The notes: generated from the letters alone by a model not told the origin. Positions 1 to 64,000 are shown, counted from the stretch's first letter. The stretch is DNA of 64,000 bases from Bacteroidales bacterium (GCA_021371955.1 JAJFVD010000005.1:124001-188000), one strand, 5' to 3'. Numbers and translations are program-made.

Positions 1-1615
1 CTATTTTGCTAAAGAGCTCCTCTCTGTTATTAAGCTTGTAGCTCTCGGAGAGCTTCTTGTATACCCTTGATTGAGGTTTTATGCCAAGTGCCCTGAGCTT
101 TTCGTCAAGAATTGTCTGACCTCTTTTTTGGGAGTCTTTTATTTCGGATTTTAAAGCTTCGAGAATAATCGCTTTGGCTTTAGGGGTTTTTATAAAGTCC
201 AGCCACTCTCTTTGAGGCTTTTGAGATTCAGCGGTTATAATTTCAATCTGATCTCCGTTTCGTAGCTCATATGTGAGAGGTACCAGTTTATAATTTGCCT
301 TGGCTGCTATTGATTTATTACCGACTTCTGTGTGGATTGAATAGGCGAAATCTAGCGCTGTTGAACCTTTTGGCAATGCCCTTGATTCTCCTTTTGGAGT
401 GAAAACGTAAATTTCCGAAGCAAGAAGCCCGGTATGGAACTTATCCAAAAACTCAAGTGCATTTACATCCGGATTTTCCAGAACTTCCCGCACCATATTG
501 AGCCATTTGTCCATCTCTGTCTCGCTTGGAGATGCTCCTTTATATGTCCAGTGTGCAGCAACGCCTCTCTCGGCAAGTTCGTCCATCCTCTTTGTCCGTA
601 TCTGAACTTCAATCCAGTTCCCCTGTGGCCCCATTACAGTGCAGTGCAACGCTTCGTATCCGTTTATTTTAGGAGTGCTTACCCAGTCGCGGATTCGGTC
701 AGTTTTTGAAAGATAAAGTTCTGTAATGAGCGAGTAAATATGCCAGCATTGTACTCTTTCCGGCTGATCCTCTTTTGGCTCAAACACTATTCTAACTGCA
801 TACAGGTCGTATATCTGTTCAAAAGGAATCCCTTTCGCATTCATTTTTCTCCAGATAGAGTAGGGGGTTTTAGTCCTTTTTGAGACAGTAAACTTGAACC
901 CGCTTTGTTTAAGGCTTTCCACTATAGGCTCCATGAACAGGTCGATGGCGCAGCCTCTTTCAACCACAGTTTGTGATATCTTGGCCTGAATCTCATCGAA
1001 CTCGGATGGAAGAGTATGCATCAGCCAGATGTTTTCAAGTTCGGACTTAATGCTGTACAAACCAAGCCTGTGCGCAAGCGGAATAAATATGTACATTGTT
1101 TCACTTAAAATTTTTGCCCTTTTATGTTCGGGCATAAATTCTATAGTGCGCATATTATGAAGTCTGTCTGCCAGTTTAATAAGTATAACTCTCACATCGT
1201 CATTGAGGGTGAGCAGTATTCTCTTAAAATTTTCTGCCTGGCTGCTTGAAGAACTGTCAAATGCACTCTTGATTTTCGTTAAACCGTCTACCAAAGAGGC
1301 AATTTTAGCTCCGAAAAGTCTTTCAATATCTTCAATATTGTATTCCGTATCTTCAACAACATCATGCATAAGGGCAGCTACAATAGACTTATAGCCAAGC
1401 CCGATTTCCTGAACAACAATTTTTGCAACTGATATGGGATGGAGGATATATGGCTCGCCCGATCGTCTTCGTACGCCATTGTGGGCAGCGCGAGCAAATT
1501 CGAAAGCCTTAAGTACTGTTTCGTACTCTGTCTGGTTTGCACACCTTTTTAAACTTGCAAGCCTTAGCTCTTCAAATTCCCTATCTATAAGTTCTGTATC
1601 CTTTTCAGTAAACAT
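1..1615 (-). CDS. relA: RelA/SpoT-family (p)ppGpp synthetase/hydrolase, 3' end outside window
   Basis: This gene makes and degrades the stringent-response alarmone (p)ppGpp. I translated it directly from the minus strand: ATG at 1613-1615 and 538 codons open to the window edge, out of about 730-750 usual for the family. An HD hydrolase domain comes first, with an intact ALMHDVVED motif and the downstream LADRLHNMRT helix, so hydrolase activity is likely kept. The synthetase domain follows (DWVSTPKINGYEALH segment, then EVQIRT), and then a TGS domain (EIYVFTPKGESRALPKGST). The C-terminal ACT region lies beyond position 1. The start is 11 bases after the yihY stop, so it is probably the last visible gene of the ligA-to-relA run. 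An intact HD motif argues for a bifunctional Rsh/SpoT-type enzyme rather than a synthetase-only RelA. Confidence 0.95.
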   Translation of the reverse strand, partial: MFTEKDTELIDREFEELRLASLKRCANQTEYETVLKAFEFARAAHNGVRRRSGEPYILHPISVAKIVVQEIGLGYKSIVAALMHDVVEDTEYNIEDIERLFGAKIASLVDGLTKIKSAFDSSSSSQAENFKRILLTLNDDVRVILIKLADRLHNMRTIEFMPEHKRAKILSETMYIFIPLAHRLGLYSIKSELENIWLMHTLPSEFDEIQAKISQTVVERGCAIDLFMEPIVESLKQSGFKFTVSKRTKTPYSIWRKMNAKGIPFEQIYDLYAVRIVFEPKEDQPERVQCWHIYSLITELYLSKTDRIRDWVSTPKINGYEALHCTVMGPQGNWIEVQIRTKRMDELAERGVAAHWTYKGASPSETEMDKWLNMVREVLENPDVNALEFLDKFHTGLLASEIYVFTPKGESRALPKGSTALDFAYSIHTEVGNKSIAAKANYKLVPLTYELRNGDQIEIITAESQKPQREWLDFIKTPKAKAIILEALKSEIKDSQKRGQTILDEKLRALGIKPQSRVYKKLSESYKLNNREELFSKI

Positions 1616-1626
1616 TGTTTTATTAG

Positions 1627-2565
1627 TTATACATTGTTTATCTTATACCTGTCTACATTCTGATATGCGTGCGATAATTCTGCACCAAACAGTATAAGAG
1701 TCCAGCAGATGTTCATCCATACCAGAAAAAGCGGTATTGCCGCAAACACCCCATAAACAGCATTCAAACCGGAAACCATCAGCTGTGTTTCAAGATATAA
1801 AAACTGAACAACTACAAATGCAAATGATATAATAAGCGAAGAGTTGAATGCTGCAGCAAATTTAACCTTAATATTCGGTATAAAGTAGTACATAAGCGTA
1901 AACACCATTACAACAACTCCATAAATTGTGAGCCAGGTAAAAATAGATGTGACTGGAATAAACCGGTCAATCTGAAGCCCTACAGATTTGAGAGCGTTGG
2001 AGTATATAAGGCCCAAAGACATAAAAATCGAAATAATCAAAGGCGAAACCAGCAAAAGAAGAGGATAATACAACGCCCGTTTGCCAAATGAACGCTTGGC
2101 TTCAACTTTCCATATGTCGTTAAAAGACTTCTCAATACTCAGCATAAGCCAGATTACTGTCCAAAGTAGAAAAATAAAACTCACTGCTCCAAAAAAACCG
2201 TTCTGCCCGGACTTAATAATATTATTGGCAAATTGAAGAATATATTGAATAATATCCTCATTATCAGAAAAATATGTAAGTAAAAGAGTTTCGAGTTTTT
2301 GAGCGAGTCCAAATCCTTTTGTCACTGCAAACATCAGAGCAACAAACGGAACGACAGCCATCGCCGAAAAGAAACTTAAGCCAACCGCCTGAAGCCCCGC
2401 TTTGTCGCTGCTATAACCCCTTATTGTAATTATCAGCACTTTCAGATAACGAATCATCCGGGCTCTCATTATGCTGAGCTCGGAGAGATCCAGGTGCCAA
2501 ATATCGATTACAACGAATTTAAGGATTCTCTGGTATGTGTGTTTTATTTCTGTGTACCGCCTCAA
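1627..2565 (-). CDS. YihY/BrkB-family inner-membrane protein
   Basis: This is a 312-residue polytopic membrane protein of the YihY/UPF0761 family. Members have about six transmembrane helices and were once misnamed ribonuclease BN; their biochemical role is unsettled. The family's opening block is visible (residues ~48-85, with GLQAVGLSFFSAMAVVPFVAL), and hydrophobic helices continue to about residue 300. The start is a TTG whose last two bases overlap the TGA stop of the upstream thioesterase. The first ATG in frame is about 33 codons later. The stretch before it (ILKFVVIDIWHL) resembles the N-terminal helix of Bacteroidota homologues, so I keep the TTG start. It is translationally coupled to its neighbour. 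Confidence 0.85.
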   Translation of the reverse strand: MRRYTEIKHTYQRILKFVVIDIWHLDLSELSIMRARMIRYLKVLIITIRGYSSDKAGLQAVGLSFFSAMAVVPFVALMFAVTKGFGLAQKLETLLLTYFSDNEDIIQYILQFANNIIKSGQNGFFGAVSFIFLLWTVIWLMLSIEKSFNDIWKVEAKRSFGKRALYYPLLLLVSPLIISIFMSLGLIYSNALKSVGLQIDRFIPVTSIFTWLTIYGVVVMVFTLMYYFIPNIKVKFAAAFNSSLIISFAFVVVQFLYLETQLMVSGLNAVYGVFAAIPLFLVWMNICWTLILFGAELSHAYQNVDRYKINNV

Positions 2566-2933
2566 GATACTTTATTCATGAATTTAGCAGGGTTAATAAT
2601 ATATCTTATGTGTGTACCTATGCCAATCTCTCCTTGTTCATCAAATGCCGTTACATTGAATGTCAAAGCTTTACCGTCAATTTTTATAAGTTCGGATTCT
2701 GCGTATACTTTAGCTCCAACCGGACATGCCCTTTTATGCTGAACATGCACCTCAATCCCAACTGTATCCTGATATTCAGGTAAAAAAGATTTTGCCAGCT
2801 GATGTGCAGACTGCTCCATCAAAGCAATCATACTTGGAGTAGCAAATACTTCAAGCAATCCCGAACCATAATAGGCTGCCGTGTCTGTTTCGGAAACAAC
2901 CTTTTCAATTCTAAATTTTTTGCCGACTTCCAT
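2562..2933 (-). CDS. Hotdog-fold acyl-CoA thioesterase, FlK-like
   Basis: This 123-residue single-domain hotdog protein resembles fluoroacetyl-CoA thioesterase FlK and relatives. The family's catalytic set is visible: Thr32 in VFATPSM, Glu40 in IALMEQSA, and His66 in VQHKRACPVG. Such enzymes hydrolyse small or unusual acyl-CoAs. A housekeeping acyl-CoA role is likelier here than fluoroacetate resistance, because nothing nearby concerns organofluorine. One base separates it from the flavodiiron gene upstream, and its stop overlaps the yihY start, so it sits inside a polycistronic unit. The family assignment is firm; the substrate is unknown. Confidence 0.85.
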   Translation of the reverse strand: MEVGKKFRIEKVVSETDTAAYYGSGLLEVFATPSMIALMEQSAHQLAKSFLPEYQDTVGIEVHVQHKRACPVGAKVYAESELIKIDGKALTFNVTAFDEQGEIGIGTHIRYIINPAKFMNKVS

Positions 2934-2934
2934 C

Positions 2935-4110
2935 TTAAATTATATTTTTTGCCATTGTAATGAAACCTTCCATTTTCTCCGGATTAGGAGAACCCATAAG
3001 CTCAACAGGTTCAGATACCTTGTTCCACGACATTTTTTCAGCAAAAGCGGTAAGGGTTTTCAGGCCGCCTCCTGTCCAGCTGTATGAACCAAAAAGGGCA
3101 TAATTTTTATCTTTAGGAGAGACTACCGATAACTCATGACAAAGATGTTCCATCATTGGATGCATTCCTGTATTATAAGCACAGGAGCCGAGGATTATGC
3201 TCTTATATTTCCATATTTCACTTATTATAAACGAGGCATTTGTCTTAGAAACATCATATACCCTTATGTTTTTCACGCCTCTTTCTGCAATGAGCCTTGC
3301 TACATAGTCAGCCATTTTTTCGGTATTGCCGTACATTGATGCGAATGCAATAACGACACCGTCTTCAGATTGGTGCCTGCTCCATCTGTCATAAAGCTCT
3401 ATTGCTTTCGACGGATTTTCCCTCCATACGGGTCCGTGAGACGGACAAATCATTTTTATCTCTGTACCCTGTAATTTGGCAAATGCTTTTTGTACCATAT
3501 TACTGTATTTACCAACTATATTGGAGTAATATCTTCGCATTTCATCTTCAAAGAAGCTAAAATTTATTTCGTCATCAAAAATCCCTCCATCCAGTGTTCC
3601 AAAACTGCCAAAGGCATCACATGAAAAAAGAATCTTATCGGTCTTATCATATGTCATCATTGTTTCCGGCCAGTGTACCCATGGAGTTAAAATAAAAGAG
3701 AGTTTATGATAACCAAGACTGATTTCTTCTCCATCCTTTACTTCCTGAAAGTTTTCTGTTCCTACTCCGTAATATGCTTCCAGCATTTTAAAAGCCTTAA
3801 TGTTTGATAGAATTGTAAGCTTCGGATAAAATTTCAGAAGTATTCCAATCATACTTGCATGATCGGGTTCCATGTGATTTACAACGAGATAATCAAGCTG
3901 CCTGCCGTCAAGATATTTCCTGATTTCATCAAGATAATCATCTTTTGAACCAAATTCGAGAGTATCTATCAGCGCACTTTTTTCATCATTTATAAGGTAA
4001 GAGTTATAAGCCACTCCATTTGGCAGTGGCCAGTTATTTTCAAACAGCCTTTTTTTTCTGTCATTTGTTCCTAAGTAGATGACTTTGTTACTTATAACTA
4101 TCTTCTTCAT
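2935..4110 (-). CDS. fprA: Flavodiiron protein (FprA-type A flavoprotein)
   Basis: This cytoplasmic enzyme reduces O2 to water (and/or NO to N2O) with electrons from rubredoxin or a coenzyme, protecting anaerobic metabolism. It is 391 residues, the normal size for the two-domain form. Residues ~1-245 form a metallo-beta-lactamase-like di-iron domain. Its ligand motif reads NHMEPDHAS (H-x-E-x-D-H), with later ligands in WVHWPE, SCDAFGSFG and PSHGPVW. From about residue 252 comes a flavodoxin domain whose FMN phosphate loop reads ASMYGNTEKMADY. There is no rubredoxin or flavin-reductase extension, so its reductant must come from elsewhere. It lies between ligA (53 bases upstream) and the thioesterase. 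Confidence 0.95.
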   Translation of the reverse strand: MKKIVISNKVIYLGTNDRKKRLFENNWPLPNGVAYNSYLINDEKSALIDTLEFGSKDDYLDEIRKYLDGRQLDYLVVNHMEPDHASMIGILLKFYPKLTILSNIKAFKMLEAYYGVGTENFQEVKDGEEISLGYHKLSFILTPWVHWPETMMTYDKTDKILFSCDAFGSFGTLDGGIFDDEINFSFFEDEMRRYYSNIVGKYSNMVQKAFAKLQGTEIKMICPSHGPVWRENPSKAIELYDRWSRHQSEDGVVIAFASMYGNTEKMADYVARLIAERGVKNIRVYDVSKTNASFIISEIWKYKSIILGSCAYNTGMHPMMEHLCHELSVVSPKDKNYALFGSYSWTGGGLKTLTAFAEKMSWNKVSEPVELMGSPNPEKMEGFITMAKNII

Positions 4111-4163
4111 AGATTGATTAATGTTTTTTTAATGTGATTTCGTTAACATGCAAAGTTAATCAA

Positions 4164-6188
<2,025 letters not shown>

Positions 6189-6220
6189 TTACACAAATTT
6201 AAATATTTTTTAATAATTGT

Positions 6221-6228
6221 TACCTTTG
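6221..6228 (+). promoter_or_regulatory. Putative -7 promoter element (TAnnTTTG) of pfp
   Basis: TACCTTTG matches the Bacteroidota primary-sigma -7 consensus TAnnTTTG exactly, 21 bases before the ATG at 6250. I see no clear -33 TTTG at 19-21 bases upstream. It lies in the 67-base divergent gap with ligA. Confidence 0.5.
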
Positions 6229-6249
6229 TGCGCTCAATAAAATGTAACG

Positions 6250-7482
6250 ATGAAAAAATCAATTGTAATTTTAACGGGAGGAGGTCCCGCACCTGGAATG
6301 AATACCGTAGTTGGTAGTATTGCAAAAACCTTCATTTCAAATGGTTATCGTGTTTTAGGCTTGCACGGTGGTTACAAAGGGCTCTTTTCAAAAGAACCTA
6401 ATTATACCGAACTTGACTTTCTGATGGCTGACTCAATTTTCAACAGGGGAGGATCATATCTGATTATGAGCAGATATAAGCCATCACCAATAGATTACGA
6501 ACAAAATTTCAACCTAAATTTCTTTATAGAGAACAATATCCAGTTATTGGTAACTATAGGAGGAGACGATACAGCTTCAACGGCAAATAAAGTTGCAAAA
6601 TTTCTGTCTGAACATAATCACGATATTTCTAATATTCACGTTCCCAAAACGATAGATAACGATTTGCCATTGCCTCTTGCCCGGCCAACTTTCGGATATG
6701 AGTCTGCTAAATCGGAGGGAGCCCGGATTGCAACGACAGTATATGAAGATGCCCGAACAAGCAATAACTGGTTTGTTGTATGTGCAATGGGACGTTCTGC
6801 TGGACACCTTGCATTTGGAATAGGATCTGCTGCCCACTATCCGATGATAGTTATTCCTGAGATGTTCAACAAGACAACAATTACTGTAGATAAAATTGTT
6901 AAAATTGCTGTATCTTCGATTGTTAAAAGATTAATTCTTAACATAAATTATGGTGCGGTAATGATTTCGGAAGGTGTTTTTCACGAATTAAGCGATGACG
7001 AACTAAACAAATCAGGTGTTGTTTTCTCATACGACGAACATGGCCATCCGGAACTTGGTAAAGTATCAAAAGCACATATATTCAGCGAAATGGTGGAAAC
7101 CAGATTGCGTGAACTGGGTGTTAAGACAAAAATAAGGCCCGTAGAACTGGGATATGAGTTGAGATGCCAGTCTCCAAGTGCCTATGATTTAGTGTATTGT
7201 ACCGAATTGGGAATTGGCTTGCATCAATTGTTTGTTGAAGGGAAAACAGGTTGTATGGTTTATATAGATCACCTTGGAAAAGTTGAACCACTTTATCTTA
7301 AAGATATTCAGGATCCTGTGACAGGAAAAATTCCTCCAAGAGGGGTAAACCTGGAGTCCGACAGAGTTCAGGCGATTATCAACAACATTATGCACTACAT
7401 AACCAAGGATGATTATGAAGCTGCCCGTAAATATATTTCAAATCCCGAAGAGTACGATTTCAGAAAAATCCTTAACTGGTAG
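6250..7482 (+). CDS. pfp: 6-phosphofructokinase, pyrophosphate-dependent type
   Basis: This enzyme phosphorylates fructose-6-phosphate to the 1,6-bisphosphate. It is 410 residues, longer than the ~320-residue ATP-PfkA of enterobacteria. Its N-terminal glycine loop reads GGGPAPGMN. Two residues that discriminate the phosphoryl donor point to PPi. The sequence is GGDD (104-107), where ATP enzymes have GGDG and the second Asp blocks ATP. It is also PKTIDND (132-138), where ATP enzymes have PGTIDND. A PPi enzyme is reversible and spares ATP. Five bases separate it from the downstream GH13 glycosidase, consistent with a glycan-to-glycolysis unit. The donor is inferred from residues, not shown. Confidence 0.92.
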   Translation: MKKSIVILTGGGPAPGMNTVVGSIAKTFISNGYRVLGLHGGYKGLFSKEPNYTELDFLMADSIFNRGGSYLIMSRYKPSPIDYEQNFNLNFFIENNIQLLVTIGGDDTASTANKVAKFLSEHNHDISNIHVPKTIDNDLPLPLARPTFGYESAKSEGARIATTVYEDARTSNNWFVVCAMGRSAGHLAFGIGSAAHYPMIVIPEMFNKTTITVDKIVKIAVSSIVKRLILNINYGAVMISEGVFHELSDDELNKSGVVFSYDEHGHPELGKVSKAHIFSEMVETRLRELGVKTKIRPVELGYELRCQSPSAYDLVYCTELGIGLHQLFVEGKTGCMVYIDHLGKVEPLYLKDIQDPVTGKIPPRGVNLESDRVQAIINNIMHYITKDDYEAARKYISNPEEYDFRKILNW

Positions 7483-7487
7483 AAATT

Positions 7488-9146
7488 GTGCATGAAAAAT
7501 TCATAGTATATCAGGTTTTGCCGAGGTTGTTTGGGAATACAAATGAGTTTTGTATTCCCAACTCTTCTTTAGACGTGAACGGTTCCGGAAAATTTTCGGA
7601 TTTTACATCAGAATTGCTGGCAGAAATCAGAGAACTTGGATGTACACATATCTGGTATACAGGGGTATTGGAGCATTCTACTAAAAGTGATTATTCCGGT
7701 TATGGAATTAGGATTTGCAACCCTTCACTTGTTAAGGGTATTGCCGGATCTCCTTATGCAATAATGGACTATTACGATGTAGATCCCGATCTGGCATGTA
7801 TTGTGCCGGACAGGCTGGAAGAATTCAGGCAGTTGATTGTAAGGAGTCATGAATCCGGTCTGAAGGTTATTATTGATTTTGTCCCAAATCATGTTTCAAG
7901 AGAGTATTATTCAGATAAAAAGCCGGACAACGAAACTGATTTCGGATCAAACGATCAGACCGGTTATCCGTTTCATCCCATGAATAACTTCTATTATATC
8001 AATAATGAGAAATATATTCCTCCAGTAGATAATCCGCTGAATCCATATCATGAATGTCCTGCAAAAGTTACCGGGAATGATTGTTTTGTTAGTAATCCTA
8101 CTATAAATGACTGGTATGAAACAGTTAAGCTCAATTATGGTGTCGACTATATAAATGGAAGGAAGTCATATTTTAACCCATTACCGGATACCTGGCTCAA
8201 AATGCTTAATATTCTGAATTATTGGGCAAAATTTGGGGTTGACGGTTTCCGGTGCGATATGGCAGAGATGGTCCCTGTTGAGTTCTGGGAATGGTGTCTC
8301 AACTCTGTTAAAAAGGATTTTCCGGATATTATTTTCATTGCAGAGATATACAATCCCGGGAATTATAATGCTTACCTGACCAGAGGTGGTTTTGACTATC
8401 TGTACGATAAAGTGGGACTATATGATTATCTCAAACTGGTTTTGAGAGGTGAAAAACCTGCTTCAGGCATAACAAATTGCTGGCAATCCGTAAATGATAT
8501 ACAGGACAGAATGTTAAACTTTCTGGAAAACCATGATGAACAGCGGCTTGCTTCTGACTTTTTTCTGGGAGATTCAATGAAAGCATTGCCTGCGCTTGCA
8601 GTCTCATTACTTCTTAATCGTTCTCCTTTTATGATATATTTTGGACAGGAGTTAGGCGAGAGAGGTATGGATTCAGAAGGATATAGCACAGAAGATGGAA
8701 GAACTTCAATATTTGACTATTGGTCCGTTTCAACTATAAGAGAATGGCTTAAAGATAAATACGATTCCGACTTAAGGCTTTTGTATAAGCAATTACTAAA
8801 GCTTTCAATAAATGAAACGGCGTTCAGAATAGGTTCCACCTACGATCTGGAGTACGCAAACCTTAACAACGCACATTTTAATCCGGATTTCCACTATGCG
8901 TTTATCAGAAAGCATAGTAACGAACTGATTATTGTGGTTGTAAATTTCAACGACAATCTGTCGGATTTGAAAATTAACATTCCTGCGTCTCTTTTTTCAT
9001 ATTTTCAAATAAGCGATGGAATAATCTGTCACGGTCAGGATCTTTTTACTGACAATAAAGCCGAATATGCAATTTCATCTTCAGTTCCGTTTATTATTAC
9101 TGTCGCCGGAAGAGGGATAAGGGTAATTAAACTTTTACTTCAATAA
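7488..9146 (+). CDS. GH13 alpha-amylase-family glycosidase (GTG start)
   Basis: This 552-residue protein has a (beta/alpha)8 glycosidase domain acting on alpha-glucans or related alpha-glucosides. GH13 conserved regions appear in order: DFVPNH (131-136), the nucleophile Asp257 in VDGFRCDMAEM, acid/base Glu286 in IFIAEIYNP, and the transition-state Asp350 in FLENHDEQR. A short beta-sandwich domain closes the protein. There is no signal peptide, so it should be cytoplasmic. The reading frame opens with GTG at 7488; the nearby ATG at 7492 is out of frame and hits a stop after four codons. It sits 5 bases after pfp. Its 3' end overlaps the convergent umuC gene by 20 bases. The exact substrate cannot be read from sequence. 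Confidence 0.92.
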   Translation: MHEKFIVYQVLPRLFGNTNEFCIPNSSLDVNGSGKFSDFTSELLAEIRELGCTHIWYTGVLEHSTKSDYSGYGIRICNPSLVKGIAGSPYAIMDYYDVDPDLACIVPDRLEEFRQLIVRSHESGLKVIIDFVPNHVSREYYSDKKPDNETDFGSNDQTGYPFHPMNNFYYINNEKYIPPVDNPLNPYHECPAKVTGNDCFVSNPTINDWYETVKLNYGVDYINGRKSYFNPLPDTWLKMLNILNYWAKFGVDGFRCDMAEMVPVEFWEWCLNSVKKDFPDIIFIAEIYNPGNYNAYLTRGGFDYLYDKVGLYDYLKLVLRGEKPASGITNCWQSVNDIQDRMLNFLENHDEQRLASDFFLGDSMKALPALAVSLLLNRSPFMIYFGQELGERGMDSEGYSTEDGRTSIFDYWSVSTIREWLKDKYDSDLRLLYKQLLKLSINETAFRIGSTYDLEYANLNNAHFNPDFHYAFIRKHSNELIIVVVNFNDNLSDLKINIPASLFSYFQISDGIICHGQDLFTDNKAEYAISSSVPFIITVAGRGIRVIKLLLQ

Positions 9147-10386
9147 TATCATCCCAACTGGTTGTAAATCTTTTTGACAAGAAATTCTGATTTGCTCTTA
9201 TTCTTTCAACTCCTTCTGTTGCAGTAAAAACAGTATGTCTGCCATAACGGGTATTCATCTCGTCCATTACAGTCATTACTGAACTCTCTTTAGAACGGTC
9301 TCTTTCGTAAAATAAAGGAGGAGTTATATCGGATTTACGGCTTATGGCTGTAATAATTACCCCGGCCTTTTTATAACCGTATCCCTGTTTGTATATTTTT
9401 TTTAGTCCGTAACAAGCTCTCTCAATCAGCTCAAATGTGCTGTCCGTATAGCTCTCAATAGGAATCAATGTACTCTCATAATGGTGATTTCCCTGCTCTT
9501 TGAATCTGTTCGTGAGTATAAAAACAATAATCTCCCTGCAAACTCCTTTTTGCCTGCGCAGCTTTTCTGCGGAAGATGCTGTAAAAGTGGCCACGGCTTT
9601 GCAGATTTCTTCAAATTCGTAAATGTCCTCCGAGAAGCTCCTGCTTGTGCAAATTTGTTTTTTATCCGAAATTCTGTCTTCGAGTTCAATGCAGGACTCT
9701 CCATTCAACTCTTTCCAGCTTTTGAGTCCAACAATTCCCATTTTTGACTTGACCCACCCCTGTGAAATAGCTGTAAAATCAGAAGCAGTATTTATCCTGT
9801 TGAGTTTTAGCATTTTTGAATATGCACGTCCAACTCCCCAAACATCTTCAATCGGAAATTTTAATAGTACCTTTTTTATGTCTTCATCTCTATCCATCAG
9901 ACAAAAGCTATTAAGCCTCGGATATTTTTTGGATAGCTTTGCTGCAACTTTAGCCAGCGTTTTTGTGTGAGATATTCCCAGACTTATGGGAATACCTGTT
10001 TCTCGCTTTATTTTGCGGACGATTTCTTCTCCTGTAGACTTTATTGCTTCATAAGACATTCCGTCAAAATTCAGAAAAGCTTCATCAATTGAGTAAACTT
10101 CTATTGAAGGGACAAAACTTTTCAGCCTGTCCATAACTCTGGCGGAGAGATCCCCGTATAAAGGGAAATTTGCGGAATAGGAGATAACCCCATTTTTTTC
10201 TGCCAGATCCTTGATCTTAAAAACAGGTTCACCCATTTTTATTCCAAGTGCCTTAGCCTCATCTGAGCGTGAAATTACACATCCGTCGTTATTGCTCAAA
10301 ACAACAACCGGTTTTCCTGTGAGAGAAGGGTTAAACACCCTCTCGCAGCTTACAAAAAAATTATTGCAGTCTGCCAGGCCATACAT
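9127..10386 (-). CDS. umuC: Y-family DNA polymerase V catalytic subunit UmuC
   Basis: UmuC is the translesion polymerase of the SOS mutagenesis system and works with processed UmuD'. The protein is 419 residues, close to E. coli UmuC. It starts MYGLADCNNFFVSCERVF, with the first metal-binding Asp at residue 6. The second catalytic block is VYSIDEAFLNF, and the finger region has SNNDGCVISRS. A helix-hairpin-helix, the little-finger domain and a UmuC-type C-terminus follow. It overlaps the VanZ-like gene upstream by 26 bases and the GH13 gene downstream by 20. It is the last gene of the DUF362-umuD-vanZ-umuC run. Confidence 0.96.
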   Translation of the reverse strand: MYGLADCNNFFVSCERVFNPSLTGKPVVVLSNNDGCVISRSDEAKALGIKMGEPVFKIKDLAEKNGVISYSANFPLYGDLSARVMDRLKSFVPSIEVYSIDEAFLNFDGMSYEAIKSTGEEIVRKIKRETGIPISLGISHTKTLAKVAAKLSKKYPRLNSFCLMDRDEDIKKVLLKFPIEDVWGVGRAYSKMLKLNRINTASDFTAISQGWVKSKMGIVGLKSWKELNGESCIELEDRISDKKQICTSRSFSEDIYEFEEICKAVATFTASSAEKLRRQKGVCREIIVFILTNRFKEQGNHHYESTLIPIESYTDSTFELIERACYGLKKIYKQGYGYKKAGVIITAISRKSDITPPLFYERDRSKESSVMTVMDEMNTRYGRHTVFTATEGVERIRANQNFLSKRFTTSWDDIIEVKV

Positions 10387-10777
10387 GTTTCACAATACTA
10401 TTAAATATAAGAAGCAGAATTGTTCCGGTAAAAACTCCTGTGATGTTTGCCAGGATGTCTGCGGGGTCAAAATCTCTGTTTGGATTTAAATTCTGCAATG
10501 TTTCTGCAACTAGAGCAAGTATTATTCCGGATAAAACCAGCATTGCAATGTCATATCTGCCGAATACTTTTTTAAACCAGCCCTCAATGGCATGCCATGC
10601 CAAAAATGGATATGGAAGGAACATTATGAAATGGGCTATCCTGTCTGCGCGAATTCCAAAAAAGTACAAGGAAAGGTCAATTCCCGTATCCTTGAATGTA
10701 TGTAAGCAAAGAAAAAATACTGCTGACAGATATACCAAAAAAAGCAATTTAAAAATTACAACTATTTTTTTCATCAT
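10361..10777 (-). CDS. VanZ-family membrane protein between umuD and umuC
   Basis: This 138-residue integral membrane protein has about four hydrophobic helices. The VanZ-like pattern appears in the segments RADRIAHFIMFLPYPFLAWHA and ILALVAETLQNLNPNRDFDPADILANITG, the latter carrying the typical E-x-x-Q ... R-x-x-D-x-x-D-x-x-x-N signature. VanZ proteins are linked to low-level teicoplanin resistance, but most members have no known role. I take the ATG at 10777 as the start because it overlaps the umuD TGA (ATGA), the usual coupling arrangement; the upstream ATG at 10810 lies inside umuD. Its 3' end runs 26 bases into umuC, so it is embedded in the polymerase operon. Confidence 0.85.
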   Translation of the reverse strand: MMKKIVVIFKLLFLVYLSAVFFLCLHTFKDTGIDLSLYFFGIRADRIAHFIMFLPYPFLAWHAIEGWFKKVFGRYDIAMLVLSGIILALVAETLQNLNPNRDFDPADILANITGVFTGTILLLIFNSIVKHVWPGRLQ

Positions 10778-11205
10778 ACTCTCTTTATCAAATAGCGGAC
10801 AATTCCCCATACATAAAAATCATTGTCCTTTTTTACCCTTATGGGTTTAAATTTTTCGTTAGCCGGAACAAGCAAAAGGTCCTCGCCCTCCAGTCTTACC
10901 CTCTTGAGAGTGAATTCTCCATCCAAAAAACAAACGGCAAGACAGTTTTCATAAGGTTCAACTGAACGGTCAATTACAAGAATATCCCCGTCGTCTACAC
11001 CGTCATTTATCATGCTTTCTCCCTTTACCCTTGCATAAAAAGTGGATGATGGATTTTTAACAAGTGCCCTGTTAAGGTCCATTGTGCTTTCCATATGGTT
11101 TTCGGCAGGAGAGGGAAATCCTGCGTTGACCGGAGTATCAGAAAACTTAATATTTAACGATTCAACCGAATCCGGTTTTAGAATTTCAATGTTTTTGTTT
11201 TTCAT
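10774..11205 (-). CDS. umuD: UmuD, LexA-like self-cleaving subunit of Pol V
   Basis: UmuD is cleaved under RecA stimulation to UmuD', which activates UmuC. From the ATG at 11205 the protein is 143 residues, the E. coli size. The cleavage site is Ala28-Gly29 in VNAGFPSPAENH. The catalytic dyad is Ser64 in VKGESM and Lys101 in FTLKRV, all in S24-peptidase positions. An upstream ATG at 11226 exists, but it overlaps the DUF362 gene, and the 11205 start sits 2 bases beyond that gene's stop. No DNA-binding domain is present, so it is UmuD rather than LexA. I see no obvious LexA box upstream of the operon. Confidence 0.95.
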   Translation of the reverse strand: MKNKNIEILKPDSVESLNIKFSDTPVNAGFPSPAENHMESTMDLNRALVKNPSSTFYARVKGESMINDGVDDGDILVIDRSVEPYENCLAVCFLDGEFTLKRVRLEGEDLLLVPANEKFKPIRVKKDNDFYVWGIVRYLIKRV

Positions 11206-11206
11206 G

Positions 11207-12325
11207 TCAGATAGTAAATAGTTCATAATCAGTATTTCCTATTCCGAGCTTCTGAGCATATTCCAGACCGGCTCTCCAGTCGGTATTAGGGTGGACGATT
11301 TTGAATTTATCTTCGCCTCTGCAAGGCAAATTGTCTCCTTTATCGAAAATTGCACTTCCGGATATTGCCGGAGCATTATTTACAAGGTCTGCACAAGCCA
11401 TGTCCAGAGCCACAGGATCAAAAGAAGCCGCAATTCCGATATCTGCAACCAGCGGTGCATCATTGCTGCCCCAGCAGTCACAGTTGGGCGAAACATTCAT
11501 AATAAAACTTATATGGAAACTGGGTTTGTCCTTTAAAACGGCATAAGAATATTCAGCAATTTTCTTATTCAGGACAACAGAGTCGCCCCAGTCTGCAACC
11601 ACTGCCGATTCATACTGGCAAACTGCCACACACTGTCCGCATCCGGTACACTTTTCGTAGTCAATAAAGGCTTTTTTATCTTCATCGAGGTGTATGGAGT
11701 CATGGGCGCAGTTTTTTACGCAAATCCGGCATCCGGTACAGTTTTTCCGGTCGATTACCGGTTTGGATGCCGAGTGAAGCTCCAGTTTGCCTCCTACTGA
11801 TGCCGATCCCATCCCAATATTTTTAAGTACTCCGCCAAATCCGGCCTGTTCATGGCCTTTAAAATGGGTCATTGTAACAATTATATCTGAATCCGCGATA
11901 GCAGTACCAATTCTTGCTGTTTTGAAATACTCCCCATTGATGGAAATTTCTCTGAAGTCAGTACCTTTTATTCCATCTGCAATAATAACATGAGCAGAGG
12001 CAGAGAGGGGGTTGAATCCATTTTCTGAAGCACTTTGCAAATGATTTATGGCATCCGATCTTCTGCCGGAGTAAAGAGTATTGCAATCCGTAAGGTAGGG
12101 GAGTGCTCCCATGGACTTAAGTATCCCTACAACTCTGGAAACATAATTGGGTCTTATATATGCAAGATTACCCGGTTCTCCGAAGTGAATCTTTATAGCC
12201 ACAAACTTTTTATTAAAGTCAATGCATTTAATATCAGCTTTTTTGATGACTTTTTCGAGTTTATCCAGAAGATTTGTCTGAGGAGAAGTTCTTGTATCTG
12301 TAAAGTAAACTTTCGATTTTTCCAT
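11207..12325 (-). CDS. DUF362 domain protein with two 4Fe-4S ferredoxin clusters
   Basis: This 372-residue protein is of unknown precise role. The N-terminal DUF362 domain (about 1-185) contains FVAIKIHFGEPGN and THFKGHEQAGFGG. It is followed by two ferredoxin motifs, CTGCRICVKNC and CTGCGQCVAVC (about residues 195-240), and then DUF362 resumes. The cysteine spacing CxxCxxCxxxC predicts two [4Fe-4S] clusters and a redox function. I use the ATG at 12325; the frame also opens at a TTG nine bases earlier. It is the first gene before umuD, with one base between stop and start, so it is very likely cotranscribed with the translesion polymerase genes. Confidence 0.9.
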   Translation of the reverse strand: MEKSKVYFTDTRTSPQTNLLDKLEKVIKKADIKCIDFNKKFVAIKIHFGEPGNLAYIRPNYVSRVVGILKSMGALPYLTDCNTLYSGRRSDAINHLQSASENGFNPLSASAHVIIADGIKGTDFREISINGEYFKTARIGTAIADSDIIVTMTHFKGHEQAGFGGVLKNIGMGSASVGGKLELHSASKPVIDRKNCTGCRICVKNCAHDSIHLDEDKKAFIDYEKCTGCGQCVAVCQYESAVVADWGDSVVLNKKIAEYSYAVLKDKPSFHISFIMNVSPNCDCWGSNDAPLVADIGIAASFDPVALDMACADLVNNAPAISGSAIFDKGDNLPCRGEDKFKIVHPNTDWRAGLEYAQKLGIGNTDYELFTI

Positions 12326-12345
12326 ATGGTACAATTTAATTCATG

Positions 12346-12353
12346 CAAATTTA
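12346..12353 (-). promoter_or_regulatory. Putative -7 promoter element of the DUF362-umuDC operon
   Basis: On the minus strand this reads TAAATTTG, an exact TAnnTTTG match, 20 bases upstream of the ATG at 12325. No clear -33 element and no recognisable LexA operator flank it. Confidence 0.45.
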
Positions 12354-12442
12354 TTAAATTACATTCATAATTCTATTTTGTGTTAATTGTTTATCTTAAA
12401 TAAGTTAAGATTTTGTAAATTGTTATAATAAATTCAAATTTA

Positions 12443-12474
12443 TTTGATTAGATAAAAAAAAATATATAATTTCG
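12443..12474 (+). promoter_or_regulatory. Putative Bacteroidota promoter of the YjbH-like operon
   Basis: TTTG at 12443-12446 is followed, after a 20-base spacer, by TAATTTCG at 12467-12474. This fits the Bacteroidota -33/-7 layout with one mismatch in the -7 box. The first start codon is 24 bases downstream at 12499. It lies in the 173-base divergent gap with the DUF362 gene, in which I see nothing else. Confidence 0.5.
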
Positions 12475-12498
12475 CAATATGAAAAACTTCGGAATCTA

Positions 12499-13785
12499 AT
12501 GTCAAAAAAATCAACTGTTTCACTATTTTGCGGCACAAAGGCAAAAGTAGCTGGTTTGGCGTTCCTGTTGTTTTTCGTAAGCATTGGAGCCTGCGCGCAG
12601 AGTTTAGTTGAAAGCAGTCTGATTAATTCGGGGTTCGAAAATGTAAGACACATCACTGCCGACGGAAAAGAAATTGTCTTTCTTGAAAGCAGGGCCTTTA
12701 CCACAAACGAGCGGCTTTTGAATGCAGCAATGAAATCCGTTGAAGAGGTTTCGGATCAGTTTACTGCCAAAAATATTGAGATAATCCTTATGGAAGAGAG
12801 AATTCCAAAATTCAGAATGTTTGCTTCGCTGGAAACTCCGGGAGCAGCAGGACGTCTAAACTGGAAATCGGACTTCAATGTTAGCGACAGCTACAATAAA
12901 TTAAATCTTGAGAGTAACCTGGAAAATAAAGAGACGAAGTTTTACAATTCCTCTTTCGGAAAAATTGATATATTATTTTATCCTATTTTTCGGTTTAAAA
13001 ATTCGGTATTGAATAAAATGTACCTTTTGCAGCTAAATGTTAATCCCACTATAGAGATGTCACTTTGGAAAGGAGCATCGGTAACCGCTCAGATAATATT
13101 TCCTGTTGTGAACGATTACTCAACTGAAGAAGGGAAAATCAGACCCGGTTACCTCACTTTTTCTCAGCAATTCCGGTTACCTTATAATGTTTTTGCAAAA
13201 GCAACGGTTGGAAATTTTTCAATGTTTCGCGGAGGAGTTGACTTAAAGTTGTTCCGTCCTGTTGGAAAACGCATTGGGGTTTACGGGCAGATAAGCTATA
13301 CTGCATATTCGCTTCCGATGTTTGACGACTGGTATTACAACGACTTTGACAAGCTTACCTGGAAAATTGGTGCAAATTATTTTGTTAAACCTTGGAATTT
13401 AATGTTTAACTTTAGTGTTGCAAAAAACCTTGGAAAATTTGACCCTGCAGACGAAGCATTTGCCGGGAAAGATATATCCGCAAGAGGAGAAATAACAAGA
13501 CACTTTAAGAATGCATCAGTTGGATTTTATATACAGACTATGGCAATCAAGGAATTCCCTCTCAACGGCGGGTTTTTCTTTGCCATTGCTCTGCCGCCCT
13601 ATAAACAATTTCGAAACAAGTTTGTTAGAGTCTCTACAGGAAACTATTTCCCGCTGGAGTACATTGCAAGGCCATACCCCGATTACGGGAGGTATTTCAC
13701 AACATCTCCGTCAGAAAATTCGTCGGATAACTTTTTTACAAAAATGCGTTTAAATCAAATCATTCTAAATTCAACCAATAATTAA
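12499..13785 (+). CDS. Exported beta-barrel protein resembling the C-terminal half of YjbH
   Basis: This 428-residue protein has a signal peptide ending near GACAQS (about residue 35). The early part (INSGFENVRHITADGKEIVFLESR) and the strand-rich C-terminus (GEITRHFKNASVGFYIQT, then NGGFFFAIALPP) follow the pattern I associate with the second half of YjbH/GfcD, outer-membrane proteins of exopolysaccharide export. Many alternating aromatic/polar strands suggest a beta barrel. Ten bases separate it from the lipoprotein gene, whose far side carries a YjbH N-terminal-like gene. The similarity is pattern recognition from sequence, not a search, so the name is tentative; an outer-membrane location is more certain. 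Confidence 0.6.
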   Translation: MSKKSTVSLFCGTKAKVAGLAFLLFFVSIGACAQSLVESSLINSGFENVRHITADGKEIVFLESRAFTTNERLLNAAMKSVEEVSDQFTAKNIEIILMEERIPKFRMFASLETPGAAGRLNWKSDFNVSDSYNKLNLESNLENKETKFYNSSFGKIDILFYPIFRFKNSVLNKMYLLQLNVNPTIEMSLWKGASVTAQIIFPVVNDYSTEEGKIRPGYLTFSQQFRLPYNVFAKATVGNFSMFRGGVDLKLFRPVGKRIGVYGQISYTAYSLPMFDDWYYNDFDKLTWKIGANYFVKPWNLMFNFSVAKNLGKFDPADEAFAGKDISARGEITRHFKNASVGFYIQTMAIKEFPLNGGFFFAIALPPYKQFRNKFVRVSTGNYFPLEYIARPYPDYGRYFTTSPSENSSDNFFTKMRLNQIILNSTNN

Positions 13786-13795
13786 CCAATTTTCT

Positions 13796-15130
13796 ATGAA
13801 AGCAAGCAAAATCTTTTCAAGACTAATCAAGACTGCTTCTGCCAGTTTCTTGATTGCTGCACTCGTAGGTGCGGCTTCGTGTACAAAAACACCCGATCCT
13901 ATTCCTACTCCGGAACCATTACCTGCGACCTACACAATTAAAGGACAGGTTTACAACCAGAAAACAAATGCTGTATTACCCGGTGTTACTGTTACAATGG
14001 GTACCAAAACAGCGACTACAGACAGTTTCGGTAAATTTGAATTTGCAAACCTGACAACTTCAGGTAAGTATAACATTGTTCTGACAAAAGCTGATTTCTT
14101 CTCTGCAACTTATTCTCTTGAATTCCCTACAGCTGCTCCGAATCACGCTCTTGTATTCAGTTTAACAATGACAATGGTTCCTTATGTTCCCGGCATTACT
14201 CCTTTGGATCCAACTGTCGGCGGTACAATTGCAATTGAAGGCGGCGCATCAGATGCGACACTTACAATTCCTTCCGGAACAACCGTTAAAGATGCAAACG
14301 GAGCTGCCGTAACCGGCCCTATCCTTATTACAGCAGTAGAAGTTGATGACATTTATGTACAGAATACAGTTAACAATCCTGGTATTATGACTCTTCGTTT
14401 TGAGCCATCGGGATATGTATTCAGCAAACCATTGATTATAGCTATTGACAATCCTCTTACAAACTGGCAATATGCAGAACTTCAGCTTGAGTATTTCAAC
14501 TCAGCACTTGGTGTATGGGAAGTTCAGACTACTCCTGTGACTTATACTTCAACAGCTAATGATTATCTTACATCAATTACCCACTTCTCTCTTTACAAGA
14601 TATCATTTAAGTCTCCTTCAGTGGCTGGTGCTACAACTGTTAAACCGATTAAGGTTCTTGACAGTCTTATGATTAACAGAGGTCTGACAGCATACAGTCA
14701 AACAGCAGCGAGATATATTGAAAGCACAGGTTACAAATTTGAAACTCCTCTTGCAACAACACTTACAGCAGCAGGAATCACAGGTGCAGACCAGACCGAA
14801 CTTATCGCTTCAATTACAGCTCTTGTTAAAGCTAATTACAATGGCGTTGCCCCTTTAACTGCCTTTGGAACAAAAACCACAACACTTGCTGTTACCAGAT
14901 CAATTCCATCAATGTACTATCAGGAGACAACAGCTACACAAAACTTTACTTCGAAGAAATTTACAATTAAGCTAAAAGATAAAGTAGGTACAGTTAACAA
15001 AACTCTTGATATCATTACTGTTAAAGCAGATATGGTTTCTCTGTCTTACAACCTTAAGGTATACGATTCTCACGCGCACAGCCACCTTCATAGTCACGAC
15101 CATGGTCTTGGCGGCGGCGGTACAATTTAA
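13796..15130 (+). CDS. Surface lipoprotein with CarboxypepD_reg-like domain and alternating-His tail
   Basis: This 444-residue protein has a lipoprotein signal (lipobox VGAASC, Cys about 29) followed by a Pro/Thr-rich linker. Residues ~46-115 form a carboxypeptidase-regulatory-like beta-sandwich (YTIKGQVYNQKTNAVLPGVTV ... GKFEFANL). Residues ~140-225 resemble a ZU5-type fold (GGTIAIEGGASDATLTIPSG). The C-terminus has six His at every second residue (426-436), then GLGGGGTI. That tail looks like a flexible metal-binding segment. The gene lies between two YjbH-half-like genes, 10 bases after one and 20 before the other, so it probably works with them at the outer membrane. No function can be assigned from family alone. 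Confidence 0.8.
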   Translation: MKASKIFSRLIKTASASFLIAALVGAASCTKTPDPIPTPEPLPATYTIKGQVYNQKTNAVLPGVTVTMGTKTATTDSFGKFEFANLTTSGKYNIVLTKADFFSATYSLEFPTAAPNHALVFSLTMTMVPYVPGITPLDPTVGGTIAIEGGASDATLTIPSGTTVKDANGAAVTGPILITAVEVDDIYVQNTVNNPGIMTLRFEPSGYVFSKPLIIAIDNPLTNWQYAELQLEYFNSALGVWEVQTTPVTYTSTANDYLTSITHFSLYKISFKSPSVAGATTVKPIKVLDSLMINRGLTAYSQTAARYIESTGYKFETPLATTLTAAGITGADQTELIASITALVKANYNGVAPLTAFGTKTTTLAVTRSIPSMYYQETTATQNFTSKKFTIKLKDKVGTVNKTLDIITVKADMVSLSYNLKVYDSHAHSHLHSHDHGLGGGGTI

Positions 15131-15150
15131 TTCATCGGTTAACTGACAAT

Positions 15151-15888
15151 ATGATTTTCAGTAAATCGATTAACAGGATGATGTTGGGAGCAGTTGTTCT
15201 GCTCCTGACATCTTCTTTTTATTTGAAAGCACAATCTACCCTTGGTGTTACAGGGCTTCTCAACAGCCCTTCGGCAGAGATGTCGCCGGATGGCACTGTT
15301 AAAATCGGAGGCAATTTTTTGCCAAAAGGATTTTTACCGGGTACCTGGGATTACAATACATTCAATTATTTTCTGAATATTACACCTGTTCCGTTTGCAG
15401 AAATTGCCATTACTAATACTGCACTGGACAATTTTAACATAGGAAGAATCACTAATCAGGACAGAGCAATTTGTATCAGATTAAGACCGTTAAAAGAAGG
15501 AAAATACTGGCCTGCAGTAGTTGTCGGTTCTAACGATGTCCTAACATCAGTTTCACCTTCGTTAATTGGAAGTGATAGCGGAAATAAATTTTTTGGAACA
15601 ACATATCTTGCTCTTTCAAAACACGTTGACCTTGCTGGAAACACTATCGGGATTCATGCTGCTTATAATATACCTGTAAGTACAAGTTCTAATCAAAAAT
15701 TTCCCATTTCAGGAGGAATATCATTCACCCCAAAATTTTATAAGGATCTCAATATAATAGCAGAGTACGATACCAAAAGTTTCAATATCGGTGCGAACAT
15801 TATTGTTTTCAAATATCTTTATTTTCAGTTTCTGCTAAATAAATTCAGGCACCCTGTGGCTGGTTTTCAGTTTCAATTCACCATTTAG
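15151..15888 (+). CDS. Exported protein resembling the N-terminal half of YjbH
   Basis: This 245-residue protein has a signal peptide ending near YLKAQS. Directly after it comes GVTGLLNSPSAEMSPDGTVKIGG, which matches the opening of YjbH-family proteins (a G-x-GLL-x-xP-x-A pattern, then DG). Alternating strands continue to the C-terminal aromatic ending FQFQFTI, a typical outer-membrane beta-barrel signature. It is about a third of full YjbH length. Together with the gene at 12499 it could rebuild a whole YjbH-like protein from two chains. It is the last gene of the three-gene operon; no terminator hairpin is evident in the 68 bases before the next gene. Confidence 0.65.
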   Translation: MIFSKSINRMMLGAVVLLLTSSFYLKAQSTLGVTGLLNSPSAEMSPDGTVKIGGNFLPKGFLPGTWDYNTFNYFLNITPVPFAEIAITNTALDNFNIGRITNQDRAICIRLRPLKEGKYWPAVVVGSNDVLTSVSPSLIGSDSGNKFFGTTYLALSKHVDLAGNTIGIHAAYNIPVSTSSNQKFPISGGISFTPKFYKDLNIIAEYDTKSFNIGANIIVFKYLYFQFLLNKFRHPVAGFQFQFTI

Positions 15889-15956
15889 ACAGCAGATTCT
15901 TATACATTTTAACTAAATTGCGCTTGTATTTATACAGGCTTTTTTTGTATATAATT

Positions 15957-17348
15957 ATGAAAACAAAACTATTTATTGCAGTTCTTATGCTGCTCCCGTA
16001 CTCTCTTTTTTCACAGACTATTGAAGGAAGTTGGTACGGACTCCTTAAAACAGAAAAATTCGAACTGAAGATTGTTTTTAATATTTCTAAAACCGATACT
16101 CTTTATACTGCAACAATGGATAGCCCGGATCAGGGAGTAAGGGGTATACCGGTCTCAAAAACTGAATTCAGCAATTCAATTGTCAAATTATTTGTGAGTT
16201 CGGCGATGGTTGAATATTCCGGAGTATTCATGGGAGATAAAATTATTGGGACTTTTAAACAAGGCCAGGCAACTATTCCACTGAACCTCTCTAAACGACC
16301 ATTTGAAGGGCCTAAAAGGCCTCAGGAGCCAAGGCCGCCTTTCCTGTATTCAACGGAAGAGATAGTCTTTAGCAACTCAAAAGCGAGCATTGAACTGGCC
16401 GGAACTCTGACCCTCCCCAAAGAGGGCAAGCCTAAGGCAGTTGTTATCCTCATATCAGGCAGCGGGCCTCAGAACAGAGATGAAGAGATAATGAATCACA
16501 AACCTTTTTTACTATGGGCAGATTATCTTACAAAAATAGGAATAGGAGTCCTTCGTTTTGACGATAGGGGAATTGGAAAGTCAAAAGGAAGTTTCGCTTT
16601 GGCTACTTCATTCGATTTTGCCGAAGATGTGAACTCAGCAGTTGAATATTTAAAAAGGAGAAATGATTTGGCCGGAGTTAAAATTGGATTGATGGGCCAT
16701 AGTGAAGGAGGTATAATTGCACCTTTTGTTGCTTCAAAAAGAAGTGATATCAGCTTTTTAGTTTTGCTTGCTGCACCTGGAGTAAAAGGCTCGGAAATCA
16801 TTGTTTCGCAACAAGGATTAATTGGTAAGGCATCAGGTGTTCCTGACTCTGAAATTGATAAATATTCAATTATAACAAGGAACTTGTATAGCATTATTGA
16901 CAAAGAGCGTAATAACCCCGGCTTAAAAAAACTTCTCAGTGATTTCATTAAATCCAATGCCGGAGAAGAAGTATCCGAGAGCCAGATTAATCAGCAAGTG
17001 AATGCCATCACGACACCATGGATGCTTACTTTTCTTAATTATGACCCGGCGGATGCTCTGACGAGGATTAAAATTCCAATTTTAGCAATAAATGGCACAA
17101 AAGATCTTCAGGTTCCGTATGAAGTAAATCTTAATGCGCTTGAAAAATCATTATTGGAAGCTCATGGAGGAAATACAGATTCTTTGAAAAAATATGTTAC
17201 AATTAAAAGCATAGAAGGCGTAAATCACTTGTTTCAGAGAGCCGAAACAGGACTTCCCGCTGAATATTCAAAAATCGAGGAGACAATATCTCCTGAAGTT
17301 CTGGAATTAATATCAGGATGGATACTTGAAAAGGGAATAACTTACTGA
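15957..17348 (+). CDS. Secreted alpha/beta-hydrolase (serine esterase/peptidase type)
   Basis: This is a 463-residue protein counted from the ATG at 15957. The frame also opens at a TTG at 15918, but the ATG gives a clean signal peptide (MKTKLFIAVLMLLPYSLFSQ). Residues ~20-125 form a beta-rich N-terminal domain. The alpha/beta hydrolase fold follows, with the nucleophile elbow GHSEGG, an acid in INGTKDLQVP and a catalytic His in VNHLF. The oxyanion region ISGSGPQNRDE matches a widespread Bacteroidota family annotated as alpha/beta hydrolase or acyl-CoA-thioesterase-like. The substrate is unknown; location should be the periplasm. It overlaps the convergent gene by 7 bases. Confidence 0.88.
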   Translation: MKTKLFIAVLMLLPYSLFSQTIEGSWYGLLKTEKFELKIVFNISKTDTLYTATMDSPDQGVRGIPVSKTEFSNSIVKLFVSSAMVEYSGVFMGDKIIGTFKQGQATIPLNLSKRPFEGPKRPQEPRPPFLYSTEEIVFSNSKASIELAGTLTLPKEGKPKAVVILISGSGPQNRDEEIMNHKPFLLWADYLTKIGIGVLRFDDRGIGKSKGSFALATSFDFAEDVNSAVEYLKRRNDLAGVKIGLMGHSEGGIIAPFVASKRSDISFLVLLAAPGVKGSEIIVSQQGLIGKASGVPDSEIDKYSIITRNLYSIIDKERNNPGLKKLLSDFIKSNAGEEVSESQINQQVNAITTPWMLTFLNYDPADALTRIKIPILAINGTKDLQVPYEVNLNALEKSLLEAHGGNTDSLKKYVTIKSIEGVNHLFQRAETGLPAEYSKIEETISPEVLELISGWILEKGITY

Positions 17349-18835
17349 ATATAAACAATATTGCTGGGTGCAGATTTTTCTCTTTCGTTTAATGCAATAA
17401 CAAGATAGTTTTTTAAAGTCTGTCCGTTAAAACTAGTCTTTGAATCAATTTGGCGTGCAAGTGCATCCCAGGTAGAACTTGTTCCCCTTCTTTTAAGCTC
17501 ATAAACAGCATATTGAGTTGAATTTGAAACAGAACTCCAATTGACTGACGTTCCGGATACAGAAACAGCTGGAGGCATAGGTACAGTAAATGTTACCGAT
17601 CCCATTTTTGGTACAACGCTTAGCGACGGATATAAAGATGACGTAATAAAGGAAGACAAGGTTCCGCCCAGTATGTTTAATGTACGGTACCAGCAATTTC
17701 CTTTAATATTTGATAGTGAGCGGCTGAGAGTAACCTGGTTAAGAAACTGTGTTGTTGAACTGTATGCAGGGTAGAGAGCATCTCCGAATTTATATGCTGC
17801 AATTCCCGGAAAAATTGGTTTCCCATAGGAGTTGTTGTCCCAGTAACGGACGAGTCTGTCAAAATCCGCGGTGGCATGGCCTATCTCCCAATAAATCTGA
17901 GGGGCCAGATAATCAATCCATCCATTACTTAGCCATGTTATGGAATTTGCGTAAAGAGCCATTGAATTTTCAATTCTGCCGGAAGGTGAAATTCCGAATA
18001 TCAGTTTAGGATTAACAGCTTTAATCGTTTCGTTTACACCTTTTATAAGGTCGTCTACATTTTTCTCTCTCCATTTATCAAGAGTTAAACCGTTTCCATA
18101 CCTTTCAAAGGTTGTCTTGTCGTTAAATTTATAGATATCTGTAGTATTTTTTGCTCCATCAGGATAAAAATAGTCATCGAAATGGATTCCATCAACTGCA
18201 TAGTTGTCGATTACCTCTTTTACTACACTATTCAAATGTGCTCTCACATCTGGAAGTCCGGGATTCCAGTATCGGGCTTTGTCATATACAACATACCAAT
18301 CGGGATGCAGGAGAGCCGGATGGCCCGGGGCATAGTATTGTGTATCCGAACCAATCCTGTATGGATTCATCCAGGCATGAAGTTCCATTCCTCTTTTGTG
18401 TGCCTCTTCCACGGCAACCTGCAACGGGTCAAACCCGGGATCATCTCCCTGTTTACCAGTCAGATAAGAAGACCAAGGCGAGATTGATGATTTATAAAAC
18501 GCATCTGATGAGCATCTAACCTGAAAAAATATGACATTTATATTCATTCCTTTCAATCTGTCGATAAGTGAAATAAGAAGATCCCTCTGAGCTGTAGCCC
18601 CTGTATAAGATTGCGGCCAGTCAAGACCCCATGCTGTTGTCAGCCATGCAGCACGAAACTCATGACTTATTACAACATTATCTGTTGACGGATTGTAAAT
18701 TTTTGATAGCTCCACAACTGGAGGTTCAGGTTTCGGATCTACGGGCTTTTCCTCTTTTGAACAGGAAGAAATAATAGACAATGATGCTATTAATATTAAA
18801 GCATTTGCAAAGCGAAAGCTCCTGATAAGTGTCAT
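17342..18835 (-). CDS. GH10-like (DUF187/GHL10) family glycoside hydrolase lipoprotein
   Basis: This 497-residue secreted lipoprotein has the lipobox SIISSC (Cys 25). The central TIM-barrel domain (about 50-370) has hallmarks of the DUF187/GHL10 family: EFRAAWLTTAWGLDWPQS, FFQVRCSSDAFYKS, DGIHFDDYFYP and YLAPQIYWEIG. A fibronectin-III-like domain (about 405-497) ends the chain. Related proteins act on peptidoglycan-derived or other glycans (for example YngK and DigH), but this substrate cannot be predicted. It is monocistronic, with a 246-base gap to divergent hsp20. Confidence 0.88.
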   Translation of the reverse strand: MTLIRSFRFANALILIASLSIISSCSKEEKPVDPKPEPPVVELSKIYNPSTDNVVISHEFRAAWLTTAWGLDWPQSYTGATAQRDLLISLIDRLKGMNINVIFFQVRCSSDAFYKSSISPWSSYLTGKQGDDPGFDPLQVAVEEAHKRGMELHAWMNPYRIGSDTQYYAPGHPALLHPDWYVVYDKARYWNPGLPDVRAHLNSVVKEVIDNYAVDGIHFDDYFYPDGAKNTTDIYKFNDKTTFERYGNGLTLDKWREKNVDDLIKGVNETIKAVNPKLIFGISPSGRIENSMALYANSITWLSNGWIDYLAPQIYWEIGHATADFDRLVRYWDNNSYGKPIFPGIAAYKFGDALYPAYSSTTQFLNQVTLSRSLSNIKGNCWYRTLNILGGTLSSFITSSLYPSLSVVPKMGSVTFTVPMPPAVSVSGTSVNWSSVSNSTQYAVYELKRRGTSSTWDALARQIDSKTSFNGQTLKNYLVIALNEREKSAPSNIVYIQ

Positions 18836-18875
18836 AATTAAGTAATGTGCGAAGTTTAGTTTAAGTAGTCATCAA

Positions 18876-18883
18876 CAAAAATA
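18876..18883 (-). promoter_or_regulatory. Putative -7 element of the GH10-like lipoprotein gene
   Basis: The minus strand reads TATTTTTG, an exact TAnnTTTG match, 40 bases upstream of the ATG at 18835. No -33 partner is obvious. Confidence 0.35.
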
Positions 18884-19067
18884 ATGTTTTTATCTGAAAT
18901 TTTGTCATACAGCCATTTTGTGATAAATCAGTTAATTCATATTTCCGGTAAAATCCATTTGAAAAAATATCTGACAAATTGACTTGAAATTTAGGAGAAA
19001 TATGAGTGGTATCTATTTTGTTACTAACCTAATACGAAATTTAATTACATTAAAATAACCAAATAAT

Positions 19068-19073
19068 AGGAGG
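19068..19073 (+). promoter_or_regulatory. Strong Shine-Dalgarno site of hsp20
   Basis: AGGAGG lies 8 bases before the ATG at 19082. Most genes in this window lack any purine-rich site, so this consensus site stands out and probably serves high-level expression of the chaperone. Confidence 0.75.
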
Positions 19074-19081
19074 AATTAATC

Positions 19082-19528
19082 ATGACACTAATCAGAAGAA
19101 ATGAAAATTATCCGGCCTGGTCAAATCTGTTAAACGATTTTATAAATCATGACTGGATAGACTGGTCAAACAGAAATTTTTCTGAGACCAACACAACTCT
19201 CCCTTCTGTTAATATTAAGGAAGGTGACGAAAACTTTGAGGTTGAAATGGCTGCTCCCGGATTGACTAAAAATGATTTCAAAATAGAAGTAAATCAGGGA
19301 ATACTGAAAATATCATCAGAAAAAAGAGAAGAGACCGAAAGCAAAGAAAATGACAAATACTCGAGAAAAGAGTTCAGTTATCAGGCATTTTGCAGGTCGT
19401 TCACTTTACCGATGAGCGTTGACAGTGATAAGATTGAAGCTAAATATGAGAATGGAATTCTTACAGTTGCTCTTCCAAAGAGAGAAGAGGCTAAACCTAA
19501 ACCGGTAAGGATGATTGATATTAAATAA
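19082..19528 (+). CDS. Small heat shock protein, Hsp20/alpha-crystallin family
   Basis: This 148-residue ATP-independent holdase binds unfolding proteins. A short N-terminal arm (about 1-40, Trp/Asn-rich) precedes the alpha-crystallin domain (about 41-135), with FEVEMAAPGLTKNDFKIEV, the conserved AxYENGILTVALPK element (here AKYENGILTVALPK) and a C-terminal tail ending in VRMIDIK. It is monocistronic: preceded by a 246-base divergent region and followed by a strong hairpin terminator. A consensus ribosome-binding site precedes it. I see no CIRCE element or other heat-shock operator. Confidence 0.95.
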   Translation: MTLIRRNENYPAWSNLLNDFINHDWIDWSNRNFSETNTTLPSVNIKEGDENFEVEMAAPGLTKNDFKIEVNQGILKISSEKREETESKENDKYSRKEFSYQAFCRSFTLPMSVDSDKIEAKYENGILTVALPKREEAKPKPVRMIDIK

Positions 19529-19552
19529 TCATTCTGTTGTACTTAAAGTAGG

Positions 19553-19585
19553 AGAGGAGATTTATTAAATCTCCTCTTTATTTTT
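19553..19585 (+). terminator. Rho-independent terminator after hsp20
   Basis: Perfect 12-base arms AGAGGAGATTTA / TAAATCTCCTCT are separated by one base, so a few central bases form the loop, and are followed by a T-rich run. On the opposite strand no T-run follows, so it should act mainly on hsp20 rather than on the convergent kinase gene. Confidence 0.85.
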
Positions 19586-19592
19586 GATAATC

Positions 19593-21938
19593 TCAGATAT
19601 ATTTCTGAATCAGACGGAATAGCTCCTGCTTTTTAATGGGTTTGGAAATATAGTCATCACACCCGGATTCAATTGTTCTTTCTTTGTCACCGGAAATTGA
19701 GTAAGCAGTTTGTGCAATTACAGGTATAGAAGGCTTTTCTGCTTTAATAATTTTTGTTGCCTCATAGCCGTTCATTTCAGGCATATTTATATCCATTAAA
19801 ATCATCGATATATCACTCTCGCTTCTTGAAAGAGATACTGCCTCAATGCCGTTTTTTGCTCGTATTATTTCAATTCCGGTTTTTCGGAGCATCGCTTTTA
19901 GTAATAAGAAACTTGGATCATCATCCTCAGCGAGCAGAAGTTTTTTGCCGGAAAAATCATATTCAGGAATATCGGAAATAGCAGATACAGGATTTACAGG
20001 AACAGATGTTAATTTGGCTGAAGGAAGAGTAAAGAAAAATGTAGATCCTTTTCCGGTTTCAGATTCCACCCAAATCTCGCCACCAAGAATTTCTACAAGC
20101 TTTTTTGAAATGGAAAGACCCAGTCCGGTTCCTCCGTATGTCCTTGTAAGTGAGTCATCGGCTTGCCGGAACTGGTCAAAAATAAGTTGTTGTTTATCCT
20201 TAGCGATACCAATGCCTGTATCTTTTACATAGAACTTCAAGAAGCCATTTTCATTAATGTGCTCAAATGTAAACCCATATTCAACATAACCCTCTTTCGT
20301 GAACTTCAGGGCGTTCTTAAGCAGATTGACAAGTATTTGCTTAAACCGCTTCTGATCAATCGAAATTCTCACTTTATCGCCATTTGCAGGAATATTGATT
20401 CTTAGCTTTATTGAATTTTTTCCGAGAAGTATTTGTTCTCTTGATATTACAGCAAATATTTCATTTAGTAAATCATTAACTTCAAACTCTTCAAACTGGA
20501 GTTTTATTTCACCGGCCTCAATAAGGCTTATGTCGAATATCTCTTCAATAAGTCCCAGCAAATGTCTTCCGCTTTTGTGAATAGTCATTGCAAAGGAGTC
20601 TATCTCTTCCTTTGAAATATCATCTTTCATCAAATCGGAAAAACCTATTATCGCATTAAGAGGGGTCCTGAGTTCATGAGACATCGTTGCAAGAAATGTG
20701 GATTTTATTCTATCACTTTCTTCTGCCTTATTTTTGGCAAGAATGAGTGCATCTTCCGATTTAACCCTGTCTGTAACATCTCTCGACAATACGAGTCTTG
20801 CTTTTTTATTTTCAAAAATTATGGGAAATGAGCTAATTTCCACGTAAATAAGCTCGCCCGATTTCTTTATGTGCCTCCATCTTTTTGGCATACCGGCAAT
20901 CTCTGGAGTATTCTTAACATCTTGCTCAAGATCTGCCCAATCTTCACTTGGCCGGATATCTTTAAGGGTCATTTTCAGAAATTCCTCACCGGAATATCCA
21001 TAAGAATTAATGGCTGTATTGTTAACCATTAGAAAGGAGAGTGTCCTTACGTCATAAATCCACATTGGATGCGGATTGTTTTCAAAAAGATATTTATACT
21101 GCTCTTCACTTTTTATCAGAAGTTCCTCGGATCTCTTTTTTTCTGTTATATCTCTCTGTATCCCAAAATTTCCTGAAATTTTTCCTTTGGAATCGTACAG
21201 ACAAATATAATCTCCCTCAATGAAAATTTGTGTTCCGTCGGCCTTTGTTTCTGATGTTTCTGTGTGAAGTCTTCCTTTATCAAAAAACTCTTTCCAGATT
21301 CTCTTACCATATTCAGGATCACTTGAATAAAAATCTGCGGGAGTCATCGTAAGTGCCTGGCTCAATGTTATTCCATATTGATTCAGGAATGCATCATTAG
21401 CCCTTACAATCCTCTGATTGGAAAAAACATAATCAATTATTTTGTCCTTGTCAACAGAATCATTCCACTCAATAGGTTCGTCGAGCATGAAAAAAAATAT
21501 TCCCTCAAGCGCCTGATTAAAAAACAGATTGAAATAATTCTGAAATTCTTTGTGCTCTTCTTCGGCTTTCCTCTTTTCTGTTATGTTATCAGCAAATGAA
21601 ATAAGGAATGATTCTCCGTTAATGTCAATTATACTGCCGGAAACAATGAAGAGAACCTCACTTCCGTCTCTGAGAACCATTTTCCCCTCTCTGGAATCGA
21701 TTTTTCCTGAATTTATGAGTTCCTGTTTCAAATTATCGATAAAAGAATCATAAAATAAGACGCCAAGACCCTCCGGCGTCTTTCCAATTATCTCTCCACG
21801 AGGGATACCTATGCTTTTTTCAAAATTTGCATTTACCTCAATGAAACGCCCCTCTGCAATTGAAGTAACAGAAATACATTGCGGGCTGTAGTTAATAAGT
21901 TCGGAAAGCATTTTTTCCGAAAAATGAAGCTCTGTCAT
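19593..21938 (-). CDS. Soluble hybrid sensor histidine kinase (3 PAS, HisKA, HATPase, REC)
   Basis: This 781-residue cytoplasmic signalling protein has no membrane segment. Three PAS domains occupy about 8-120, 130-265 and 275-395, each ending in a DIT/DVT-type linker. Then come a HisKA domain with phospho-acceptor His421 (MSHELRTP), a HATPase domain with N box (NLLKNALKF), G1 (DTGIGI) and G2 (GGTGLGLSI), and a C-terminal receiver with phospho-acceptor Asp716 (MILMDINMP), acidic pair EDDD and Lys in ISKP. No response regulator or phosphotransfer gene is adjacent, so its output partner is elsewhere. The stimulus is unknown; cytosolic PAS sensing of redox or a ligand is possible. Confidence 0.95.
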   Translation of the reverse strand: MTELHFSEKMLSELINYSPQCISVTSIAEGRFIEVNANFEKSIGIPRGEIIGKTPEGLGVLFYDSFIDNLKQELINSGKIDSREGKMVLRDGSEVLFIVSGSIIDINGESFLISFADNITEKRKAEEEHKEFQNYFNLFFNQALEGIFFFMLDEPIEWNDSVDKDKIIDYVFSNQRIVRANDAFLNQYGITLSQALTMTPADFYSSDPEYGKRIWKEFFDKGRLHTETSETKADGTQIFIEGDYICLYDSKGKISGNFGIQRDITEKKRSEELLIKSEEQYKYLFENNPHPMWIYDVRTLSFLMVNNTAINSYGYSGEEFLKMTLKDIRPSEDWADLEQDVKNTPEIAGMPKRWRHIKKSGELIYVEISSFPIIFENKKARLVLSRDVTDRVKSEDALILAKNKAEESDRIKSTFLATMSHELRTPLNAIIGFSDLMKDDISKEEIDSFAMTIHKSGRHLLGLIEEIFDISLIEAGEIKLQFEEFEVNDLLNEIFAVISREQILLGKNSIKLRINIPANGDKVRISIDQKRFKQILVNLLKNALKFTKEGYVEYGFTFEHINENGFLKFYVKDTGIGIAKDKQQLIFDQFRQADDSLTRTYGGTGLGLSISKKLVEILGGEIWVESETGKGSTFFFTLPSAKLTSVPVNPVSAISDIPEYDFSGKKLLLAEDDDPSFLLLKAMLRKTGIEIIRAKNGIEAVSLSRSESDISMILMDINMPEMNGYEATKIIKAEKPSIPVIAQTAYSISGDKERTIESGCDDYISKPIKKQELFRLIQKYI

Positions 21939-21961
21939 TACAAGCTGAAATAATTCACACT

Positions 21962-21969
21962 CAAATTTA
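21962..21969 (-). promoter_or_regulatory. Putative -7 element of the hybrid kinase gene
   Basis: The minus strand reads TAAATTTG, an exact TAnnTTTG match, 23 bases before the ATG at 21938. It suggests the kinase is transcribed separately from the lipoate-ligase operon upstream. Confidence 0.45.
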
Positions 21970-21998
21970 TGGAAAATATAGTTATTAACAGAATATTT

Positions 21999-22649
21999 TT
22001 AATTTGCAGGAATATTAACAGCAAAATGAGTCTCAATTTGCTTTAGTGCTTTGTGAATTGCCGAAATTAGTTGTTGAATATCAATTTTATATTCCTCAGC
22101 CCACATTGAAGTTACAAATTCACTGTGATCGCGCCCTGCGCGGTAGTCTGGCTCTCTCTTCGGATGACGCAGGTATTTGGAAATTATTGAAATATCCTCT
22201 TTTACATTTAAAACCGCATGATAAAAGAGGATGTTATTTTTCAGATACATGGAAGAACCGAGAATTTTTCTGTTATTTATTGACAGGTCAGATATTCCCT
22301 TAGATTCCAGATTATTAACTCCAATCTCCGTAAATGAATCAATAAGATACTTGTTAATAATTTCAAAAATATGGCGAGGCCTGTTTAACCTTACTATGTT
22401 TAATTTTAAAGAAAAGACAATCATATTCGGTGTAAGGACAACACTTTCCCCACCGGAAGGCCGCTTATAGATTCTGATATTGTCTTCGAGAGCATTCCCG
22501 GAAAATACTGAAAGTTCTTCTTCGTTTGCCCTGCCAAGAACAATATAGGTTTCCTCCGGCTGCCATACGCAGGAATCAAATCTCGCTGCTGATTCCATTA
22601 TGCTGATATCAGGGAGATTGTACGTAAGAGAACTGGATTTTCCTGCCAT
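21999..22649 (-). CDS. lplA: Lipoate-protein ligase family protein, catalytic domain only
   Basis: This enzyme attaches lipoate (or a precursor) to lipoyl domains of 2-oxoacid dehydrogenases. It is 216 residues, much shorter than two-domain E. coli LplA (338), so the C-terminal accessory domain is absent. The catalytic fold is present: the substrate loop KRPSGGESVVL corresponds to the family's RRxSGGGxVxHD, and the lysine region is SINNRKILGSSMYLKNNILFYHAVL. The family His-Asp after the glycine loop is replaced by Leu-Thr. It lies 9 bases after lpdA, last in the PDH operon. The obvious partner is Lys43 of the adjacent E2. It could also be a lipoyl transferase of the LipM/LipL type. Confidence 0.82.
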   Translation of the reverse strand: MAGKSSSLTYNLPDISIMESAARFDSCVWQPEETYIVLGRANEEELSVFSGNALEDNIRIYKRPSGGESVVLTPNMIVFSLKLNIVRLNRPRHIFEIINKYLIDSFTEIGVNNLESKGISDLSINNRKILGSSMYLKNNILFYHAVLNVKEDISIISKYLRHPKREPDYRAGRDHSEFVTSMWAEEYKIDIQQLISAIHKALKQIETHFAVNIPAN

Positions 22650-22658
22650 TAGATTTGC

Positions 22659-24011
22659 TTATTTATGGATTGCATGGTCTATTGCCTCGAATCCGGCCTC
22701 CATGAATACTTCGGATACAGTAGGGTGGGTGTGTACTGTCTGGGCAATATCATAAATTGTAGATTCAAGCTGCATATAGGCAGATGCCTCATTTATCATA
22801 TCTGTTGCGTTTGGAGCAATAATTTGTACGCCAAGAACCTCACCGTATTTTTTATCGGAAAGTATTCGGACAAAACCTTCAGAAACACCTTCTGTTTGTG
22901 CCTTGCCGTTTGCCGAAAGGGGAAATTCGCTTGATTTATAGTCATATCCGGCTTCCTTAATTTCGGCTTCGGTAAGTCCGATTTGAGCAGCCTCCGGAAC
23001 AGTATACATGTTCATTGGCAATTTTGAGAAATCCAGTTTATTGTCTATTCCCTTTAGCTTATTTACCACATGAAGCCCCTGAGCCGATCCCACATGTGCA
23101 AAAAGGCTTAATCCGTTTACATCGCCAATTGCGTAAATTCCTTTCACAGATGTTTCAAGATTTTCATCAACTTTAATAAATCCGTTTTCCATTTCCAGCT
23201 TAATATCCGATTGTATTAAGTTCGCTTTTCGGTCACGTGCGTTGATAATCAAATCACAAGGGACCTCCTCCTGATTTATATTTAGTTTCCCTTTTGCCCA
23301 TATACCTTTAGTTGACTCAACAGCTACATTGAAAATTACTTTAATTCTGTCTTTCTTTATTTTATTCAGAATATAGTCGCTTATATACGGATCTGCTTTT
23401 GGCATAATGCCTCCGGTGTCCGAAATCAAAGTGACGTTTTTATCCATTAAATTAAATGCCTGAGCAAGTTCAATTGCAACAGGAACTTTTCCAACAACAA
23501 CAATATTGTCAGGTATTTCTCGCTCTTTAAATAGCTCTTTTGGCTCAACAATAAGACCTTTAAATAAGTTTTCAATCGCAGGAGAAGATGACCCTGTAGC
23601 AATAAGTATGTTTTTCGCCTCAAGATTACGGTTTTCGACAACGATTGAATTTGCGGACAATATTCTGGCCTCTCCGATAATTATATCAACACCATTCTTT
23701 TTAAGTAAAAACTCCACTCCACCGGTAAGTTTTTTAACTATCCCGTCCGATCGTTTAATCGCTTTGTTCCAATTAAATGATATCGCTTTTTTATCAATTC
23801 CGTCTATTCCAAACCTCCCTGCATCCTTAACAATTTTCTGATAAAGCTTAACACTTTCCAATATTGACTTTGATGGTATGCAACCCCAGTTAAGGCACAT
23901 CCCTCCAATTTGGTTCTTTTCTATTATGGCTGTTTTAAGCCCAACCTGACCGGCGCGGATTGCTGCCACATAGCCGGCAGGTCCCGATCCAATTATAATT
24001 AAGTCGTACAT
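22659..24011 (-). CDS. lpdA: Dihydrolipoyl dehydrogenase (E3)
   Basis: E3 reoxidises dihydrolipoamide on E2 and reduces NAD+. It is 450 residues. The FAD loop GSGPAGYVAA is at 8-17. The redox-active disulphide is Cys39/Cys44 in GGMCLNWGCIPSK (CX4C), a GTCLNVGC variant with Met and Trp. An NAD-binding domain follows, the second FAD motif is YAIGDVNG, and the C-terminal His-Glu dyad is HTHPTVSE. There is no N-terminal lipoyl domain. It is 13 bases after the E2 gene and 9 before the lipoate ligase. Confidence 0.96.
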   Translation of the reverse strand: MYDLIIIGSGPAGYVAAIRAGQVGLKTAIIEKNQIGGMCLNWGCIPSKSILESVKLYQKIVKDAGRFGIDGIDKKAISFNWNKAIKRSDGIVKKLTGGVEFLLKKNGVDIIIGEARILSANSIVVENRNLEAKNILIATGSSSPAIENLFKGLIVEPKELFKEREIPDNIVVVGKVPVAIELAQAFNLMDKNVTLISDTGGIMPKADPYISDYILNKIKKDRIKVIFNVAVESTKGIWAKGKLNINQEEVPCDLIINARDRKANLIQSDIKLEMENGFIKVDENLETSVKGIYAIGDVNGLSLFAHVGSAQGLHVVNKLKGIDNKLDFSKLPMNMYTVPEAAQIGLTEAEIKEAGYDYKSSEFPLSANGKAQTEGVSEGFVRILSDKKYGEVLGVQIIAPNATDMINEASAYMQLESTIYDIAQTVHTHPTVSEVFMEAGFEAIDHAIHK

Positions 24012-24024
24012 ATTATTTCTCCTT

Positions 24025-25311
24025 TTATTCCATTATAAGACTGACAGGATCTGCCAGATATCCCATTATTGAGTTAACGAACCGTGCTGTATCGCCTCCG
24101 TCTGCAATCCGGTGATCTACACTTAGAGACATCGGAAGAACCAATCCTACGGCAAGTTCATCGTCTTTAACTACAGGTCTTTTTGAAACCCGGCCAATAC
24201 CAAGAATTGCAGCCTGAGGGTAATTAATCACCGGAACGGCAAACAGCCCTCCGATGCTTCCATAGCTTGTGAGAGTAAACGTTCCGTCCTTCATATCTTC
24301 CAGAGTAAGTTTTCCGTCTCGTGCTTTATCGGAGATTTTATTTATTTCAACAGCAATCTCTTTAACAGATAGTTTGTCGGCATTACGGATAACCGGAACG
24401 ACAAGGCCTTTTTCCGTATCGATGGCAATGCCAATATTATAATATTTTTTATATAGCATAACGCCCTTATCAAAATCCATTTCGGAATTTAATGCGCGGA
24501 ACTTCTTCAGAGACATTGCAGTTGCCTTTACAATGAAAGCAAGGTAGGTCAGTTTTATTCCTTCGGCAGCTAATGGCTCTTTGTATTTTTTTCGGATTCT
24601 GTCCAGTTCGGAAATTTCAACTTCTTCAAAAACAGTCATGTGAGCGGCATTATGCTTGCTTTGAATCATGTTTTTGGCAATCGTCTTACGCATCTGTGAC
24701 AAAGGTTCGGTATCCACAAGATTTGGTTGTAAAGCATGAATGTTTGTCTCTCCTGACACAACTGCCGGGTTAGTCTGTTTATTGCCATCCTTTGCAAATA
24801 GAATTACATCATCTTTTGTTACTCTGCCAGCCGGACCAGAGCCCTTTATGCGATTAATATCAACTCCCATATCATGTGCTATTGCCCGGGCAACAGGTGT
24901 AGAAAGTGCTTTTTTACCCACAGTGTTGTTTTTTTCTTCACTCCGGACACCCTCTTTACTTGCAACGAGCACAGCATTGTTTCCGGCAACCTCGAGAGTT
25001 CCCACAACTCCGGCTCCCTCTTCCAGAGGTTCAACTTTATTTGCCTCATCAACTGCTGCAGAACCTTCTACTCCTTCAATATCAATTTCCACAAGAGCAG
25101 AGCCAACATGAACAGTCTCTCCGACTTTACCGAATTTTGCGGCAATTATTCCATTTTTAGGTGAAGGTATTGCCGTAACCACTTTATCAGTTTCCATTGT
25201 GCAAAGCGGATCTCCCATTTGTACCGTTTGTCCTTTTTCCACATGCCATTCAACTATTGTCCCTTCTTCAAGACCTTCTCCAATATCAGGAAACTTAAAT
25301 ATATATCTCAT
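24025..25311 (-). CDS. pdhC: 2-oxoacid dehydrogenase acyltransferase (E2)
   Basis: E2 transfers the acyl group from E1 to CoA and forms the complex core. The 428 residues are arranged as one lipoyl domain (about 1-80, lipoylated Lys43 in METDKVV), a linker, a peripheral-subunit-binding domain (about 137-172, STPVARAIAHDMGVDINRIKG), a second linker and a catalytic acetyltransferase domain (about 200-428). The active-site motif is SVDHRIADGGD (HxxxDG). A single lipoyl domain and a long acidic/Val-rich linker are typical of Gram-positive-like PDH or BCKDH E2. Four bases separate it from the E1beta gene. The acyl specificity is uncertain. Confidence 0.93.
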   Translation of the reverse strand: MRYIFKFPDIGEGLEEGTIVEWHVEKGQTVQMGDPLCTMETDKVVTAIPSPKNGIIAAKFGKVGETVHVGSALVEIDIEGVEGSAAVDEANKVEPLEEGAGVVGTLEVAGNNAVLVASKEGVRSEEKNNTVGKKALSTPVARAIAHDMGVDINRIKGSGPAGRVTKDDVILFAKDGNKQTNPAVVSGETNIHALQPNLVDTEPLSQMRKTIAKNMIQSKHNAAHMTVFEEVEISELDRIRKKYKEPLAAEGIKLTYLAFIVKATAMSLKKFRALNSEMDFDKGVMLYKKYYNIGIAIDTEKGLVVPVIRNADKLSVKEIAVEINKISDKARDGKLTLEDMKDGTFTLTSYGSIGGLFAVPVINYPQAAILGIGRVSKRPVVKDDELAVGLVLPMSLSVDHRIADGGDTARFVNSIMGYLADPVSLIME

Positions 25312-25315
25312 AATT

Positions 25316-26293
25316 TCAATATTTTACTATTCGTTCGATTTCATAGAGGATCTTGTATGGATCCTGCATATAATGATGTTCACCCCTTGGAAGAGGAACA
25401 ATCGTGTCAAATCCGGACACTCTTGCAGGAGGTGCTTCGAGATGCAGGAATGCTTCTTCAATTGCAATCTGGCTGATTTCGGATCCAAGTCCAAAAGATC
25501 TTGGCCCTTCAGTTACTGTAATAATGCGACCGGTTTTTTTAACCGATTTAGCTATCGTTTCTCTGTCAATTGGATATATAGAGCGAAGGTCAATAAGTTC
25601 TACACTTATGCCGCTCTCCTTTGCCATGACAATTGCCTTTTGAACTTCACGAATCATTGCGCCGAATGCGACAATTGTTACATCAGTCCCTTGAGAAACT
25701 ACATTTGCCTTACCAAGCGGTATTGTGAATTTACCTTCGGCAACCTCTTGTTTTATTGCGCGGTATATTCTTTTTGGTTCCATAAAAAGGATTGTATCAT
25801 TACTTTCGATAGCCGAAATAAGCATCCCCTTTGCATCATGAGGAGTTGATGGGGCAACCACTTTTAAGCCAGGAATGTGTCCGAATATAGCTTCCATGCT
25901 TTCGCTGTGATGTTCAAGCGCATTAATTCCTCCTCCGTATGGCATCCTTATTACCATTGGAGTTTCGTACAAACCTCTGGATCTGTTTCTCATTCTTGAG
26001 GCGTGACTTATAATCTGGTTAAATCCCGGATATACAAATCCGCAAAACTGCATTTCAATAACAGGCCGTAAACCGGCAACTGCCATCCCAACAGCAGTGC
26101 CAACCAACCCGGATTCTGCCAGGGGAGAGTCAAAAACTCTCTCAATACCATACTTTTGCTGCAATCCTTCAGTGACACGAAACACTCCTCCCTCAACTCC
26201 GACATCTTCGCCATAAACAACCACGTTTTTGTCTTCGCCCAACTTTATATCCAATGCATCATTTATTGCATTGACCATATTCATTATTTTCAT
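25316..26293 (-). CDS. pdhB: 2-oxoacid dehydrogenase E1 beta subunit
   Basis: With E1alpha it decarboxylates the 2-oxoacid on thiamine diphosphate. At 325 residues it is the usual length for separate beta subunits. The start MKIMNMVNAINDALDIKLGEDKN and the segment VVYGEDVGVEGGVFRVTEGL carry the conserved TPP-activating Glu region. The transketolase C-terminal domain follows after about residue 190 (SQGTDVTIVAFGAM). It lies 22 bases after pdhA and 4 before E2. The subunits are those of a heterotetrameric PDH/BCKDH, not the homodimeric AceE of enterobacteria. Confidence 0.95.
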   Translation of the reverse strand: MKIMNMVNAINDALDIKLGEDKNVVVYGEDVGVEGGVFRVTEGLQQKYGIERVFDSPLAESGLVGTAVGMAVAGLRPVIEMQFCGFVYPGFNQIISHASRMRNRSRGLYETPMVIRMPYGGGINALEHHSESMEAIFGHIPGLKVVAPSTPHDAKGMLISAIESNDTILFMEPKRIYRAIKQEVAEGKFTIPLGKANVVSQGTDVTIVAFGAMIREVQKAIVMAKESGISVELIDLRSIYPIDRETIAKSVKKTGRIITVTEGPRSFGLGSEISQIAIEEAFLHLEAPPARVSGFDTIVPLPRGEHHYMQDPYKILYEIERIVKY

Positions 26294-26315
26294 TCTCTTC
26301 TCTTTAATTTAATAA

Positions 26316-27407
26316 TTACTTTACTTTGGCTGCCTTCCATTGAAGAAAACGCTCGTATTGCCGCTCCTGCTCCTTTAAGTCATCCGGCATTTCGGCATAT
26401 AGATATTTAAAAACATCTTCCTTTGGATAGGGGCCATAATTTTCTGCTTCAATAAATTGTCTGTCAATCTCTTCCTTGAATTGAGGGATTATTTTTTCCT
26501 CTTCGGCATCGCTCCACAATTTTTTTGATTTAAGGTATCCTTTCATCCTTTTTAGAGGATCTTTGATATCCCAGGCCTCTTCTTCTTCTCTGGTCCTGTA
26601 TTTTGTTGGGTCGTCCGATGTTGTATGTGCTCCTTTCCTGTAGGTGAGAGCTTCTATTAAGACAGGCCCTTCTCCTTCTAGACATACTTTAACACTCTCC
26701 TGTATTGCTTTATACATTGCAAAAAAATCGTTACCGTCTACCTTTATTCCTTTTACTCCATAGGCAACAGATTTTATAGCAAGTGAATCGGATGCAGTCT
26801 GGACGCTGGTAGGAGTGGAGATGCCATATTGGTTGTTCTGAATAATGAATATTACCGGTACTTTCCATACCCCGGCGAAGTTTACTGCCTCATGGAAGTC
26901 TCCCTCCGATGTGCCTCCGTCGCCTACAAACCCAAAAACAACTTTTTGTTCCTTATTGTACTTGATAGCGTATCCGATTCCTGCCGCATGAAGCAGCTGA
27001 GATGCTATAGGAACACTTATTGGAAGGGTGAATTTTGCGTGCTGGAATTTTGATCCGTCTTCGTAGCCCATAAAGTAGAGAAAAAGTTCCTTTAATGTCA
27101 CCCCTTTTGCGAGCATTGCGCCCATCTCGCGGAAAGCCGGAACCATCCAGTCATTTTCTCCGATGATAGCGCCCGTTGCGCCTGAAATTGCCTCCTGTCC
27201 GTAATTGGGAGGATAGGTGTATATTCTTCCCTGCCGCTGATATGAAACTATCTGAAGGTCGGCAGTCCGTGCAAAAAGCATATCCTTATATGCCTTAATA
27301 AGACGGTCGTCACTTATATCAGGCATCCATGCTTTATTTATAACTTTCCCGTTGTCGTCAATTATCTGGAAAATTGTTTTTTTTAGTGGATTATATTCGT
27401 TAAACAT
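26316..27407 (-). CDS. pdhA: 2-oxoacid (probably pyruvate) dehydrogenase E1 alpha subunit
   Basis: This 363-residue TPP-binding subunit has the motif GDGGTSEGDFHEAVNFAG and ends the fold loop in IIQNNQYG (GDG-x~26-NN). The phosphorylation-loop-like segment is YRKGAHTTSDDPTKYRTREE. The N-terminal block (QIIDDNGKVINKAWMPDISDDRL) and the RQGRIYTYPPNYGQEA segment resemble Firmicutes PdhA more than BkdA, so pyruvate is my first choice of substrate. It is the first gene of pdhA-pdhB-pdhC-lpdA-lplA, a complete complex with its own lipoylation enzyme. The 179 bases upstream contain the hydG terminator and AT-rich DNA with no clear promoter motif. Confidence 0.93.
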   Translation of the reverse strand: MFNEYNPLKKTIFQIIDDNGKVINKAWMPDISDDRLIKAYKDMLFARTADLQIVSYQRQGRIYTYPPNYGQEAISGATGAIIGENDWMVPAFREMGAMLAKGVTLKELFLYFMGYEDGSKFQHAKFTLPISVPIASQLLHAAGIGYAIKYNKEQKVVFGFVGDGGTSEGDFHEAVNFAGVWKVPVIFIIQNNQYGISTPTSVQTASDSLAIKSVAYGVKGIKVDGNDFFAMYKAIQESVKVCLEGEGPVLIEALTYRKGAHTTSDDPTKYRTREEEEAWDIKDPLKRMKGYLKSKKLWSDAEEEKIIPQFKEEIDRQFIEAENYGPYPKEDVFKYLYAEMPDDLKEQERQYERFLQWKAAKVK

Positions 27408-27523
27408 TCTGATTATTTTTAGTATTTGATAATAGTTATTTTCTATTTAATATGATACTAACAAATAATCTTCTTTATTGTTGCCGTATGCTTAATATTT
27501 AAGAATTATATATAAAAATTTTA

Positions 27524-27556
27524 CAAAAAAAAAGCTGCCTGATTACAGACAGCTTT
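27524..27556 (-). terminator. Rho-independent terminator after hydG
   Basis: On the minus strand the arms AAAGCTGTCTG and CAGGCAGCTTT (one G-T wobble) flank a TAAT loop and are followed by a run of T. It lies 31 bases beyond the hydG stop and separates hydG from the pdh operon on the same strand. Confidence 0.85.
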
Positions 27557-27586
27557 AATATTTAAATATTTAGGAGTTGACCGGTG

Positions 27587-28993
27587 TTAAAAATATATAT
27601 CCCTCTGTCCTCCTTTGATTAATGAAAGGTTGCCGGATATTTTTGTTTTTAACGTATTGTTCTCAACTTCACTTACAAGTTTGCTGATTAATGCAAGCCC
27701 TTTTGCTTTGGTTTCCGGAGATGCAAAGTCTTCAAGATATTCTTTAAAGGTGAAGAGCGCATTTGGCATGCAATATTGTTTGATTAGACCAGGTTTGGCA
27801 AGGTCCATGAAATCCTGACCGACTCTTCCTTTACGGTAGCATCCTGTGCAAAACGAAGGAATAAATCCCTCATCGGCCAGCGCGGATATCATCTGGTCAA
27901 GTGTTCTGTGGTCTCCCAGTGAGAATTGACTACCGGTTTGATCTTCTTCATGTGCGTAAGATCCAGGATTTGTTCTTGATCCGGCAGAAACCTGGCTGAT
28001 ACCGTAGTGAATAAGTTCTGTTCTCATTGCATCATTCTCGCGGGTACTCAGTATTATTCCGGTATATGGCAACGCGATTCTTATGATAGCTACTATTTTC
28101 TTAAAGTCGTTATCAGATACTTTTGAAGGAATATCTGCAGCATTTGGAGCTCCCTCTGCAGGTTCAATACGTGGAACACTCACTGTGTGAGGGCCGCAGC
28201 CAAATGCTCTTTCGAGGTGGGCCGCATGCTCCATCATGGCAAGAACTTCAAAGCGATAATCAACCAGCCCAAGAAGCGCACCTATGCCAACATCGTTTAT
28301 TCCGCCTTCCATTGCTCTGTCCATTACTGTGAGGCGATATTCATAATCTCCCTTCTTTGTGTCGGCCGGGTGAAATTTGCCATATAGAAGAGGGTCATAT
28401 GTCTCCTGAAAACAAACATATGTTCCAATTTTTTCAGCTTTAAGCTTTGCGAAATCTTCTACCTCCATTGGTGCAAGTTCAACATTAATCCTGCGGATAT
28501 AGTCTCGTCCGTCGTGTTCTTTTACTGCATAGGTTGTTCGTATTGCCTCAACCATGTAGTCGGTATTGTTTAGCTTGCTCTCTCCGCAAATCAGAAGTAC
28601 TCTTTTATGTCCTTCATGAAGGAGCGTTCTTGTCTCCTGAGCAATCTCATCCATTGTCAGCACCTTTCTCTTGATAAGTTTATTATCGCGACGGAATGAA
28701 CAATAAGTACAATTATTTATACAGGCGTTTCCTGTATAAATAGGAGCGAACAATACCAGCCTTTTCCCGTAGATTTCCTCTTTTACTGTTCTTGCAGTAT
28801 CCATTATAGTATGAATATCAGCGGGATCCTGCACGCGAAGAAGTGTGGCAACCTCTTCAAGATTAAGGCCCTTAAGTTTTAATGCTTTATTAAGAATAGC
28901 ATTTACTTCACTTACATCGGGAGTTTTGCCCTCGATAAGGGAATATAACTTATCCCTGTCGATAAATACCTTGTTTCTTTCACTCTTATTCAT
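27587..28993 (-). CDS. hydG: [FeFe]-hydrogenase maturase HydG (radical SAM tyrosine lyase)
   Basis: HydG cleaves tyrosine to supply CO and cyanide for the diiron subcluster of [FeFe] hydrogenase. It is 468 residues. The radical SAM cluster is Cys91, Cys95 and Cys98 (CINNCTYC, CX3CX2C). The C-terminal cluster that marks HydG and separates it from ThiH is Cys382, Cys385 and Cys408, spaced CX2CX22C. The barrel and C-terminal FKEYLEDF region are complete. It overlaps the upstream TM1266-type gene by 8 bases. HydE, HydF and the hydrogenase itself are not in this window. Confidence 0.96.
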   Translation of the reverse strand: MNKSERNKVFIDRDKLYSLIEGKTPDVSEVNAILNKALKLKGLNLEEVATLLRVQDPADIHTIMDTARTVKEEIYGKRLVLFAPIYTGNACINNCTYCSFRRDNKLIKRKVLTMDEIAQETRTLLHEGHKRVLLICGESKLNNTDYMVEAIRTTYAVKEHDGRDYIRRINVELAPMEVEDFAKLKAEKIGTYVCFQETYDPLLYGKFHPADTKKGDYEYRLTVMDRAMEGGINDVGIGALLGLVDYRFEVLAMMEHAAHLERAFGCGPHTVSVPRIEPAEGAPNAADIPSKVSDNDFKKIVAIIRIALPYTGIILSTRENDAMRTELIHYGISQVSAGSRTNPGSYAHEEDQTGSQFSLGDHRTLDQMISALADEGFIPSFCTGCYRKGRVGQDFMDLAKPGLIKQYCMPNALFTFKEYLEDFASPETKAKGLALISKLVSEVENNTLKTKISGNLSLIKGGQRDIYF

Positions 28994-29252
28994 GATTTTC
29001 CTCCTCGGTGTATTTTGTTAATATAGATTTTACTTCAACATTTTTTAAACGTCCTATCTTCCCCGTAAGGGCACTGATAATTTCTGTTGTTCCTTCAATT
29101 ATGAGAGAAATAACATGAATATCCCTATTACGGATAGGGAGGCCCTGGCGGGCAAGAACAATACTGCTGTACTCGGTGAGTAAGGCATTGATTGCTTGAA
29201 TGGAAGCGCTGCCTTTAATTAAGATAGTGATTGTGCCGATTCTCTTCTCCAT
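28986..29252 (-). CDS. TM1266-family iron-only hydrogenase system putative regulator
   Basis: This 88-residue ACT/NikR-like ferredoxin-fold protein is of the family annotated as iron-only hydrogenase system regulator, usually found beside hydE/hydG. The pattern is visible in IGTITILIKG near the N-terminus, the RNRDIHVISLIIEGTTEIISALTGKIGRL core and VEVKSILTKY. No DNA-binding domain is seen, so 'regulator' may be a misnomer. It is translationally coupled to hydG. A 5' leader of roughly 85 bases lies between the putative promoter and its ATG. Confidence 0.85.
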   Translation of the reverse strand: MEKRIGTITILIKGSASIQAINALLTEYSSIVLARQGLPIRNRDIHVISLIIEGTTEIISALTGKIGRLKNVEVKSILTKYTEEENHE

Positions 29253-29341
29253 TAGATTCTCTTTTGGATTGGATTTATGTTTGTAACGAATTCAGGATAA
29301 CGTTGAAAAAGCATAAGCCGTTTCTCAGAAATATCCTTTTG

Positions 29342-29349
29342 CAAAAGTA
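29342..29349 (-). promoter_or_regulatory. Putative -7 element of the TM1266-hydG operon
   Basis: The minus strand reads TACTTTTG, an exact TAnnTTTG match, about 90 bases upstream of the ATG at 29252. The intervening leader shows no convincing riboswitch fold by eye. A promoter here means DUF5131 and hydG are separate units. Confidence 0.45.
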
Positions 29350-29394
29350 GAAAGAATTTTCTTAAAATGCAGAAAATTATAATATTTAATTAAC

Positions 29395-30138
29395 TTAAAG
29401 TTCTTTGAACGAGTCTGTCCTGTAATCAATACCTGCTTTCCTGGCCTGAGAAATCTGATAGCAGCGTTTAATTGTATATAATTTATTCTCTTTAAGTAAT
29501 TTTGCTCCTGTCTGGTGAAAATTAAAAGGAATCTTCTTTTCGATACATTGTCTACGGATATCAAGTATCCAGTCATAATTGCAGATTCTTGCATCAAAGC
29601 CTGACTCTCCGCTTGCAGCTACCATTTCGATTGTATTGTCCAGATATTCTGAGATATTAAGCTTTTCAAGCAAAGGCGCAGCGACAATGACTTTGTGCTT
29701 TATAGGCAATTGTTTAAAAATTGGAAGCCGATAATCGGACATAGCCTGATTTTCAACTGTGCAACCGATAATCACATTGTCATATCCATCGCCCCAATTT
29801 CCAGGCAAGCTGACTAAAAACCTATCTATTCTTTTGGTGAAGATAAAGAACTTTAAGTCGCTTCTTTTGTGAATCATATCCCATGCTTCAATTCGCCATT
29901 CATCTGTTTCTGCAAGCCAGAAATCCGAAGTAAAGCAGGTGTAAACTATGTTTCCGGAGTCAATCTTGTAGCTTTTATCCCGTTTCTGCTTTACCGGAAG
30001 ATTGAAGTTAGCCGTCTTACGCACCTCGCTACTGCTAATCATTGTTCCATACATCTCATCCTGCCTGTATACATAACAATACTTGCAGCCCGGGCTGATC
30101 TTGGTACAGCCATGCCATGGATTCCAGTTAGCAGACAT
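29395..30138 (-). CDS. DUF5131 (phage Gp37/Gp68-like) family protein
   Basis: This 247-residue protein has the family signature at the N-terminus: NWNPWHGCTKISPGCKYCYVYR, with Cys11, Cys18 and Cys21 (CX6CX2C). Further conserved parts are NIVYTCFTSDFW, FIFTKRIDRF, VIIGCTVENQ and AASGESG. The family is found in phages and bacterial genomes and has no established function. Its Cys cluster and apparent TIM-barrel pattern recall radical SAM enzymes, but the spacing differs from CX3CX2C. It begins 1 base after mnmE, in the rlmD-mnmE run of RNA-modification genes, so a nucleic-acid modification role is plausible but unproven. Confidence 0.85.
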   Translation of the reverse strand: MSANWNPWHGCTKISPGCKYCYVYRQDEMYGTMISSSEVRKTANFNLPVKQKRDKSYKIDSGNIVYTCFTSDFWLAETDEWRIEAWDMIHKRSDLKFFIFTKRIDRFLVSLPGNWGDGYDNVIIGCTVENQAMSDYRLPIFKQLPIKHKVIVAAPLLEKLNISEYLDNTIEMVAASGESGFDARICNYDWILDIRRQCIEKKIPFNFHQTGAKLLKENKLYTIKRCYQISQARKAGIDYRTDSFKEL

Positions 30139-30139
30139 T

Positions 30140-31570
30140 TTATTTACCTATGCAGAATTTGCTGAAAATGTTCCCCAAAAGCTCTTCAGTATTAATTTCT
30201 CCAACTATTTCTCCAATATGGAAAAGAGCCTCGCGTATATCCTGTGTAAGAAGGTCTGTAGGAACAGATTGATCCAACCCATCATTAACCCTTAAAAGAG
30301 CGTCCATGGTGTCCGAAAGTGCCTGATAATGCCTTATGTTTGTCACAAGAGTCGTGTCTGTTCCAATAGAAACATTCTTTTGAGCATTGGACAATATGTC
30401 TTTCAGTTCATCCATATGCGTCATCCTCTTTGCAGAAACAGGCAAAAGGGAGTAAAGAGCCAGATTAAGTTTGCCGGCTTCGCTCTTTACAGATGACATC
30501 ATCTCTTTTATTGCTTTTTCGGAATAATTTAAATCTACTTTGTTTATTAAAACGACTACTTTCTGAAAAGAAGGGTCAATATTTGATTTTAACTGTATCA
30601 GACTCTCTTCGAATCCGTCAGGTCTCTCAGCGTCAAGCAATAAAATAACGATTGAAGCCGATTTAATTTTTTCAAAGGTTCTCTCAATACCGATAATCTC
30701 GATAGCTTCTTTCGTCTGGCGTATCCCGGCAGTGTCAATAAACCTGAATGCTACTCCGTTTATATTAATAACATCCTCAATAAAGTCTCTGGTTGTACCG
30801 TGAATTTCCGAAACAATAGCTCTCTCTTCGCCTAAAATAGCATTGAGAAGGGTGCTTTTTCCAGTATTTGTCGCACCCACAATTGCTACTGGTACACCAT
30901 TTTTAATGACGTTACCTAATTTAAAAGATTCGATAAGGCCGGAAATATGTGATTCAACTTTTTCCAACAACTCTTTTAACCTTGACCTATCGGCAAATTC
31001 TACATCTTCTTCGCTAAAGTCCAGTTCCAGTTCCATTAGCGAAACAATATCAAGCAGGGACTGCCTCATAACAGAAAGTTCTTTGGAAAATCCGCCCTTC
31101 ATTTGCTGAATTGCAATGCGATGCGAAGCAAGCGTTTCGGAAGATATAAGGTCTGCAACAGCTTCTGCCTGTGCGAGGTCCATTTTTCCATTAAGAAAAG
31201 CCCTTTGAGAGAATTCACCCGGTCTTGCCATTCTTAAACCTTTTGACAGCAAAAGAAAAATTATCTCCTGCTGAATATATATTGAACCATGGCAAGAAAT
31301 CTCGACTGAATCTTCTCCTGTATATGAGTGTGGTGCCCGAAACAATGAGACAACAACCTCATCCAGAAGCTCATTTTCTTTATAAATTGCCCCGAATCTT
31401 AAATTGTGACTTTTAGTATCGCTAAAAGTGACGCCTTTATATGGCTTAAATATAGAACTTACTACGTCAATTGAGTCAGGACCGCTTACTCTTATTACTG
31501 CAATTGCGCTGCTGCCGTGAACGGTAGCTTGTGCACAAATAGTATCAGAAGTATTTAGATATCCTTCCAT
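30140..31570 (-). CDS. mnmE: tRNA modification GTPase MnmE
   Basis: With MnmG it installs the 5-(carboxymethyl)aminomethyl group on wobble U34 of tRNAs. It is 476 residues. The N-terminal tetrahydrofolate-binding domain (about 1-120) has DTICAQATVHGSSAIAVIRVSG; then come a helical domain and an inserted G domain (about 225-385). The P loop is GATNTGKST, then DTAGIR (G3) and NKVDL (G4). The C-terminus ends FCIGK, the invariant CIGK motif that supplies the catalytic Cys. It is 2 bases after rlmD and 1 before DUF5131. Confidence 0.97.
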   Translation of the reverse strand: MEGYLNTSDTICAQATVHGSSAIAVIRVSGPDSIDVVSSIFKPYKGVTFSDTKSHNLRFGAIYKENELLDEVVVSLFRAPHSYTGEDSVEISCHGSIYIQQEIIFLLLSKGLRMARPGEFSQRAFLNGKMDLAQAEAVADLISSETLASHRIAIQQMKGGFSKELSVMRQSLLDIVSLMELELDFSEEDVEFADRSRLKELLEKVESHISGLIESFKLGNVIKNGVPVAIVGATNTGKSTLLNAILGEERAIVSEIHGTTRDFIEDVININGVAFRFIDTAGIRQTKEAIEIIGIERTFEKIKSASIVILLLDAERPDGFEESLIQLKSNIDPSFQKVVVLINKVDLNYSEKAIKEMMSSVKSEAGKLNLALYSLLPVSAKRMTHMDELKDILSNAQKNVSIGTDTTLVTNIRHYQALSDTMDALLRVNDGLDQSVPTDLLTQDIREALFHIGEIVGEINTEELLGNIFSKFCIGK

Positions 31571-31572
31571 AA

Positions 31573-32985
31573 TTAATGCTTTTTAATTTCCATTAAAACC
31601 ACATTTTCCAAATGGTGAGTATGAGGAAACATGTCAACAGGCTGAACTCTGGTTATTTCATATTTGTCGCACATTGCCGCGATGTCTCTTGCCTGTGTTG
31701 CCGGATTGCAGCTGACATATACTATTTTATCAGGCTCAGCTTCAACAATAACTTTAGCTACATCAGGGTGTATACCGGCCCTTGGGGGATCTAGTATTAT
31801 TACGTTTGGCTTGCCTTGAACGGCAATAAATTCAGGTGTAAGAATGTCCTTCATGTCGCCGGCAAAAAAACTGCAGTTTTCTATTCCGTTTTCTTTAGCA
31901 TTGATAAAGGCATCTTCTATTGCTTCAGGAACATACTCTACCCCTACAACTTTTTTGGCAAGAGAGGAGAGAAAGAGTGCAATTGTACCGGTTCCTGTAT
32001 AAAGGTCATAAAGAATCTCATTGCCGGAAAGAGCTGCAAATTCTCTTACAACAGAGTACAGGCGGTATGCCTGTTCGGAATTGGTCTGGTAAAAAGATTT
32101 AGGGCCGATTTTGAATCTCAGGTTTTCCATCTTTTCGTATATGGAATCATTTCCTGAGTATAAATGAACAGGGAGATCCGAGATAGTATCGTTCTTCTTG
32201 CTGTTTATTACATAATTAAGAGATGTAATCTGCGGAAAGTTCTTAATAATTTCATCAAGCAGTCTTACTCTCAATTCTTTGTCTTCGTATGCGAAAACAA
32301 CAATCAGCATCACTTCCGATGTAGAAGAAGTCCGGATTACAATAGTCCTAAGGAATCCGGTCTGTTCCCGCAAGTCGAAGAAAGGGTAGTCATGTTTAAC
32401 TGCAAAATCCTTAATAAACAGGCGTATGCTGTTTGATGGCTCTTCCTGCAGATAGCATTTTTCAATGTCAAGAACCTTATCAAAATAGCCGGAGATATGG
32501 AACCCAAGACCCAAAACATCTTTATCGGAAAGGTTCACCATTTCATCCTTAGATTCTATCCATCTTTTTTTTGAAAAGGTATATTCCAGTTTATTGCGGT
32601 AAAATTCAGTCTTTTCCGAACCGAGGATTGGGCTTATAGCAGGCAGTTCAAGCTTTCCGATTCTTGTGAGCTGATCTACAACCTGTTGCTCTTTAAATTT
32701 TAGTTGTAAAGGGTAGGGAAGGGGCTGCCATTTACACCCGCCACAAGTGCCGTAATGGCTGCAAAATGGTGTTTTTCTGTCGGGAGAGGGGGTTGTTATA
32801 CTAAGAACATTGCCTTCCATATACCCGCTTTTTTTTCTTGTTACAAGAATATTGACAATATCTCCCGGTATTGCGAAAGGGACGAAAAGAACCTTTCCGT
32901 TTATATGCGCAATAGCTTTGCCTTCTGCGGCAATAGCCTCAATTTTAACATTTTCTAAAACTTCTCGCTCTTTTCTTCTCATCAC
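31573..32985 (-). CDS. rlmD: 23S rRNA (uracil-C5)-methyltransferase RlmD family
   Basis: This SAM-dependent enzyme methylates a uracil in 23S rRNA (U1939 in E. coli); it is of the TrmA/RumA family and is 470 residues long. Order: TRAM domain (about 8-65), a [4Fe-4S] motif CSHYGTCGGCKW (CX5CX2C, with a later fourth Cys), a central domain, and a Rossmann methyltransferase. Key motifs are YDLYTGTGTIALFL (SAM), ILDPPRAG, and the nucleophile in VSCNPATQARD. RlmD versus RlmCD cannot be settled by eye. First of the rlmD-mnmE-DUF5131 run; a TAATTTCG box on the minus strand (33009-33002) may be its promoter. Confidence 0.93.
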   Translation of the reverse strand: MMRRKEREVLENVKIEAIAAEGKAIAHINGKVLFVPFAIPGDIVNILVTRKKSGYMEGNVLSITTPSPDRKTPFCSHYGTCGGCKWQPLPYPLQLKFKEQQVVDQLTRIGKLELPAISPILGSEKTEFYRNKLEYTFSKKRWIESKDEMVNLSDKDVLGLGFHISGYFDKVLDIEKCYLQEEPSNSIRLFIKDFAVKHDYPFFDLREQTGFLRTIVIRTSSTSEVMLIVVFAYEDKELRVRLLDEIIKNFPQITSLNYVINSKKNDTISDLPVHLYSGNDSIYEKMENLRFKIGPKSFYQTNSEQAYRLYSVVREFAALSGNEILYDLYTGTGTIALFLSSLAKKVVGVEYVPEAIEDAFINAKENGIENCSFFAGDMKDILTPEFIAVQGKPNVIILDPPRAGIHPDVAKVIVEAEPDKIVYVSCNPATQARDIAAMCDKYEITRVQPVDMFPHTHHLENVVLMEIKKH

Positions 32986-33101
32986 ATTTATTATTGTGCT
33001 GCGAAATTAGCTTTTTTCTGCCTATTACATTATTCTGTCCGTGATTTTTATTAAATTCGCACAGATATAATTTCCTTAATTATTTATAACACTTTCAGGT
33101 T

Positions 33102-34340
33102 ATGAAAACAATTGTCAGACTTCTTTTTGTGTCAATGCTTCTTTTAAGCAGTACACTCGGAGCTCAGGAATTTTTCTCTATCACCGGAAGAGTTCAGGAT
33201 GCAGCAACTAAGAAGAACCTTAGTTTCGCCTCGATTCAGCTACTGACGACAAATATCAGCAATGTGTCAAATTCGGAGGGTATTTTTGTACTCAAGATAC
33301 CTAATCACACAAAGGCTGATACTGTATTTATCTCATATCTGGGATATAAATCTCAGAAAATTCCACTTAAATCGTTTGAAAACCCAAGTTTAATAATTCG
33401 TCTTAATCCTTCTGAGATTAACCTTAAACCAATTACGATAAGGCCACAGGACGCTCTGTTATTAATGAAACTTTCTCTGAACAGGGTAATAAAAAATTAT
33501 TCCCTGCAACCTCAGCAGATGACAGCTTTTTATAGGGAGATGATAAAAAAGGGAAGTTCTTATGTTTCAATAAATGAGGCTGTTCTGGATGTAAATAAAG
33601 CTCCTTATTATGGTTATAGAGCAGATCTGCTTGGAGTATATAAAGCAAGGGGAAACTACGATGCGAACCGAGTTGATACTCTGCTTGTTAAATTCCAGGG
33701 TGGTCCCAATTCCGCTTTGGAAATTGACGTAGTGAAGGATCCTTTTCTGGGAGTTGATCCGACAATTTTAGAGTCCGTTTATGCATTTCGTTTTGGAACT
33801 CCGGTAACGATTGATAATAAGTTCTTTTATGTAATAGAATTTGATGAAAGAGAAAAGCAGGAGGAGATATTTTTCAGAGGTAAAGTATATATTGAATCGG
33901 AGTCCATGGCTATTGCCAGAGTAGAATTTTCTATGAACGTGGAGGATAGGGATAATGCAAACTCATATTTTGTTAAAAGAAAACCGTCAAATTTGAAGAT
34001 GGATGTTATTTCTGCCTCATATCTTGTAAATTACAAAGAGATTCAGGGGAGATGGTATTTTGATTATTCAAGGACAGAAGTTAAGTTTATTGCCAAGTGG
34101 GCAAAGAAATGGTTTAAAAACAACTATACTATAACTTCAGAACTTGCAGTTACAGATATTTCAAATACAGAAAGAAAAATTGAAGCAGAAAGCAGAATCC
34201 GGCCAAAAGATATTATTTCTAATAAAGTGAAGGATTTCACCGATGAAAATTTCTGGGGAAGTTATAATATAATTGAACCGGATGAATCTATTGAAAATGT
34301 GATATCTCGGATTATCAGACAGCTTAAGAAAAGAGATTAA
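33102..34340 (+). CDS. Exported protein with carboxypeptidase-regulatory-like (CarbopepD_reg_2) domain
   Basis: This 412-residue protein has a signal peptide (MKTIVRLLFVSMLLLSSTLGAQ). A CarbopepD_reg_2-like beta-sandwich follows (about 25-110: SITGRVQDAATKKNLSFASIQL, ISYLGYKSQKI). The C-terminal 280 residues look like the DUF5686-related region of Bacteroidota surface proteins (MTAFYREMIKKGSSYVSINEAVLDV). There is no barrel-terminating aromatic residue and no TonB plug, so it is not a SusC homologue; likely a periplasmic or outer-membrane-associated protein of unknown role. Monocistronic, divergent from rlmD and followed by a hairpin. Confidence 0.8.
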   Translation: MKTIVRLLFVSMLLLSSTLGAQEFFSITGRVQDAATKKNLSFASIQLLTTNISNVSNSEGIFVLKIPNHTKADTVFISYLGYKSQKIPLKSFENPSLIIRLNPSEINLKPITIRPQDALLLMKLSLNRVIKNYSLQPQQMTAFYREMIKKGSSYVSINEAVLDVNKAPYYGYRADLLGVYKARGNYDANRVDTLLVKFQGGPNSALEIDVVKDPFLGVDPTILESVYAFRFGTPVTIDNKFFYVIEFDEREKQEEIFFRGKVYIESESMAIARVEFSMNVEDRDNANSYFVKRKPSNLKMDVISASYLVNYKEIQGRWYFDYSRTEVKFIAKWAKKWFKNNYTITSELAVTDISNTERKIEAESRIRPKDIISNKVKDFTDENFWGSYNIIEPDESIENVISRIIRQLKKRD

Positions 34341-34387
34341 TAGAATTAGACCTTAGTTATACAATTTATATTATGTTAAATAGCATT

Positions 34388-34430
34388 GAGGCGAGATAAA
34401 GGCTTCCCCTTTTTTACGCCTCTTTGTTTT
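34388..34430 (+). terminator. Candidate terminator hairpin between the exported-protein gene and rarA
   Basis: Arms GAGGCG (34388-34393) and CGCCTC (34417-34422), with a further inner AAAGG/CCTTT pairing, are followed by TTTGTTTT. It ends only 11 bases before the rarA ATG. It may terminate the upstream gene or act as a leader structure for rarA. Confidence 0.55.
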
Positions 34431-34441
34431 AAAATGTCACA

Positions 34442-35755
34442 ATGAAGAGTTCAGTTGAAATTTCAGAAGGTATATCACTAAACATTCCTCCTCTACCGGA
34501 AAGGTTACGGCCAAAAAATCTGGACGAATATGTCGGCCAGGAACATCTTGTCGGTAAAAATTCTGTTTTAAGGCAAATGATTGAAAATGGAAATATATCT
34601 TCATTTATTATGTGGGGGCCTCCTGGTGTCGGAAAAACAACTCTTGCTAGAATTATTTCCGCAAAACTAGATAGGCCTTTCTATACCCTTTCAGCTGTTA
34701 GTGCCGGTGTCAAGGATGTGAGGGAGATTATTGAAAAATCTAGATCGTCTTCAATTTTCAGTAAGGGAAAACCTATTTTGTTTATAGATGAAATTCATCG
34801 TTTCAGCAAATCTCAGCAAGATGCCCTTCTTGGAGCGGTTGAAGATGGAACGATAGTTCTTATTGGTGCAACCACGGAAAACCCCTCTTTTGAAGTTATT
34901 ACCCCCCTACTCTCACGTTGTCAGGTATATATCCTCAAATCGCTTGAAATAGAGCACCTTGAGAGGTTACTGCAAAAAGCTTTAAAGGAAGATAAATACA
35001 TTAAGGAAAAAAACATTACAGTTAAAGAGCGTGAAGCTCTGTTTAGATTTTCAGGCGGAGATGCAAGGAAGCTGCTGAATATTATAGAACTGTTAGTATC
35101 CGGTAGTGCAAAAAACAATCGCTATATAATAGACAATAAGACAGTTACAGATAAACTTCAGGAAAACATTGCCATTTATGACAAAAACGGAGAGCAACAT
35201 TATGATATAATTTCGGCATTTATCAAGAGCATGAGGGGGTCGGATCCAAACGGTGCAGTATATTGGCTTGCAAGGATGATTGCGGGAGGAGAAGATCCTC
35301 TGTTTATTGCCAGAAGAATGGTAATTCTTGCTTCTGAAGATATCGGTCTGGCAAATCCCAATGCTTTTTTGCTTGCAAACTCGTGCTTTGATGCTGTAAA
35401 TAAAATAGGAATGCCGGAATCAAGAATCATTCTCTCTCAGACGGCAATCTATCTTGCGACTTCGCCAAAAAGCAACTCTGCTTATATTGCAATCAATTCT
35501 GCACTGGAAGAAGTGAACAAAAGCGGCAATTTGTCTGTTCCATTACATTTAAGAAATGCCCCTACAAAATTAATGAAAGAGTTGGGTTATGGCAATGAGT
35601 ACAAATATGCACACTCATATTCCGGAAATTTCACAGACTTGCAGTTTTTGCCGGACGAGATTTCTGATATAAAATTTTATGACCCCGGTAACAATGCTAA
35701 AGAGAGCGACATAAGGAAACGCCTCTTGTCAATGTGGAAAAAGTATAACTACTGA
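34442..35755 (+). CDS. rarA: Replication-associated recombination protein A (RarA/MgsA AAA+ ATPase)
   Basis: RarA is a clamp-loader-like AAA+ ATPase that acts at stalled forks. It is 437 residues. Motifs: RLRPKNLDEYVGQEHLVG (N-terminal linker), Walker A GPPGVGKTT, Walker B LFIDEIHRF, sensor 1 GATTENPSFEV and the arginine-finger region LLSRCQVY. A C-terminal oligomerisation domain follows (MRGSDPNGAVYWLARMIAGGEDP). About 17 residues precede the usual family start; no other start codon lies between, so I keep the ATG at 34442. Monocistronic in appearance. Confidence 0.96.
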   Translation: MKSSVEISEGISLNIPPLPERLRPKNLDEYVGQEHLVGKNSVLRQMIENGNISSFIMWGPPGVGKTTLARIISAKLDRPFYTLSAVSAGVKDVREIIEKSRSSSIFSKGKPILFIDEIHRFSKSQQDALLGAVEDGTIVLIGATTENPSFEVITPLLSRCQVYILKSLEIEHLERLLQKALKEDKYIKEKNITVKEREALFRFSGGDARKLLNIIELLVSGSAKNNRYIIDNKTVTDKLQENIAIYDKNGEQHYDIISAFIKSMRGSDPNGAVYWLARMIAGGEDPLFIARRMVILASEDIGLANPNAFLLANSCFDAVNKIGMPESRIILSQTAIYLATSPKSNSAYIAINSALEEVNKSGNLSVPLHLRNAPTKLMKELGYGNEYKYAHSYSGNFTDLQFLPDEISDIKFYDPGNNAKESDIRKRLLSMWKKYNY

Positions 35756-35769
35756 TTAATTTTTTTGAC

Positions 35770-35777
35770 TAATTTTG
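35770..35777 (+). promoter_or_regulatory. Putative -7 element of the NagB-like/PIG-L gene
   Basis: TAATTTTG is an exact TAnnTTTG match, 52 bases upstream of the ATG at 35830 and 15 after the rarA stop. No -33 partner is seen at the usual distance. Confidence 0.45.
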
Positions 35778-35829
35778 CGGCATTATTTATACTGAATATA
35801 GGTTATCAAAAATTATAAATTATTACATT

Positions 35830-37728
35830 ATGATTGTAAATGCCGACTTTACCAAAAGATATGAAAAGATACCGGTAGACATTTTTCAGGATTCAACTGC
35901 CGCTGCGGCAATGGTTGCCCAAAGTATAGCGGAGTTAATTAAAACCAAAACTCAAAAAGGTCTCCCATGTGTCATCGGAATAAGTGCTAGTTCATCTTCT
36001 ATTCCTCTTTATGAGGAGCTTGCAAGATTATGTGGCAAGAAAAAAATTACATTCAGCAACGTTCATCTCTTTTCTGTAGATGAGTATTGGCCACTCACAA
36101 AAAATGAATTGCAGAGCCACTACAGGTTTCTTAAAGAATATCTTATCGATTTTATCGATATTCCTTCAAATAACATACATTTTCTGAACAGCGAAATTCC
36201 AAAGGAAAGTATCCACGACTATTGTAATGATTTTGAAAAATCTATTGTCGATTTGGGTGGCCTTGATGCTCTTGTTATTGGGGGAATGGGCTTTAATGAA
36301 CCGGGTTCTCCATATAATTCAAGAACAAGGCTCATTACATTAAACTACTCTTCAAGAGTTTCTGCTGCGTCTGAGTTCTTTGGCGTTGAATACGTGCCGT
36401 TTCATGCACTCACAATGGGTATTGAAACTATTCTGTCTGCCAGAAAGATTTATTTCATGGCATGGGGAGAAGGCAAGGCTAATACAATAGCAAAGATGGT
36501 GGAGGGAACAGTTACGGATCAGAATCCTCTCTCTTACCTTCAGCAACATGATAATCTTGAGGTTATTATTGACACTCCGGCGGCCGCAGAATTAACAAGA
36601 ATAAAAACGCCATGGCTCACAGGCTCATGTGAGTGGACAGATTTCATGATAAGAAAAGCTGTATTCTGGCTTAGCAAAAAACTTGAAAAACCAATTCTTA
36701 AACTTACAGACAGAGATTACAACGATAACGGGATGAGTGATCTTGTTACTGAGAAAGGTCCTGCAAGCAAAATAAACATCAAGGTATTTAATGATTTGCA
36801 GCACACTATATCCGGATGGCCGGGCGGAAAGCCAAATTCCGATGATTCGACCAGGCCTGAGCGTGCAAATCCATTTCCTAAGAGAGTTATAATATTCAGC
36901 CCGCACCCAGATGATGACGTAATTTCCATGGGTGGCACAATGGCGCGTCTTTCCGAACATGGACACGAAGTACACATTGCGTATCAGGTCTCCGGCAATA
37001 TTGCCGTATTTGACCACGATGCAATAAGATTCCTTGATTTTTTAAGAGACAGTTCCAAAATATTTGAATTTGACACAAATAAAAGTCAGGACATATATCA
37101 TAATGCTTTAAAAGAGCTTGGCTCCAAGCATCCGGGAGAACCCGACACGCCTAACATTATGGCTGTTAAAACAGCAATACGCCGCGGAGAAGCAAAAGCT
37201 GCTTGCCGATACCTAAAGATTCCAGAAAACAGGGTTCATTTTTTGGATTTGCCTTTTTATGAAACAGGCGGAGTAAAAAAGAAGCCAATAAGTGCCGAAG
37301 ATGTAAGAATAGTGAAAGAACTGCTTCAGGAAGTTAAACCTCACCAGGTATATGCAGCCGGAGATTTGAGTGACCCTCACGGAACACACAGGGTTTGCCT
37401 TCAGGCAATTCTTGCTGCTCTGGATGAACTTAAGAACGAAAGCTGGTTTAAAGACTGCAGAGTATGGCTATACAGGGGCGCATGGCAGGAATGGGATGTT
37501 GCCGATTCAGACATGGCAGTTCCACTTAGTCCGGAAGAGGTTATTATTAAGCGTGAAGCGATATTTAAACATCAGTCTCAAAAAGACAGGCCTCTTTTCC
37601 CCGGATCTGATATGAGGGAGTTCTGGCAAAGAGCAGAAGAACGTAATCATAACACCGCTGTTCTGTTTGATAAGCTTGGAATGGCAGAATATCAGGCTAT
37701 CGAGCTGTTTGTAAGATACGCAAATTAG
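35830..37728 (+). CDS. NagB-like domain fused to PIG-L deacetylase; NagB catalytic loop missing
   Basis: This 632-residue fusion is of a kind known in Bacteroidota and often named glucosamine-6-phosphate deaminase-like. Residues ~1-290 are NagB-like: Asp84 in FSVDEYWPL (catalytic base region), FNEPGSPYNSRTR, GEGKANTI and PLSYLQQH. Normal NagB has G-x-DGHIAFNEP; here the text runs GGMGFNEPGS (151-160), so about five residues with the catalytic Asp and His are absent. The phosphate loop is also altered (SASSSS in place of TGGT/TGSS). Residues ~350-632 are a PIG-L-type zinc deacetylase with intact SPHPDDD (357-362) and DPHGTH (514-519). The second domain is likely active; deaminase activity is doubtful. 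Confidence 0.9.
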   Translation: MIVNADFTKRYEKIPVDIFQDSTAAAAMVAQSIAELIKTKTQKGLPCVIGISASSSSIPLYEELARLCGKKKITFSNVHLFSVDEYWPLTKNELQSHYRFLKEYLIDFIDIPSNNIHFLNSEIPKESIHDYCNDFEKSIVDLGGLDALVIGGMGFNEPGSPYNSRTRLITLNYSSRVSAASEFFGVEYVPFHALTMGIETILSARKIYFMAWGEGKANTIAKMVEGTVTDQNPLSYLQQHDNLEVIIDTPAAAELTRIKTPWLTGSCEWTDFMIRKAVFWLSKKLEKPILKLTDRDYNDNGMSDLVTEKGPASKINIKVFNDLQHTISGWPGGKPNSDDSTRPERANPFPKRVIIFSPHPDDDVISMGGTMARLSEHGHEVHIAYQVSGNIAVFDHDAIRFLDFLRDSSKIFEFDTNKSQDIYHNALKELGSKHPGEPDTPNIMAVKTAIRRGEAKAACRYLKIPENRVHFLDLPFYETGGVKKKPISAEDVRIVKELLQEVKPHQVYAAGDLSDPHGTHRVCLQAILAALDELKNESWFKDCRVWLYRGAWQEWDVADSDMAVPLSPEEVIIKREAIFKHQSQKDRPLFPGSDMREFWQRAEERNHNTAVLFDKLGMAEYQAIELFVRYAN

Positions 37729-37742
37729 GAGAGTTAATGTTT

Positions 37743-40031
37743 TTAGAAGGGATAGCCTACACCAAACTGAAGGCTGTAGGTATCTCTTCTGAACCATTCA
37801 CCTGGTTTTATCCATCTTTTAATGACGGGGTCATATGCAACCATCCCAAGATCAAGTCTCAATATTACGAAATCCAGATTAAGCCTTGCTCCCACTCCCC
37901 AGTTGAAAGCTATGCTTTTGTAGAAAGAGTTAAGCTTAAATAACCCCTCTTCCCTTCCGGGTTCACTTCTAAGTGTCCATATATTACCAGCATCAGCAAA
38001 CAGGGCACCCTCTACTTTCCAAAACATATTAAATCGATATTCTGCATTTACCTCCAGCTTAAAATCGCCGGTTTGGTTTGGAATGGAGAATGTTGTGTCA
38101 ATTTGCGCTGATCCCGGGCCGATTGTTCTCGCCTGCCACCCTCTGAGGCTATTTGCTCCTCCTGCATAAAACAGTTTTTCAAAAGGAAGCGATTTTGAAT
38201 TTCCGTAAGCGTAACCAAGGCCGATATTAAATCTTGTTGAAAATGAATTTTTATTGTCAAGCCGCCACGTTTTTGAGACCGTAAGGTCAGAACGGAAATA
38301 TTGGGAATACGGACTCTTCCATATAGTTTTAGCACCGGTTGAATCCGTAGGCAGTTTAGAATTAAAGATACTGATGAGGTTGCCGGAAATATCATTTATC
38401 CACCTTACATAGAAAAAAGAGACCTTCGGATATGGGGAAGGGTCAGTAGTATAATATATAGTTGCTCCGGCGCCCATATCAAAGTGATTTTTATATGAGT
38501 TACGCAGGAATGGATCAGTCAGGTTATCAAAAAATGTGGAGGAGATATTATTCAGTTTAACGATACTTAACTGAATAGGATATACTCTGTAATAGAATTT
38601 TCCACTGCTCCAGTTATAACCGTAATTAAGCGAAATAAGGTTTCTTGTAAATTCCGGCCTGTTTTGATAATTATAACTCACGTTTATATCTGTACGGGGA
38701 ACGGAAGATTTAAATATTCTGTCAGGAAGCAAAAGAAAATTTGGAGTTGAAATTCCAACCGATACTCCCAGTTCGGATGATTTTACAGGATCATTTAACT
38801 TAAATTGGAAATTTCCCATAAATCCCAGATTAAGCCATTCTCCTCCCCTGAAAATATTTTTGTGATAGTAAGAAATTGCAGGGGAGATACCAAGTAGTCC
38901 ATTTGAATTGCTTGATGCTTCAACATTGATTTTGTAGCCTTGCATTTTAGAAGGGGTGAGCCTTATTACACAATCAACCTCCCTTTTTACAGATGTATCT
39001 GTCCTCTCCTTTTGAACTTCGTCAAACTGAATGTTTACACCGGAGAAAAGTCTAAGTGAAACTAAACGGTCATAACTCTTGGTAACCAGACTTTCATTAT
39101 AAATACTTCCCGGGACAATCCTGTTCATCTTGTCAATTACAGATGGTTTAATTATCGGTTTCGCCGGAGATAAAATCTTAAGCCCCTTAAAATCAATCGT
39201 GTCATTTAAAATAATATTATCGGATTCTATGCTGGTTGGGTCGTACGATGGAAAAACGTTAATGTTCCTTATGTAGTATTTTTCATGTTTACGGGCATCT
39301 TCCGGATTTTCATTCCGTGTAAAATTCTCTATCTTCATAACAAGAGAAGCATCGGCACCTTTCCGGAGAGTATCCGCTTCAAAGAAAAAATAGTTTTTTG
39401 AGAAGTTGTAATATCCGGCATCTCTTAGCAAAGATGTAATCCGGACACTCTCTTCTTCAAGAAGTTGTTCAGAAAGATATTTGCCTGTTCTTACAAGACT
39501 CTTTAAAGTATCTTTCATTACAAACTCATTAATGACAGAATCTTTAATCTGATATGTAATTTTTGATATTTTATATCTGTTGCCAAGCCATACATAATAA
39601 TTTACATATGCCTTCTTCCCATTAAACTTAACACTGTCTTTCACTATTGAATTGAAATATCCCATAGATTTCAGATGGGCTTTAATATTGTCATCGCTTT
39701 TCTTCACAAGCGTGCTGTCAAATACAACAGGTGCCTGTCCAAGTTTAGATACAAACCTGTCCCATCCGTTTCCTTTACCGTTGCTCCAGTTGTAAATACT
39801 TAAAAACGGGTTCCATCCAAAGAGAAATTCACTGTTAGGTTTCTGCCTTACATACGGCAACAGCTCTACCTCTTTTATTTTAGTAGAGTTTACAACAGTT
39901 ATCTTGTTCTTTCTCAATCTGTACTCTCCATCGGGAATTACCTTTACCGTACTGCATGATGCGGCAAAAAAAAGTATAATAATAAATACAGGGGGTACAA
40001 TGAAAAAAAGTCTTTTCATCTGGGTTTTCAA
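37743..40031 (-). CDS. tamL: BamA/TamA-family outer-membrane lipoprotein, TamL-like
   Basis: This 762-residue Omp85-family protein has a lipoprotein signal (lipobox FFAASC, Cys 26), which distinguishes Bacteroidota TamL from the classical TamA. POTRA-like repeats fill about 30-410 (for example ALKS-type GYFNSIVKDSV and RDAGYYNFSKNYFFF). The 16-strand barrel follows, with the conserved loop LFYAGGANSLRGW carrying the RGW (L6 RGF/Y-type) motif and the aromatic C-terminus QFGVGYPF. It probably inserts or transports outer-membrane components with a TamB partner, which is not visible here. It is 14 bases tail-to-tail from the NagB-like gene. Confidence 0.88.
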   Translation of the reverse strand: MKTQMKRLFFIVPPVFIIILFFAASCSTVKVIPDGEYRLRKNKITVVNSTKIKEVELLPYVRQKPNSEFLFGWNPFLSIYNWSNGKGNGWDRFVSKLGQAPVVFDSTLVKKSDDNIKAHLKSMGYFNSIVKDSVKFNGKKAYVNYYVWLGNRYKISKITYQIKDSVINEFVMKDTLKSLVRTGKYLSEQLLEEESVRITSLLRDAGYYNFSKNYFFFEADTLRKGADASLVMKIENFTRNENPEDARKHEKYYIRNINVFPSYDPTSIESDNIILNDTIDFKGLKILSPAKPIIKPSVIDKMNRIVPGSIYNESLVTKSYDRLVSLRLFSGVNIQFDEVQKERTDTSVKREVDCVIRLTPSKMQGYKINVEASSNSNGLLGISPAISYYHKNIFRGGEWLNLGFMGNFQFKLNDPVKSSELGVSVGISTPNFLLLPDRIFKSSVPRTDINVSYNYQNRPEFTRNLISLNYGYNWSSGKFYYRVYPIQLSIVKLNNISSTFFDNLTDPFLRNSYKNHFDMGAGATIYYTTDPSPYPKVSFFYVRWINDISGNLISIFNSKLPTDSTGAKTIWKSPYSQYFRSDLTVSKTWRLDNKNSFSTRFNIGLGYAYGNSKSLPFEKLFYAGGANSLRGWQARTIGPGSAQIDTTFSIPNQTGDFKLEVNAEYRFNMFWKVEGALFADAGNIWTLRSEPGREEGLFKLNSFYKSIAFNWGVGARLNLDFVILRLDLGMVAYDPVIKRWIKPGEWFRRDTYSLQFGVGYPF

Positions 40032-40064
40032 TTTTATACAAAAATAACTTTAAAATCTATCTTT

Positions 40065-40099
40065 TTTGGAATATATACGTAAAAAAAGAAATATATTTG
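40065..40099 (+). promoter_or_regulatory. Putative promoter of the arginine decarboxylase gene
   Basis: TTTG at 40065-40068 and TATATTTG at 40092-40099 (an exact TAnnTTTG) are separated by 23 bases, slightly longer than the usual 19-21. A leader of about 65 bases follows before the ATG at 40169. Confidence 0.5.
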
Positions 40100-40168
40100 C
40101 AGCCTATTATAAATCCGACTCACTTACATTGTTGGTTTTTTGTCAAACTAACTTAGTTACATTGTCAA

Positions 40169-41563
40169 ATGAAAAATAAATACATCGACTTAATTGAACA
40201 ATCTTTTGAATTTCCGCAAGATGAATTTCGTGTCGAAGACGGAGAAATGATGTTTCACAATATTCCTGTGATGGACCTTATCGAACAATACGGGACCCCA
40301 TTGAAAATTACTTATCTGCCAAAAATTTCATCCCAGATTCAGCGTGCCAAGAGGATGTTTAACGTGGCGATGGCAAAGGTAGATTATAACGGTGATTACC
40401 ATTACTGCTACTGCACAAAAAGTTCTCATTTCTCTTTTGTAATGGAGGAAGCACTTAAAAATGACATTCATATAGAAACGTCATCTGCTTTTGACCTTAA
40501 TCTCATCGAGTCGCTTTTTGAACAAAACGTAGTAACAAAAGAGCTTTATATTATTTGTAACGGCTATAAGAAAGATGTTTACATAGAAAATATAGCCAAT
40601 CTTTTGAATAACGGATGGCACAATACAATTCCTGTTATCGATAATATGAGTGAGTTTGATCAGCTGGACGAGTATGTTATAGAGCCATGCAAGATTGGTA
40701 TACGCATTGCTGCAGAGGAGGAACCGAAATTTGAATTTTATACATCCAGGCTTGGTATAAGATACAGTGACATTATCCCTTTTTATGAGGAAAAAATAAA
40801 AGGGAATAAGAAATTCACTTTAAAAATGCTTCACTTTTTCATTAATACAGGTATAAGAGACAATGCCTATTACTGGAATGAGCTGAGCAAGTGCGTATCT
40901 GTTTACTGTGACTTGAAAGGAATGTGTCCGGAACTGGATTCTCTGAATATCGGCGGGGGATTTCCCATAAAGAATTCTCTTGCCTTTGATTACGATTATG
41001 AATACATGGCAGAGGAGGTTATTGCTCAGATTAAAAGCATTTGTCAGCAGAGGGGCGTTGCCGAACCTAATATATTTACTGAATTCGGCAGCTTTACTGT
41101 TGGCGAAAGCGGAGCGACAATTTATCAGGTTATGGGACAAAAACAACAGAACGACAGAGAGAGATGGTATATGGTTGACAGCTCATTTATGACAACCCTT
41201 CCTGATACATGGGGAATTAAACAGCGTTTCATACTTCTTCCTATCAACAAATGGAACGATGAGTATCAGAGAGTTTTTCTCGGTGGCCTCACCTGTGACA
41301 GCCAGGATTATTACAATGCCGAGGCACACGCTAATGCAATATTTTTACCTACGATTAATGGCAGTGAGGAGCCTTTGTATATTGGATTCTTCCATACAGG
41401 TGCATATCAGGAATCTATTGCCGGCTTCGGAGGTATACAGCACTGCCTGATGCCGGCTCCAAAACATATTATAATTGATCTTGACGAGAATGGCGAGTAT
41501 TACACAAGGCTATTCAGCAAAGAGCAGACATATAAATCCATGCTTAAGATTCTGGGATATTGA
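40169..41563 (+). CDS. speA: Arginine decarboxylase, short (~460-residue) Bacteroidota type
   Basis: This is a PLP-dependent fold-III (alanine-racemase-like) decarboxylase that should make agmatine for polyamine synthesis. It is 464 residues, versus ~630 for classical SpeA. The PLP-lysine region reads HYCYCTKSSHFSFV, a variant of Y-x-x-K-x-N. Other conserved blocks are ETSSAFDLNLIE, KMLHFFINTGIRDNAYYW, LNIGGGFPIKNS, TEFGSFTVGESG, GGLTCDSQDYY (substrate Cys-Asp) and GFFHTGAYQESIAGFGG. It matches a family annotated as arginine decarboxylase in Flavobacteria and other Bacteroidota. The downstream methyltransferase starts at its last base. Substrate is inferred from the family; related carboxynorspermidine or diaminopimelate decarboxylases are less likely. 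Confidence 0.85.
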   Translation: MKNKYIDLIEQSFEFPQDEFRVEDGEMMFHNIPVMDLIEQYGTPLKITYLPKISSQIQRAKRMFNVAMAKVDYNGDYHYCYCTKSSHFSFVMEEALKNDIHIETSSAFDLNLIESLFEQNVVTKELYIICNGYKKDVYIENIANLLNNGWHNTIPVIDNMSEFDQLDEYVIEPCKIGIRIAAEEEPKFEFYTSRLGIRYSDIIPFYEEKIKGNKKFTLKMLHFFINTGIRDNAYYWNELSKCVSVYCDLKGMCPELDSLNIGGGFPIKNSLAFDYDYEYMAEEVIAQIKSICQQRGVAEPNIFTEFGSFTVGESGATIYQVMGQKQQNDRERWYMVDSSFMTTLPDTWGIKQRFILLPINKWNDEYQRVFLGGLTCDSQDYYNAEAHANAIFLPTINGSEEPLYIGFFHTGAYQESIAGFGGIQHCLMPAPKHIIIDLDENGEYYTRLFSKEQTYKSMLKILGY

Positions 41564-42276
41564 TGATTTCAAAATCTGATATAAAATTTATCAAATCTCT
41601 TGCGCACAAAAGATACAGAGATGAAAACTCCGTATTTATCGCAGAGGGTGAGAAAATTGTAAACGAAGCTTTGGCCTCTTCATATACAGTTGAGTCTGTA
41701 TATTACAAAGACGATATAGGGGATGATGCCATGTCCCGTATTTCTCTCCTTTCTACCCCCTCCCCCGCTCTGGCTGTTGTTAAAATGAAAAGACCAGCAG
41801 AGTATTCTGTTCTGGATTATTCTAAATTATATTTTGCTCTGGACTCTGTCCGGGATCCCGGAAATTTGGGAACGATAGTAAGAATTTCCGACTGGTTTGG
41901 GATAGATACCATTTTTGCTTCAGAAGATACTGTTGATATATACAATCCAAAGGTAGTTCAGGCATCGATGGGCTCTGTATTCCGCGTGGAAATTCGTTAC
42001 GGAGGGCTTAACACAATACTCTCTTCATTTAAGGGCAATGCACCTGTGTATGGCACATTTCTTTCTGCTAAAAGCATTTATGAAACACAATTATCTAAAA
42101 ACGGGGTTATTGTGTTGGGCAGCGAATCTCACGGAATCTCTGCAAAAATAGAGGATATTGTAGATCAAAAAATTTTAATTCCACAATATCCTGCTGATTC
42201 TCAAAGAGTAGAATCTCTTAATGTCGCAGTTTCCGCTGCTATTGTTGCTTCCGAATTCAGACGATTCTCTGTCTGA
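41563..42276 (+). CDS. SpoU/TrmH-family RNA 2'-O-methyltransferase
   Basis: This 237-residue SPOUT enzyme methylates a ribose 2'-OH in rRNA or tRNA using SAM. Residues ~1-80 form an L30e-like substrate-binding domain (IKFIKSLAHKRYRDENSVFIAEGEKIVNEAL). The trefoil-knot catalytic domain has motif 1 ALDSVRDPGNLGTIVRISDWFG, motif 2 IVLGSESHGIS and motif 3 RVESLNVAVSAAIVASEF. I choose the ATG at 41563, which shares one base with the upstream stop (TGATG), over the TTG one codon earlier. Its 3' end overlaps rlmB on the other strand by 20 bases. The target nucleotide is unknown. Confidence 0.92.
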   Translation: MISKSDIKFIKSLAHKRYRDENSVFIAEGEKIVNEALASSYTVESVYYKDDIGDDAMSRISLLSTPSPALAVVKMKRPAEYSVLDYSKLYFALDSVRDPGNLGTIVRISDWFGIDTIFASEDTVDIYNPKVVQASMGSVFRVEIRYGGLNTILSSFKGNAPVYGTFLSAKSIYETQLSKNGVIVLGSESHGISAKIEDIVDQKILIPQYPADSQRVESLNVAVSAAIVASEFRRFSV

Positions 42277-42997
42277 GAGCTTCGAAAATTACAACAGATG
42301 CCGCTACCGAAACGTTTAGTGACAATGTTTTACCCATTAGCGGAATTTTAGCCACTTCAGTAGAAATTGCGAGTACAGATTCAGATATTCCTTTGTCTTC
42401 CGATCCGAGAATGATTGCAGTAGGCTTTTTAAAATCTACTTCATAAATTGTCTTCTCTGCCTTTTCTGTGGCAGCTACAATCTGGAAGCCAGCTTCGAGC
42501 AAATGATAAAGCGCAGTTCTCAAATTTGGCACTTTAGCAGTAGGAATGCGAAGCAGTGCTCCGGCAGATGATTTAATAGCATCGGCATTAATTGCAGCAC
42601 CGCCCTTGGCAGGAACAATTATACCGTCGGCAGCTGCACATTCTGCACTTCTTGCAATTGCACCAAAATTTCTCACATCACTTACTCCATCCAAAAGGAT
42701 AATTAATGGCAATTCTGACCTTTTTAAGGCATTCTCCACCATTGTTTCAACTGATACATATTCTACCTGAGATATCAGCGCAACAACGCCCTGATGCCTT
42801 CCTTTTGTGAATCTGTTAAGTCTCTCTTCAGGCACAAATTGAACAGGAACATCTTTTTCCTGCAGCATCTGTAGTAGCCTGTGAAATTGGATTCCATCCA
42901 TACCCTGACGGAAAAGGACTTTTTCAATTTTTTTATTTGTTTCAAGTGCCTCAATTACTGGGTGCATCCCAAAGAGGTATTCATTTTTTTGTTCCAT
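42257..42997 (-). CDS. rlmB: 23S rRNA (guanosine-2'-O)-methyltransferase RlmB family
   Basis: This 246-residue SpoU methyltransferase matches RlmB (Gm2251 in E. coli). The N-terminal substrate-binding domain begins NEYLFGMHPVIEALETNKKIEKVLF. SPOUT motifs are LDGVSDVRNFGAIARSAECAA, IILGSEDKGIS and LSLNVSVAASVVIFEALRQR, with LPLIILLDGV preceding. It is last in the valS-to-rlmB minus run, 17 bases after the ABC-F gene. It faces a second SpoU methyltransferase tail-to-tail and overlaps it by 20 bases. Confidence 0.93.
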   Translation of the reverse strand: MEQKNEYLFGMHPVIEALETNKKIEKVLFRQGMDGIQFHRLLQMLQEKDVPVQFVPEERLNRFTKGRHQGVVALISQVEYVSVETMVENALKRSELPLIILLDGVSDVRNFGAIARSAECAAADGIIVPAKGGAAINADAIKSSAGALLRIPTAKVPNLRTALYHLLEAGFQIVAATEKAEKTIYEVDFKKPTAIILGSEDKGISESVLAISTEVAKIPLMGKTLSLNVSVAASVVIFEALRQRIV

Positions 42998-43014
42998 ATA
43001 TTATTAATTTTTAT

Positions 43015-44925
43015 TTATTGCTGTAATCTCTCCCACTCTTCCATCTTATCGTTTAATAAATCTTTCAGATTTGCATATTCAACAAGAACTCCTTCCAACT
43101 TTTCGGCAAAACTTCCTGCAGCCAACCCGGCCTCAATTACAGAAATTTTATTTTCAAGTTCTTCAATACTCTTTTCGCATCTTTCGATGGCGTATTTCCT
43201 TTTTCGGGTCTCCTTTTCAGCCTCTTTTTGTTCTTTGTAATTTACAGGATCACTCGTTTTTACGGAGGTTTTAATATTTGTAGGAAGAGATAAATTTAAC
43301 TCATTTATGTTCTCAATTTTTTTTCTGTCAAGAAATTCTGTTATTCCGCCCAGATGTTCCCGGACTCCCCCGTCTTTGAATTCATAAATTTTTGTAATAA
43401 GCCCGTCAAGGAAGTCTCTGTCGTGAGAAACAATGACAAGGGTCCCGTCATATTTTATAAGGGCTTGCTTAAGAATATCCTTTGACCTGATATCCATATG
43501 GTTTGTAGGTTCGTCGAGCGCAAGAAGGTTGTGAGGATTGAGCATCAGTTTAGCCATCGCCAGTCTTGAACGCTCGCCACCGCTTAATACACCAACTTTC
43601 TTATCTATTTCGTTGCCCTTGAATAAAAATGCCGCAAGAATGTCCCTTAGTTTAGTACGGATATCTCCGACTGCAATTTTATCCAGTGTATCAAATATTG
43701 TATCATCTTTATCAAGGAGGTCATCCTGATTTTGAGCATAGTAGCCGAGAGACACATTATGTCCTAATGTAACGCTGCCTTTTGTTGGATTCAGTTCGTC
43801 TATTAAAAGCCTCATAAAGGTTGTTTTTCCCTCACCGTTTCTTCCCAGTAATGCAACCTTCTCTCCCTTTTCAATCACAAAATTTACATTTTCGAAAACC
43901 ACTTTTCTGGAGTCAAACTGCATCTTCAGATCCTTGGCTTTGACTACAACCTGGCCCGATCTGGGAGCAGGCGGAAACTTTACCAAAAGTGTTGAATTAT
44001 CTTCAAGATCAATTTCAATCCTGTCAATTTTTCCAAGTTGTTTAATCCTCGACTGAACCTGATTGGATTTAGTAGCCTTGTACCGAAACCTCTCAATGAA
44101 TTCTTCACTCTTCTCTATCATTCGCTGCTGATTGTCATATGCGGCTTTTTGCTGGTCGATTCTCTCTCTTCTCAGTTCCAGATATTTTGAATAAGGTACT
44201 TTGTAATCGTAAATTCTTCCAAGCATTATCTCAACAGTTCTGTTTGTCACTTTATCAAGGAATCTCCTGTCGTGCGATACAAGAACAAGAGAGCCTGTAA
44301 ATCCGGACAAATACTCCTCAAGCCACTGAATAGATTCTATGTCCAGGTGATTTGTAGGCTCGTCCAGCAGCAATACAGAAGGTTTCTTAAGCAATATTTT
44401 AGCTAGCTCTATCCTCATGTTCCAGCCCTGACTAAGAGTTGAAGTTGAGCGGGAAAATTCGTTTCTTTTAAATCCAAGCCCAAGAAGAGTCTTTTCTGCT
44501 TCACCAGCAGGATTGTCACTTTCGAACAAATGGAGCTTATCGTTAACATCGTTTAATTTAACAATAAGCTTATGGTACTCGTTGCTCTCATAATCAGTCC
44601 TTTGAGTAAGTTCCCTGCTCACATCTTCCATCTCTTTATTCAGATCTGCAATATGGGAAAAAGCCATCATGGCTTCGTCAAATACGCTCTTGTCTTTTGC
44701 GTGATCCATCTGTTGGGGAAGATAACCAATGTCAATTGAAGATGGTCTTAAAACCTCTCCGGATGAAGGATTATTAATACCAGCAATTATTTTCAAAATT
44801 GTGGACTTACCCGATCCGTTTTTTCCTACAAGACCAATTTTATCTCTGTCTCCTATATGAAAATTAATCTCATCAAACAAAGGGGTACCCCCGAATGAAA
44901 CTGAAAGTTTATTTATCGATATCAC
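43015..44925 (-). CDS. ABC-F family ATPase (ribosome-associated, Uup/EttA-like)
   Basis: This 636-residue soluble protein has two ABC ATPase domains and no membrane segment, as in ABC-F translation factors. Walker A motifs are GLVGKNGSGKST (about 32) and ALLGRNGEGKTT (about 355). Signature motifs are LSQGWNMRIELAK and LSGGERSRLAMAK; Walker B/H-loop segments are LLLDEPTNHLD and LALDEPTNHMD. A positively charged linker (about 235-300: YKATKSNQVQSRIKQLGK) is the P-site tRNA interaction motif region. A coiled-coil C-terminal extension (about 560-636) is Uup/ABCF3-like. It overlaps tatC by 17 bases. Whether it is a housekeeping factor or gives antibiotic protection cannot be told. Confidence 0.94.
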   Translation of the reverse strand: MISINKLSVSFGGTPLFDEINFHIGDRDKIGLVGKNGSGKSTILKIIAGINNPSSGEVLRPSSIDIGYLPQQMDHAKDKSVFDEAMMAFSHIADLNKEMEDVSRELTQRTDYESNEYHKLIVKLNDVNDKLHLFESDNPAGEAEKTLLGLGFKRNEFSRSTSTLSQGWNMRIELAKILLKKPSVLLLDEPTNHLDIESIQWLEEYLSGFTGSLVLVSHDRRFLDKVTNRTVEIMLGRIYDYKVPYSKYLELRRERIDQQKAAYDNQQRMIEKSEEFIERFRYKATKSNQVQSRIKQLGKIDRIEIDLEDNSTLLVKFPPAPRSGQVVVKAKDLKMQFDSRKVVFENVNFVIEKGEKVALLGRNGEGKTTFMRLLIDELNPTKGSVTLGHNVSLGYYAQNQDDLLDKDDTIFDTLDKIAVGDIRTKLRDILAAFLFKGNEIDKKVGVLSGGERSRLAMAKLMLNPHNLLALDEPTNHMDIRSKDILKQALIKYDGTLVIVSHDRDFLDGLITKIYEFKDGGVREHLGGITEFLDRKKIENINELNLSLPTNIKTSVKTSDPVNYKEQKEAEKETRKRKYAIERCEKSIEELENKISVIEAGLAAGSFAEKLEGVLVEYANLKDLLNDKMEEWERLQQ

Positions 44926-45691
44926 GGCAAATTAATATACTGAATTCGTAAAGAAGATAAAGCGGCATTCCAACTATAAACAGTGTAAATGCATCCCCGC
45001 TTGGAGTAATAATTGCAGCTGCAATCATTAAAATTGTAAAGGCGTGCTTGCGGTATTTTTTTAAAAGAGATTTGTTAATAATTCCAATTTTAGATAAAAT
45101 GAGTGCAAGTGCAGGCATTTCAAAGACAACCCCCATAATAAGAATCAATTGAGTAAACATTGAAATATAGGACTGTAATGAAATTTGATTTGCAACCATC
45201 GTACTCACCTGGTAAGTTCCTAAAAACCTTAGTGTTAAAGGGAATACAAATACATAACCAACAAGAACCCCAATAAAAAACAGTATAGCTCCAAATGCGA
45301 ATGCCTTTTTTACGGCAATCTGCTCTTTTTCATAAAGGCCCGGCCCTATAAAACGCCAAAGCTGATATAATACAAACGGAACAGCAAGTATAAACGCAAG
45401 AGTCAGCGAAACAGACACGTGAATAAAGAACTGAGCCGAAAGGTCAATATTTATAAGATTTAGGCTGAATGGTTCAGGTGCCGCATCAGGAATTTTCAAT
45501 AGTAGTGCTAACTGCCCGAGCCATTTGTATAAAATAAACCCGGAATCCGTAGGCGCAAAAATTATTTTCTCAAAAATGAAGCTTTTAGCAAGGAAAATAG
45601 GGATCACCAGTATAAAAACGACAATCGCAGAACGAAACAGTACTTTCCTGAGTTCGTCCAGATGCTCCCAAAATGTCATTTCACTGCTCAC
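44909..45691 (-). CDS. tatC: Sec-independent translocase subunit TatC
   Basis: TatC binds twin-arginine signal peptides in the inner membrane. It is 260 residues with six predicted helices. The N-terminus FWEHLDELRKVLF carries the conserved HLxELR signal-recognition motif (here HLDELR). The first periplasmic loop is longer than in E. coli and hydrophobic-rich. Other family positions are FVLYQLWRFIGPGLYEKEQ and the essential P-x-x-L-F-E block around FEMPALALILSKIG. It shares one base with the tatA stop and overlaps the ABC-F start by 17. Together with tatA it gives a minimal TatAC system. Confidence 0.96.
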   Translation of the reverse strand: MSSEMTFWEHLDELRKVLFRSAIVVFILVIPIFLAKSFIFEKIIFAPTDSGFILYKWLGQLALLLKIPDAAPEPFSLNLINIDLSAQFFIHVSVSLTLAFILAVPFVLYQLWRFIGPGLYEKEQIAVKKAFAFGAILFFIGVLVGYVFVFPLTLRFLGTYQVSTMVANQISLQSYISMFTQLILIMGVVFEMPALALILSKIGIINKSLLKKYRKHAFTILMIAAAIITPSGDAFTLFIVGMPLYLLYEFSILICRDIDK

Positions 45692-45897
45692 TATTTCTTT
45701 TCCTCTTTCTCTTCGGAATTTGTCTCTTTGATATCGTCTTCGATTCCCTTCATTCCGTCTTTGAAGCTTTTTACTCCTTTGCCAATACCCTTCATTAGTT
45801 CCGGAATTTTCTTCCCTCCGAACAACAATAATACGATGAGGGCAATGATAATTACTTCCGTTGCTCCTATTGTTCCAAACAGTAATAGATGATTCAT
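45691..45897 (-). CDS. tatA: Twin-arginine translocase pore subunit TatA
   Basis: This 68-residue protein has one N-terminal transmembrane helix (about 11-27, [16 protein letters not shown]), the hinge FGGKKIPEL, an amphipathic helix (about 31-50) and a charged Glu/Lys tail, the exact TatA layout. The length suits TatA rather than TatB, and no tatB is nearby, so this single protein may serve both roles as in Gram-positive TatAC pairs. It is followed by tatC with a one-base overlap. Confidence 0.95.
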
Positions 45898-45920
45898 GAT
45901 TATTATAAATTATTAAGTTT

Positions 45921-46328
45921 TTACATAAAATATGGCGAAAACACTTTTACAACCGATTCAGGAGCTCTTGTAGGCTTTCTGCTAAGTGAATTGATAAAGC
46001 CAAGCGTAACACTTCCCGAACAAACAACTTCATTTTTTTGATTATAAATAACAGTGTCAATTATAATTCTGGCCCTTGGACAATCCTTTATCGTACTTAC
46101 GATGCGAATTATTTCGCCCATTTTCACCGGTAGTTTGTAATTACATTCGACATGAGTAACCGGCATCATTATTCCCTCTTCCTCAATCTTTTCGATAGGC
46201 AGACCTAAATCTTTAAGAGCTTTGCTTCTGCCGCACTCGAAATATCTGATATAATTAGAATGGTGCACTATTCCCATTAAATCGGTCTCATAATATCTTA
46301 CTTCAAGAATTGTTTCCGAAATATACAT
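45921..46328 (-). CDS. YbgC/4HBT-family acyl-CoA thioesterase
   Basis: This 135-residue hotdog thioesterase has the 4-hydroxybenzoyl-CoA thioesterase type of active site: VRYYETDLMGIVHHSNYIRYFE with the key Asp16 and His23. The rest follows the YbgC pattern (LPVKMGEIIRIV). It may hydrolyse short or medium acyl-CoA. It stands 23 bases before tatA and 5 after the PCMD lipoprotein gene, in one operon-like run. A Tol-Pal link, as for E. coli YbgC, is not evident here. Confidence 0.9.
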   Translation of the reverse strand: MYISETILEVRYYETDLMGIVHHSNYIRYFECGRSKALKDLGLPIEKIEEEGIMMPVTHVECNYKLPVKMGEIIRIVSTIKDCPRARIIIDTVIYNQKNEVVCSGSVTLGFINSLSRKPTRAPESVVKVFSPYFM

Positions 46329-46333
46329 ATTTA

Positions 46334-48739
46334 TCAGTTTAAAATTTTTACACCCTGCCCCGGAGAGTAGTAATGCAATTTAAAATTGTCTACAATCAGG
46401 CTGCTGCCGTCTGCTCCTGTAAATATATCTCCGTCCTTGCTGGAAGACATTGTTACCACTATATGCGTTGGAGTAAGATTTTGCGCTCCGCTCACCGGTT
46501 TAATATCTGTCTGCGTCAAGCTCCAGTCTAAAGTGTTTTCGCCGATAATCAATTCCCCGCGGGCAATTTTATTCGATACCGGCTCTTTTTGAATATCAAA
46601 CTCATCCGTTCCGGAATGATGCCATAATTCCACCCATACAATAGCTTTATCGCTTCCCTCAACAGCTGCCGGGTCTTCAAAAGCCGGGATATTTACCGAG
46701 GAGAATTTTGGGGTTGTTTTTATGAGGTTCACGCCTTTTGAATACTTGTAATTCAATGAAAAAGCAACAGGAATTGTTTTGCCTGTAAAAGGGATCCCAA
46801 ATTTAGTCATATTCTGAGGATGATACACATCCTGTGCCAGAATACTGTATTTAAATTTCCCAAGAAACAGACCTCCGGAGGCCAGAGAAGTAACCCTGAC
46901 TATGTTTGCAAAATTTATAACAGAAAGCTGCGTTTGAAGTTTTGCCGCATAAGGCGAATTGTATCCGGAAACTCTTGACAGTCCCTGTACAGAGGGGTTA
47001 TTAGAAGAGTTCCATCCGGAACCATCGCTAGGTGAAATAGTAAGTGGAATTGTTGAAAACAAAGGGTGAGGGCCCCATACCTCAAAATTGCTGTTCTCAA
47101 TCTGAGGTGCTGCAATGAGTTTTATGCTCCAGATTCTTTCACTCCCGTCCTCTGCAACTACGGAGAATCGGAAATCATTATCAGGCGACAAAATTATCGG
47201 CGCACCGGATGCCGTCCCTTTAATTTTTGCCTTTGGGGAAACAGTAATAGCAGGGGAAATTATCAATTTCCTCATATTGTCATAGCTATCTGTAATCAAC
47301 GTAATTCTTGATATTCCGTTTTCAAGGTATTTTGAAGAGAATATATATCCCCCGGATGGAATCCCGGAAATAAAATCCAGTATTTCGTTTTGAGAACTTT
47401 TTGGAGTGAAGTTGTTTGTAAGAACAATTCCCCATTTTTCCGACAACCCCTCTTTTGTAACAGTGAAATCAACCGTGTCGTTTATTGATGAGAAGGAAAG
47501 CGTCGCAGGCATTGTAGATGTAGCACCCGATGAAAGTGAGGCAGAACATCCGTTGATTAACAGAGGAAATGTGCCATTACTTAAAATGGGGACATTTACA
47601 GTTCTTTCTGAACGGTCAACAGTAAAATTCCCGATTTCAATTTTGCTGTCAGCACTGCTGTATCCTGTTTTAGATACGCTGAGAATCTCTGCATATTCAT
47701 TATAGCTTCTCCACTCAATATTCCATTCCTTCGTCCAGCCGGTAATTATATCAGAAAGAAAGAAGCTCTTTTTTTCTCCCCATTTTGTAAAAGAGATGTT
47801 TTCTCCTGATTTAATCCCAGTCATGGAGGAGTATTTGCCTGTTACAAACTCAGGCTTGACAGTTCCGGAAGAGTTATTCTGAGGGCTTCTTGCTATTAAA
47901 GTAATTGTTGAAGTGGTGTTTGAAACAAGCAGATTATAAATTTCCAATCCGGCGTTAACCGCAATTGCCTTTACATCATTTATTCCAAAATTTATCCGGT
48001 CCGACACATCATCCGGGACCTGAGAAGAATTTTGAATAGTAAAATGTTTTGCCGGTGACAATTTGATTTTCCATATCTCCTCTCTTCCACTTTCAGAAAT
48101 AACTGAAAGGTTTTTTTGCGCTGATAATGATTCAAATACTATCGGGGTATTGGCTTTGTAATCTTTAAACCCGGCCCCGGCCGATAAGGTTATATCGGGC
48201 ACTATAGTAAAAGGAGCAATGGCTGATATTGTGTAAATACCTATAGTGCAATTTGTGTAGTCAATTAATGCTTCATTAATCAAATTGCATTCTTCCGGTT
48301 GACTGGACTTAATCGTGAATTTTTCTACTTCGGCAAGGTCGTTTGAAGGGATTTCTTCCAGAACAACCTCGTATTTTGCAGTCATCCCGCTTTCAGCAAC
48401 TACACTAATTTCATTTATACTGAGCATCGATTCAAATCTTATGTACCCATCTGTGTCAAAGCCAAGAATTTTATCAATAGACTTCTCGGTTTTTACATCC
48501 AGCTTTACATCCAAAGGGAAAAGATATTTGCCAAACCTGAGCGGAATTATAATTTTCTTTCCTTCAATACGTGGAGTGTCAAATACTGCATTTGCAGGCT
48601 TTCCTCCTGTAATTGAAATTGTGCTGATACTATTGTTGTCGCTTAATTCACTTACCTTCCGGCAAGAAAGAGACAAAACCAATAATACAAGCAGTATCAG
48701 AAGTGTTTTAATTCTTCCGATATAGAAAAAGCTCTTCAT
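46334..48739 (-). CDS. Large surface lipoprotein with five DUF5018-like repeats and a PCMD domain
   Basis: This 801-residue lipoprotein (signal ends LSLSC, Cys 26) is made of about five divergent tandem units. Each closes with a similar phrase of the form SE-x-G ... W-x-I-x-L: ESGMTAKYEVVL, ESGREEIWKIKL, TGWTKEWNIEW, KEGLSEKWGIVL and EDGSERIWSIKL. These resemble DUF5018-type modules. The last ~250 residues, from IENSNFEVWGPHPLF, match the putative carbohydrate-metabolism domain PCMD. It probably binds glycans at the cell surface, but no catalytic residue is evident. It lies 3 bases after valS and 5 before the thioesterase. Confidence 0.85.
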   Translation of the reverse strand: MKSFFYIGRIKTLLILLVLLVLSLSCRKVSELSDNNSISTISITGGKPANAVFDTPRIEGKKIIIPLRFGKYLFPLDVKLDVKTEKSIDKILGFDTDGYIRFESMLSINEISVVAESGMTAKYEVVLEEIPSNDLAEVEKFTIKSSQPEECNLINEALIDYTNCTIGIYTISAIAPFTIVPDITLSAGAGFKDYKANTPIVFESLSAQKNLSVISESGREEIWKIKLSPAKHFTIQNSSQVPDDVSDRINFGINDVKAIAVNAGLEIYNLLVSNTTSTITLIARSPQNNSSGTVKPEFVTGKYSSMTGIKSGENISFTKWGEKKSFFLSDIITGWTKEWNIEWRSYNEYAEILSVSKTGYSSADSKIEIGNFTVDRSERTVNVPILSNGTFPLLINGCSASLSSGATSTMPATLSFSSINDTVDFTVTKEGLSEKWGIVLTNNFTPKSSQNEILDFISGIPSGGYIFSSKYLENGISRITLITDSYDNMRKLIISPAITVSPKAKIKGTASGAPIILSPDNDFRFSVVAEDGSERIWSIKLIAAPQIENSNFEVWGPHPLFSTIPLTISPSDGSGWNSSNNPSVQGLSRVSGYNSPYAAKLQTQLSVINFANIVRVTSLASGGLFLGKFKYSILAQDVYHPQNMTKFGIPFTGKTIPVAFSLNYKYSKGVNLIKTTPKFSSVNIPAFEDPAAVEGSDKAIVWVELWHHSGTDEFDIQKEPVSNKIARGELIIGENTLDWSLTQTDIKPVSGAQNLTPTHIVVTMSSSKDGDIFTGADGSSLIVDNFKLHYYSPGQGVKILN

Positions 48740-48742
48740 AAC

Positions 48743-51403
48743 TTAATGTTTAAGAAGTTCATTTTTCAACTTGGAAAGTTTATCAATTTTAGTTTCGGCG
48801 TCGCTTTTTTTCTTGAATTCTATATCTACAACAGCTTTTGGGGCACTTGCCACAAATTTTTCATTTGAGAGCTTTTTGTTCACAGAGGCAAGGAAACCTG
48901 TGAGATGCTCAATTTCGGCATCAATCTTTCTTAGTTCTTCTTCGGTATTAACCAAATCTCCCAGTGGAACGAAAAACTCAGCGGTGTCTACCATAAATGA
49001 AGAGCCTGAGTTATTATCCGCTCTGCTTTCCAGTAATTTAATCTCCGATATGTTGGCCATCTTTTTAATAATCGGATAGAATTCAGGAGATAATCCCCCT
49101 TTAATATACAGTTCCAACGGATTTTTAGGAGAAATAGCCTTTGACTGTCTTATGTTTCGGATGTTAACGATAACCTCCTTAACCTGTTCGAAACTTTTAA
49201 TGTACTCAGGCGAATATGGTTTTGCCGCAGGCTGCATTGCTATCATTATACTCTCTTTTTCTCCCCTTTCTTCCAGATTATGCCACAACTCCTCGGTAAT
49301 GAATGGCATAAACGGGTGAAGAATCTTGAGCAGTTTATCGAAGAATCCCATTGTAGCCTTATATGTATCAGGATCCATTGGCGCTCCTGAATCAGGCTTG
49401 ATGATTTCAAGATACCAGGCGCAAAAATCATCCCAAAAGAGCTTGTAAATCAACATCAGAGCATCTGAAATCCTGAACTTTTCAAAGTGATCGTTAATCG
49501 TTTCTATTGATTGGGAAAGGATATTGTCAAACCATTTGACGGCACTTGCCGATTTTTCGTTCTGTTTCAGGCTCTCTTCAACATTCCAGCCTATTACAAG
49601 CCTGTATGCGTTCCATATTTTGTTTGAGAAGTTTCTGCCCTGTTCTACCTGACTTTCGTCAAAAAGAATGTCTGTACCGGCATTGCTGCAAATAAGCATT
49701 CCAACACGCACTCCATCTGCACCGTAGCTTTTGATCAGTTCAATAGGATCAGGTGAGTTTCCGAGAGATTTGGACATTTTTCTGCCAAGTTTATCCCTCA
49801 CTATACCAGTAAGATATACATTTCTGAATGGGATATCATTACAGAATTCATGCCCGGCCATTATCATTCTTGCTACCCAAAAAAACAGAATTTCGGGAGC
49901 TGTTACAAGGTCGTTTGTAGGATAATAATATGCAAGGTCGCTGTTTGGAGCTTTATCTGGAAATCCGGGTTTTCCCGGGTCAAAAACCGATATTGGCCAT
50001 AACCATGAAGAAAACCAAGTATCCAGCACATCGTTATCTTGTTTTAAATCGGACAACAAAATTGAAGGATTGGATTTTCTGGCAAGTTCCAGCGCTTCGT
50101 TTTCGTTTGAAGCAACAACAAAATCTCCATCAGGCAGATACCATGCAGGAATTCTTTGTCCCCACCAAAGCTGACGGGAAATGCACCAGTCGCGTACATT
50201 CTCCATCCAATGTTTGTAAGTGTTTTTATATTTGTCCGGTATAAGCTTTATCTTATCGCTTTCGACATAGTTTAAAGCCTCTTTTGAAGCCTCTTCCATC
50301 TTCAAAAACCATTGAAGCGACAGCCGTGGCTCTATCACAGCATTAGTTCTTTCTGAATATCCTATTTGGGATGTATATAGTTCCTCTTTTTCAAGACAAC
50401 CGGACTCGGAAAGCATTTTTACAATTTTTTTCCTTGCTGCAAATCTCTCTTCTCCAATTAGAATGACCGCTTTTTCGTTGAGTTTCCCAAAATTATCCAG
50501 GATATCAATAACCGGCAGTTTATGTCTTATTCCAATTTCATAGTCGTTAATATCATGAGCCGGCGTAATTTTCAGACAGCCTGTTCCAAAATCCATTGAA
50601 ACATATTCGTCCTCAATTATCGGAATCTCTTTATTTATAAGAGGAATCAATACTTTGCGGCCCTTAAGCCCAAAATATCTCTCGTCCTGAGGATGTACAC
50701 AAAGAGCAACGTCTGCCATTATTGTCTCCGGGCGGGTTGTTGCAATTATTACAAAGTCTTTGCCTGCTTTCCCTTCGTTTGATAAGTAATACCTGAGATA
50801 GTAGAGTTTTGATGAGGTCTCTTTATGAATAACCTCTTCGTCACTCACTGCTGTTTGACCCTCCGGATCCCAGTTGACCATTCTCACGCCTCTGTATATT
50901 AGGCCTTTTTTGTAATAATGAACAAAAGTATTTATTACTCCTTTGCTCAGTTCGGGGTCCATTGTAAACTTAGTTCTCTCCCAGTCACATGATGCACCCA
51001 GCTTTTTTAACTGTTCCAGAATAATGCCGCCATGTTTCTCTTTCCACTCCCATGCATGCTTCAGAAACTCTTCCCGGGTAATGTCACTCTTTTCAATTCC
51101 TTCGCTTTTAAGCTTAGATACCACTTTCGCCTCGGTTGCAATAGATGCATGGTCGGTTCCGGGCACCCAGCAAGCGTTTTTACCCATCATTCTAGCTCTC
51201 CTGACCAAAACATCCTGAAGAGTATTATTGAGCATATGCCCCATATGAAGTACTCCTGTAACGTTGGGTGGAGGGATCACAATAGTATATGGCTCCCTTG
51301 CATCAGGTTCCGAATGAAAATATCTGTTTTGTAACCAAAATGAGTACCATTTGTCCTCCGTCAGAGAGGGATCGTATTTAGCCGGAATCTCCATAAAAAC
51401 CAT
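48743..51403 (-). CDS. valS: Valyl-tRNA synthetase
   Basis: ValS charges tRNA-Val and edits threonine. It is 886 residues. The class I signature HMGH lies in NVTGVLHMGHMLNNTLQD, KMSKS in GRKMSKSLGNSPDP, and an intact CP1 editing domain begins with ATTRPETIMAD. The anticodon-binding domain precedes a C-terminal coiled coil (about 815-886, Leu/Lys/Glu-rich). The frame has two ATGs, at 51403 and 51394; homologues start near the second (MEIPAKYDPS), so the true start may be three codons later. First gene of a seven-gene run to rlmB; a good promoter lies upstream. Confidence 0.97.
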   Translation of the reverse strand: MVFMEIPAKYDPSLTEDKWYSFWLQNRYFHSEPDAREPYTIVIPPPNVTGVLHMGHMLNNTLQDVLVRRARMMGKNACWVPGTDHASIATEAKVVSKLKSEGIEKSDITREEFLKHAWEWKEKHGGIILEQLKKLGASCDWERTKFTMDPELSKGVINTFVHYYKKGLIYRGVRMVNWDPEGQTAVSDEEVIHKETSSKLYYLRYYLSNEGKAGKDFVIIATTRPETIMADVALCVHPQDERYFGLKGRKVLIPLINKEIPIIEDEYVSMDFGTGCLKITPAHDINDYEIGIRHKLPVIDILDNFGKLNEKAVILIGEERFAARKKIVKMLSESGCLEKEELYTSQIGYSERTNAVIEPRLSLQWFLKMEEASKEALNYVESDKIKLIPDKYKNTYKHWMENVRDWCISRQLWWGQRIPAWYLPDGDFVVASNENEALELARKSNPSILLSDLKQDNDVLDTWFSSWLWPISVFDPGKPGFPDKAPNSDLAYYYPTNDLVTAPEILFFWVARMIMAGHEFCNDIPFRNVYLTGIVRDKLGRKMSKSLGNSPDPIELIKSYGADGVRVGMLICSNAGTDILFDESQVEQGRNFSNKIWNAYRLVIGWNVEESLKQNEKSASAVKWFDNILSQSIETINDHFEKFRISDALMLIYKLFWDDFCAWYLEIIKPDSGAPMDPDTYKATMGFFDKLLKILHPFMPFITEELWHNLEERGEKESIMIAMQPAAKPYSPEYIKSFEQVKEVIVNIRNIRQSKAISPKNPLELYIKGGLSPEFYPIIKKMANISEIKLLESRADNNSGSSFMVDTAEFFVPLGDLVNTEEELRKIDAEIEHLTGFLASVNKKLSNEKFVASAPKAVVDIEFKKKSDAETKIDKLSKLKNELLKH

Positions 51404-51424
51404 TTACTTTTTAAATCTAAACAG

Positions 51425-51456
51425 CAAAGTTATACATTTTATGGAGAGCACACAAA
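51425..51456 (-). promoter_or_regulatory. Putative promoter of the valS operon
   Basis: On the minus strand TTTG (51456-51453) and TAACTTTG (51432-51425) are separated by 20 bases. Both boxes match the Bacteroidota consensus exactly, making it the best -33/-7 pair in the window, 21 bases before the ATG. Confidence 0.6.
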
Positions 51457-51478
51457 ATTAGCTTTACAGAAAAAGTCT

Positions 51479-51486
51479 TATATTTG
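51479..51486 (+). promoter_or_regulatory. Putative -7 element of the DUF3467-etf operon
   Basis: TATATTTG is an exact TAnnTTTG match 26 bases before the ATG at 51513. It is divergent from the valS promoter within a 109-base gap. Confidence 0.5.
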
Positions 51487-51512
51487 CATACGATAATTTA
51501 AAGAAAATAGTT

Positions 51513-51821
51513 ATGAGTACTGATAATGAGTTAAATATAGAGTTAGGCAATGATGTTGCACAAGGGTCTTATTCCAACCTTGCAATAATTACCCACTCAA
51601 GCAGTGAATTTATAATCGACTACATAAGAATGATGCCTGGAGTGCCTAAGCCTCAGGTAAACAACAGAATAATAATGACAGCCGAGAATGCGAAAAGATT
51701 GTTTCTTGCGCTACAGGATAATATTGCGAAGTTTGAATCTCAATATGGAGAGATTGAACTTTATAACGAATCAAAAGGAGTTATTCCAATGGGCTTCGGT
51801 AATAGTTCAGCCGAAGCTTAA
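51513..51821 (+). CDS. DUF3467 domain-containing protein
   Basis: This 102-residue small soluble protein carries the DUF3467 pattern: SNLAIITHSSSEFIIDYIRMMPG, then KPQVNNRIIMTAENAKRLFLALQDNI. The family is widespread in Bacteroidota, of unknown function. It lies 19 bases before etfB and appears to be the first gene of that operon. No transmembrane segment or cofactor motif is seen. Confidence 0.85.
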   Translation: MSTDNELNIELGNDVAQGSYSNLAIITHSSSEFIIDYIRMMPGVPKPQVNNRIIMTAENAKRLFLALQDNIAKFESQYGEIELYNESKGVIPMGFGNSSAEA

Positions 51822-51840
51822 ATCACTATAAATAAACAGT

Positions 51841-52716
51841 ATGACTAAGACATTTAAAATTGTTGTTCTGGCAAAACAAGTGCCGGATACTAGAAATGTT
51901 GGCAAAAATGCTATGAAGGAGGATGGAACTGTTAATCGTGCCGCCCTGCCTGCGATTTTTAATCCGGAGGATATGAATGCTCTGGAACAGGCTTTAAGAT
52001 TAAAGGATGCATATCCGGGAAGTGAAGTATTATTACTGACAATGGGTCCGGGAAGAGCAGCAGAAATTATCAGAGAAGGTCTTTTTAGGGGTGCAGACGG
52101 AGGTATTCTCCTGACCGATAGAAAATTTGCAGGAGCAGATACTCTTGCGACTTCTTATGCACTTTCTATGGCTGTAAAAAAGATACAGCCGGATATTATT
52201 ATTGCCGGAAGACAGGCTATTGACGGTGACACTGCACAAGTTGGCCCTCAGGTAGCAGAAAAGCTAAACTATCCGCAGGTAACCTATGCCGAGGACATTG
52301 TTGGAGTAAAGGAAGGAAAAATAATTATCAAGAGAAGGCTTGAGAGAGGTATTGAAGTTGTAAAAACATCAATGCCTGTAGTTATTACGGTTCATGCAAC
52401 AGCACCGGCGTGCCGCCCCAGAAACGCAAAACAACTCATGAGATTCAAACATGCCAGAACTAAAAGCGAAGAACAGGATAATGAGCATAATTCATACCTG
52501 CCTACTTATACTCTGGACTATCTTGTAATACCTGAATGGGGTGTTAATGACATAGGCGGAGATGAGGCAAATTACGGTCTCTCAGGCTCACCAACAAAGG
52601 TTAAGAAAATCGAAAATATTGTATTTCAGGCTAAGGAATCAAAGAGAATTACCTCTTCCGAGGAAGATGTTGATACTTTGATTAAAGAACTTATTTCTTC
52701 ACATACAATTGGTTAA
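51841..52716 (+). CDS. etfB: Electron transfer flavoprotein beta subunit
   Basis: EtfB with EtfA forms a soluble heterodimer that carries electrons between acyl-CoA dehydrogenase and another redox partner. It is 291 residues, a little longer than the human form. Conserved parts are VVLAKQVPDTRNVG, FNPEDMNALEQALRL and IIAGRQAIDGDTAQVGPQVAE, the AMP/FAD-binding signature of the family. Whether it is a classical or bifurcating ETF cannot be settled by eye. Seventeen bases separate it from etfA. Confidence 0.95.
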   Translation: MTKTFKIVVLAKQVPDTRNVGKNAMKEDGTVNRAALPAIFNPEDMNALEQALRLKDAYPGSEVLLLTMGPGRAAEIIREGLFRGADGGILLTDRKFAGADTLATSYALSMAVKKIQPDIIIAGRQAIDGDTAQVGPQVAEKLNYPQVTYAEDIVGVKEGKIIIKRRLERGIEVVKTSMPVVITVHATAPACRPRNAKQLMRFKHARTKSEEQDNEHNSYLPTYTLDYLVIPEWGVNDIGGDEANYGLSGSPTKVKKIENIVFQAKESKRITSSEEDVDTLIKELISSHTIG

Positions 52717-52733
52717 TATTAATAATTTTAGCA

Positions 52734-53753
52734 ATGAATAACATAATAGTATATATTGAGACCGAAGACGGAAAAATCTGCGACGTGAGCCTTGAGTTGC
52801 TCACCAAAGCCCGTGGTCTTGCTAAAGAACTTGCCTGCAATGTGGAAGCTCTTCTCATTGGGCATGATGTAACAAAACTTAAAGATGAAATTGCACTTTA
52901 CGGCGCAAGCAAAATACACATTGCAGACGATAAGAGACTTGTAAACTATCTTACACTGCCCCACTCTTCCATTACAATCTCGCTTTTCAGAGAAGAGAAA
53001 CCGCAGATAGCACTTTTTGGAGCAACCAGTATCGGAAGAGACCTCGCACCGAGAGTATCAAGTGCTTTAAATAGCGGATTGACTGCTGATTGCACTTCAC
53101 TTGAAATTGGCAGCCATACAGACAACAAAGCAGGCAAAGAGTACCAAAATTTATTATATCAGATTCGCCCTGCCTTCGGAGGGAATATTATTGCAACAAT
53201 CATAAACCCCGATCACAGACCTCAGATGGCAACAGTGAGAGAGGGTGTTATGAAGAGGGAGCCGTTAAATAAAGCGGCTGATTGTAAATTAAACATAATA
53301 GATGTAAGTTCTGTCCTTTCAGATACCGATTTCATTGTAGAAATAATTGAGCGTCACATGGAAGAGAGGAAAATTGACATTAAAGGCTCTTCGATTATTG
53401 TAGCAGGAGGCTTTGGTGTTGGTTCAAAGGAAAATTTCAATCTTTTATTTGAACTAGCTCATGTTCTAGGAGGGGAAGTTGGTGCTTCCAGAGCAGCCGT
53501 TGATGCCGGCTTTGCCGACCACGCAAGGCAAATCGGACAAACTGGTGTAACCGTAAGGCCAAAACTGTATATTGCTGCCGGTATATCGGGGCAAATTCAG
53601 CATACTGCAGGTATGGAACAATCGGCAATGATTATTTCTATAAACAGCGATCCTCTTGCTCCCATTCATCAGTTGGCAGATTATGCTATCATTGGCGACC
53701 TGAACGAGGTTGTGCCAAGGATGATTAAATCGTACAAAAAAAACAGTAAATAA
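52734..53753 (+). CDS. etfA: Electron transfer flavoprotein alpha subunit
   Basis: This 339-residue subunit contains the FAD site: RPAFGGNIIATI in the N-terminal domain, and the C-terminal FAD-binding domain with the sequence GGEVGASRAAVDAGFADHARQIGQTG and PKLYIAAGISGQIQH, which hold the conserved Arg/Ser/Gly contacts. The ending HQLADYAIIGDLNEVVPRMI is typical. No ferredoxin extension is present. It is followed one base later by the acyl-CoA dehydrogenase gene. Confidence 0.96.
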   Translation: MNNIIVYIETEDGKICDVSLELLTKARGLAKELACNVEALLIGHDVTKLKDEIALYGASKIHIADDKRLVNYLTLPHSSITISLFREEKPQIALFGATSIGRDLAPRVSSALNSGLTADCTSLEIGSHTDNKAGKEYQNLLYQIRPAFGGNIIATIINPDHRPQMATVREGVMKREPLNKAADCKLNIIDVSSVLSDTDFIVEIIERHMEERKIDIKGSSIIVAGGFGVGSKENFNLLFELAHVLGGEVGASRAAVDAGFADHARQIGQTGVTVRPKLYIAAGISGQIQHTAGMEQSAMIISINSDPLAPIHQLADYAIIGDLNEVVPRMIKSYKKNSK

Positions 53754-53754
53754 T

Positions 53755-55482
53755 ATGGCAAATTTTTACAACGATAATAAAGACCTAAAATTTCAATTCA
53801 GGCATCCTTTAATGAATAAAATTGTTGATTTAAAGGAACAGAATTATAAAGATGCCGGTAAGTTCGATTATGCACCATGTGTTGCGTACGATGCCATAGA
53901 TTCCTATGAAAAAGTAATGGAAATACTTGGTGAGATTTGCGCTGATGTAATTGCCGTAAATGCCGAGGAAGTGGACAAAAAAGGACCTCATCATGAAAGC
54001 GGCAGGGTTACATATGCCCCCGGGACTCAGCAAAACCAGGACGTTTTAATTCAGGCCGGTTTATATGGTATGTCTCTTCCAAGACAATATGGCGGGCTTA
54101 ATTTCTCTATGGTTCCGTATGTGATGGCAGCTGAGCTCGTTGCCAGAGCCGATGCCGGATTTGCAAACATATGGGGATTGCAGGATTGTGCAGAAACAAT
54201 TCACGAATATGCAAGCGAAGAGATAAAAAATGAGTTTTTGCCAAGAATCAATTATGGCGCCACATGTTCGATGGACCTTACAGAACCGGATGCAGGTAGT
54301 GATTTACAGGCAGTAATGCTTAAAGCTTCTTATAACGAAAAAGATGGAAAGTGGTTTCTGAATGGTGTTAAAAGATTCATTACAAATGGAGATGCAGAAA
54401 TTAAACTTGTTCTCGCCCGATCGGAAGAGGGAACAACAGATGGCCGCGGGCTCTCCTATTTTGTGTATGACAAAGCCTGGGGAGGGGTTCAGGTAAGGAG
54501 GATAGAGAATAAACTCGGAATAAAAGGCTCTCCTACATGTGAACTCGTCTTTAATAACGCTCCCGCCAAATTGGTTGGCGAAAGAAAACTGGGTCTCATT
54601 AAATATGTAATGTCTCTGATGAATGGGGCCAGACTTGGAGTAGGTGCCCAGTCTGTCGGTATCTCGGAAGCTGCATACAGAGAGGCTTTAAAATATGCTC
54701 ACGAAAGAGCTCAGTTTGGCAAGCCTATAATCCAATTCCCTGCAGTTTATGAAATGCTTGCGGTAATCAAAGCTAAACTACAGTCTTCAAGAGCGTTGCT
54801 GTATGAAACAACCCGTTTTGTTGATGTTTACAAAGCCTATGGTTTTATAGCTGAAGGAAGAAAACTCACGCCTGAAGAGCGTACCGAAGCAAAACAATTT
54901 CAGAAGCTGGCAGATATGTTTACTCCAATTTTGAAACTAATGTCTTCCGAATACTCAAATCAGAATGCATATGATTCACTTCAGATTCATGGAGGTTCTG
55001 GTTTTATGAAAGATTATCCTATTGAAAGAATTTTCAGAGATGCAAGAATTACAACTATTTATGAAGGCACATCTCAACTTCAGGTTGTAGCAGCTCAAAG
55101 ATATGTCACAAATGGTTCTTACCTTGCTCAGATAAGAGAATATGAGAAAATAGAGGTAAAACCCGAGTACGAACAATTGAAAAAGATTCTTTCAGAAATG
55201 ACTGACCAGTATCAGAAAGCTGTTGAGAAAGTTATTGAAGGAGATAACGAATTCATTGACTTTCATGCAAGACGTCTTGTTGAAATGGCTGCACACATTA
55301 TTATGTCGTATCTGCTTCTTTCTGATGCGCAGTCCGATGACAGTTACGCTATGTCTGCCGAAATTTATATCGGAAAGTCAAAGTCATGGAACGATGAGAG
55401 GTATTCGTATATTAAAGATTTTTCAGCATGTCAGCTTAACCCATTCCTTTCTATCAAGGGAGAGAATGTAGACGAAGCATAA
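53755..55482 (+). CDS. Acyl-CoA dehydrogenase
   Basis: This FAD enzyme oxidises acyl-CoA to enoyl-CoA (or the reverse) and exchanges electrons with ETF. It is 575 residues, longer than the ~380-residue core, with an N-terminal extension and a C-terminal helical region as in AcdA/AidB-like or very-long-chain types. Motifs: the FAD/substrate segment YGATCSMDLTEPDAGSDLQA, WFLNGVKRFITNGD, and IHGGSGFMKDYPIERIFRDARITTIYEGTSQLQ, which holds the catalytic-Glu region. It is the last gene of DUF3467-etfB-etfA-acd; a strong bidirectional terminator follows. Chain length is unknown. Confidence 0.94.
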   Translation: MANFYNDNKDLKFQFRHPLMNKIVDLKEQNYKDAGKFDYAPCVAYDAIDSYEKVMEILGEICADVIAVNAEEVDKKGPHHESGRVTYAPGTQQNQDVLIQAGLYGMSLPRQYGGLNFSMVPYVMAAELVARADAGFANIWGLQDCAETIHEYASEEIKNEFLPRINYGATCSMDLTEPDAGSDLQAVMLKASYNEKDGKWFLNGVKRFITNGDAEIKLVLARSEEGTTDGRGLSYFVYDKAWGGVQVRRIENKLGIKGSPTCELVFNNAPAKLVGERKLGLIKYVMSLMNGARLGVGAQSVGISEAAYREALKYAHERAQFGKPIIQFPAVYEMLAVIKAKLQSSRALLYETTRFVDVYKAYGFIAEGRKLTPEERTEAKQFQKLADMFTPILKLMSSEYSNQNAYDSLQIHGGSGFMKDYPIERIFRDARITTIYEGTSQLQVVAAQRYVTNGSYLAQIREYEKIEVKPEYEQLKKILSEMTDQYQKAVEKVIEGDNEFIDFHARRLVEMAAHIIMSYLLLSDAQSDDSYAMSAEIYIGKSKSWNDERYSYIKDFSACQLNPFLSIKGENVDEA

Positions 55483-55501
55483 GTTCAAAATCAATTTGCT
55501 T

Positions 55502-55540
55502 AAAAAGGGCCGGCAAAAGAATTTGCCGGCCTTTTTATTT
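55502..55540. terminator. Bidirectional Rho-independent terminator
   Basis: GGCCGGCAAA / TTTGCCGGCC arms with an AGAA loop are flanked by A5 on the left and T5 on the right, so both strands end in a T-run. It serves the acyl-CoA dehydrogenase (plus) and the convergent CDF transporter (minus). Confidence 0.92.
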
Positions 55541-56441
55541 AACAAGTCCCGTTATACAAACAGTCTCCGGATTCATTCTCGCCTTCAATTTCAACTGTTA
55601 CATGGCTTATGTTAAGTTCATGTATCAATTTTCGGGCTTCATGTTTTAGCCTTTTTACATTTTCGCTGTCTAAGGTCAAACCGGTAACAATATGAACTGT
55701 CATAATGTGTTTTTCTCCATCCATGGTCCATATATGCAAATCATGGACAGATTTAACACCCTCTATTTTAAGTAATTCATTCTCAATTATATTTATATCG
55801 ACATCTTTTGGAACCTCTTGCAACATTATCCGGAATGTTTCTTTAAGATTCCTGTAAACATTAAACAAGACCCAAACCGTTATTGCGACAGAGAGAATAG
55901 GGTCAATTACGGGAACATCTACGAAAATCATTATAATACTTGCCGCTAAAACAGCGACCCAACCAAGTAAATCCTCCATCATGTGAAGAGTAACTGCCCG
56001 TTCATTATGGGATTTCCCCCTTTTCATCCTCAGGACAGCGGCTCCGTTCACTATTATCCCCAGAATGGCAAGTATAAACATTCCCTGAGCATTTGTCTCC
56101 TGAGGTGAAATTATTCTCTTGACACTCTCTTCTATAATGAAAACGGAACTAACCAGCAATACAACCGAAATAAATACCGAACCAAGAAGGGAAAATCTTT
56201 TATATCCGTATGAATAATATTTATCCCCTTTCTTTTCTGATTTCTTCTGAAGATAATAGGCAACACCGAGAGAAAGTGAGTCCCCGAAATCATGAAGGGC
56301 ATCTGATAAAATTGCTACTGAATTTGTCAGTAGTCCGCCAATCAGTTCTATTACAGCAAAAGAAAGATTAAGGGCAAACGCTGTTATAATGTTCCTTACC
56401 GAAGAGTTTTCATGGGCTGTTTCAATATTATCTCTGTGCAT
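55539..56441 (-). CDS. Cation diffusion facilitator (CDF) metal transporter
   Basis: This 300-residue inner-membrane exporter of divalent metals (Zn, Co, Cd, Fe or Mn) uses a proton gradient. Six transmembrane helices fill about 12-210. The metal-site motifs are SDALHDFGDSLSLG (HxxxD in helix 2) and HMMEDLLGWVAVL (helix 5, HxxxD-like). The C-terminal cytosolic ferredoxin-like domain (about 212-300) ends in Glu/Asn/Cys-rich DCLYNGTC. The His-Asp/His-Glu pattern is closest to the Zn group, but metal choice is uncertain. Monocistronic. Confidence 0.93.
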   Translation of the reverse strand: MHRDNIETAHENSSVRNIITAFALNLSFAVIELIGGLLTNSVAILSDALHDFGDSLSLGVAYYLQKKSEKKGDKYYSYGYKRFSLLGSVFISVVLLVSSVFIIEESVKRIISPQETNAQGMFILAILGIIVNGAAVLRMKRGKSHNERAVTLHMMEDLLGWVAVLAASIIMIFVDVPVIDPILSVAITVWVLFNVYRNLKETFRIMLQEVPKDVDINIIENELLKIEGVKSVHDLHIWTMDGEKHIMTVHIVTGLTLDSENVKRLKHEARKLIHELNISHVTVEIEGENESGDCLYNGTC

Positions 56442-56498
56442 AAATTATCCAATATTAACTTATAACGATTTTGAAAAAAAATAGTTTTACATTTTTAC

Positions 56499-56506
56499 TA
56501 TATTTG
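56499..56506 (+). promoter_or_regulatory. Putative -7 element of the sugar-isomerase-like operon
   Basis: TATATTTG is an exact TAnnTTTG match 18 bases before the ATG at 56525. A TTTG at 56470-56473 is 25 bases upstream, somewhat too far for a normal -33 box. Confidence 0.45.
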
Positions 56507-56524
56507 CGAAATTAATTCTTATTT

Positions 56525-57799
56525 ATGGAACTTAATCTAACACTTGTTGTTTTTGCATCATCGATTCACGATGGCCTGACCGTAGCGGCATCCAGAGAGA
56601 ATATATATTCCGAATTTAAATCCAGATATGCGCTAAAAGTAGTTAGCTCTCAGGAATACGAACCAATTAAAGGACAAGAGGAACTCGCAATTGCATTTAT
56701 TGCTACCGGTGGAACAGAACAGACATTTCTTAATGACTGGCAAAAATTCACCCGCCCTTTGGTTATCTTAAGTGACTCATTTCACAACTCTTTGGCAGCT
56801 TCACTTGAAATATCAAGTTGGATGAATAATAATGGAATTAAGCACAGGCATATCAACTTCCCTATCTCTCCAAGCAAAAAATTTCTTGAAGAACTTCATG
56901 ATGAAATTGCGTTGCTTTATAATATCCAAAGAGCTTTCAAGGAGATTTCAAATACAAGAATAGGCTTGTTTGGCGATCCTTCTCCATGGCTCATATCTTC
57001 AGATGTTAATAAAGAAATGATTACACAGAAGTTTGGTGCGAAATTCATTGATATTCCCATCTCGCTTCTTGAAGATAACTTCAATGCTTTTAGCAAATAT
57101 CAGGGAAAGTATGCAATGAACTCAGCAGAGTCTACAATGCTTTTAAACAATCTGACTTCACATATTGAGAAAAGCAGAACTGAGAATGATCTTTTCGAAG
57201 CGGTAAAATTATATAATTCACTTAAAGATTTAATTCAGAAAAACGAGCTTAATGCTTTGTCTATAAAGTGTTTTGATATAATTAATACTTGCAAGACAAC
57301 TGCTTGTCTTGCACTTTCAATATTCAATGACCGCGGGCTGGTGTCCGGGTGTGAGGGTGACATACCAACGCTCTGGTCAATGATAATTGCAAGGGCTCTT
57401 TTAAACAAAACATCATTTATGGCGAATCCTTCTTCGATAGACAGAAGTGACAATACAGTAGATTTCTCTCATTGTACTGCTCCTCTTTCTATGTCAGATA
57501 GCTTTGCCCTTCCTTCTCATTATGAATCGCAATCAGGCATAGGAATCTCTGCAAAACTTGCTCTTGGGAAATACACAATTTTTAAATGTGGAGGGCCAAA
57601 TCTGGATAGGTTTATTGCAATTAATGGTGAAATAATCCAAAACACAGATGTTGTTGAACGATGCAGGACTCAAATAAAATTCAGGTTTAAATCAAGCGAC
57701 GATATGGATGATTTCCTTAACTCGCATCTTGGAAACCATGTAATTATCATTCAGGGGAAACACAAAAAAGAGATTAGCCGATTTTTTGAACTGTATTAA
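56525..57799 (+). CDS. L-fucose/arabinose isomerase-like protein of unknown substrate
   Basis: This 424-residue protein has the overall pattern of the FucI/AraA isomerase fold. The N-terminal ~240 residues form Rossmann-like domains. The C-terminal part has conserved metal-ligand-like residues: Glu277 in VSGCEGDIPTLWSM and His316 in DFSHCTAP, which recall CEAD and HC motifs of the family. The protein is shorter than FucI (about 590) and AraA (about 500). No sugar kinase, aldolase or transporter is adjacent; the next gene is an M28 peptidase 3 bases on. It may isomerise a sugar, or be a divergent relative with another role. Confidence 0.65.
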   Translation: MELNLTLVVFASSIHDGLTVAASRENIYSEFKSRYALKVVSSQEYEPIKGQEELAIAFIATGGTEQTFLNDWQKFTRPLVILSDSFHNSLAASLEISSWMNNNGIKHRHINFPISPSKKFLEELHDEIALLYNIQRAFKEISNTRIGLFGDPSPWLISSDVNKEMITQKFGAKFIDIPISLLEDNFNAFSKYQGKYAMNSAESTMLLNNLTSHIEKSRTENDLFEAVKLYNSLKDLIQKNELNALSIKCFDIINTCKTTACLALSIFNDRGLVSGCEGDIPTLWSMIIARALLNKTSFMANPSSIDRSDNTVDFSHCTAPLSMSDSFALPSHYESQSGIGISAKLALGKYTIFKCGGPNLDRFIAINGEIIQNTDVVERCRTQIKFRFKSSDDMDDFLNSHLGNHVIIIQGKHKKEISRFFELY

Positions 57800-57802
57800 A
57801 TA

Positions 57803-59164
57803 ATGAAGACACTAGTAATATTTGCTATTTCAATAGTAATGCTCTCCGGGCAAGCGATTGCTCAGCAAATTACTGTAAGAGATTCTGTAATTGAGAAAGC
57901 AGTTTTGCAAATTTCGGCTTCTAATATAAAAACTACGGTAAATGAGCTTGTTGCGCTTCATACCAGACATAATTTAAGCACAAAAAATGATCCGGCAAGA
58001 GGAATCGGGGCTGCAGCACAGTATCTTTCAAATAAACTTAATGGTTATATAAAAAACTCCGCCGGCAGGGCAATTGTTGAAAAAGTTGAATACAGGGCCG
58101 GAGGAAAAGATACACGGCTGAGCAGGGAGATAACTCTGACAAATGTTGTTGCAACGTTTAAAGGCAGCAATAAGGACGATAACCGGATAATTGTCTTACT
58201 CGCCCACTACGACAGCCGGGCAGACAATAACAGCGATTCTACGGCATTTGCTCCGGGAGCAAATGATAATGGCAGCGGAGTTGCTGCATTGCTGGAAATT
58301 GCAAGAATCCTTTCCGGAATGGATATACCGGTTACAATTAAGCTGATGTTTCTCAGCGGTGAGGAACACGGGCTTCTTGGGGCTGCTTATATGGCATCTG
58401 TTGCAAAAAAAGAGAACTGGAATATTATTGGCGTTTTAAACAATGACATGATAGGAAATTCCCGTACAAGCTCAACGGATGTTTCAAATAATACTAAAGT
58501 TCGGGTCTTTTCTGAAAACATTCCATATGTCGAGAGTGATGAAATGAAAAAGTCCCGGGTATTCAACTCGTCAGAAAATGACAGTAAATCACGCCAACTT
58601 GCCAGATACATAAAAGAAACCGGCGAGAGATACATTGATAATATGGAAGTTAAGCTGGTTTACCGGAATGATAGGTTTGGCAGAGGAGGAGATCACACTC
58701 CTTTCTGCAAAGAGGGATTTACAGCCGTCAGAATATGTGAATATCATGAAAATTATGACAGAACTCATCAGCCGGTGACAGTTAAAAACGGCATCGAACT
58801 TGGAGATATGCCAAATGGTGTAGATTTTGAATATGTAAGAAAAAATTGCGGAGTAAACCTATCGTCTTTACTAAATCTCTCATTTGCACCGTCTTTACCT
58901 CAAAATGTAAAAATTGACATATCAGATCTTTCCAATAACACCAAGATAAGCTGGGAGAGTCCCAAAGAGGGCAAAAAACCTTCGGCATACTATATTTTAA
59001 TACGTGAGACCGATAAATCCAATTGGGAAAGGAAAGTTAGAATAAACGGTAACAATATAGAACTCCATCTGAGTAAAGACAATTATCTCTTTGCGGTCCA
59101 GTCTGTTGATAACGAAGGGCACGAAAGTCTTGCTGTTTTTGCAACAGGCGGCAGCAGTAAATAA
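57803..59164 (+). CDS. Secreted M28-family zinc aminopeptidase
   Basis: This 453-residue exported peptidase has a signal peptide (MKTLVIFAISIVMLSGQAIAQ). M28 di-zinc residues are readable: His/Asp in LLAHYDSRAD, bridging Asp in GANDNGSGV, Glu pair in SGEEHGLLGA, and a further His near GGDHTPF. A C-terminal fibronectin-III-like domain (about 370-453, KISWESPKEGKKPSAYYILIRE) completes the protein. It should remove N-terminal residues from peptides in the periplasm. Second gene of the five-gene run to maf. Confidence 0.92.
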   Translation: MKTLVIFAISIVMLSGQAIAQQITVRDSVIEKAVLQISASNIKTTVNELVALHTRHNLSTKNDPARGIGAAAQYLSNKLNGYIKNSAGRAIVEKVEYRAGGKDTRLSREITLTNVVATFKGSNKDDNRIIVLLAHYDSRADNNSDSTAFAPGANDNGSGVAALLEIARILSGMDIPVTIKLMFLSGEEHGLLGAAYMASVAKKENWNIIGVLNNDMIGNSRTSSTDVSNNTKVRVFSENIPYVESDEMKKSRVFNSSENDSKSRQLARYIKETGERYIDNMEVKLVYRNDRFGRGGDHTPFCKEGFTAVRICEYHENYDRTHQPVTVKNGIELGDMPNGVDFEYVRKNCGVNLSSLLNLSFAPSLPQNVKIDISDLSNNTKISWESPKEGKKPSAYYILIRETDKSNWERKVRINGNNIELHLSKDNYLFAVQSVDNEGHESLAVFATGGSSK

Positions 59165-59170
59165 GCTTAT

Positions 59171-59989
59171 ATGTTGAATATATCATTTGCAGGGGCCGGG
59201 AATGCAGCATACAGGCTTTCAATGTCTTTAAAGGCTGCGGGATGCAATGTGTCATATATCTGGAACAGAAGTTTTCATGCATCGCAAACTCTGGCGAAAA
59301 TATTAAACAAGCCAGAAAACAATTTGCATAACCTAAAAAACACAGAGGCAATTGAAGATATTAACCTTCTTTCGCAATCTGATATTATTCTTCTCACTCT
59401 TTCCGATGATTCCATTGAAAAGGTATTTGAGACTATTTCTTCGCTTGAATCTGTTAAGGCCGGGAAAACCATCGTTTGCCACACAAGTGGTGCCACTCCA
59501 TTGTCCGTATTAAGTAAAATTCCTCATTTTGGTGTCTTTTACCCTTTAATGACCCTTAGCAAGACGAAACCTGTTGACATGAAGCTAGTTCCGTTTCTTC
59601 TTGAATCTTCCGACAAAACAACTCATGATGTTTTAGTGAAACTATGTGATTACCTTGGGTCCGAATACAAGGAATGTGATTCCCAAGAGAGGTTGAGGAT
59701 GCACCTTGCTGCTGTTTTTGTAAGCAATTTTGTCAACTACATTCTTGGACTTGCATATGACATCTCTGCACCCAACCACATATTCCTGATGCCACTTGCA
59801 ACCGAAACGGTCAGAAAAGCCTTTTTATATGGTCACCCGGCTCACGTTCAGACAGGTCCTGCAATAAGGGAAGACATCTCTACAATTAACAAACATCTTG
59901 AAATTCTTAAAGAAATGGAAGAGCACAAAGAGGTATACAAGTTAATGACAAAATATATAGGTGAGTCTTCCAAAAAAACAAAAAAATAA
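59171..59989 (+). CDS. Rossmann-like/DUF2520 protein (ProC-like oxidoreductase fold)
   Basis: This 272-residue protein has an N-terminal dinucleotide-binding domain (ISFAGAGNAAYRLSMSLKAAG; GxGNxA motif) and a C-terminal helical DUF2520 domain (HLAAVFVSNFVNYILGLAYDI). The fold is that of 6-phosphogluconate-dehydrogenase and pyrroline-carboxylate-reductase relatives. Its reaction is unknown. In Bacteroidota it often sits with kdsC and maf, as here; its stop and the kdsC start share one base (TAATG). Confidence 0.85.
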   Translation: MLNISFAGAGNAAYRLSMSLKAAGCNVSYIWNRSFHASQTLAKILNKPENNLHNLKNTEAIEDINLLSQSDIILLTLSDDSIEKVFETISSLESVKAGKTIVCHTSGATPLSVLSKIPHFGVFYPLMTLSKTKPVDMKLVPFLLESSDKTTHDVLVKLCDYLGSEYKECDSQERLRMHLAAVFVSNFVNYILGLAYDISAPNHIFLMPLATETVRKAFLYGHPAHVQTGPAIREDISTINKHLEILKEMEEHKEVYKLMTKYIGESSKKTKK

Positions 59990-60519
59990 TGTCAAACTTT
60001 AAAGTTAACCTGCATAAAATAAAAGCATTCGCATTTGATGTTGACGGAGTATTTACAGATGGTCTTGTCATTGCGACCGAAACCGGAGATTTGCTGAGAT
60101 CACACAATGCGAAAGATGGTTATGCAGTGAGAGTTGCCATAACGCAAAAATATCCTGTAGCAATAATTACAGGTGGGTCTTCCGAAAGCATTGTTAAACG
60201 TTTTGTTCAAATCGGAGTAAGTACAAGCGATATATACCTTCGCTCCCACTATAAGATGCCTGATTTTACTGATTTTTGCACACGGCACAATCTGCAACCG
60301 GATGAAGTTCTCTTTATGGGTGATGACATCCCGGATATAGGAATTCTTAAGGCATGCGGAATAGCTACTTGCCCGGCTGATGCAGTAACTGAAGTAAAAG
60401 AGATATGTGACTATATATCAATTTATCCCGGAGGAAGGGGGTGTGCAAGAGACGTCATTGAACAAACCCTTAAAATACAGGGAAACTGGGCCGATAGTCC
60501 TGAAGCTTATTCCGGCTAA
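59989..60519 (+). CDS. kdsC: 3-deoxy-D-manno-octulosonate-8-phosphate phosphatase (KdsC), HAD superfamily
   Basis: KdsC removes phosphate from KDO-8-P in lipopolysaccharide core synthesis. It is 176 residues, standard for this capless tetrameric HAD. Motif I is FDVDGVFTDG (Asp17, Asp19), motif II ITGGSS, the Lys in the HYKMPDF region is typical, and motif III is MGDDIPD. Kdo synthase and cytidylyltransferase genes are not in the window. It is coupled by one base to the DUF2520 gene and 9 bases before maf. Confidence 0.93.
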   Translation: MSNFKVNLHKIKAFAFDVDGVFTDGLVIATETGDLLRSHNAKDGYAVRVAITQKYPVAIITGGSSESIVKRFVQIGVSTSDIYLRSHYKMPDFTDFCTRHNLQPDEVLFMGDDIPDIGILKACGIATCPADAVTEVKEICDYISIYPGGRGCARDVIEQTLKIQGNWADSPEAYSG

Positions 60520-60528
60520 ATTTATGAA

Positions 60529-61134
60529 ATGAAAAATCTTCTTATAAAACTAAGAGGGAGAGCGCTTATTCTTGCATCGGCGTCTCCACGGCGCAAACAA
60601 TTGCTCGAGGGTCTTGATCTTCCCTTTTCGATTGAATATAACGACAATATATCGGAGGACTACCATCCCGAAACTGACCCGTATCTGGTTCCATTACATC
60701 TGTCTGAACTAAAATCAGCCGGGTTCTTAAGGAAACTGGATGATTCAGAAATACTGATAACTGCAGATACCCTTGTTTTCTGTAACGGAGAAATTCTGGG
60801 TAAACCGTCCGGAAGAGATAATGCCATTGAAATTCTTAAGAAGTTGTCCGGAAATATGCACGAAGTAATAACAGGGGTAACATTAAGAAGCAACAAATTG
60901 ACAAGATCTTTCACGAGTATCACAAAAGTCTATTTTCGCAATTTATCTGTAGAAGAGATCACATACTATATCGACGAATATGCTCCTTACGACAAAGCCG
61001 GGTCATATGGTGCCCAGGAATGGATAGGTTATGTGGCAATAGAAAAAATTGAAGGCTCCTTTTTCAACGTAATGGGTTTGCCTGTGCAAAAGCTATATCA
61101 GGAACTTAATGAATTTATCGCTGACAAAGGCTGA
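60529..61134 (+). CDS. maf: Maf-family nucleoside triphosphate pyrophosphatase
   Basis: This 201-residue Maf/YhdE-like enzyme hydrolyses non-canonical or pyrimidine nucleoside triphosphates. The N-terminal motif is ILASASPRRKQLLEGL, with the acidic ITADTLVFCNGEILGKPSGRDNA block holding the metal-binding Asp, and the C-terminal EWIGYVAIEKIEGSFFNVMGLP family ending. dTTP/UTP versus other specificity cannot be told. Last in its operon; one base separates its stop from the convergent recQ stop. Confidence 0.94.
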   Translation: MKNLLIKLRGRALILASASPRRKQLLEGLDLPFSIEYNDNISEDYHPETDPYLVPLHLSELKSAGFLRKLDDSEILITADTLVFCNGEILGKPSGRDNAIEILKKLSGNMHEVITGVTLRSNKLTRSFTSITKVYFRNLSVEEITYYIDEYAPYDKAGSYGAQEWIGYVAIEKIEGSFFNVMGLPVQKLYQELNEFIADKG

Positions 61135-61135
61135 T

Positions 61136-63040
61136 TTATCTCGTAACAATATGATACATCTCGCCTTTCTGCTCCACTCCTCCCCTGTCTATCATCTCTC
61201 TCAGCAGTTCGATATACGACCTGGTTTCGTCCTCAATGTCAAGAGATATTTCTGAAAGCGATTTAGGCCCGTCAAGCAGAATTTCAATGAGCCTTTTTTC
61301 AATGCTGTTGTCATATACTGCCCGCGCATTTTCGCGCTTCTTTTCAATGCAAACATCGCATAATCCGCATTCTTCCGAATCTTTTTCCCCGAAATAACTT
61401 AGGAGGAATTGGGAACGGCAAATTAAATTTTCGCTGAAATAACCGATTATTGATTCAATTTTATCTTCGAAACTGCCTCTGTGCATTTGATACCTAACTG
61501 GCGAAATATAAAGATTTTTATCGTCCAGCCTTTCTGTTTTGAGAATCAGTAAAGGAGAACGGACAGAAGGCATATAAGTTGCAATCCCCATGCCCGAGAG
61601 CCGGATTAAACTTGAAGTTATAGCTGCCTTGCTGTTTCGTGTAAGCCTTGCTATATATTCCTCGTCAATTGGAACCAGATTTGAGAACATTCCGGTATAC
61701 AGCCTTAGAAGAGTCTTTATAAAGGCATCCATTGATGTATTTTTGAGCTGAATATGATACAATTCATCCCTGTTGACAATAAACTTAACTTTGGACGGAT
61801 TGTCTATTTCGTCTGTAATCTCAAAATAGCCCTCCTTCTCAATATATTTGAGTGCGTAATATGCAGATAATGCATGCAGTTTGCTTTTCATGGCAAAATC
61901 GGTAAGATTAAATTTCATAACCTGACCTTTTCCTGCGCCATATGCAATACCGTAATAAATGAATAGTTTCTGGTAGACATCTCTTATGTAATCGGGTGAA
62001 GGAAAAGTTGTTGCCAGTATTTTCCTGAGCCTTCCTATATCGGATCTGTTCCAAAGCAGTACTGCGAAAGATTTGTTTCCGTCCCTGCCTGCCCTGCCTG
62101 CTTCCTGAAAGTAGGCTTCTACAGACTCAGGAGGGTCAAAATGACATACAAACCTGACATCGGATTTATCGATACCCATACCAAAAGCATTTGTAGCAAC
62201 AATTATCCTGCAATTGCCGTTTTTCCAGTCATCTTGCTTGGCCGAACGAACAGATGAAGACATGCCCGCATGATATGCCTGGGCATTCAGCCCCTGAGCT
62301 TCCAGAAACAGAGCCAGTTCCTCTGCTTTTTTTCTCTCGCGTACGTAAACAATGCCAGATCCGTTGACTCCTCTTGCTATCTTAATTAGCTGACCATTTT
62401 TGTCTTCACTCTCCCTTACTATATATGAAAGATTATCTCTTTTAAAACTGGATTTGATAATATTGGGATTGTCAAGTTCAAGTTCCTTTACAATCTCCGA
62501 TACCACCTTGTCTGTTGCAGTAGCAGTTAAAGCAACAGTTGTCTTAATGCCTGCAAGACTTCTGATTTCCTTTATCTTAAGATAGTCAGGGCGAAAGTCA
62601 TGTCCCCACTGGGAAATACAATGAGCTTCATCAACTACCAGAAAATTTATATTCATTCTGCCCACCCTGCTTCGGAATATTTCGCTTTGAAGTCTTTCGG
62701 GGGATAGATAAAGAAACTTATAATCACCATTAATGGCGTTTTCAATAGTAATATCAATTTCGTCGCTGCTCATTCCCGAATATACGGCCAGAGCCTGTAT
62801 GCCTCTCGATTTTAGATTTTCTACCTGATCTTTCATCAAAGCAATGAGAGGTGTAACAACTAATGTAATGCCATCAGTCATCAACGAAGGAATCTGAAAT
62901 GTGAGGGATTTCCCTCCGCCTGTAGGCAAGAGTGCCAGAGTATCTTTTCCCTCAAGTATGGAAATGATAATTTCCTCCTGCATCGGCCGGAAAGAATCAT
63001 ATCCCCAGTATTTGTTTAATACTTCGTGAGGTTTTCCCAT
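61136..63040 (-). CDS. recQ: ATP-dependent DNA helicase RecQ
   Basis: This 634-residue 3'-5' helicase works in recombination and fork repair. Motifs: Walker A LLPTGGGKSLTFQIP (motif I), DEAHCISQWGHDFRPDY (motif II), ALTATAT, FGMGIDKSDVRFVCHFDPP and the QEAGRAGRDG motif VI. A Zn-binding module (CRSQFL ... CGLCDVC) follows, then a short winged-helix-like C-terminus. No HRDC domain is evident, unlike E. coli RecQ, so it is a RecQ of the HRDC-less kind. Monocistronic; promoter-like box upstream on the same strand. Confidence 0.95.
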   Translation of the reverse strand: MGKPHEVLNKYWGYDSFRPMQEEIIISILEGKDTLALLPTGGGKSLTFQIPSLMTDGITLVVTPLIALMKDQVENLKSRGIQALAVYSGMSSDEIDITIENAINGDYKFLYLSPERLQSEIFRSRVGRMNINFLVVDEAHCISQWGHDFRPDYLKIKEIRSLAGIKTTVALTATATDKVVSEIVKELELDNPNIIKSSFKRDNLSYIVRESEDKNGQLIKIARGVNGSGIVYVRERKKAEELALFLEAQGLNAQAYHAGMSSSVRSAKQDDWKNGNCRIIVATNAFGMGIDKSDVRFVCHFDPPESVEAYFQEAGRAGRDGNKSFAVLLWNRSDIGRLRKILATTFPSPDYIRDVYQKLFIYYGIAYGAGKGQVMKFNLTDFAMKSKLHALSAYYALKYIEKEGYFEITDEIDNPSKVKFIVNRDELYHIQLKNTSMDAFIKTLLRLYTGMFSNLVPIDEEYIARLTRNSKAAITSSLIRLSGMGIATYMPSVRSPLLILKTERLDDKNLYISPVRYQMHRGSFEDKIESIIGYFSENLICRSQFLLSYFGEKDSEECGLCDVCIEKKRENARAVYDNSIEKRLIEILLDGPKSLSEISLDIEDETRSYIELLREMIDRGGVEQKGEMYHIVTR

Positions 63041-63072
63041 TTTTTGCTTATTTTTACGGCAAGGTTTTTGTG

Positions 63073-63080
63073 CAAATTTA
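63073..63080 (-). promoter_or_regulatory. Putative -7 element of recQ
   Basis: The minus strand reads TAAATTTG, an exact TAnnTTTG match, 32 bases before the ATG at 63040. No clear promoter is seen for the divergent pckA in the rest of the 98-base gap. Confidence 0.45.
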
Positions 63081-63138
63081 TAGATTCTTTTAACTTGAAT
63101 AAATATACAAAATAAAGATTAATATAACAATATAAAGT

Positions 63139-64000
63139 ATGGCAAAATTAGATCTTTCGAAGTATGGCATTAAGAATGTCAAAAATGTATTACACAATCC
63201 GTCATATGAAGAGATGTTTCAGGCAGAGATGTCAGATAAGAATGAGGGTTTCGAGAAAGGAATTTTAACAAAAACAGGGGCAGTTGCTGTAAAAACAGGA
63301 ATATTCACTGGCAGGTCCCCAAAGGACAAATACATTGTTAAAGATTCTATTACAGAAAATACAATATGGTGGGATGGCACTATCAACAAGCCTATTGGCC
63401 AGGAAGTATGGACTGATTGTAAGTCACTTGTCCAGAAACAACTTTCAGATAAAGATGTCATATATGTAGTAGACACCTATTGCGGCACGAATGAAGATAC
63501 GAGAATGAAAGTTCGTTTTATTGTTGAAGTTGCCTGGCAGGCACATTTTGTTACAAATATGTTCATAAGGCCATCTAAATATGAATTAGACAATTATGGC
63601 GAACCGGATTTTGTTTTCTTAAATGGGTCAAAAACCACTAATCCTAAGTGGAAAGAACAAAATTTGCATTCAGATGTTTTTGTGCTTTTCAACCTTACAG
63701 AAAAGATGTCTGTTTGTGGGGGTACCTGGTATGGAGGAGAGATGAAGAAAGGTATTTTTTCAATGATGAACTACTATCTTCCTCTTAAAGGAATTGCGGC
63801 AATGCATTGTTCTGCGAATGTGGGCAAGGATGGAGACGTTGCTGTGTTTTTCGGACTTTCAGGAACAGGTAAGACTACACTTTCTGCGGACCCGAAACGT
63901 TACCTGATTGGCGATGATGAACATGGTTGGGACAATCATGGAGTATTCAATTTTGAAGGTGGCTGCTATGCGAAAACCATCAATCTCAGCGAAGAAAATG
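63139..64000 (+). CDS. pckA: Phosphoenolpyruvate carboxykinase (ATP), 3' end outside window
   Basis: PckA interconverts oxaloacetate and PEP. I translated 287 codons from the ATG at 63139 to the edge (family length about 535). Visible motifs: the substrate loop [13 protein letters not shown], the [16 protein letters not shown] block, the P loop [14 protein letters not shown] of the ATP type, and the metal-binding [20 protein letters not shown]. In many Bacteroidota it runs in the carboxylating direction toward succinate. It begins a new transcription unit, divergent from recQ. Confidence 0.96.

Follow-up and report, generated by a model that had tools for sequence, protein, structure and literature searches.

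The operon at positions 12499–15888 of the window (the whole analysed stretch of Bacteroidales DNA, 64,000 nucleotides) encodes a two-chain GfcD/YjbH accompanied by a different lipoprotein, an arrangement that is phylum-wide in the Bacteroidota. The first gene, g1, encodes the periplasmic middle domain and the second barrel, the third gene, g3, encodes the N-terminal barrel, and a lipoprotein gene, g2, lies between them. The operon is predicted to specify a two-chain GfcD-type exporter of surface polysaccharide, a function that we consider probable.

All three ORFs lie on the plus strand and are intact. g1 (12499–13785; 428 aa) contains a periplasmic alpha/beta domain (residues ~36–140, 12604–12918) and a beta-barrel (residues ~156–389, 12964–13665), which in the predicted model are the counterparts of GfcD-M and GfcD-C, respectively. 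The g2 lipoprotein (13796–15130; 444 aa) follows after 10 bp, and g3 (15151–15888; 245 aa) follows g2 after 20 bp and encodes the YjbH/GfcD N-terminal 12-strand barrel. g1 and g3 each carry their own signal peptide, as the initial annotation had described together with the intervening lipoprotein and its short spacing. Both signal peptides end in AQ, and the Cys of the g1 signal peptide varies among congeners. In congeners with contigs spanning the locus the order is g1-g2-g3, usually followed by g4, a secreted alpha/beta hydrolase (EstD/S33-like; 15957–17348, plus strand), which lies downstream of g3 in most congeners and is peripheral to the operon. The operon is missing from some congeners, one single-contig genome among them. 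Upstream of g1, a divergent gene (11207–12334, minus strand) encodes a DUF362 protein carrying two 4Fe-4S motifs; it also adjoins the operon in the nearest relative (L039).

Residues 28–167 of g3 match positions 2–126 of the YjbH profile (PF06082) with an E value of 3.3e-11, above the Pfam cut-off, and all 34 members of the g3 alignment match the YjbH family at E 0.01 or better. When compared by hhalign with ten full-length proteobacterial YjbH/GfcD proteins, the g3 profile aligns to residues 29–277 of E. coli YjbH (99.5%, E 7e-23). The predicted g3 model is a 12-strand barrel (pLDDT 79), and its best match among PDB structures is FapF (E 7e-6); a search against PDB sequences gave no match. 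The g1 sequence alone gave no match in Pfam, NCBIfam or PDB sequences. Its homologues are more informative: 19 of the 25 match PF06082 in Pfam, at profile positions ~275–598, and the g1 profile aligns by hhalign to residues 304–656 of E. coli YjbH (98.7%, E 3e-16, with ten full-length proteobacterial proteins). The AF2 model of g1 (pLDDT 82.5) shows an alpha/beta domain with three helices and five strands, which is the periplasmic middle domain and falls inside the block aligned to YjbH, and then a barrel in which 12 long strands are joined by a short 13th, with a low-confidence tail. Its matches to PDB structures are weak, with a porin first (E 6e-4) and the exopolysaccharide transporter PelBC second (E 1e-3). 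The initial annotation had read the start of g3 as the YjbH N-terminal pattern and g1 as the C-terminal half. Both readings hold, with the refinement that g1 includes the middle domain too; the profile searches place both products in YjbH/GfcD, neither in an unrelated barrel family, and the models show each as a whole domain set corresponding to a YjbH part.

GfcD has been described from AlphaFold as a 12-strand barrel (residues 19–278), a periplasmic middle domain (279–423) and a 13-strand barrel (424–698) with a lateral gap, through which lipid-anchored polysaccharide was proposed to leave (PMC11494523). The middle domain consists of five strands and three helices (PMC8592465), and FapF-like N-halves and PgaA-like C-halves have been reported for GfcD/YjbH (PMC9603273). 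The break between g1 and g3 coincides with the GfcD-N/GfcD-M boundary, placed at 278/279 in PMC11494523, and the sequence comparisons support g1 and g3 as complementary, non-overlapping and collinear parts of YjbH/GfcD. As a control, the g1 profile was aligned to the g3 profile, which gave 3% in hhalign and indicates that the YjbH matches do not come from generic barrel similarity. Because the break falls at an inter-domain linker, the operon encodes a twin-barrel protein as two chains, and neither barrel is interrupted. The earlier description of a YjbH split in two was right about the two complementary chains; the division lies between domains of a predicted twin-barrel protein (PMC11494523) and is the rule throughout the phylum.

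The extent of the two-chain state was surveyed in 392 Bacteroidota genomes, with a clear N-half defined by E < 1e-10. No fused g1-g3 chain was found in these genomes, and every credible match lies in a half-length ORF. One apparent fused YjbH (G509) resolves into two adjacent same-frame ORFs with a TAA between them, and the second opens with a separate hydrophobic leader. The C-half is present in 16 of the 17 genomes with a clear N-half, versus 21 genomes with a C-half overall (Fisher p ~3e-23, in a test that ignores shared ancestry); two genomes (G167 and G457) contain g1 with no g3 detected. The two-chain YjbH/GfcD is the rule in Bacteroidota. In several of them (e.g. family f76) g1 and g3 are unlinked, being widely separated or located on separate contigs, so assembly in trans would be required if the halves work together. 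Weak matches to the YjbH N-barrel were also seen in G187, G199, G264, G296 and other genomes, in ORFs of ~260–320 aa with no C-half detected; these possibly belong to a wider family of stand-alone FapF-like Bacteroidota barrels. We found no account of a split YjbH/GfcD in Bacteroidota in the open-licence literature. The neighbouring B. thetaiotaomicron genes BT0292 and BT0293 are both listed as YjbH domain-containing in the expression tables of PMC10434189, and the raw fact of the split is already visible in such database annotation.

The three-gene unit singled out by the initial annotation recurs in other Bacteroidota genomes, including Proteiniphilum, Butyricimonas, Bacteroides, Parabacteroides and Tannerella. 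The order g1-g2-g3 is found in the window's group, Proteiniphilum, Butyricimonas, a Mediterranea MAG and one Tannerella MAG; g3-g1-g2 in Bacteroides fragilis and Parabacteroides; and g2-g3-g1 in another Tannerella MAG and a Dysgonamonadaceae MAG. These three orders are all rotations of a single circular arrangement, from which one fecal contig (L059) departs. The order had earlier been called reversed, and g1 does precede g3 here; the gene circle occurs in three rotations, of which this is one. In two relatives from other classes (L070 and L072), a lipoprotein gene directly precedes g3 (g2 profile E 2e-24 and 1e-13, respectively). One congener (G011) carries a tandem duplication of the operon (L046, 4765–6525; 1.58 kb, 90% DNA identity). 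Of the additional copies, g2 is near whole while g1 and g3 are truncated, and a complete set lies alongside. The rotated orders could have arisen through such duplication and the subsequent loss of different copies, as this one captured case suggests.

Some copies of the operon lie in other contexts. Two 'Bacteriophage sp.' records from human feces (L060 and L059) carry it, the latter beside glycosyltransferase-like ORFs, and both look like fragments of Bacteroidales chromosomes, not phage. In Bacteroides fragilis (L119), the split-YjbH unit is closely followed by motor genes resembling GldL and GldM (10007–11848; Pfam E 2e-26 and 6e-32, respectively), and Phocaeicola plebeius (L120) contains ORFs with starts similar to those of these genes.

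g2 contains a CarboxypepD_reg domain (Pfam), to which its relatives add a ZU5-like middle domain, and its lipobox Cys (C29) is invariant among homologues. It is less conserved than g1 and g3 and is linked to them in most Bacteroidales loci. The C-terminal His-Gly tail is conserved, with HDHGLGGGG here, HSGGGGQ among homologues and CHEGGGGE in distant relatives. In the window the tail region lies at 15041–15127, and the tail is kept even where the rest of the g2 homologues is poorly conserved. A relationship to GfcB/YjbF was ruled out by profile comparison (only 4%), and the match to the radical-SAM-associated lipoprotein family (TIGR04134) is below the cut-off and limited to the leader and first domain. 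That GfcB/YjbF and GfcC partners are lacking, noted earlier for the window, extends to the whole genome, which contains neither PF11102 (GfcB/YjbF) nor PF06251 (GfcC). Most of the proteobacterial YjbH genes that we examined stand next to a lipoprotein gene (YjbF) in polysaccharide loci, often without GfcC. The minimal unit in both phyla seems to be a barrel protein with a dedicated lipoprotein.

The link to polysaccharide comes from gene neighbourhoods. In Parabacteroides, OPX (Poly_export) and Wzc-like genes follow the unit immediately, and genes of these two types also precede a second g3 in P. goldsteinii. Copies in Tannerella, B. fragilis, another Bacteroides and Marinoscillum adjoin sugar-nucleotide, glycosyltransferase-like or OPX genes. 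In the window no polysaccharide genes lie beside the operon, and the single OPX gene of the genome sits on another contig. In E. coli, the group 4 capsule needs the gfc genes (PMC11494523), and GfcB-GfcC bind GfcD (PMC8592465). The OPX/Wzc-like genes in Parabacteroides and the polysaccharide genes beside other copies make a two-chain export portal the best-supported reading, and the fusion in proteobacteria of parts that are separate here is a classic sign of a functional pair. In the proposed mechanism, g3 would contribute the FapF-like N-barrel to an outer-membrane exporter of the GfcD/YjbH type, whose other membrane domain would come from g1. g1 would place its periplasmic middle domain at the mouth of the second, 12–13-strand barrel and would act as the polysaccharide conduit, by analogy with the GfcD model; the polysaccharide may be lipid-anchored and released sideways into the membrane. 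g2 would serve as a dedicated outer-membrane lipoprotein in place of the sequence-unrelated proteobacterial GfcB (with GfcC).

Three other explanations were weighed against the two-chain exporter. g1 and g3 might descend from YjbH halves and yet be independent outer-membrane proteins that share only a pathway, the twin-barrel unit then existing only in proteobacteria. The unlinked genes of several Bacteroidota, the complete domain set and signal peptide of each product, and the weak stand-alone N-half-like barrels in genomes without g1 all fit this explanation, which we nevertheless regard as unlikely, since the tight linkage in most Bacteroidales, the strong co-occurrence and the proteobacterial fusion favour joint action. 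Less probable again is that g2 is a cargo that g1 and g3 move to or display on the cell surface, so that the operon would serve lipoprotein assembly, not polysaccharide export. Such a role would suit a usual companion that is less conserved than g1 and g3 and keeps its His-Gly tail, next to a barrel resembling a polypeptide transporter, FapF. The units of relatives, however, sit inside capsule/OPX gene sets, and in polysaccharide loci proteobacterial YjbH, too, commonly stands next to a lipoprotein, YjbF. That the operon is a broken and decaying YjbH gene has next to no likelihood: three intact ORFs are conserved across many species, each half has its own signal peptide, and the truncated extra copies in L046, the one observation pointing to decay, lie beside a complete set.

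g3 also contains, within its signal-peptide codons, an RNA hairpin (15175–15217, plus strand), with a stem of 16–18 bp, a loop of 3–5 nt and then a T-rich stretch, which is the strongest hairpin in the 64-kb window. Its folding energy is far lower than that of dinucleotide shuffles (z -5.26), and the native hairpin is more stable than 400 of 400 synonymous recodings of the same peptide, which rules out signal-peptide composition as its cause. The same test on 15 more homologues gave at most one recoding in 400 as stable as the native sequence. Pairing is retained in 90.8% of the pair cells of 17 distinct sequences, versus 41–58% when it is slid; 12 of the 16 pairs show compensatory changes on both sides, and double-changed cells number 46, versus 14 in shuffles. 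With the covariance model, the mRNA strand reaches 58 bits versus 23 for the other strand, which together with the many G-U pairs indicates that the constraint acts on RNA. This model finds only one significant copy in the genome, which excludes a dispersed genomic repeat, and the hairpin has no Rfam family match.

The hairpin survives even in the truncated g3 copy of L046. Two Tannerella MAGs in which g3 follows g2 carry a comparable hairpin at the same codons, and one of these was tested by recoding. It is not seen where g3 stands first, nor in Butyricimonas and Mediterranea, though g3 follows g2 there; the synonymous recoding test gave no significant folding excess in Parabacteroides, Bacteroides and Butyricimonas. 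The T-rich stretch is present 3´ of the stem in most species and is compatible with conditional termination, protection of an mRNA end or slowed translation near the start. We tentatively suggest, as a possibility short of an even chance, a cis-acting RNA element that makes g3 expression translation-dependent: it would form unless covered by ribosomes, would then cause termination or destabilise the mRNA, and would thereby set the ratio of the two chains, which in E. coli is 1:1 by fusion.

Among multi-barrel outer-membrane proteins, GfcD/YjbH has been described as the largest group, one without a solved structure and with unproven function (PMC11494523). The natural two-chain version separates the barrels genetically, so that the role of each can be studied by deleting, tagging or purifying it on its own. 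The operon also gives a functional lead for the YjbH-annotated proteins of gut Bacteroides and Parabacteroides, and g2 is a candidate lipoprotein replacement for GfcB/GfcC. The hairpin in turn is an example, open to direct testing, of RNA structure constraining a coding sequence.

Compared with E. coli GfcD/YjbH (PF06082), the products contain the same three domains and a lipoprotein partner gene lies alongside. The domains form one chain in E. coli, whereas here they form two with separate signal peptides and the gene order is rotated; the lipoprotein is unrelated to GfcB/YjbF, GfcC is missing, and the window has no OPX, Wzc or phosphatase genes beside the operon. The OPX and Wzc-like genes of Parabacteroides are the counterparts of gfcE and etk. 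BT_0292/BT_0293 apparently represent the same two-chain state, judged from annotation, and the PMC10434189 tables that list them mention neither the split nor a lipoprotein partner. The amyloid transporter FapF (PDB codes: 5O65, 5O67 and 5O68) is the closest solved fold to the g3 barrel but shares only ~10% sequence identity with g3, and no fap-like genes were recognised among the neighbouring ORFs. The likeness of g1 to PelB/PgaA-type polysaccharide porins lies in its weak, second-ranked match to PelBC. PgaA carries long periplasmic repeats, in place of which g1 has a GfcD-M type domain.
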